From positions 1 through 24,845 of the IMG/VR virus record IMGVR_UViG_3300010155_004099: a DNA stretch of 24,845 nt, one strand, 5' to 3'. Source of the stretch: a virus. Made by a program: the position numbers and the translations under genes. Under the pieces are notes generated by a model. It saw only the letters and a list, made by a program, of their open reading frames with translations, ran no database searches and was not told where the DNA came from. This document shows positions 1-24,845 of this stretch, piece by piece. The stretch's first letter is position 1. Every line of letters begins with the position of its first letter.

Positions 1-128
1 AATAATTTAATTTTAAAAAAAGCACCAGGCGCATCTCGTGCTTTATTCATCGCATCTAATTTATTTTTTGCAGAGATTGTTTCTCCTTTAATCCTTTTAT
101 CGCTGTAAGTTATTCTATATTTTCCCAT
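1..128 (-). CDS. Small protein of unknown function, cut by window edge
   Basis: The start is ATG at 128, preceded by a strong AAAGGAGGT site seven to eight bases upstream; the gene runs off the left edge. The 42 visible codons begin MGKYRITYSDKRIKGETISA and are rich in Lys, Arg and Ala. The ATG lies just past the stop of the upstream gene (130..315), so the two are probably co-transcribed and translationally coupled. The N-terminus looks like a beta hairpin followed by a helix (SAKNKLDAMNKARD). I do not recognise a family. The start is well supported; the function is unknown. Confidence 0.6.
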   Translation of the reverse strand, partial: MGKYRITYSDKRIKGETISAKNKLDAMNKARDAPGAFFKIKL

Positions 129-129
129 T

Positions 130-315
130 TTAAGCAACCTCCTTTATTTTAATCACTTCTAAATCTTTTGGTTTAAACCAACCCATAAGACCAGTTTGAG
201 GTTTTTTTGTTACACGAACTTCACCTTGCAGTGTTTGATATACATAACCAATTTTACCAGAAGGTGTTCTAATTTTTGCCCCGCCTAAAATACCTCTTCC
301 TTTTCTATCTTTCAT
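130..315 (-). CDS. SH3/KOW-like small protein
   Basis: This is a 61-residue basic protein. I chose ATG 315 and not the ATG 15 bases upstream because GGAGG sits eight bases before 315 and would lie inside the longer version. The core (IRTPSGKIGYV, then GEVRVTKK, then GWFKPKDLEVI) has the alternating small-hydrophobic strand pattern of an SH3-like or KOW-type barrel, a fold used for nucleic-acid or ribosome contact. That fold call is inference from pattern only. It is followed immediately by the partial gene at 1..128 and preceded by an 18-codon reading frame with its own strong ribosome site (305..361). Confidence 0.6.
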   Translation of the reverse strand: MKDRKGRGILGGAKIRTPSGKIGYVYQTLQGEVRVTKKPQTGLMGWFKPKDLEVIKIKEVA

Positions 316-361
316 TTGTTTTTCCTCCATTGGCTATGCCAATATATTCTTTTCTAGTCAT
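305..361 (-). CDS. Possible 18-residue micro-ORF or leader peptide
   Basis: ATG at 361 has a very good AGGAGG site six to seven bases upstream and reads MTRKEYIGIANGGKTNER before TAG at 305. It overlaps the start of the 130..315 gene, and that gene's own GGAGG lies inside it, so translation of this frame would bring ribosomes to the next start. It may be a coupling leader peptide or a micro-gene. The only support is the ribosome site and the geometry. Confidence 0.35.
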   Translation of the reverse strand: MTRKEYIGIANGGKTNER

Positions 362-372
362 TTTCAATCCTC

Positions 373-612
373 CTAAAGTAAAATACTGGAGTTATACATA
401 TATTTTTTTGCGTATTTTAAAGCACGCATCCAGTCTTTTATTTTTTTAGTTTCTACTAAAATCAAATCTTTTTTCATAATTTTATAGAGTGAAAATGTAA
501 TTTCATAAGTTCTCACATTTTCCACCATAGATATAAAACCTGAATTTTTGGTATTCTCATATACTTTAATACCATCATCCCATTTAGTTTTCTTCCAATC
601 TTTTGTTTCCAT
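373..612 (-). CDS. Small protein of unknown function
   Basis: The protein has 79 residues. ATG 612 is preferred over an upstream TTG because GGAGG lies eight bases before it. The sequence starts METKDWKKTKWDDGIKVYE and is highly charged, with an amphipathic strand-turn-strand middle (VRTYEITFSLYKIMKKDLILVE) and a C-terminal helix (KDWMRALKYAKKYM). It is the first gene after the TATA box at 681-689, so it probably heads the left-end operon 612 to 1. No family is recognised. A small beta-sheet plus helix protein, as in many archaeal virus early genes, would fit, but this is only a shape argument. Confidence 0.6.
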   Translation of the reverse strand: METKDWKKTKWDDGIKVYENTKNSGFISMVENVRTYEITFSLYKIMKKDLILVETKKIKDWMRALKYAKKYMYNSSILL

Positions 613-655
613 TTTGTTTTCCTCCAAAATACCTTAATAAATAAGATATTTAATA

Positions 656-692
656 CCTTATATATATATAATAGTACAAGTATATAAACATT
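656..692 (-). promoter_or_regulatory. Archaeal promoter for the left-end operon
   Basis: On the minus strand GTTTATATAC (681-689) is a good TATA box in a gap with no gene (613-775). The expected transcription start is near 659, giving an approximately 45-base leader before ATG 612. An alternating TA tract (660-671) lies at the expected start site. Confidence 0.55.
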
Positions 693-714
693 CCTATTTT
701 TACTAGCTAAATTA

Positions 715-738
715 AGGGGATATAAGCCTTGTACCCCT
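715..738 (-). terminator. Weak stem-loop after the zinc-ribbon gene
   Basis: The arms AGGGG (715-719) and CCCCT (734-738) enclose a 14-base loop. On the minus strand they lie about 38 bases past the stop of the gene at 776 and are followed by a T-rich stretch. It may end the transcript of the 1687-776 regulatory operon just before the next promoter. The stem is only five base pairs. Confidence 0.25.
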
Positions 739-775
739 AGAATTCTCACTTTATAAAGGGCGAATAGAGGTTTTC

Positions 776-1036
776 CTATATTAATTTTGTTTGCACAGAC
801 TCGGCTTTTTGCCCTGTTTTCTTCCGGTAATCGATAATAAACCGTTGTAGGTTATTACAATCATCTGTCTTGCCTAGCACGATAACCGTAACACCATATT
901 GCCTAGCCAGTCTCAGCTTCTTACGATTATTACAATACTTACACTTCAAGACAGCAGAGTCCAAGACTCTGACTTCCATGCCTTGCGCCTGTCCACAATG
1001 GGGACAAAGCACCGCCCAATACCTTTTTACTTTCAT
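776..1036 (-). CDS. Zinc-ribbon protein
   Basis: This 86-residue protein has two Cys pairs in its first half (CPHC at residues 11-14 and CKYC at 32-35), the usual four-Cys zinc ribbon spaced by two beta strands. A basic helix (NRKKLRLARQYG) and a short C-terminal alpha/beta part follow. Zinc ribbons of this kind commonly bind nucleic acid or protein partners. The ATG at 1036 overlaps the TGA of the winged-helix gene (ATGA), so it is the third gene of a regulatory operon with an RHH protein and a winged-helix protein. A role in transcription is inferred from this company. Confidence 0.7.
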   Translation of the reverse strand: MKVKRYWAVLCPHCGQAQGMEVRVLDSAVLKCKYCNNRKKLRLARQYGVTVIVLGKTDDCNNLQRFIIDYRKKTGQKAESVQTKLI

Positions 1037-1398
1037 ATGACCCTTAACATATTTGGCAAAGGCTCAAAAATGTTTCCTGTTCTCTTGAGCTTCTCAATTG
1101 CATCCTCGAATTCATCTTCGGTCAGGCCTTTCTTTTTACAAATACCTAAAAGGTGTTTTGTCTTAATGCCTTCTTTAGGTATGTTCTCCTTTATCAAAGT
1201 TAATTTACTCGGCGGTTGTGGTGCCTTCATAAACTCCTCAATACGGTCATCTTCCATAGCTTTGATTTCTAGTTCCAATTCCATAGCCTTTTTTATGTAA
1301 TATCGAAGTTCTTTTAAAGCTTCTTTTTCTTTCAGCTTATAGAACTTGATATCCTCCTCTTTCTTTAGTCTCCTATGTTCTGTTTCCATTGTTCCCAT
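1033..1398 (-). CDS. Winged-helix protein with MCM C-terminus-like domain
   Basis: The protein has 121 residues. The N-terminal half (about 1-55) is a strongly charged helix, likely coiled coil. The C-terminal half (about 65-121) reads like the small winged-helix domain at the end of archaeal MCM helicases: a helix, then GIKTKHLLGICKKKGLTEDE, a recognition-type helix EFEDAIEKLKRTG, and a beta wing with NIFEPLPNMLRVI. The MCM resemblance is by pattern memory. It could be a DNA-binding regulator or a replication accessory. ATG 1398 has GGTGAT seven bases upstream and overlaps the end of the RHH gene by 26 bases, so the two are coupled. Confidence 0.65.
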   Translation of the reverse strand: MGTMETEHRRLKKEEDIKFYKLKEKEALKELRYYIKKAMELELEIKAMEDDRIEEFMKAPQPPSKLTLIKENIPKEGIKTKHLLGICKKKGLTEDEFEDAIEKLKRTGNIFEPLPNMLRVI

Positions 1399-1687
1399 TT
1401 TGTATCACCCTCAATTGTTTTTCATACAATTCTTGTTTATCCATTTCTTCAGCTTCATTTTTCATATACTGAAACTTCTGAGCTTCTAATGCGTGGTGTT
1501 TTGCTTTGGCCTTGTAATACAATACATCATTCAGGACAACTTTCCTCATAAAAAAGTTCACCATGTTAGAAACAGTGCTTCCTTCATTTCTTGCTTTTTC
1601 CTCCAACTTCTCTAAAATGATTTTATCGAAGTTTATTGTCTTTGCTGCCTTTTCAAAGGCTAATTTATGTTGGTCTATTTTTCTCAT
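1373..1687 (-). CDS. Ribbon-helix-helix DNA-binding protein, likely repressor
   Basis: In this 104-residue protein, residues about 17-52 fit the ribbon-helix-helix pattern: a strand with alternating residues (TINFDKIILEKL), helix A (EKLEEKARNEG), the turn GSTVSNMV and helix B (NFFMRKVVL). The remainder is a long charged helix. RHH proteins act as dimers that place the strand in the major groove of palindromic operators, and they are common regulators in archaeal viruses and plasmids. ATG 1687 follows GAGGTGA. A 15-base palindrome (1707-1721) lies just upstream of its ribosome site and an AT-rich palindromic operator (1916-1927) lies at its promoter, so autoregulation is plausible but untested. 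Confidence 0.7.
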   Translation of the reverse strand: MRKIDQHKLAFEKAAKTINFDKIILEKLEEKARNEGSTVSNMVNFFMRKVVLNDVLYYKAKAKHHALEAQKFQYMKNEAEEMDKQELYEKQLRVIQNGNNGNRT

Positions 1688-1706
1688 TTGCTCACCTCAT
1701 CATTTA

Positions 1707-1721
1707 ATATTAATTTAATAT
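1707..1721. promoter_or_regulatory. 15-bp palindrome upstream of the RHH gene
   Basis: ATATTAA and TTAATAT are perfect arms about a single central base, about 10 bases upstream of the RHH gene's ribosome site. The motif resembles the ATATTAATAT core of the operators at 1916-1927 and 24334-24351. It could be a second binding site for the same regulator. Confidence 0.35.
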
Positions 1722-1833
1722 AGGATTTAGTTTAGTGGTTATACCCATTTTTCCCTTTTTTCTCTGTCTTTAATTAATCTTTAATATTTTTTTAATATAC
1801 TTCTAAATAACCAAATGGAAGGTTTTATAAAGA

Positions 1834-1892
1834 ATAAGCAACATTCATACATTGTTGGTTAGTTGCTTATCCTGGACAGATAAGTTTTTATC
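1834..1892 (-). ncRNA. Structured leader with competing hairpins
   Basis: The 269 bases between 1688 and 1956 have no convincing gene. Within them the arms ATAAGCAAC (1834-1842) and GTTGCTTAT (1862-1870) form a 9-bp stem. The second arm overlaps CTTATC (1866-1871), which can instead pair with GATAAG (1879-1884), and that in turn overlaps GATAA, able to pair with TTATC (1888-1892). These pairings exclude one another, as in attenuators. The transcript from the promoter at about 1936 would carry this as an approximately 220-base leader before the RHH gene. Confidence 0.4.
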
Positions 1893-1913
1893 TTTTTTCT
1901 ATATTTAATTAAC

Positions 1914-1945
1914 ATTATATTAATATACCTGTATTTAAACTTTTG
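1914..1945 (-). promoter_or_regulatory. Promoter with palindromic operator for the regulatory operon
   Basis: On the minus strand a BRE-like CAAAAG (1940-1945) and TATA box TTTAAATAC (1931-1939) precede the palindrome TATATTAATATA (1916-1927), which sits between the TATA box and the expected start near 1910. The TATA sequence and a 14-base stretch covering the palindrome recur at the plus-strand promoter near 24321-24351. A protein bound here would block transcription initiation. Confidence 0.6.
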
Positions 1946-1956
1946 TGTTTTCTCCC

Positions 1957-2088
1957 TTATTGGGTAACAACTCTCAATAAATCTTTGACTACTTCTTTTG
2001 GGCTTCCAGAATCAATCACTAATATCTCTTTCCAGTTTCTTGACTTATTGTAACTTTTTGTAACTTTTTGTGCTTCTTTATCTTCCAT
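1957..2088 (-). CDS. Possible 43-residue protein
   Basis: ATG 2088 begins four bases after the stop of the preceding micro-gene and the frame ends with TAA at 1957, just before the promoter at 1945. The product starts MEDKEAQKVTKSYNKSRNWK and ends with a plausible helix (SPKEVVKDLLRVVTQ). There is no clear ribosome site, so translation would have to depend on coupling. Its N-terminal codons contain two of the three copies of a 14-base repeat (2048-2071). No family is recognised. Confidence 0.4.
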   Translation of the reverse strand: MEDKEAQKVTKSYNKSRNWKEILVIDSGSPKEVVKDLLRVVTQ

Positions 2089-2124
2089 TGTGTTATCTTG
2101 CTAGCATTGTTTGTAACTTTTTGT
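2048..2124. repeat. Three copies of a 14-bp repeat
   Basis: TTGTAACTTTTTGT occurs at 2048-2061, 2058-2071 (overlapping by four bases, so phased ten bases apart) and 2111-2124, all in the same orientation. The copies lie in the coding region of two micro-genes. The ten-base phasing, one helical turn, would suit an iteron-like protein-binding array. Confidence 0.5.
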
Positions 2125-2191
2125 ATAAGTAAAGGTGATACAGCATTATTATCAACATTATTCCTAACTTATACCACCATTCAATCTTCAT
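2093..2191 (-). CDS. 32-residue membrane micro-protein
   Basis: ATG 2191 shares a base with the TAA of the preceding gene (TAATG) and has GGTGA seven bases upstream. The product starts MKIEWWYKLGIMLIIMLYHL and has one hydrophobic helix (about residues 8-22) followed by a basic tail (KKLQTMLAR), a positive-inside arrangement. It is one of two adjacent single-span peptides at the end of the glycosylation operon. Tiny membrane proteins in viruses include holins, antiholins and exclusion factors; nothing here picks one. Confidence 0.5.
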   Translation of the reverse strand: MKIEWWYKLGIMLIIMLYHLYLYKKLQTMLAR

Positions 2192-2370
2192 TATAAAGTC
2201 ACCAATATTAAAGTTAATCCTACAATACAGGTGCTTATGAATACTCCTACAATCACTCCTAAGAAACAAGCTCCTAGATGTTCCTCTGCACAATTACATA
2301 AACTTTCTGCCATCAGTAACTCTCCTGTCATATTAACATCGCACTTATTACAATAATACTTACTTACCAT
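2191..2370 (-). CDS. Zinc-ribbon plus transmembrane micro-protein
   Basis: This 59-residue protein has an N-terminal CNKC (residues 7-10) and CNC (about 25-27), which could form a four-Cys metal site. About 23 hydrophobic residues then run from GACFLGVIVGVF to the C-terminus as a membrane span. ATG 2370 overlaps the stop of the upstream gene (ATGGTAA) with AGGTG five bases before it. An internal ATG at 2313 with GGAGAG upstream would give a 40-residue form lacking the first Cys pair, so two products are possible. A small soluble zinc domain tethered by a C-terminal anchor is unusual; function unknown. Confidence 0.5.
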   Translation of the reverse strand: MVSKYYCNKCDVNMTGELLMAESLCNCAEEHLGACFLGVIVGVFISTCIVGLTLILVTL

Positions 2371-2453
2371 TTAGCACCTAACTCATCATAAGTATATTTC
2401 TTCTTCACTTTGTCTTTAATCTCAATCATTAATGGTTCATATTCTTCTTCCAT
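2364..2453 (-). CDS. 29-residue charged micro-protein
   Basis: ATG 2453 is preceded by GAGGTGA at a good distance. The product starts MEEEYEPLMIEIKDKVKKKY and is mostly Glu and Lys, probably a single helix. It overlaps the following zinc-ribbon/membrane gene by seven bases, so it may serve mainly to couple translation. Confidence 0.45.
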   Translation of the reverse strand: MEEEYEPLMIEIKDKVKKKYTYDELGAKW

Positions 2454-2479
2454 TTGTTCACCTCAAATTCTATTCAAAA

Positions 2480-2629
2480 TTATTTTTTTCTTTCAGCATC
2501 TATATGCCTAATATTTGCAGTCTTTAATCTTATTTGTCCTAGCTTTTTCTCATCCCACAATAATATCATATCTCTTAGACATCTATGGGCATAAGAAATA
2601 AGGTCTTTAATTTCATCACTTTTCATCAT
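2480..2629 (-). CDS. 49-residue protein of unknown function
   Basis: ATG 2629 lies within the last codons of the GT4 gene (which ends at 2616), with AAGGTG four bases upstream. The product starts MMKSDEIKDLISYAHRCLRD and looks fully helical, with alternating charges. Overlap with the glycosyltransferase gene places it in the same operon. No family is recognised. Confidence 0.5.
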   Translation of the reverse strand: MMKSDEIKDLISYAHRCLRDMILLWDEKKLGQIRLKTANIRHIDAERKK

Positions 2630-3728
2630 TCAACACCTTCATTAGTTTTTGGGCAGAGATATCCCAGGTCCATTGTTTTGTATCTTCTAATGCTTGAATT
2701 CCTTTTCTTCTTACATCTTCTTGGTTCTCAAAGCAATATCTTAATGCTTTTCTTATTTCATCAATATCAGGCTTTCTCCACTTAATTCCTTCATACATTA
2801 CATCATGGGTTACTTCAAACATTTCCCCTTTCTTCAAAAGCCAACCATTATCCTCAGTAACATAATCAGATTGTCCTCCAAAATCACTTTGAAGAGTAGG
2901 TAAGCCACAACCCATAGCTTCTAGCCCACCTAAATTAAAGCCATCAGCTAATTGAGTACAAACAAACACATCTCCTCTACAGTATAATTCATCTCTGATT
3001 TCATCAAGTGATACTTGGTCTTTAGTTATTTCCAGTCTTGAAGGGTTTTTGTTCTCAATCTTTAAACCTAGCACTTCTTTCTCAAAGTCCATATTAGGGG
3101 CGTAAGTGCTGTTAATCTTTATTTTTAACTTCACTGCCTCTTGGTCATTGAACTCCTCTCCAAAGGCTTTAATTAAGTAACCAATGCCTCCTCTGTCTAA
3201 CCATCCCCCTCTCCACCCTTTGTTTGCTATAAAAGTAAAAGGCCTTTTGTCTTTTGCAGTTTCAGCAGGGTAAAATATCTCAGGGTTAATACCATGGTGA
3301 ATTAAATGAATTTTTTTAGTGTCTTTTTTTAATTCACAATCTACATTAGCTATAGTTTCAAAAATAGCTGATTTGGTATGCATAGATGGCACTAATATTC
3401 CATCAGCAATATCTAATAACTTAGCCCAATAGTTAGGAATTTTATAACCTTCCCAAACACAGAACCCATAAAACTTTTTAGCATTCCAGGAGTTCTTAAT
3501 TACATTCCACATAGTAGGTAAATTAATACAAATATGAACATCAAAGTTTTCTTCAGTGCTTTGAATCATTTTATTCTCTGCATCATTAGCTTTGATTTGC
3601 CAGTTACCGTTTAAAGGGATATCTAGCCTAATCTCAGGATTAATTTTATATAAAGCATTAACTAACCCTCTGCAATGATTATCATATCCGGTCTCTCCAA
3701 ATATTGTTCCTGAAAATAGTATCTTCAT
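2616..3728 (-). CDS. GT4-family glycosyltransferase
   Basis: At 370 residues this is typical for a GT-B fold enzyme, which transfers a sugar from a nucleotide donor with retention. The N-terminal Rossmann half begins MKILFSGTIFGETGYDNHCRG; the hinge-proximal HHGINPEIFYP is at about 144-154. The donor-site acidic pair is D262 and E270 in DGFNLGGLEAMGCGLP, a D-X7-E version of the usual E-X7-E, followed by the GT4 SDFGGQSDYV loop. There is no signal peptide or membrane span, so it is cytoplasmic or peripheral. Its ATG overlaps the stop of the GT2 gene upstream (ATGA). It is the last glycosyltransferase of the cassette. The substrate cannot be read from sequence. Confidence 0.88.
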   Translation of the reverse strand: MKILFSGTIFGETGYDNHCRGLVNALYKINPEIRLDIPLNGNWQIKANDAENKMIQSTEENFDVHICINLPTMWNVIKNSWNAKKFYGFCVWEGYKIPNYWAKLLDIADGILVPSMHTKSAIFETIANVDCELKKDTKKIHLIHHGINPEIFYPAETAKDKRPFTFIANKGWRGGWLDRGGIGYLIKAFGEEFNDQEAVKLKIKINSTYAPNMDFEKEVLGLKIENKNPSRLEITKDQVSLDEIRDELYCRGDVFVCTQLADGFNLGGLEAMGCGLPTLQSDFGGQSDYVTEDNGWLLKKGEMFEVTHDVMYEGIKWRKPDIDEIRKALRYCFENQEDVRRKGIQALEDTKQWTWDISAQKLMKVLNDEK

Positions 3729-4576
3729 TGTGCCACCTCATCTTTCCACTTTTGAATGAAGTCTCCTTTCATTTCAAATTGTCCTGCTGTCCAATCTTTT
3801 AAGATGCCTTCATTGAAAGCTATTAATTGATTTTGGTCAGAGAACCTTTCTCCACCACTAGGAGTAAGTAAGTGATACACAATAGCACCAGTATGAACAC
3901 CTAGTTTAAATCCATTTTGTAAACATTTAAAACTAAATATTTGCTCTTCCCTATATCCATGATGGCTTAACCTTGATTTATAGTCAACCTTTTCGTGAAT
4001 CTCTCGTTTGTAAAGTGCTGTGCTTCTAAAATGAGGAGTAGGAATTAACTCACTATCCTCATAGCAATACCCACAATCATCTCCATTCTTAAGGATATTT
4101 CCTTCTTTATCAAGTATCACATCATTAATGAAAGGCTTAACAAACCTATTTTCTCTAATAATTTCTTGGTTCATAATAGGGGGGGTAAGTCCTGAAACCA
4201 AATCATACCCATCATTTATTCCTGCCAGAAGTTTCTCAAGATAGTCTGGCTCCAGGATAATGTCGTCGTCTAATCTACACAGTAAAGGATTGTTATTAGC
4301 CGCAAGAACCCAATCACACATTGCCTGTCTTACTTTGCTAACTCCTAACATAAACTGATTTCTTCTCATAAATACTTTATGCCCTTCCATCTTTAGTCTA
4401 GCAATTAAGCATTGTAAAAAATGATATTGATTCAAAGGAGACCCTGAACAGTCATCCATTATAAAAATATCAAATTTCTGATAAGTTTGAGTCCTAAGAC
4501 TTTGTAGCAATAATCCAAGTTCAGATGGCCGTTCTCTAGTTGGAACCATTATTGATATTCTTTGATTATTATTCAT
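3725..4576 (-). CDS. GT2-family glycosyltransferase
   Basis: This 283-residue protein starts ISIMVPTRERPSELGLLLQS (from residue 7), the standard opening of GT-A fold GT2 enzymes, which invert configuration using a metal-bound nucleotide sugar. The metal-binding acidic cluster is LDDD at 102-105, after LLCR. Later a REEQIFSFKCLQNG segment stands where the family has its ED base motif, and GVHTGAIVYHL follows. ATG 4576 has GAGGTG seven bases upstream and overlaps the stop of the preceding gene (ATGA). It is soluble, with no membrane anchor. Donor and acceptor are unknown. Confidence 0.85.
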   Translation of the reverse strand: MNNNQRISIMVPTRERPSELGLLLQSLRTQTYQKFDIFIMDDCSGSPLNQYHFLQCLIARLKMEGHKVFMRRNQFMLGVSKVRQAMCDWVLAANNNPLLCRLDDDIILEPDYLEKLLAGINDGYDLVSGLTPPIMNQEIIRENRFVKPFINDVILDKEGNILKNGDDCGYCYEDSELIPTPHFRSTALYKREIHEKVDYKSRLSHHGYREEQIFSFKCLQNGFKLGVHTGAIVYHLLTPSGGERFSDQNQLIAFNEGILKDWTAGQFEMKGDFIQKWKDEVAQ

Positions 4577-5166
4577 TTAAACACCTCTGCCCACTTAGTA
4601 GGCTGCCATTTTTTCATAAAAAACTCCCTGTTAGCTGATTCATCAATGGATTGCAATTTTTCAGTAGTATATCTACCAATATGACGACACACTTTTTCAT
4701 CTAGTTCTGCAAACCTCATATTTAGTTCTTTCATTCGTACACAGTAATCGACATCTTCCCACTCTCCTAGTTTAAACCCTTCATCCAGTATTCCTATCTT
4801 TCTAATCACATCTGCATTAAACATAATATTCCAAAAAGTTAAGTGTTCTTTGTCTCTTCCACCATACCTTAGAGTTCCCATATCACCAACTGCATCGTAG
4901 CCTTGTTTAATCTTATTCATCAAAGCTTCATTCCATCCTTTTAGTACAACCACATCATCATTTAAGATACTAACGTGAGTAATATCCTCATCAAATTGTG
5001 CAAGTCTCATTCCTTGATTGCATCCATAACTGAAACTAATAAAATCATTCATACCAATTACTACTACATAATCTCCAGTAGTATTTTTGCCAATACTGTC
5101 TAAGCAATTCATTAAGACTTCTCTGTTTTGAGGAACAGTAGGAATACAAATTAAGAGTTTATCCAC
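4573..5166 (-). CDS. Short GT2-like glycosyltransferase, paralog A
   Basis: This 197-residue protein has the GT2 core only: LICIPTVPQNREVLMNCL, an NDD metal motif at 69-71, an FNADVIRKIGILDEGFKLGEW stretch that is typical of the acceptor side, and WEDVDYC at 136-142 as the catalytic-base ED motif. The start is GTG at 5166 with GGTGA six to seven bases upstream; no ATG is available nearby. It overlaps the zinc-ribbon gene by eight bases. It is clearly paralogous to the protein at 5320..5910, with the same NDD position and the same WED-DYC motif, and it lies just after it, so a tandem duplication is likely. Confidence 0.8.
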   Translation of the reverse strand: MDKLLICIPTVPQNREVLMNCLDSIGKNTTGDYVVVIGMNDFISFSYGCNQGMRLAQFDEDITHVSILNDDVVVLKGWNEALMNKIKQGYDAVGDMGTLRYGGRDKEHLTFWNIMFNADVIRKIGILDEGFKLGEWEDVDYCVRMKELNMRFAELDEKVCRHIGRYTTEKLQSIDESANREFFMKKWQPTKWAEVFK

Positions 5167-5323
5167 TTCTTCTCACCCCTATTACACTTTGACAAGTCAA
5201 ACATTTCTCGCTACCATTCTTTTCAATTCTTCCTGCTTGTACTCCTCCTCCTCCAAATCCCTGAGCTTTGAAACCTATCTTAGTATCTCCACATCTGGGG
5301 CAAGTTCCATTAAATTTTTTCAT
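5159..5323 (-). CDS. 54-residue zinc-ribbon micro-protein
   Basis: CPRC at residues 8-11 and CLTC at 41-44 make a clear four-Cys zinc ribbon around a Gly-rich loop (QGFGGGGVQAG). ATG 5323 overlaps the stop of the GT2 gene upstream (ATGA), and its own stop overlaps the GTG of the next GT2 gene by eight bases, so three genes are locked together. It sits exactly between the two paralogous glycosyltransferases. It may be an adaptor or RNA/DNA binder, but its function is unknown. A second zinc ribbon (7755..7862) has the same genomic arrangement. Confidence 0.65.
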   Translation of the reverse strand: MKKFNGTCPRCGDTKIGFKAQGFGGGGVQAGRIEKNGSEKCLTCQSVIGVRRSG

Positions 5324-5910
5324 ACGTAAATCTCACTTATCTTTCCCCACTTTTTTATAAAGTAATCTTTATTTGCTTGTTTTTGTTCTTTGCTCATTTT
5401 ACACATTGTATGACTTCCTTTGTGTCTGCAATAAGCCCTTTCAAGCTGACACATCTTTCCCAAGCCTAAGTTCTTGGCCCTAATACAATAATCAATGTCT
5501 TCCCATTCTCCAAACTCTATTCCTTCGTCTAATAATCCTACTATTCTAACAGTAATAGCAGGGAACATAACAATACACATAGCCATATGCTCACTAGGCC
5601 TTCCTGGTCTTCTATGCATTCCGTTATCTCCAATTATATCGTAGCCTTCATCTAGTTTTTCTTTGTATGCTTCATACCATCCAGGTAACATTTCGATATC
5701 ATCATTAATCATTAGAACGTGTTCTACTTCTTTATTGTTAATAGCATACTTTAGTCCTTGATTGCAACCATAAGGACTACCTATGAAATTGTTTTTACCA
5801 ATTACAATATTAAAATCTTCTTTTGTGGTTTTAAAAATACTTTTAATGCACTTTTGAAGTACCTCCTCATTTCCTGGTACTGTTGGGATAATTATTAATA
5901 GTTTAGTCAT
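5320..5910 (-). CDS. Short GT2-like glycosyltransferase, paralog B
   Basis: This 196-residue protein opens LLIIIPTVPGNEEVLQKCIK, has NDD at 69-71, and carries GEWEDIDYC near 134-142, all shared in position with the paralog at 4573..5166. A short HRRPGRPSEH loop replaces the RYGGRDKEH of the paralog, so donor or acceptor choice may differ. The protein is about 60-100 residues shorter than usual GT2 enzymes. ATG 5910 overlaps the preceding stop (ATGA); there is no strong ribosome site, so coupling is likely. It ends with ATGA overlap into the zinc-ribbon gene. Confidence 0.8.
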   Translation of the reverse strand: MTKLLIIIPTVPGNEEVLQKCIKSIFKTTKEDFNIVIGKNNFIGSPYGCNQGLKYAINNKEVEHVLMINDDIEMLPGWYEAYKEKLDEGYDIIGDNGMHRRPGRPSEHMAMCIVMFPAITVRIVGLLDEGIEFGEWEDIDYCIRAKNLGLGKMCQLERAYCRHKGSHTMCKMSKEQKQANKDYFIKKWGKISEIYV

Positions 5911-6473
5911 TTTTTGTTAAACTTGTTTTTTAATTCGAAAGCAAGTTCCCTCCCATATTTTTTAGAAAATATTCCAAAGTTTTGTCCCATTCCAGCCCGA
6001 GTCAGAGTATATTGAGAAGCCCAAACTAATTCATCATAAGAATCCATCCCATAAGAATTTAGAATACAATGAATGAGTTTACTCATACATAAGTTATATT
6101 TTCCCTTTTTCTGTTTTTTTGTATAATTTCCAAACAATGTTACTTTTGTTAATGCTTCTTCAAAAACTTCAAATGCTTTTTTCCCAAAATCTTTTATATC
6201 TTGTTTATAAGATTTGCTATTTTCATAATTCCATATTAAAGTTACCCTTATTGGTTTTTCATTCTCTGTAATATTATCTAACTTAAGATAATTATATAGT
6301 TTTTTTACTTCTTCTTTGGAAGTTTTCATTCTTATCGTTAAAAATGTTGGTTCCAATAACCAATAAAAGATTTTGAATTTTGCACGTTGTAGTCTAAGTT
6401 GTTTTAATAAATTATCTATATTCCATTTCTGTATTTTAGCAGACCCATAAATTCTTATTTCTGTTTTCTTCAT
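5907..6473 (-). CDS. Protein of unknown function in the glycosylation operon
   Basis: This 188-residue basic protein is locked by ATGA overlaps between two glycosyltransferase genes. It opens MKKTEIRIYGSAKIQKWNID, has a predicted strand pair around FKIFYWLLEPTFLTIRM, and ends with a conserved-looking aromatic/Gly segment (WASQYTLTRAGMGQNFGIFS) near 150-172. No catalytic motif, signal peptide or membrane span is visible. I do not recognise a family. The position suggests a role in the same glycan pathway, perhaps as an acceptor-binding partner, but that is inference only. Confidence 0.6.
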   Translation of the reverse strand: MKKTEIRIYGSAKIQKWNIDNLLKQLRLQRAKFKIFYWLLEPTFLTIRMKTSKEEVKKLYNYLKLDNITENEKPIRVTLIWNYENSKSYKQDIKDFGKKAFEVFEEALTKVTLFGNYTKKQKKGKYNLCMSKLIHCILNSYGMDSYDELVWASQYTLTRAGMGQNFGIFSKKYGRELAFELKNKFNKK

Positions 6474-7762
6474 TTCAAGACTTCCATAATTTTCATACCT
6501 ATAATAATCTGACTTTGATATTGAAAGTTATCAGGAGTTGGAACAACTTTAAAACCTGCTTTTTTAATTTGACTTTCCCACCAAGACTTTTTCTTTTTAG
6601 TCAAGTGAGTAGCATCTTGTTCAAGATTAGGGTCTCCAATTACTGGTACACTGATTAATAAATAATGCTTTGTTACTTTATATAATTCTTTTAATGTTTC
6701 AATAACATCTTCTTCCTTTAAATGCTCAAGAATATCATACGCAATAGATAAATCAAATTGATTTTTCTCAAGTGCAGTTAATCCATCAGGAACTTCAGCC
6801 GCCCATTTAGTTAAATTCTTATGAGCATAAGGGCTTTTATTAATCACATATTGACTCTGGTCGAAAGCCATTACCTCTATTCCGAACTCAGCTAATACAA
6901 ATTCTCGGTGAGCTGGCCCACAACCTATGCTTAATACTTTCTTTGGTTTAAAAAAATGCTTCCAATGAACAGCATCATGATAATGCTTACCTTCTAAGTC
7001 GAGTCTTTTATTAAAGTAGAAAACATCCTGTAAGGGTTCTGGCAAAAATTCTTCTTTGATTGACATAGGCAACTCGTTCACATCAAATTTTCTTACAGGA
7101 TATACACCTACTATATGTGATAGGTACCATTTATGTAAGTATTCTGGGGTATGCATATTGCTTTTTTGCAAATGCTCTTCATATCTTTTCTTTAAATACC
7201 ATAGATTCCTTGCATATCCTAAGTGCCAAATTACACATCCAAATAGATTAATTACCAAAGCATCTCCTTTTGTTGATAATACTGAATGTTCAACTTCAGG
7301 ATAATAAAATTCTTTATTAATTTTAAATAATCTTGATGGTACAAAATGCTCTTTCTTTGAAGCATCTTCAACATTAACAAAATTCATTAAATGACGCATT
7401 TTCACATTTGCAATATCAACTTTATCTTTGTTTAATGATTTGAGAATATCTCTTACTTTTTTAATATCATCAATGACTTCATCAGGGTCAAGAACTAAAC
7501 ACCAATCACCATCAAACTTTTCTTGAACATATTGTAAATAAATATTCCTTGCTTTGCCATTTGCTTTTAAATCTTCTTTATCATATTTATTGGGTATAAT
7601 TTGAATCTTGTCAGGATATTGTCTTAATAATTCAAGGGTCCCATCTTTACTTCCACCATCTACGAATACAATATGGTCAGCTACATCGATTACACTCTTT
7701 AAACTAAGACCTAGTTCTTTCTCACAATCTTGCCCTATGTACGCAATAATCAGCTTAGTCAA
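6470..7762 (-). CDS. GT2 glycosyltransferase fused to SAM methyltransferase
   Basis: The protein has 430 residues from a TTG start. Residues about 1-215 are a GT2 domain: MTKLIIAYIGQDCE, VDGGSKDGT (34-42) and a DPDE metal motif at 92-95. Residues about 260-430 are a class I methyltransferase: VLSIGCGPAHREF (276-288, the SAM-binding Gly loop), an acidic VMAFD at the end of strand 2, FDLSIAYDILEHL and YLLISVP. TTG 7762 has GGGTG eight bases upstream and overlaps the zinc-ribbon gene by eight bases, matching the arrangement at 5159-5166. A GTG at 7786 would add eight residues. The fusion suggests sugar addition followed by methylation of the glycan. Confidence 0.82.
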   Translation of the reverse strand: MTKLIIAYIGQDCEKELGLSLKSVIDVADHIVFVDGGSKDGTLELLRQYPDKIQIIPNKYDKEDLKANGKARNIYLQYVQEKFDGDWCLVLDPDEVIDDIKKVRDILKSLNKDKVDIANVKMRHLMNFVNVEDASKKEHFVPSRLFKINKEFYYPEVEHSVLSTKGDALVINLFGCVIWHLGYARNLWYLKKRYEEHLQKSNMHTPEYLHKWYLSHIVGVYPVRKFDVNELPMSIKEEFLPEPLQDVFYFNKRLDLEGKHYHDAVHWKHFFKPKKVLSIGCGPAHREFVLAEFGIEVMAFDQSQYVINKSPYAHKNLTKWAAEVPDGLTALEKNQFDLSIAYDILEHLKEEDVIETLKELYKVTKHYLLISVPVIGDPNLEQDATHLTKKKKSWWESQIKKAGFKVVPTPDNFQYQSQIIIGMKIMEVLK

Positions 7763-7862
7763 CTTTACTGCACCCACATCTTTCACAAAAATAGGGTTTT
7801 CCTACAACTTCAAAGCAATGTTTCCACCTACATCCAAAAAAGAAACAAACTAAATTAATCAT
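7755..7862 (-). CDS. 35-residue zinc-ribbon micro-protein
   Basis: The product starts MINLVCFFFGCRWKHC and ends with CERCGCSKVD, giving paired Cys/His groups at both ends. This closely recalls the tiny phage zinc proteins that start with a hydrophobic strand and G-x-x-W/H (DUF1660 style); that likeness is from memory. ATG 7862 overlaps the stop of the GT4 gene (ATGA), and its stop overlaps the following GT2 start by eight bases. Like the 5159..5323 gene it is a micro-gene linking two glycosyltransferases. Confidence 0.6.
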   Translation of the reverse strand: MINLVCFFFGCRWKHCFEVVGKPYFCERCGCSKVD

Positions 7863-9127
7863 TGTGACATCTCCTCAAACAACTTATTCCATTTAGCAAC
7901 AGGATATTTCCAATCATAAATCCCTAAAGCCTTAGTTCTACCAGCAACAGATAACTGTTTTCTAAGCTTATCGCTATTGTATAACTTAGTCAATTGTTCT
8001 GCTGCGTGTTCTGCATCACACAGCCCTCTTTCGACATTCCAACTACCTGTGAAAGTCCCATTATCAATCAACAAATCAATTTCTTTCATACTCTTCCCTT
8101 TGTCTAATAAAAGTTCTGTCATACTCATTTCTTCAGTTCCAACTAACTTAGCAGGTAGTCCTGTTTTTCCATCTTCAACTAATAGTTCAGGAGTAGTCGT
8201 ATAGTCAGTAACCACTTGGGGAATCCCACAACTCATAGCTTCAACAATAGGTACACCGAAACCTTCTCCAGATGTAGTTAATAAAAACACATCCATTAAG
8301 TTATATACCGCATTCATTTGCTTTAAATCAAATCCTTGAAAGCAGGTCATTCCACTAAACATCACTCTATTCTCAATCCCATATCTTTTAATCAACTCTG
8401 TAATTCTAAATACAGAAGCAGGGTCATTAGGGTCAGTATGCAAAAACAATATAGTATCAGGCTTATCTACACAGAACTTAGCAAAGGTTTTAATCAACCT
8501 ATCCATAGTCTTTCTGCCTTGATTTCTGCAAACAGAACCTACTACAAATTTATCTTGAAGCCCTCTAGCTTTTTTAAGAAGTTGTCTATCAGTAGAACTC
8601 AAAGGAGTAAATATTGAAGTATCAACTCCGTGCTGAATATAATCAACCTTAGCTCCATAGTAATCCTTTACTTGTCGCTGTCCAAACTTAGCCATAGCTA
8701 CAAACTTATCAAATTTCTGTAATAGTTGCTCACAGCCAACTGGAAGCCCTGCACCACCATCTGAGGGAAAGTAGAACAAACTCTTAGCAGGAGAAAAATC
8801 AACATTTAATATCCAAGGGTATGTCATAAAAGTATCTAACAATATTCCAAATATCTTAGGCTTTAATTGTTTGATTTTAAAAGGCAGAATGTCTTGACTG
8901 TGAGGTTTTAATCCAGTACCGCAAATGGTAAAGTTAGGGTTAAGTACAGTTCCTTCAGAGGTTGTAGCTCCAGGAGCTATATCTTGTCCAAAATAATTAT
9001 GAGCCAGAATATTTTTGTTTAAAGAATTACTACACCGATTCATTAAGTCTCTGCTTTGCGAAGCGAATCCAGTTACTGTAAAAGGACTATCGCTTAACCA
9101 TAGCATATTTGCTTTTTCGTTGTTCAT
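7859..9127 (-). CDS. GT4-family glycosyltransferase
   Basis: This 422-residue GT-B enzyme opens ANMLWLSDSPFTVTGFASQS, an N-terminal Gly-rich loop after the first strand. QHGVDTSIFTPL (about 165-176) begins the second Rossmann half, VVGSVCRNQGRKTMDRLIK is the typical donor-domain start, and the canonical E-X7-E pair is E288 and E296 in GEGFGVPIVEAMSCG. ATG 9127 has AGGTGA three to four bases upstream. It is the first glycosyltransferase of the six-gene cassette and overlaps the small gene at 9087..9314. It is cytoplasmic, with no membrane span. The sugar and the acceptor are unknown. Confidence 0.9.
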   Translation of the reverse strand: MNNEKANMLWLSDSPFTVTGFASQSRDLMNRCSNSLNKNILAHNYFGQDIAPGATTSEGTVLNPNFTICGTGLKPHSQDILPFKIKQLKPKIFGILLDTFMTYPWILNVDFSPAKSLFYFPSDGGAGLPVGCEQLLQKFDKFVAMAKFGQRQVKDYYGAKVDYIQHGVDTSIFTPLSSTDRQLLKKARGLQDKFVVGSVCRNQGRKTMDRLIKTFAKFCVDKPDTILFLHTDPNDPASVFRITELIKRYGIENRVMFSGMTCFQGFDLKQMNAVYNLMDVFLLTTSGEGFGVPIVEAMSCGIPQVVTDYTTTPELLVEDGKTGLPAKLVGTEEMSMTELLLDKGKSMKEIDLLIDNGTFTGSWNVERGLCDAEHAAEQLTKLYNSDKLRKQLSVAGRTKALGIYDWKYPVAKWNKLFEEMSQ

Positions 9128-9314
9128 CGTTCACCTTTCTTTGCATCTGACATCCACTCGTAAAGATAATGCAATCATCTCTCACTTCTTGAGTAAAATA
9201 AGCACCCGAAAAATGAATAGCAATATCTTCCTTGACTGTAATCCCATATACATCCCCAGTTTTATTATTAGAAACTAATTTTCGTAATTTTACCTGTCCT
9301 CTACAACCAGTCAT
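9087..9314 (-). CDS. 75-residue protein, possible AbrB-like regulator
   Basis: The segment VKLRKLVSNNKTGDVYGITV followed by KEDIAIHFSGAYF and CIIFTSGC resembles the strand-helix-strand pattern of AbrB/MazE-type DNA-binding folds (basic strand, GITV-x-x-DIA), but the match is loose. The gene appears leaderless: the TATA box is centred about 29 bases upstream of ATG 9314 and there is no ribosome site. A 16-base palindrome (9313-9328) covers its start codon and transcription start, which fits an autoregulated first gene of the glycosylation operon. It overlaps the GT4 gene by 41 bases. Confidence 0.55.
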   Translation of the reverse strand: MTGCRGQVKLRKLVSNNKTGDVYGITVKEDIAIHFSGAYFTQEVRDDCIIFTSGCQMQRKVNDEQRKSKYAMVKR

Positions 9315-9354
9315 AATTATATAATTATAAACATACTTATATTTAAATGTTTGG
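9313..9354 (-). promoter_or_regulatory. Leaderless promoter with palindromic operator, glycosylation operon
   Basis: On the minus strand BRE and TATA read CCAAACATTTAAATA (9340-9354), identical over 15 bases to the promoter at 11886-11900. ATAATTATATAATTAT (9313-9328) is a perfect 16-base palindrome covering the expected transcription start and the ATG. The identical 16 bases recur at 24043-24058. Confidence 0.65.
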
Positions 9355-9365
9355 AAAAATATATT

Positions 9366-10136
9366 TTACACACCAACAGTCTTATTCCATAATACTATTT
9401 GAAGTCTAGGACTGTACTTTAATTTCTCAGAAGTACAAATTTCACTCACAGCTTCACTTATCCTATCGTGTTCCTCTCTATTGTTACACGCAGGCATTAG
9501 AAATATGTTTTTATCATTCTTCATAAATCGAAGGGTTAAATATTCTTTTTTCAGATTCTGCACATCTCCAATATCATAAATCACAAACTTAAAGCAATAG
9601 GATTTACTCTTAATGAACTTCAACACATCAGGTTTAAATCTTTTAGTCTTACTCATACCACTATTTTCTAGCTTCGGAGAACAATTATACCAATCCACAA
9701 ATCTATCAAAATTCTCAGTAGGCATAATAGTCCCATTCGTTTCTACTTCAATATACGCATTACAATCTGTTTTAACCCAATCAAGAAATGTAAGCAGTTC
9801 TTCATTATTTTGATATAGTAAAGGTTCTCCTCCAGTGATTACTAAATGAGCCCCATTCTTAATAGCTTTAAGATACCCAGAACTAAGAAACATCTTATGC
9901 AAAGAAACTGCATTATATTCATCACCCTGAAGCCATTTAGCAATCGTATCACAAGTCCAAGTAGCTTTTTTAGATTGTTGAGCATCAATTTCCTTTTGAT
10001 TAGTTTTGTCTTTTACCTTTTTTAAAGAAGGAGCTCCACACAAAAGGTTACAACCAGTTAATCTTAAAAATACAGCAGGAGTTCCCATATGCGTTCCTTC
10101 TCCTTGTATTGAAAGAAAATGTTCAGCTACTTTCAT
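9366..10136 (-). CDS. queE: 7-carboxy-7-deazaguanine synthase (radical SAM)
   Basis: This 256-residue enzyme makes 7-carboxy-7-deazaguanine from carboxytetrahydropterin on the way to preQ0. Visible: VAEHFLSIQGEGTHMGTPAVF, the family signature; the cluster Cys residues as GCNLLC (C29, C33) and TWTCDT (C62), so the third Cys is separated by an insert of 28 residues in place of the usual two; HLVITGGEPLLY for SAM binding; and NCSPKLENSGMS. The ATG at 10136 is preferred because the protein family starts at this point; an upstream ATG at 10166 would add ten non-homologous residues. It overlaps queD by 14 bases. In viruses this pathway usually feeds modification of genomic DNA. Confidence 0.9.
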   Translation of the reverse strand: MKVAEHFLSIQGEGTHMGTPAVFLRLTGCNLLCGAPSLKKVKDKTNQKEIDAQQSKKATWTCDTIAKWLQGDEYNAVSLHKMFLSSGYLKAIKNGAHLVITGGEPLLYQNNEELLTFLDWVKTDCNAYIEVETNGTIMPTENFDRFVDWYNCSPKLENSGMSKTKRFKPDVLKFIKSKSYCFKFVIYDIGDVQNLKKEYLTLRFMKNDKNIFLMPACNNREEHDRISEAVSEICTSEKLKYSPRLQIVLWNKTVGV

Positions 10137-10554
10137 TATAATCCGCCCAACAATTAGGAGTTTCAAACACTCTCACATTGCTAATAGTTATTCCTTTTGG
10201 GAAACAATCTTTCAATTGACCAAAGCACCACTTAGCAATATTCTCAGCGGTAGGTATAAACCCGACGATAACTACATTCCAGTTCGTACCTCGTAACCAT
10301 CGCATTTCTAAGTCTTGAGAATATATCATAAAGCCGTGGTCTAATGGGTCGTGGACTTTCTCAGTCATAAACTTCTTAATATCTCCAAAGTCAAACACCA
10401 TTCCCTCACTACTATCATTTGCTTCTTCAATTAAAGGACCAGATAAAGTTAGTTCTAACCTATATCTATGCCCGTGAGGATTACGACATTTACTATTATG
10501 GTTAGGAATCCTATGTCCCATATCCCATTCTATTATTTTTGTCACAGATATCAT
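10123..10554 (-). CDS. queD: 6-carboxy-5,6,7,8-tetrahydropterin synthase
   Basis: In this 143-residue enzyme of the QueD/PTPS fold, the zinc ligands are H14 (MGHRIP) and H27, H29 (NPHGHRY), the catalytic Cys is C23 in SKCRN, DH at 72-73 and E131 (VFETPN) complete the active site, and PTAENIAKW holds the pterin-binding Glu (E104). It converts dihydroneopterin triphosphate to carboxytetrahydropterin, the substrate of QueE, whose gene follows with a 14-base overlap. Its ATG overlaps the stop of the gene upstream. QueC, FolE and a DNA-inserting transglycosylase are not in this window, so the host or the rest of the virus must supply them. Confidence 0.92.
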   Translation of the reverse strand: MISVTKIIEWDMGHRIPNHNSKCRNPHGHRYRLELTLSGPLIEEANDSSEGMVFDFGDIKKFMTEKVHDPLDHGFMIYSQDLEMRWLRGTNWNVVIVGFIPTAENIAKWCFGQLKDCFPKGITISNVRVFETPNCWADYNESS

Positions 10555-10841
10555 TTTTTACTCTCTAGTTTATACTCGAGGGCTTTTTTTGTTAGAATTC
10601 CTTCTTGCTCTAACATCTTTCGTACATCTTCCATAACTTCAAGACCTTGAGTCTTTACAAATGCCGCCTTACTATATTTTTCAATAGTAGGATACTCACT
10701 ACCTAATAATTCCAAAGCAACTGCTCCTCTTATTTGGTCTGCTGTTGTTCCTCTTGTGGGAATCTGTAAAGCTGCTAAAACTTTATCAACAGTCTTTGCT
10801 TGTTTTACAATTGTTCTTTCTTTGCTATTCCAAAATGCCAT
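10551..10841 (-). CDS. Protein of unknown function upstream of queD
   Basis: This 96-residue protein starts MAFWNSKERTIVKQAKTVDK and is probably all helical, with LLGSEYPTIEKYSKAAF in the middle and a Lys/Glu-rich C-terminus. ATG 10841 has GGGTGG four to five bases upstream. It overlaps queD by four bases, so it is in the same operon, but it lacks any motif tying it to deazaguanine synthesis. A hairpin (10864-10902) separates it from the upstream genes. No family is recognised. Confidence 0.65.
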   Translation of the reverse strand: MAFWNSKERTIVKQAKTVDKVLAALQIPTRGTTADQIRGAVALELLGSEYPTIEKYSKAAFVKTQGLEVMEDVRKMLEQEGILTKKALEYKLESKK

Positions 10842-10863
10842 TGTACCACCCCATATGATAATA

Positions 10864-10902
10864 AAAGAGAGAAGAAGGAGTTGAAACCAAACTCCTCTCT
10901 TT
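10864..10902 (-). terminator. Two-part stem-loop between middle genes
   Basis: AGGAGTT (10876-10882) pairs with AACTCCT (10890-10896) and AAAGAG (10864-10869) with CTCTTT (10897-10902), a 13-bp interrupted stem with a one-sided bulge. On the minus strand it follows the stop at 10920 and is trailed by TTTTATT. It may be a partial terminator or processing site that lowers expression of the queDE part. Confidence 0.45.
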
Positions 10903-10919
10903 GTCCCATGTGTTTAGAC

Positions 10920-11405
10920 TCAGGACTTGTTTTCTTTCCCCAAATACTTTTCTCTTTCCTTACTATCCATATCGTTATATTCAATAGTAATATCCATCTC
11001 CCAATTTTCGTGACCTTTAGGATAATACGTTTGAACAATTCCTACTGGAGTTGTTTGCTTCATTCCATCTAATAGCTTATCTTCTTTATACATTGCAGTC
11101 TTATGCAATACATATAATTTCTCATCAGCATATTTATCGAAATTAAAAGTGTCCACTGCGTCTTTAGAAGGTTCTCCACGTTGTGCTTTTCTCACCGCCT
11201 GAGAAAGATGGTCTTTGAAATCTTCATAAGCTAACTTGAAACTCCACGGTTTCTTTTGAATTACCATATACTCTTGTTCTAATGCACCTGCTTGTGCTTG
11301 GAACTTAGTCATAGGGTCAGTCATATCCCTTGACTTAATTAATTTAAAATCCTTTTTCTCTTCCTCAGTTTGAGGCCTTATTATGCTACCTTGTAATTCA
11401 ACCAT
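10920..11405 (-). CDS. Protein of unknown function
   Basis: This 161-residue acidic/basic mixed protein opens MVELQGSIIRPQTEEEKKDF. It has a helical central part (FKLAYEDFKDHLSQAVRKAQ) and a C-terminal strand-rich stretch (VGIVQTYYPKGHENWEMDIT), then a charged tail. There is no signal peptide, membrane span or catalytic motif I can name. It overlaps the coiled-coil gene by eight bases and sits third in the operon from the promoter at 11890. Being in the same transcript as queDE hints at a DNA-metabolism role but does not show one. Confidence 0.65.
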   Translation of the reverse strand: MVELQGSIIRPQTEEEKKDFKLIKSRDMTDPMTKFQAQAGALEQEYMVIQKKPWSFKLAYEDFKDHLSQAVRKAQRGEPSKDAVDTFNFDKYADEKLYVLHKTAMYKEDKLLDGMKQTTPVGIVQTYYPKGHENWEMDITIEYNDMDSKEREKYLGKENKS

Positions 11406-11682
11406 TTTTCACATCCCCTGTTTTTTTGCTTGTAACTCCATTATCTAATTGCTCTAGCAGATTTTTAATAGTATTCTCATTCTCCTTTATTGTTTTTTCT
11501 CCCATATCCACTTTCTCTCTAGCATCTTGGTCATTTAATAAAAACTGATGAGGATATTCCTTCTCAATCTTAAATTTTAAAATCTCAACACTTTTGACTA
11601 AGACATTGTTTTGTTTAATAGTTTTCTCCAAAGCTTTTTCCGTTAGCTCTCTTTCTTTACTTTCTAGTTTTCTTTTTGTCAT
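11398..11682 (-). CDS. Coiled-coil protein of unknown function
   Basis: This 94-residue protein is almost wholly Lys/Glu/Asn/Leu-rich helix (MTKRKLESKERELTEKALEK, later GEKTIKENENTIKNLLEQL), likely a coiled coil with a break near YPHQFLLND. ATG 11682 has GGAGGT five bases upstream. It overlaps the preceding gene by 26 bases and the next by eight. Such proteins are often structural or partner-binding; no function can be assigned. Confidence 0.6.
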   Translation of the reverse strand: MTKRKLESKERELTEKALEKTIKQNNVLVKSVEILKFKIEKEYPHQFLLNDQDAREKVDMGEKTIKENENTIKNLLEQLDNGVTSKKTGDVKNG

Positions 11683-11863
11683 TGTTTACCTCCCCTTTTT
11701 TAGTTAATCCTTTTTTGTAACAAATTAATTGAATGTCATCATATTGATGTAGCTTTCTAACATAATAGAATAATTCATGATAGAGTGTGTCCAAAGAAAG
11801 TCCATGAATAGTAAAACTTTTACTCTGATATTTGTCCTTAACTTGTATCTGTACCCCATTCAT
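11657..11863 (-). CDS. Small protein, first gene of the middle operon, leaderless
   Basis: This 68-residue protein starts MNGVQIQVKDKYQSKSFTIH and continues with a helix LDTLYHELFYYVRKLHQY, a strand DIQLICYKKG and a very basic tail ending KKKTRK. The TATA box is centred 26-27 bases upstream of ATG 11863 and no ribosome site is present, so the message is probably leaderless. A 12-base palindrome (11873-11884) lies between TATA box and start codon. The fold could be a small alpha/beta nucleic-acid-binding domain; no family is recognised. Confidence 0.6.
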   Translation of the reverse strand: MNGVQIQVKDKYQSKSFTIHGLSLDTLYHELFYYVRKLHQYDDIQLICYKKGLTKKGEVNNDKKKTRK

Positions 11864-11872
11864 ATAGCATAT

Positions 11873-11900
11873 ATAATATATTATCTATTTAAATGTTTGG
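11873..11900 (-). promoter_or_regulatory. Leaderless promoter of the middle (queDE) operon
   Basis: CCAAACATTTAAATA (11886-11900, minus strand) is a BRE plus TATA box identical to that at 9340-9354. The palindrome ATAATATATTAT (11873-11884) occupies the space between TATA box and start. The ATG at 11863 coincides with the expected transcription start. Confidence 0.65.
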
Positions 11901-11913
11901 ATTAGAGAAATAG

Positions 11914-11969
11914 GTATCTGGCAGAAAACAATAATTGGGGGGTGAGAAGCAGCGTTCTCTACCAGATAC
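11914..11969 (-). terminator. Long inverted repeat ending the tail operon
   Basis: GTATCTGG (11914-11921) and CCAGATAC (11962-11969) are perfect 8-base arms. Inside, GAGAA (11944-11948) and TTCTC (11955-11959) form a second hairpin, with a run of six G (C on the minus strand) at 11937-11942. It lies between the last late gene (stop 11973) and the next promoter, so it may terminate the late transcript, or be an independent structured RNA. Confidence 0.4.
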
Positions 11970-11972
11970 ATT

Positions 11973-12089
11973 CTAATTTCCGAGCATTTCTCCTACGCAA
12001 AGCTCTAATTCTTCTAAAATCTTCTGAACTAATAATCCGTGAGATTCAATTTTATCCAATACAGCTATGCTTTTCTTTAGTACATACAT
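11973..12089 (-). CDS. 38-residue micro-protein
   Basis: ATG 12089 has GAGGTGG five to six bases upstream. The product starts MYVLKKSIAVLDKIESHGLL and is a predicted amphipathic helix pair. It is the last gene of the late block, 14 bases after the XhlA-like gene. No family is recognised; with holin-like neighbours, a role in lysis or release is conceivable. Confidence 0.5.
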   Translation of the reverse strand: MYVLKKSIAVLDKIESHGLLVQKILEELELCVGEMLGN

Positions 12090-12103
12090 TTTTACCACCT
12101 CAG

Positions 12104-12391
12104 TTATCTAAACCATCTCCATAACTTAGTCATATTTATTAATGTAAAAAGGCCTAAAACTACTCCGAGCAAAGTCTTAATTCCTTTGAAAGCACCTTCT
12201 ACAATTTTAACTTTACCCTCAAGTTCACCAAATTTTTTGATACTAGAATCTATGTGATTGTCTAGTTTTGTATTTACGCTTTTAATATCTTCTCTGATAT
12301 GACCCATCTCTGCCTTCATAAACCCTTGAAACTCAGCAGTACTTATTTGCCATTTCTTAATACCATTTGAATTACTATTCTCCTTAGTCAT
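12104..12391 (-). CDS. Coiled-coil protein with C-terminal membrane span, XhlA-like
   Basis: In this 95-residue protein, residues 20-60 are a heptad-like helix (EFQGFMKAEMGHIREDIKSV, then NTKLDNHID), and a hydrophobic span of about 18 residues (GIKTLLGVVLGLFTLINM, 70-87) precedes WRWFR at the C-terminus. This layout matches the small XhlA/haemolysin-type phage lysis accessory proteins, although the match is by architecture and not by motif. ATG 12391 has GAGGTG seven bases upstream. It follows the two-span holin candidate, which supports a membrane-lesion role at release. Confidence 0.6.
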   Translation of the reverse strand: MTKENSNSNGIKKWQISTAEFQGFMKAEMGHIREDIKSVNTKLDNHIDSSIKKFGELEGKVKIVEGAFKGIKTLLGVVLGLFTLINMTKLWRWFR

Positions 12392-12409
12392 TGATTTACA
12401 CCTCTTTTT

Positions 12410-12437
12410 AAAAAAAAGAAGGGGTTATTTAGCCCCC
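12410..12437 (-). terminator. Hairpin plus T-tract after the holin-like gene
   Basis: On the minus strand GGGG (within 12433-12437) pairs with CCCC (12421-12424) over an 8-base loop that contains the stop codon of the holin-like gene. It is followed at once by TTCTTTTTTTT (12410-12420). This fits intrinsic termination at a T-rich tract, perhaps partial because two small genes follow. Confidence 0.6.
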
Positions 12438-12676
12438 GCCTTTTTCAAAGCATTTATCAAAAAGTCTGCTGTAATAGCACCTCCTGCCGCTTCTAGTCCA
12501 CTAAGTGGAAGTCCTAAATATAGACCCAATCCAATTACTGTACCTTTTGTTACTGTTGCTAAAAGTTGCATTAATTCAAATTGGGTAATCTTACCATCTT
12601 CAAAAGAATTTTCAACCCAACCTCCAACACTTCTTAATACCATACCTGCAGGTATTGCTAATAGTTCTAAACTCAT
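12425..12676 (-). CDS. Holin-like small membrane protein
   Basis: This 83-residue protein has two hydrophobic segments (about 36-56, LMQLLATVTKGTVIGLGLYL, and about 58-77, around LSGLEAAGGAITADFLI) separated by a short Pro/Gly turn, an amphipathic N-terminus with FEDGKITQFE, and a Lys-rich C-terminus (LKKAGAK). Size, topology and position near the end of the tail operon are those of phage holins. ATG 12676 has GAGGTGA and overlaps the preceding stop (ATGA). How archaeal tailed viruses lyse is poorly known, so the holin role is an inference. Confidence 0.6.
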   Translation of the reverse strand: MSLELLAIPAGMVLRSVGGWVENSFEDGKITQFELMQLLATVTKGTVIGLGLYLGLPLSGLEAAGGAITADFLINALKKAGAK

Positions 12677-12858
12677 TCTAGTTTCACCTCGTTTGTTGTA
12701 CCATCTGTAAAGTTATCATCTTTGACAACATCTACGAATATGTCTCCATCACTAACATTTTGTTTTAACTCTTTCAGTTGTGAAGGATTAACCAATAGAG
12801 TAACTGTCACCAGTCCTTTTTCACCTATGTTAATTATTGCTCTTGCTTCTGTTTTCAT
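12673..12858 (-). CDS. Small protein of unknown function
   Basis: This 61-residue protein starts MKTEARAIINIGEKGLVTVT and continues with LVNPSQLKELKQNVSDGDIF, giving a beta-rich pattern with one helix and an acidic C-terminus. ATG 12858 has GGTGAT six bases upstream; the ends overlap both neighbours by four bases. It sits between the cysteine enzyme and the holin-like gene. No family is recognised. Confidence 0.6.
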   Translation of the reverse strand: MKTEARAIINIGEKGLVTVTLLVNPSQLKELKQNVSDGDIFVDVVKDDNFTDGTTNEVKLE

Positions 12859-13532
12859 TGTATATCACCTGTGAAATTTAATAGCCAATTCCTACCATAA
12901 CTCTTTTCTTCATTTGTTAAAAACCAATGGTCGCCATAATATTCGTTCTCATATAAAGGAGTTTTGTTCATCATCTTATTTACTTTGCTAGGATAAAAAC
13001 TACCTTCAAGAGCAAAGAATGTATTGTATTTATAACTGAAATAAACCGCATGTGCATGACCTTCTTTTCTACCATCAGGATGTAATGCCCATCCAGCCCT
13101 TACATATCTTCTGTAAGGACCAATACCAAAAAGACCCATAAGATATACTAACAATACTGCATAGCCATCACAATCATCGTATTTTCGTCTGTGTACCTCA
13201 ATAGGACTTGCCCAGTATTCAATCTTTCCCCAATTAACACTATCATATTTATATGAAATTCTTTTATTAACAGCATCAGCTAACTTTAAAACCATCTCAT
13301 CATCTTCCCAAAGAGGAATACCAAATATAAAATTACTGTAATAAGCAATTAGTTCATCATCATCAGCTCTTGTTTGGTCAAATACTTGCCGAACATCGAA
13401 CACTCTTAAACTTCTTAAATTCCAATAAATCAATTTACTTCCTTTAAGTTTTGAATCCATCCAAGCAGATAAAAAAGTATGTGCTTCAGGTTCATGCAAT
13501 CGATTTATTGCCTTTTTACTCCACTCTATCAT
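12855..13532 (-). CDS. Transglutaminase-like cysteine protease/peptidase
   Basis: This 225-residue protein carries the three landmarks of the transglutaminase-like (BTLCP-type) papain fold in order: C121 in KYDDCDGYAVLLVYL, a His in GHAHAVY (H159 or H161), and the third acidic residue E176 in FFALEGSFY. The N-terminal region is helical. In phage, such enzymes can cut cell-wall peptides or process proteins; the pseudomurein endopeptidases of methanogen viruses also use a Cys-His-Asp triad. Lying between the baseplate hub and the holin-like gene, it may act at the cell surface during entry or release. No signal peptide is seen. Confidence 0.7.
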   Translation of the reverse strand: MIEWSKKAINRLHEPEAHTFLSAWMDSKLKGSKLIYWNLRSLRVFDVRQVFDQTRADDDELIAYYSNFIFGIPLWEDDEMVLKLADAVNKRISYKYDSVNWGKIEYWASPIEVHRRKYDDCDGYAVLLVYLMGLFGIGPYRRYVRAGWALHPDGRKEGHAHAVYFSYKYNTFFALEGSFYPSKVNKMMNKTPLYENEYYGDHWFLTNEEKSYGRNWLLNFTGDIQ

Positions 13533-15016
13533 CGTACAAACACTCCCATTGTATGAACTCTTGGATTTGGATTATCACTATCACTTTGTAGATTGATTTT
13601 AATTCTTAATGATTTTCCAGATGTTGCAAATTCAATCTCTTCTGCTTCTATGATTGTTTGGAAATTAACACCATTATTATTACTGACTTCAAAGGATGAT
13701 ATGCCTAAATTGTCCCCATCAAATCTTAATTCAGCGTGGGTAATATTCTCAGCGTAACTTCTAATAGCCGAGGTTGCATTACCGATTGTTCCACCCTTTA
13801 ATTGCAAATTGCTATCACTCTCTTCAGTTCCTACATGGCTCATAATAGAAGGATTCTCATCGAATGTAATAACATAACTATTTCTCATTCCAAATTGATT
13901 CTTAGCTATCAATTGGTTTGTTAAATTCTTATTTAAAATACTCAATTGACTACCTATACTCTTAGGATATTTTGCTATTATGGCATCAGTTAAAAATCCA
14001 GAAGAGGAGGAAATAGTATGAGTAAACCTAAGCACTTGATATCTATCAGTCAATTCAGAATAAGGTTCAGACATCCTTATCATATCTCCAGGATTTAATG
14101 TGGGTAAGCCTAAACCAGATACATCACCCTCTCTCCTTTGAGTTTTTGATACTGTTAATCTAGCATTTCCTCTGCTGTTTAAATCATTAAAATTCAAAAT
14201 AGAAGTGTCTTGTGTTAATAAATCTGTTTGACCAAATTGCCCAATGCTACCATTATCTTTAAAGGTTTGCAAGAATTGAATGTCTGCACTCCTTTCAGCA
14301 TTACCTCCAAAGAAGATAATATTATTTTTAATATCTTTATAATCAATGCCAACACTACAGTTAATCATATTCACTCCATGAACCATTCTTTCAGTATCAT
14401 TAAGAACAGTCTCTGTAGGAAAATGTTGTAACACTCCGTCAGTATCTACATAAAAATCATGAGATATTTGATTTAATACATCCTGTATAGCTTGAATTAA
14501 TGAAACATCTCTAAAGGATATGTTAGCAATAGTGGCTCCAGTAACAATTTTAGTATAAGTAAAGGTGCTAGCATTGTTAGTTACTAGAGAATCAATAATG
14601 TCTTCAGGTGAAGCATTTTCAAAAGAGGCATTAACAACTCTTTTAATCATATCCACTCCTTTGTCTCTACCTGTTAATTTTAAAGTCCTACCTTGCTCAC
14701 CAAATTGAAAATTCTTTTCTTCAACAAATCCACTAAAGATTTTCTGAGTAGCTGAGCCAAAGTCTGCAAAGATATCTATTGCCTCATTACCTTGAAATTT
14801 CTCTACCCATTGACCATTATGATTGTTTAAAGATAACTCAAAAGTTCCTACTAATTCATTAATGCCCCTAGTTACTGAACAACTAATCATATCGAATTCA
14901 ATATCTTCAGTAGAACTATCAAGATAAGTAACAGTGATTTTCCATTTAGGGGCATATACAGTAGGAGGTATCCATATAAAAGCTCCAAATCCTCTTGAAG
15001 TTCTTCGTGCCGGCAT
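13529..15016 (-). CDS. Baseplate hub / tail protein (gpD/gp44-like)
   Basis: This 495-residue protein is beta-rich. Residues about 25-120 (a strand series with ISCSVTRGINELVGTFELSL and IDIFADFGSATQKIFSGFVE) and the following GRDKGVDMIKR resemble the first domain of phage late-control D or gp44 hub proteins. LPTLNPGDMIRMSEPYSELT, followed by YQVLRFTHTIS, matches the membrane-proximal hub barrel. The last 120 residues look like a separate beta-sandwich. The start codon overlaps the preceding stop by one base (TAATG). Assignment is by pattern and by order after the tape measure and Dit-like genes. Confidence 0.7.
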   Translation of the reverse strand: MPARRTSRGFGAFIWIPPTVYAPKWKITVTYLDSSTEDIEFDMISCSVTRGINELVGTFELSLNNHNGQWVEKFQGNEAIDIFADFGSATQKIFSGFVEEKNFQFGEQGRTLKLTGRDKGVDMIKRVVNASFENASPEDIIDSLVTNNASTFTYTKIVTGATIANISFRDVSLIQAIQDVLNQISHDFYVDTDGVLQHFPTETVLNDTERMVHGVNMINCSVGIDYKDIKNNIIFFGGNAERSADIQFLQTFKDNGSIGQFGQTDLLTQDTSILNFNDLNSRGNARLTVSKTQRREGDVSGLGLPTLNPGDMIRMSEPYSELTDRYQVLRFTHTISSSSGFLTDAIIAKYPKSIGSQLSILNKNLTNQLIAKNQFGMRNSYVITFDENPSIMSHVGTEESDSNLQLKGGTIGNATSAIRSYAENITHAELRFDGDNLGISSFEVSNNNGVNFQTIIEAEEIEFATSGKSLRIKINLQSDSDNPNPRVHTMGVFVR

Positions 15017-18000
15017 TATCCTATCACCACTATATTTGTATCATTCCAGTCAGAAGTCTTAACACAATCCCTACAAATGCTTCCTAGACGTATTTGAAAC
15101 TCTGCATCAGAGGTTAATCTTCCAGTACAATTCAAATCAACTTCATTCCATAATCCTATTCTCCCATCATTACTAAGATTCGCAACAGGAGTAGTGTAAT
15201 TAAAGATTGCACTCATATTATATCTTGAATGATTACTTCCAAAAGTAAAATTCATACAGGTGTCAATAGTTTGATTCATTTGAATAGTCATATTAAAAGG
15301 GTCACTCATAGCATTACCTGTTATATTAATAATTGGAATTCTTATAGTCTGTCCAAAAGGAGTTACATTCTTTTGTTCGTATGAAGTAAATAACCATTCA
15401 AAGTATGTTAAAGGAGGTTTCATTAATGCATCAAATCTACTATGTTTCACTACCATACTAAATTCAGTACTGTTATCTAAAAATGAAGAGTTACCTGTTG
15501 CATCTGAAGTAGCAGTAATAGTTAGGTTGCTATCTCCTCTAAAGAATATTTTTAAATCATCCATCTTCAAGATGCCATCATTGAAAGTAGTATCTATGGT
15601 AATGTTATCTAAAGTTTGAGAAGAGGTAAAATTAACATCTAAAGGATTAATGCTTTGATTGATATTCAAAGAGCTTATTTGTATTGTTCCAGCTTTATCA
15701 GTAATGATATCTATAGGAATTAAACAAGTAAGAGTTTGATTGCAATTGCTAACAATATAATCAGCTAATGGTGAAGTGTTCAAAAAGACCGATTGTGGAC
15801 TGTTGGATAAATTTAGCACTTGACTAAAGTTAAACTCATAGTTTGCATCTCCACCTACATCTACTGTAATGTTTTCAGCTGATGAAGGGATAACTTCTGT
15901 TTGAATTCTATATACAATTGGTGTAATGTTTCTATCTGTATTGCTCATATTTACTCTCCACATAAGAGTATTCCCTACACTATCAAATGCAGTTCTTCCA
16001 CCAACACTATCAACAGCTCTAGTCCAAACTGAACCATTAGTATTGCTGACATAATATTCAACAAATGTTCCGGAGGGTACATCATCAAATGCTGTAAGCT
16101 GAACTCCTAAGATATTACTTGGGAAACTGTTTAAGACATTTGAAGTAACAGTTCCATTAGGGAAGTATTCAGTACCATTGTTAGTTCTATTGAGGTAAAT
16201 TCCCCCATAGTTTATCCTATTTAATTTAATGCTTCCAGTAGAAGTAATAGGTTCTCCCCCACCAAAGTCAAAAGCTACTAAATTTAAGTATGTTTGAAAT
16301 GTCCAATTCTTAGAGTTATCTAGTGCACTTGTTGAAATTGTACTATCAGGAACTCCATCAACAAATACATCCCAGGTGTTAGAAGTCTTTTGCCTTACTA
16401 CTGTAATATTTTCAATAGCATCATTAGAACCTCCACTCCCACTTGTAGAACGAGCATAGATATCTATGGCATTTGTTCCATCACTAATTCTTCCGGTAGC
16501 CGAAGCAGATAATGAACAACCCACATCGCAAATAGTAGTTAATGATACTTGCCAATCCCATTCAAACCAAGTTATATTATTGATACTATCAAAGGGTAAA
16601 GTATTTCTTTCAAGAGTTGCAGCTCCAGAAAGACTTTGTTGATGGGAAACAATAGCACCATAAGTTTGCCATCCATCATCTACTTGGTCACAGGTAGGTC
16701 CGGTATAAGTTGCATCACCAACACAGCTTCCATCTCTATTTGCAGCTATATCATTTGTAAAGGTTTGAGTCCATTCATCATCCAATGTAGCATTGACTTC
16801 AAAGTTTTCAAGAATACCATTAGGAGTTGAAGCATTGTATAATCCAGATAAGTTAATATTGGAAGTAGTTGTATTAGTGTTATTGAATACTTCAGTATAG
16901 CTAAATTCATTTCCTAAATCTGCATCGAATCCAGATATCAAAAATTGCCCTGTAATATTAGCCCTATTAAGGGTTGAAACATTAACATTGATAGTCTTTA
17001 ATCCTTTCTCTCCGAAAGTAAGATTCTTAATTATATTAGTTCCATCAAATAAGAACTCATTTTGATTAATGACATCCCCTATCAATCTTCCTGGAAGTAT
17101 GATTTCATCATATCCATTGGCACCAAAGTCAAGCCTTACTCCCTTGGGATAATTACCTGAACCAGTAAGATTAATATTCATTGCATAAATATCAGTCCTA
17201 TTATCAGTATTGTTTATCCATACCAATTCAGAAGATGATAAAGTAATATCAGTAGGGTTAGTAAAATTCTTTACTACTGTATTATTAATCACATAATCAA
17301 AAGCAAGGAATGTTGAAGTATTGCAAATAGCAGTTCCTCCGAAAGCAGTATCTTCTATAGTAAGACATATTTGACAACTTGCACAACTCTGATTCACTCT
17401 TATTTCAGCAGTAGTTTCATATTCAAATTTAGCTGAAGACACTCTATCATTAATAGATAAGTTTATTTCAACAATTAAAGGAGATGAAGCTGTTAATAAG
17501 AATTGAGTAAAGTTACCTGTAAAGTTTTGGGAAACAGTATTGTTGATAGTATAATTGTGGGCACCTATTGGTAAATCAAATCCTATGTTTCCATTCTCAG
17601 TAGCATTAACATTAGTCCCGTTTCTAAACAATGAACCTGTATTCTCTCCTGCACAGCTAGAATTTATAAAGAACTTAGATACATTGGCTTGATTACCAGT
17701 TGAATTGAAGTAACAGAATGAACCACTAGGATTGACTGTAATAAAAGAATACCCAGTTTGATTTACTTTGCCCACTCCATCAATAGCAAATAATCTGAAT
17801 TTATAATCTCCTGCTCCAAAGTTAGTATATTGGCAAGAGTAATTTCCTGCATTAGTATTCACAGCTGATTTATTTGCCAACACCCTAGTAAAATTAGATT
17901 CACAGTTCACAGTACTTATTGCAACATCATCTGTCACATTGGTAAAGAAATCAATATTAACAGTTGTATCATTATAAGTAAGTGGACTTTGAGGTATTGA

Positions 18001-19101
18001 AAAGTTATCTCCAACTGAAGGTACATTCACATCAGGAGCAACAATGGTTATAGAAGCATTAACCCAAGAAGTTGCATTTTCTTCTCCATCATCTACTATT
18101 ATCATAGCAATCCAAACATCTCCTGCAGTTAAGTTCCCACTCGCTAATGTATCAACTAAACTGAATACATTGTCTCCAATAGCTGTAACAGTTGCTAGGG
18201 TAAAGTTCTCCACATCATCTTTAAACCATCTAATATGAGCTTGCATAGCCTCTCCGTTAGGGTCTGTAGCATCTACCCACGAAGTAACATCTTCATCAGA
18301 ACTGTTATCTCCACCTACCTCAGTAGTATTTAATAATGTAGCACTTATTGTTGGGGGTATATTTCCTTGAAATGGCACTAAGAGTCCCTCTCCTAAATTA
18401 TATGCAGCTACTGCTTCAAAAGGTTGTAAACTTTTATTCCACACCCTGATAATATCTGCATCTCCATCTATATATCCTCCATTCTGTCCATTCTGCCCAA
18501 AGCTCATTTCAGCATTAGTATTTCCGAAATCGCCATCAAAAGCATCTGTCCAACAAATAGATACTCCATCACGAAAGAACTCTATGGAATTATTTGAAGC
18601 AAGAATTGCAACAATCACATGGGTCCAAGTATTGCTGTTAAATGCAAAAGTAGGACAACTTTGGGGAGTTTTCTCACTCCACATATACTGCTGCATATCA
18701 GAAGGAGTATTCCACTGAAGCATATAATCTCCCTCACTTTCAGCAGGGTCACGCTTCTCTAAAAAAGTTTGACCACCTGTAGTATTATCAACAAGAATCC
18801 ATTGCTCTAAACTTCCAGCATTAGTATTAGGCATATCATATAAGATGTTATCATCAGCTTCCATCCAATCTGTGGCTCCTGGAAACGTACACTTATCACT
18901 ATCCCCTACTCCCCCAGGAGCAGTTGAAGCAGTATTCTGAACAGTCATATTAGAAAGATTCATAGTATCTACTACTTCACTACCTACTAAAGTATCACAA
19001 TTCCATTCACTCACTACGAATTTAACATCAGTTCCATCAAGAGCAAATGCAGAAGAAACCATCACCAATACTAACAAAAGATAGAATAAAATAAATTTCA
19101 T
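15016..19101 (-). CDS. Giant LamG/beta-sandwich protein with signal peptide, N-glycosylation-rich
   Basis: This is a 1361-residue protein. Residues 1-20 (MKFILFYLLLVLVMVSSAFA) are a textbook Sec signal peptide. Residues about 60-240 form a LamG/concanavalin-like domain (WILVDNTTGGQTFLEKRD, then NTWTHVIVAIL and IEFFRDGVSICW), a carbohydrate-binding fold. The rest is repeated Ig-like beta-sandwich with Cys pairs. By hand count there are more than 70 N-X-S/T sequons, about one per 18 residues, as in heavily N-glycosylated archaeal surface proteins. It lies within the tail operon and overlaps both neighbours, so it is likely the receptor-binding or decorating protein, yet export is odd for a tail assembled in the cytoplasm. 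Confidence 0.75.
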   Translation of the reverse strand: MKFILFYLLLVLVMVSSAFALDGTDVKFVVSEWNCDTLVGSEVVDTMNLSNMTVQNTASTAPGGVGDSDKCTFPGATDWMEADDNILYDMPNTNAGSLEQWILVDNTTGGQTFLEKRDPAESEGDYMLQWNTPSDMQQYMWSEKTPQSCPTFAFNSNTWTHVIVAILASNNSIEFFRDGVSICWTDAFDGDFGNTNAEMSFGQNGQNGGYIDGDADIIRVWNKSLQPFEAVAAYNLGEGLLVPFQGNIPPTISATLLNTTEVGGDNSSDEDVTSWVDATDPNGEAMQAHIRWFKDDVENFTLATVTAIGDNVFSLVDTLASGNLTAGDVWIAMIIVDDGEENATSWVNASITIVAPDVNVPSVGDNFSIPQSPLTYNDTTVNIDFFTNVTDDVAISTVNCESNFTRVLANKSAVNTNAGNYSCQYTNFGAGDYKFRLFAIDGVGKVNQTGYSFITVNPSGSFCYFNSTGNQANVSKFFINSSCAGENTGSLFRNGTNVNATENGNIGFDLPIGAHNYTINNTVSQNFTGNFTQFLLTASSPLIVEINLSINDRVSSAKFEYETTAEIRVNQSCASCQICLTIEDTAFGGTAICNTSTFLAFDYVINNTVVKNFTNPTDITLSSSELVWINNTDNRTDIYAMNINLTGSGNYPKGVRLDFGANGYDEIILPGRLIGDVINQNEFLFDGTNIIKNLTFGEKGLKTINVNVSTLNRANITGQFLISGFDADLGNEFSYTEVFNNTNTTTSNINLSGLYNASTPNGILENFEVNATLDDEWTQTFTNDIAANRDGSCVGDATYTGPTCDQVDDGWQTYGAIVSHQQSLSGAATLERNTLPFDSINNITWFEWDWQVSLTTICDVGCSLSASATGRISDGTNAIDIYARSTSGSGGSNDAIENITVVRQKTSNTWDVFVDGVPDSTISTSALDNSKNWTFQTYLNLVAFDFGGGEPITSTGSIKLNRINYGGIYLNRTNNGTEYFPNGTVTSNVLNSFPSNILGVQLTAFDDVPSGTFVEYYVSNTNGSVWTRAVDSVGGRTAFDSVGNTLMWRVNMSNTDRNITPIVYRIQTEVIPSSAENITVDVGGDANYEFNFSQVLNLSNSPQSVFLNTSPLADYIVSNCNQTLTCLIPIDIITDKAGTIQISSLNINQSINPLDVNFTSSQTLDNITIDTTFNDGILKMDDLKIFFRGDSNLTITATSDATGNSSFLDNSTEFSMVVKHSRFDALMKPPLTYFEWLFTSYEQKNVTPFGQTIRIPIINITGNAMSDPFNMTIQMNQTIDTCMNFTFGSNHSRYNMSAIFNYTTPVANLSNDGRIGLWNEVDLNCTGRLTSDAEFQIRLGSICRDCVKTSDWNDTNIVVIG

Positions 19102-20213
19102 CTTACTGATTCACCTTTATGGTCTTGATAAATGATATTTCCAGTTAAAGATACTTTCCGAGAAGTATGTTGGTCTTGTAAAGTTATTACATAAGGAATT
19201 TGATTCTCTTCAATTGCCCCCTTCTTTCTAAATGTAAAGTTTAACAAAATTTGGGAATCAGAAACATCTTCAATAGGCAAAGAATTAATCTCTTCCCATC
19301 CTAACTTTGAATCAAATCCTTCAAGGAATTGAAAGTGACCTCCATTATCAAAATAGATTCTATTATTTTCAACCCTATGGTAAGTATAATTATATGAAAT
19401 ACCTCCTGCAGTACAAGTGGCAATATCTCCGTTTATAATCACATCAGTAGGACATTGGAATTGATGGTAATTGCTTTTATTGTATCTGGGAACTTTGATT
19501 GTTTTAAAAATAAAAATGTCTTTAATATATACTCCTTCTCCTCCAAAGGTTACATTAACACTATAATCAGAAAATTGGGAAGTAATATTCAAAGACAAAG
19601 GAGCTTTTAATCCATAAGCATTGAGTGGAGTTTGCTCTATTCTACCATACCCAGCTTTCTCATAATAAGCACTTTTACCTTCAACACTTCTGCCTACTTC
19701 TCCTTGTATTCCAAACCAAGTCGGGTCTAAGTCTCCAAATCCCCATTTAATATCATCTTCAGGATTCTTCTTAACTGCAACAATTCTTAACTGATAGTCT
19801 TTTCCCTTTCTAAGAGCAAAGCTATATTTATTATTAGTCAATCCGTACTTACCACCACACCAAGTTCCTTTACAAGTTTCGTGTAATGGATATGTTCGCC
19901 ATCCTTTTCCCCATCGTCTTTGAAGATACCAAGCATCAACTGCTGGTTCAAACATCATAGGAGTGTTACGTCCCCAAGGGTCATAATCTTCAGGATAAAC
20001 AAAAATGTCTTCTTTAACAGAAATATTAATATAAGCATAACATAAATCTGGTGCTTGTCCTGAACAAGTACTATCGCCACTATTACCAGTTATTTCAATT
20101 GCTCCGATAGCAGCAAGATACAAAAGTAGCAAAGCCCCAAGACTACCAATAGCTGTAGCTCCCAAGCTGTTACTGTATCTCCTAATATTCTCAAAATAAA
20201 CCCTTTTAGCCAT
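19098..20213 (-). CDS. Membrane-anchored ectodomain protein in the tail operon
   Basis: In this 371-residue protein, after a short basic N-terminus a single hydrophobic span (about 19-39, ATAIGSLGALLLLYLAAIGA) is followed by a 330-residue domain with Cys pairs (STCSGQAPDLCYAYI, ETCKGTWCGG) and about eight sequons. There is no evident signal-peptidase site, so it is probably an N-in, C-out anchor. A KKNPEDDIKWGFGDLDP segment recalls proteins I associate with DPANN genomes and their elements, from memory. The gene lies between the Dit-like gene and the giant LamG gene and overlaps the latter by four bases, suggesting joint action at the cell surface. Confidence 0.65.
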   Translation of the reverse strand: MAKRVYFENIRRYSNSLGATAIGSLGALLLLYLAAIGAIEITGNSGDSTCSGQAPDLCYAYINISVKEDIFVYPEDYDPWGRNTPMMFEPAVDAWYLQRRWGKGWRTYPLHETCKGTWCGGKYGLTNNKYSFALRKGKDYQLRIVAVKKNPEDDIKWGFGDLDPTWFGIQGEVGRSVEGKSAYYEKAGYGRIEQTPLNAYGLKAPLSLNITSQFSDYSVNVTFGGEGVYIKDIFIFKTIKVPRYNKSNYHQFQCPTDVIINGDIATCTAGGISYNYTYHRVENNRIYFDNGGHFQFLEGFDSKLGWEEINSLPIEDVSDSQILLNFTFRKKGAIEENQIPYVITLQDQHTSRKVSLTGNIIYQDHKGESVR

Positions 20214-20564
20214 CTAAACATCCTCTACCAACACCAAATCAAATTCATAATGATTCGTTAATCCAGGTTTTAAAGAAAAACTAAAAGATTGAATCCTTAC
20301 AGAAAGATTGGTGTGTTCATCATCATTATATGTAAGCTTAGTTCCTGCATTACGCCAAGTTACTAATTGATTTTTTTCACTTTGTTGATTGGTAAATCCA
20401 CCAATTGTTAATCGTTCACTGTTTCTTCCTAAAAATTGTAAAATGTCTCCAGCCCTTTCTGGTATGACAGTAGAAACTAATTTAATACCTGTTGAAGATT
20501 TTAAATCTTCATTAACATTAAGTGTTAATGTTGTTGACCCATCTGTGATTGTTGGTGCTGCCAT
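20214..20564 (-). CDS. Small beta-rich tail protein, Dit-like
   Basis: This 116-residue protein is nearly all strand: GSTTLTLNVNED, then ERAGDILQFLGRNSERLTIG and HTNLSVRIQSFSFSLKPGLT, ending YEFDLVLVEDV. The pattern (a GDIL-x-FLGRNSERLTIGGF hinge and a final strand pair) is like small distal-tail or baseplate wedge proteins that come right after the tape measure gene. ATG 20564 lies one base after the tape measure stop; the GAGGT is 19 bases upstream, so translation is probably coupled. It probably caps the tail tube and links it to the hub. Confidence 0.55.
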   Translation of the reverse strand: MAAPTITDGSTTLTLNVNEDLKSSTGIKLVSTVIPERAGDILQFLGRNSERLTIGGFTNQQSEKNQLVTWRNAGTKLTYNDDEHTNLSVRIQSFSFSLKPGLTNHYEFDLVLVEDV

Positions 20565-20565
20565 T

Positions 20566-21942
20566 TTAAGTGCTTATAGATGTTACCTCTCTATTGTTTG
20601 CTTCTCCTACTGCTGATGCTATTTGCCTACCATCCAACTCTACTCTTGTTTCAACTAAAATTGGTTGACCAAAATTGCTTGGGAAAGTTCTTATTCCTGT
20701 ATCTGGGTCAAATTGATTGAATGTACTAAGCTTTCCTCCTTTATCTCCTCTAGCTATGCCCACATCACCAATTCCACCTTCTGTTAATATATCATTAAAT
20801 GCTTTTGCTGCACCTGTTGCTCTTTCCAAAGCTTTTGTTCTTTCATTTAAAGCTTCATTGCCTTCAATCATTGATACTGTATTTGCATTAGTTGATGTAG
20901 TTAAACTGTCTGTTTCTTCTGTCACCATCCCATATTGAACAGCCAATTCAAAAGCTGCTTGGTGATATTGTATTGCTGTGATTCTGCCATTAGCCATAGC
21001 CATTTGTAATTTTTGTAATTCAGCACCAAATTCTGCACCTTTATCTTTTGTTAATCCCATAATGCTTGCAAAATTCCCTAATTCATTAATGCTTGCACTA
21101 AGAATAACACCACCAATTTTAGCAATTGCTCCTAAGAAACCAACAATCTCTTCTTTGTTTTCTGTAATTGTTGATATGATTGCAGTTAAAGCTTCATTAA
21201 CAGTAGGCAATAATTCTTTACCTATATCTCTTGCAATTAATTCTAATTCATCTTGTAAGTTTGAAAACTGTCCTATTGCTGTTTTGGATTTCTTTTGCAT
21301 TAAATTAAAGAATCTTCCTCCTTCACTTGATAGGTTTTCAAGTGCTTGCCGAACTTCTTCAAATCCTATCTTTCCTGCTTCTGAAAGTTTAGATATTTCA
21401 GCAGTACCAACACCTAATAACTTAGATAACTCTTCACGTAAATTAACACCTGCATTGGTAAACTGTCTAATCTCTTCACCACTAAGCTTTCCTTTTGCTC
21501 GTACATCACCTAAAGCTTTTGCTAATTGTGATATAGGAACATTAGTACCAGCTGCAATATTCCCTAAAGAATTCAAAGCAGGCAAAATCTCTTCTGCGGT
21601 TAATCCAACAGCCAATAATTGAGTTGAAGCTTTCTCAATACCTTGTAGAGTAAAAGGTGTCTTCTTTGCAAAGTTTGCCAAATCATTTAATAATTTAGTA
21701 GCTGTTGCAGCACTACCAAGCATAGTTGTAAAAGCAACTGTAGTTGCTTCAAACTCAGCAGCTCTTTTAATAGAAACAGCAAAAATAGAAGCAACACCAA
21801 CAGCTGCTATAGCAGCAACTTTTGTTAGCATCTTAATAGACTTGTTGGCTTTAGCAAAAGTGCCACTAAATTTATCAACTCCTGATATGACAACTTGTAC
21901 TGATGCTCCTCCCAGTGCTCCTGCAAAAAATGAACTTACCAT
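20566..21942 (-). CDS. Tail tape measure protein
   Basis: In this 458-residue protein, residues about 60-245 match the phage tape measure N-terminal domain: AAEFEATTVAFTTMLGSA, FAKKTPFTLQGIEKASTQLL, GNIAAGTNVPISQLAKALGD, GKLSGEEIRQFTNAGVNLRE and IGFEEVRQALENLSSEGGRF. An Ala-rich hydrophobic helix (about 40-62) precedes it and a long helical stretch with a second hydrophobic part follows. The protein sets tail length; at the usual 0.15 nm per residue 458 residues imply a short tail of around 70 nm. ATG 21942 has GAGGAG four bases upstream and overlaps the chaperone frameshift stop (TAATG). Confidence 0.9.
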   Translation of the reverse strand: MVSSFFAGALGGASVQVVISGVDKFSGTFAKANKSIKMLTKVAAIAAVGVASIFAVSIKRAAEFEATTVAFTTMLGSAATATKLLNDLANFAKKTPFTLQGIEKASTQLLAVGLTAEEILPALNSLGNIAAGTNVPISQLAKALGDVRAKGKLSGEEIRQFTNAGVNLREELSKLLGVGTAEISKLSEAGKIGFEEVRQALENLSSEGGRFFNLMQKKSKTAIGQFSNLQDELELIARDIGKELLPTVNEALTAIISTITENKEEIVGFLGAIAKIGGVILSASINELGNFASIMGLTKDKGAEFGAELQKLQMAMANGRITAIQYHQAAFELAVQYGMVTEETDSLTTSTNANTVSMIEGNEALNERTKALERATGAAKAFNDILTEGGIGDVGIARGDKGGKLSTFNQFDPDTGIRTFPSNFGQPILVETRVELDGRQIASAVGEANNREVTSIST

Positions 21943-22456
21943 TATCTCCTCTTTTTACTTTGTCTTTTCGCTGTATGTGCTTTCTCACGTTCAACCATAT
22001 TAAATGCATCAATCAAAACATTGATTTCACCATATGTTAATTTGTTGATTGTAAAAAAGTTATATCCTTTTTCGTGAAGGAAGATTATTAACCTTTTGTA
22101 CCTTGCTTCACTTCCAAGTTTTTTTTTAACTCGTCCTCAGTGATATTCCCTTTATTATCTTCTTCTTTCAAACCACTATATTCTAAAATCTTTAATACGA
22201 TAGCTTCAACAAAATAAGGTTTCATATTATCAATTTCTTCTTCAGTAAACTTTGGCTGAACACACCCATATAAAATTACCTTTTTGTCCCTATCCTCTTC
22301 AATTAAGTTAGGCTGATACACTTCTGCACTTTGCCCACGAGTTAAAGGAACAATTTTAACTTCTGGTGAATTCTCTAAGTTTAACTGAACAACTTTAGGA
22401 ATTAAATTTTCACCATTCCTTTCAAAAAATGTTTTGTCTTTATCTAACATTACCAT
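21942..22456 (-). CDS. Tail assembly chaperone, long (-1 frameshift) form, gpGT-like
   Basis: The short chaperone ORF (22088..22456) is followed, in the -1 frame and without any usable start codon, by a frame ending at TAA 21942. A slippery A AAA AAC (minus strand, 22118-22124) lies in the overlap in the correct register. Slippage there gives a product of 171 residues whose new C-terminus reads LGSEARYKRLIIFLHEKGYN and continues YGEINVLIDAFNMVE. This is exactly the G/GT arrangement, between tail tube and tape measure genes, of many long-tailed phages. The long form typically binds the tape measure, the short form the tube protein. Confidence 0.8.
22088..22456 (-). CDS. Tail assembly chaperone, short form (gpG-like)
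   Basis: This 122-residue protein starts MVMLDKDKTFFERNGENLIP, with mixed strands (KVVQLNLEN, VKIVPLTRG) and a helical C-terminal half (EEEIDNMKPYFVEAIVLKIL), then a charged tail. ATG 22456 has a near-perfect GGAGGTGAT four bases upstream, the best ribosome site in the module. It is placed between the tail tube gene (stop 22498, with a terminator) and the tape measure gene, as expected for chaperone G. It has no sequence motif to identify it, so the call rests on position and on the frameshift. Confidence 0.75.
   Translation of the reverse strand: MVMLDKDKTFFERNGENLIPKVVQLNLENSPEVKIVPLTRGQSAEVYQPNLIEEDRDKKVILYGCVQPKFTEEEIDNMKPYFVEAIVLKILEYSGLKEEDNKGNITEDELKKNLEVKQGTKG
22118..22124 (-). promoter_or_regulatory. 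-1 programmed frameshift site A AAA AAC
   Basis: The minus strand reads GAG TTA AAA AAA AAC TTG in the chaperone frame, placing the canonical X XXY YYZ heptamer on codon boundaries within a run of nine A. Six bases after it GTGAAG (22106-22111) can pair with CTTCAC (22074-22079), a possible stimulatory stem with a long loop. Confidence 0.75.
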
Positions 22457-22484
22457 CTAAATCACCTCCCAATGAAAATAAAAA

Positions 22485-22512
22485 TATAACATGGAAATTA
22501 CTCCATGTTATA
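22485..22512 (-). terminator. Strong terminator after the tail tube gene
   Basis: TATAACATGG (22485-22494) and CCATGTTATA (22503-22512) are perfect 10-bp arms with an 8-base loop that includes the stop codon. On the minus strand they run into a TTTTTATTTT tract. It would keep most transcripts to the abundant tail tube protein and let fewer reach the chaperone and tape measure genes. Confidence 0.7.
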
Positions 22513-23496
22513 AAGTTGAATTGAGTCGTTTGCTAATGCTGATACAGTTGTCGGCTGTACAGTTAATGTTGCTTCACTAACTCCTTCCATTGGAGTTGAA
22601 TTCTCAAAGTCAATCATTTTGCAACCACTCATGCTAATTAAAACATCTTTGCTTCCTACAGCTGAAAATTGGTTAATGTCCAATATCATATTGAAGGTTG
22701 AACCACCTTGAAAGTATTGGTCATATAACTCTTTGCTCTTTTCAGACGTCAAATCAATTGTTGCTGTTAGCTCGTAATCCCTGTTTAAAGGTAGTGGAAC
22801 TGATGCAACTCTGCTTCCATTAACATAATGTGGAGATTCCATATTATTATTAAGTGTAAAGCTAAAGTCTTTCGTAGTTTGCAAAACAAGTCCAGAAGCA
22901 AGGTGTAATTTAGTATCACTCCATAAATATGGTCGTGATGTATCTGCAGTAATTGAACTTTTTGTTCCACTGCTAAATGCTGATACTTGTGCATTGTAAT
23001 CCAAGTCAACATTAACAGGTTCACCTTGTGTAGCTCTGATAGTAATTGAATTAACAACTGCACCTTTAATTGTTCTTACAAAATTCTCTCCATCTCCGGC
23101 AGTTTGTACTTTCTCATCTACAATTGTAAAACTAGCAAATGGATTTAATGTTCCTGATGTAAAAGCATATCCATCATCTGAATTTACTTCACTCATAGTA
23201 TGTGTATAAGGTTGTGGCGAACCACCATCAACATTAGAACCTAATGCAAATGCTAAAAATTTCCAATCTTGTGGAAAGTAATTAATTGTTCCTGTGACAT
23301 CTCTTGGACCATCTATAAATTGGTCAACATTTCTCGTCGCTGTACCTACAATCCTAGTCGGGATTATATTTTCACTTTCGTCTATGGTATGGTCTTGTAC
23401 CATTCCAACCCAGTGAAATAACCCAGAAGGTTCTGCATAAGTACCACTCTCATATCTAAAACTTACTTGACTCTCATCATTCATATATCTTGGCAT
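22498..23496 (-). CDS. Major tail tube protein
   Basis: This 332-residue protein starts at ATG 23496, which has GGAGG six bases upstream; an in-frame extension to 23538 has no ribosome site. It is beta-rich: QVSFRYESGTYAEPSGLFHW, VRTIKGAVVNSITIRATQGE, VNVDLDYNAQVS, FSFTLNNNMESPHYVNGSRV and YELTATIDLTSEKSKELYDQ. These match the insert-tolerant beta-barrel of archaeal and phage tail tubes, with a typical loop after the NNNMES stretch. Position (after the completion protein, before the chaperone/tape measure) and its own strong terminator fit the most abundant tail protein. No sheath gene is seen, so the tail is probably non-contractile. Confidence 0.8.
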   Translation of the reverse strand: MPRYMNDESQVSFRYESGTYAEPSGLFHWVGMVQDHTIDESENIIPTRIVGTATRNVDQFIDGPRDVTGTINYFPQDWKFLAFALGSNVDGGSPQPYTHTMSEVNSDDGYAFTSGTLNPFASFTIVDEKVQTAGDGENFVRTIKGAVVNSITIRATQGEPVNVDLDYNAQVSAFSSGTKSSITADTSRPYLWSDTKLHLASGLVLQTTKDFSFTLNNNMESPHYVNGSRVASVPLPLNRDYELTATIDLTSEKSKELYDQYFQGGSTFNMILDINQFSAVGSKDVLISMSGCKMIDFENSTPMEGVSEATLTVQPTTVSALANDSIQLYNME

Positions 23497-23513
23497 TGTG
23501 TTTCCTCCGTTTA

Positions 23514-23969
23514 TTATGCTTGATTGAAAAAGCTCCAACCGAACTGCATTACTTTACTTTTTATCCCTTCTTCACCTTCTTCATCAATATTAACAGATGA
23601 ATTAAAACTGAATCCATGAATATCTACATTATGATTAGTTGAGCCTGCACCAAACTGATTACGTTGTAAAAAATTTAATACATCTTGGCTTAAATTGTCT
23701 CTTTCTTTATGTGTTCGTCCCCATACTCTTATTTCCATTGGAACATTATAAAAAGCACCTTCGCTTTGGAGACCACCACGTTGAATCATATCAATTCCAT
23801 CATCACTAATGGTGATAACTGGATAAGTGGTACCAATTCTAGGATAAGAAGTAAGCATAAATACTGAGCCATTTCTGCCCAGTGGGTCTGTAATATTATC
23901 ACGAAGTACATTCCGTAAAAACAGTGTTGTTTCACTTATAAAATTGCTTCCGATGTTTGTCACAGCCAT
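23514..23969 (-). CDS. Tail completion/terminator-like protein
   Basis: The protein has 151 residues from ATG 23969, chosen because GGAGAGG lies eight bases upstream and a TATA box 55-60 bases upstream. An upstream ATG (24044) would add 25 residues, but it lacks a close ribosome site. The chain opens MAVTNIGSNFISETTLFLRN, then LTSYPRIGTTYPVITISDDG and a typical VPMEIRVWGRTHKERDNLSQ helix. This order (helix, strands, then DNLSQDVLNFLQRNQ) resembles the minor tail proteins just upstream of the tube gene, which cap the tube where it meets the head. It is the first gene of the tail operon here. Confidence 0.6.
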   Translation of the reverse strand: MAVTNIGSNFISETTLFLRNVLRDNITDPLGRNGSVFMLTSYPRIGTTYPVITISDDGIDMIQRGGLQSEGAFYNVPMEIRVWGRTHKERDNLSQDVLNFLQRNQFGAGSTNHNVDIHGFSFNSSVNIDEEGEEGIKSKVMQFGWSFFNQA

Positions 23970-24022
23970 TGTGAATACCTCTCCTTCGCCTGAAGGTGAT
24001 ACTAAAATATATTTTATTTTAA

Positions 24023-24034
24023 CCTTATTTAAAG
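24023..24034 (-). promoter_or_regulatory. TATA box of the tail operon
   Basis: Minus-strand CTTTAAATAAGG lies 55-65 bases before ATG 23969. The expected transcription start is near 24004, giving a 35-base leader with the GGAGAGG site. A 20-base palindrome lies immediately upstream (24041-24060), suitable for an activator or repressor. Confidence 0.5.
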
Positions 24035-24035
24035 A

Positions 24036-24060
24036 TTTTGGCATAATTATATAATTATGC
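24036..24060. repeat. 20-bp perfect palindrome, left copy of a 19-bp inverted repeat
   Basis: GCATAATTATATAATTATGC (24041-24060) is its own reverse complement. TTTTGGCATAATTATATAA (24036-24054) is repeated inverted and without a mismatch at 24247-24265. The 16-base core 24043-24058 is identical to the palindrome at 9313-9328. Confidence 0.8.
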
Positions 24061-24082
24061 TTTCATTTCCCTCCTTAGTTGT

Positions 24083-24226
24083 TTAAATCCCATTTTGTTT
24101 TACCTCGTTTGTTTTTTCAAATGCTTTAGTTATCCTTTGTTCTTCTCCCTCCCCGTATCTCATAATCGAATCAAGTACCTTGGAATCCGAATACCCTTCT
24201 TTTTTCCAGTTCCTCATCTTATCCAT
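24083..24226 (-). CDS. 47-residue protein of unknown function
   Basis: From ATG 24226 the product starts MDKMRNWKKEGYSDSKVLDS and is helical and charged, ending EVKQNGI. A TTATATAA box inside the inverted-repeat copy at 24247-24265 lies about 24 bases before this ATG, which would make the message leaderless. The frame is open further upstream to a TTG at 24316 (30 more residues, including PFLQFWHNYIKKITLPW), so a longer protein is possible, but that start has no ribosome site and lies inside the divergent promoter. It is located between the early promoter and the tail module. No family is recognised. Confidence 0.45.
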   Translation of the reverse strand: MDKMRNWKKEGYSDSKVLDSIMRYGEGEEQRITKAFEKTNEVKQNGI

Positions 24227-24246
24227 CCAAGGTAAAGTTATCTTTT

Positions 24247-24265
24247 TTATATAATTATGCCAAAA
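24247..24265. repeat. Right copy of the 19-bp inverted repeat
   Basis: TTATATAATTATGCCAAAA is the exact reverse complement of 24036-24054. The two copies face each other across 192 bases that hold most of the 24083..24226 gene. Only half of the left palindrome is present here. Confidence 0.75.
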
Positions 24266-24313
24266 CTGGAGAAATGGTGCAGCTGTAAATGGAGTTACCT
24301 CGACAAATAGAAC

Positions 24314-24351
24314 CAAAAGGTTTAAATACTTCCTATTATATTAATATAATA
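24314..24351 (+). promoter_or_regulatory. Plus-strand promoter with 18-bp palindromic operator
   Basis: BRE-like CCAAAAGG and TATA box TTTAAATAC (24321-24329) precede the perfect palindrome TATTATATTAATATAATA (24334-24351), which spans the expected transcription start near 24351. The 14 bases 24337-24350 and the TATA box recur at the minus-strand promoter 1914-1945. AGGAGGT at 24362-24368 is the ribosome site. Confidence 0.7.
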
Positions 24352-24376
24352 AGGTATTATTAGGAGGTAAACAACA

Positions 24377-24553
24377 ATGAAAAAAACCAAGAAAGAGTTA
24401 ATCAGGGCTTTCCTGAAGGATTGCACCTGTTTGGATTGTGATACAATCCAGCCGTATATCTGGCAAAACCAAAATATGTGTAAGCGATGCCACCGAAAAA
24501 AGTTCGGTGTTTCAACCCTCACAGAAATCAAGAAAAAGATGGGGGTGGCTTAG
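24377..24553 (+). CDS. Zinc-ribbon protein, first plus-strand gene
   Basis: This 58-residue protein starts MKKTKKELIRAFLKDCTCLD. The Cys pairs CLDC (18-21) and CKRC (35-38) form a zinc ribbon between a basic N-terminal helix and a basic C-terminal one (EIKKKMGVA). ATG 24377 has AGGAGGT eight to nine bases upstream. It is driven by the operator-bearing promoter at 24314-24351 and is followed without a gap by the next gene (TAG then ATG). A DNA- or RNA-binding early gene product is plausible; no specific family is recognised. Confidence 0.7.
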   Translation: MKKTKKELIRAFLKDCTCLDCDTIQPYIWQNQNMCKRCHRKKFGVSTLTEIKKKMGVA

Positions 24554-24845
24554 ATGGTTTGGAAGTATAATGACGGAGGTAGAGAAGAAGCTGGATACAA
24601 AGGCAAGACAGGAGATTGTTTTGCTAGAGCATTGGCTATAGCAACGCATTTATCATACCAAGAGGCGTATGATTTTATCAATGAGTTCTCAAAGATTGAG
24701 AGGACTGGCAAAAGAAAAAGGGGTAAGTCCAATGCAAGAACGGGAGTGTATAAAGCCTCAGCCCGTTGGATAATGGAAGAGCTAGGGTGGAAGTGGACTC
24801 CGACAATGTTCATAGGGTCAGGGTGCAGGGTTCACTTGAAAGCCG
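24554..24845 (+). CDS. Papain-like-looking conserved phage protein, cut by window edge
   Basis: The 97 visible codons start MVWKYNDGGREEAGYKGKTG and continue with DCFARALAIATHLSYQEAYD, then RTGKRKRGKSNARTGVYKAS, and LGWKWTPTMFIGSGCRVHL. I recall a widespread phage/bacterial family with this G-DC-x-x-RA-x-AIAT, ARTGV and WTPTM-x-IGSGC-x-VHL pattern; the early Cys in a helix and a later His/Asp region suggest a papain-type fold, with the His beyond the window. It starts immediately after the zinc-ribbon stop with GGGGGTGG five bases before the ATG. Function is unknown. Its presence in an archaeal virus suggests transfer across domains. Confidence 0.65.
   Translation, partial: MVWKYNDGGREEAGYKGKTGDCFARALAIATHLSYQEAYDFINEFSKIERTGKRKRGKSNARTGVYKASARWIMEELGWKWTPTMFIGSGCRVHLKA

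Follow-up and report, generated by a model that had tools for sequence, protein, structure and literature searches.

Does the small gene between the tail tube and tape measure genes of this virus encode a tail assembly chaperone of the lambda G/GT type, with a longer form made by programmed -1 ribosomal frameshifting, and is the virus one of archaea? The stretch of DNA analyzed here, termed the window, is an IMG/VR fragment of 24.8 kb (24,845 nucleotides) that stems from a metagenome contig. All features of the locus lie on the minus strand in the order tube-G-T-tape measure. The tail tube protein (22498..23496; PF18906 Phage_tube_2, E 3.9e-15), which has HCTV-2 gp39 as its closest named relative, is encoded upstream of the chaperone gene and the tape measure protein (20566..21942; PF20155 TMP_3, E 3.8e-26; phrog_9959) downstream of it. 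Between them resides G, the putative short form of the chaperone, a 0-frame gene of 122 codons (22088..22456) that is preceded by a strong Shine-Dalgarno sequence (GGGAGGTGAT, 22461..22470) and whose product is 25-37% identical to that of its relatives.

A preliminary description of this DNA had placed an in-register A_AAA_AAC within a 122-codon gene between tube and tape measure, and this was confirmed base for base. The G codons at the site read GAG TTA AAA AAA AAC TTG, such that the heptamer at 22124-22118 (22118..22124) is in 0-frame register. With nine A's in the run, a second, overlapping heptamer, A_AAA_AAA, one codon earlier (22121..22127), shares this register. The -1 frame extension, T (21942..22117), begins with CTT as the first codon after a shift at A_AAA_AAC and translates as (K)KLGSEARYKRLIIFLHEKGYNFFTINKLTYGEINVLIDAFNMVEREKAHTAKRQSKKRR up to the TAA at 21944-21942, which amounts to an extension of about 58 residues. 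The last A of this stop codon is the A of the tape measure ATG. The open -1 frame and the one-base overlap had both been described before and were borne out by reading the window, as was the statement that T has no start of its own until late: the earliest candidates, a TTG and an ATG located 74 and 92 nt past the G stop, respectively, both fall within the conserved T core.

G itself matched no chaperone family in Pfam or PHROG and no PDB sequence, and it could not be aligned by sequence with G from HCTV-2. An absent sequence match is not disqualifying, as chaperone families are very divergent. The AF2 model of G (pLDDT 84.5) has chaperones as its three best PDB matches, namely two chains of the HK97 chaperone 2ob9 and YqbN (3klu), all of them weak (E ~0.5, TM 0.39-0.46, 13-17% identity). 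Matches of the model in BFVD include several annotated chaperones with E-values of 0.005-0.01, one of them from Halobacterium phage ChaoS9. The main grounds for identifying G as a chaperone are its place in the gene order and the frameshift arrangement.

Is this arrangement shared by related viruses? With G as the query, no relatives were found in viral contigs or phages. Relatives were gathered by alignment of the tail tube, which yielded 54, 80 and 80 IMG/VR loci in three overlapping scans. After removal of near-identical T sequences, 75 IMG/VR sequences including the window were retained, 43 in clade I, to which the window belongs, and 32 in its sister clade II; two further sequences, L177 and L191, were read by hand, bringing the number examined to 77. 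The T core reads FLHxxGYxFFxIPKLTxxEIN in clade I and ELAICDYFKWSLxDVxxLT in clade II. In the table of 75 deduplicated sequences, for which a T core had to be recognizable in the -1 frame within 80 codons, T lies without exception in the -1 frame overlapping G, and this frame runs 45-69 codons (median 54) beyond the G stop; the extension in the +1 frame is mostly shorter than 12 codons and reaches 31 at most in an earlier tabulated set. Nine loci lacked a recognizable T core. Seven of these break off too shortly past the tube or, in the case of L079, within an inserted gene, and the remaining two, L177 and L191, had been missed by the T pattern and fit the usual arrangement. Homologs with both frames as separate genes and without a slippery site were not encountered among the 75 sequences and these two. 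T is under purifying selection, with omega values of 0.05-0.28 in closer pairs and a shared motif. An ATG, GTG or TTG ahead of the T core is absent in 49 of 70 loci, the window among them, and only 4 of the 70 offer T an ATG with a Shine-Dalgarno-like sequence. Four loci (L059, L079, L104, L113) at first appeared to be exceptions because other genes follow the tube; in L059, L104 and L113 the usual G/T pair follows downstream of the extra gene, and the L079 sequence is too short to judge. The inserted genes, named by eye, are a membrane-protein-like open reading frame, an HNH-like endonuclease and, twice, a gp10-like tail component.

Of the 75 sequences, 50 carry a canonical heptamer in register, and another 23 carry T_TTT_CNR at a conserved place. 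In clade I, canonical in-register heptamers are present in 41 of 43 sequences, about tenfold more than expected by chance. When only the G/T overlap is considered, 36 of 37 clade I loci carry X_XXY_YYZ in register while 3.2 are expected (nominal P 6.5e-39), and across all loci the numbers are 45 of 66 and 6.1. The chance rate, 0.0066 per codon, was derived from in-frame heptamers that these viruses carry in their tube and tape measure genes; the compared loci are related, such that the P values overstate independence. The heptamers comprise A_AAA followed by AAA, AAG, AAC or AAT, T_TTT followed by TTG or TTA, and A_AAT followed by TTT or TTA, a variety that suggests repeated swapping of one working site for another. 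We also considered the Shine-Dalgarno-like GAGGA (22134..22138), located 9 nt upstream of A_AAA_AAC in the window, as a possible stimulator of frameshifting. Strings of this kind lie upstream of 11 of 41 clade I sites versus 14% of control positions, an enrichment that is at best weak.

In most members of clade II, GAT TTT CNG replaces the canonical heptamer (L022, L033, L036, L037, L048, L050, L058, L060, L073, L074, L085, L098, L108 and others). Such sites, selected on the four T's and the C, number 33, including seven from clade I; the codon preceding TTT is GAT in 27 of them, and the codon following it is CAG in 21, CAA in 5, CCG in 3, CGG in 2 and CCA and CGT in one each. Only about 15% of the glutamine codons used by these viruses are CAG, and the choices made at 17 glutamine sites have a log10 P of -15.7 given codon usage. 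Part of the preference for CAG could reflect the -1 frame, in which its G begins the next codon. That next codon varies (GAA, GGG, GAT, GTT, GCT) and hence the base itself seems to be constrained.

The third element of the locus is a stem downstream of the slippery site. The preliminary description had proposed pairing of 22111-22106 with 22079-22074; this helix exists, and the stem proved to be longer, as it continues past a C-C mismatch with 22104-22100 pairing to 22085-22081. The complete structure (5' arm 22100..22111, 3' arm 22074..22085) comprises 6 bp, one mismatch and 5 bp, i.e. 11 bp in total, and starts 6 nt after the heptamer. Its predicted energy is -9.4 kcal/mol, with z-scores of -1.5 and -2.3 for segments of 60 and 80 nt. 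Across the group, the 65 nt downstream of the site have a mean z of -1.58 compared to -0.27 for control windows in the tube and tape measure genes (P 4e-11); z, calculated from mononucleotide shuffles, averages -1.31 in clade I and -1.98 in clade II and is -2.9 for the window. When each 5' arm was paired either with its own partner or with those of other viruses, the energies were -12.0 versus -7.1 kcal/mol in clade II and -9.2 versus -6.8 kcal/mol in clade I, and none of 20,000 permutations in either clade matched the own-partner pairing. The stem of the window has a swap rank of 0.095. The predicted stem signal is strong for the group; the window's own stem taken alone is only moderately unusual. 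Compensating arms can also be recognized by eye, as in CCAGTTC/GAACTGG, CCAACCG/TGGTTGG, CCTCAAGA/TCTTGAGG and CCAGAGAC/GTCTCTGG. In clade I, the first helix of at least 6 bp mostly starts 6-7 nt after the heptamer; in clade II it mostly starts 2-3 nt past CNG, which corresponds to 5-6 nt when counted from GAT_TTT. The position of the 5' arm is constant and the 3' arm is found at differing places within T, at the codons for NELA, FGW or WSL, distinguishing a set of lineages consisting of L026, L033, L036, L074 and L091 from one with L037, L048 and L108 and another with L050, L060, L073 and L085. Pairing within the stem thus seems to have been rewired from one lineage to another. A search of Rfam returned no family matching the window.

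The register of the heptamer, the open -1 frame, the selection acting on T, the universal -1 arrangement, the enriched slippery sites and the co-varying stems lead us to infer, with high confidence, a lambda G/GT-type tail assembly chaperone expressed via programmed -1 ribosomal frameshifting. The tailed virus that encodes it very probably has an archaeal host. The majority of ribosomes would translate G and terminate at 22088. A minority, carrying two lysyl-tRNAs or a lysyl- and an asparaginyl-tRNA on the run of nine A's, would slip back by one base, accompanied by the 11-bp stem 6 nt downstream, and yield a G-T fusion that terminates at 21942. Should the roles follow those in lambda, coating of the tape measure would fall to G and recruitment of the tube subunit to T. 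For the wider group, we consider it somewhat probable, judging from the comparison of sites, that two interchangeable -1 signals are used at the same place: canonical heptamers, mostly in the clade of the window, and the non-canonical GAT_TTT_CNG with the rare CAG as the preferred last codon and a stem starting 2-3 nt further on.

Other routes to the same arrangement have to be weighed against ribosomal slippage. The RNA polymerase may add or drop A's on the A9 run, with the fusion then arising by ordinary translation, and the nine A's of the window and the runs of nine to ten in many relatives would suit such transcriptional slippage. Some clade I sites, however, consist of runs of six only (TTAAAAAAG, GATTTTTTG) and others are mixed (A_AAT_TTA, A_AAT_TTT), still in ribosomal register; the sister clade uses GAT_TTT_CNG, and a slipping polymerase needs no stem 6 nt downstream, yet the stems co-vary. 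We regard this explanation as very unlikely. Even less probable is that G and T are separate genes, with T produced through re-initiation or translational coupling where G stops. An ATG just past that stop does occur in a few relatives, as a TAATG-type overlap in L002, L033 and L052 and together with a Shine-Dalgarno-like sequence in L029 and L055, but start codons ahead of the T core are missing in the window and in most loci, and relatives that do have the ATG show the conserved slippery sites and stems as well. In L029, L032 and L055, which have an ATG and a Shine-Dalgarno-like sequence just past the G stop, a free T protein might be made besides G-T. That the frame break is merely an assembly or sequencing error in a homopolymer and the true gene has a single frame would be conceivable for one metagenome contig, such runs being error-prone; recurrence of the -1 relation in 75 deduplicated sequences, often at sites that are not homopolymers, refutes this for the group and leaves it a negligible chance for the window.

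Programmed frameshifting at this locus could also be real and the host a bacterium, in which case it would be uninformative about archaeal ribosomes. The GTDB scans with tube and capsid revealed no provirus and hence no host genome; the best-ranked named relatives of the tape measure are from Bacteroides and Riemerella phages, Bacillus phages are among the relatives of the tube, and MCM and archaeal primase are absent from the relatives. On the other hand, ERCC4 is encoded in 6 and PCNA in 4 of 15 long relatives (neither gene is present on the window fragment), and among 14 control genomes both families were positive only in the four archaea. The PCNA of relative G003 has archaeal sliding clamps as its best PDB matches, the phage collection contained no phage with PCNA or ERCC4 similar to those of the relatives, and the best named relative of the tube is haloarchaeal HCTV-2 gp39 (E 1e-13). 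As MCM and archaeal primase are absent, the evidence for an archaeal origin comes from PCNA, ERCC4 and the tube. tRNAs, none in the window and only three in the relatives scanned, were of no use in this respect. The tube and a glycosyltransferase cassette of the window are common to all six long contigs compared and the tape measure to four of them. With relatives that carry archaeal-type PCNA and ERCC4, the hosts are very probably archaea; gene content thus indirectly supports the label of an archaeal virus given in the preliminary description, and we hold an archaeal host for the virus in the window to be highly likely and a bacterial one improbable.

How does the locus compare to known systems? 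It differs from lambda G/GT in its heptamer, which is G_GGA_AAG in lambda, in the lack of sequence similarity and in its very probably archaeal host. Shared with lambda G/GT and the chaperones of other long-tailed phages are the location between tube and tape measure, the -1 direction, the short and extended forms and the lack of a start for T (Xu et al. 2004, via PMC5009743). Earlier work has already put forward -1 frameshifting for chaperones in tailed viruses of archaea (PMC5009743, PMC8211752), and a 2021 review lists a single demonstrated programmed -1 frameshift in archaea plus a few viral cases that have been reported (PMC8211752). The novelty implied in the preliminary description has to be corrected, since, according to these reviews, the gp40/gp41 chaperone of HCTV-2 (Saparoviridae) has a reported -1 shift at the same A_AAA_AAC (Sencilo et al. 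2013, via PMC5009743, PMC8211752). The existing annotation of HCTV-2 joins the chaperone across the frameshift. This archaeal tailed virus, the closest named relative by tube, resembles the window in heptamer and gene order but has a T extension about three times longer and a heptamer that abuts the G stop, and neither G nor T can be aligned between the two. In the haloarchaeal virus Hardycor1, a -1 site, G_GGA_AAT, has been predicted in the chaperone pair HrrHc1_110/115 (PMC7911831); like that of the window it is a predicted site in an archaeal tailed virus, but it concerns a single genome and a different heptamer. We also noted an open -1 frame with G_GAA_AAC TGA in HHTV-2, in which gp47/gp48 are annotated as two genes, and in a relative (L010, ~5466-5478; L064, ~5119-5131), and these viruses may employ frameshifting too.

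The sister-clade site has a counterpart in pea enation mosaic virus, which shifts at G_GAU_UUU (PMC5009743). Both share the GAU_UUU core, and on that register the stem of clade II lies 5-6 nt downstream. Unlike in that virus, A precedes GAT in most cases (21 of 33 sites), TTT is followed almost without exception by CNG or CAA, in the majority by CAG, and the viruses are DNA viruses with presumed archaeal hosts. The sister-clade site and the group-wide covariation of the stems appear to go beyond what we found described. If archaeal ribosomes do read GAT_TTT_CNG, it would represent a distinct class of -1 signal, one that searches for heptamers only would miss, and the stems would provide comparative evidence for archaeal ribosomes responding to downstream mRNA structure. 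With the -1 arrangement, the slippery sites and co-varying stems conserved across some 75 divergent virus lineages, it becomes testable whether the archaeal ribosome shifts at these heptamers and whether downstream stems stimulate it.

Further genes of the window, all on the minus strand, deserve mention. The glycosyltransferase cassette (2616-9127), in which one enzyme is fused to a methyltransferase domain, has four genes in common with all six long relatives compared. Two adjoining, similar short glycosyltransferase-like genes (4573-5166 and 5320-5910) apparently result from a tandem duplication. Genes for a QueE-like radical SAM protein (9366-10166) and a QueD/PTPS-like protein (10123-10554) suggest a 7-deazaguanine pathway, perhaps serving DNA modification. 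The product of the gene at 15016-19101, 1361 residues long, has a signal-like N-terminus, contains a Laminin_G_3 domain and is rich in N-x-S/T sites; it is perhaps a glycosylated surface or tail-tip protein.
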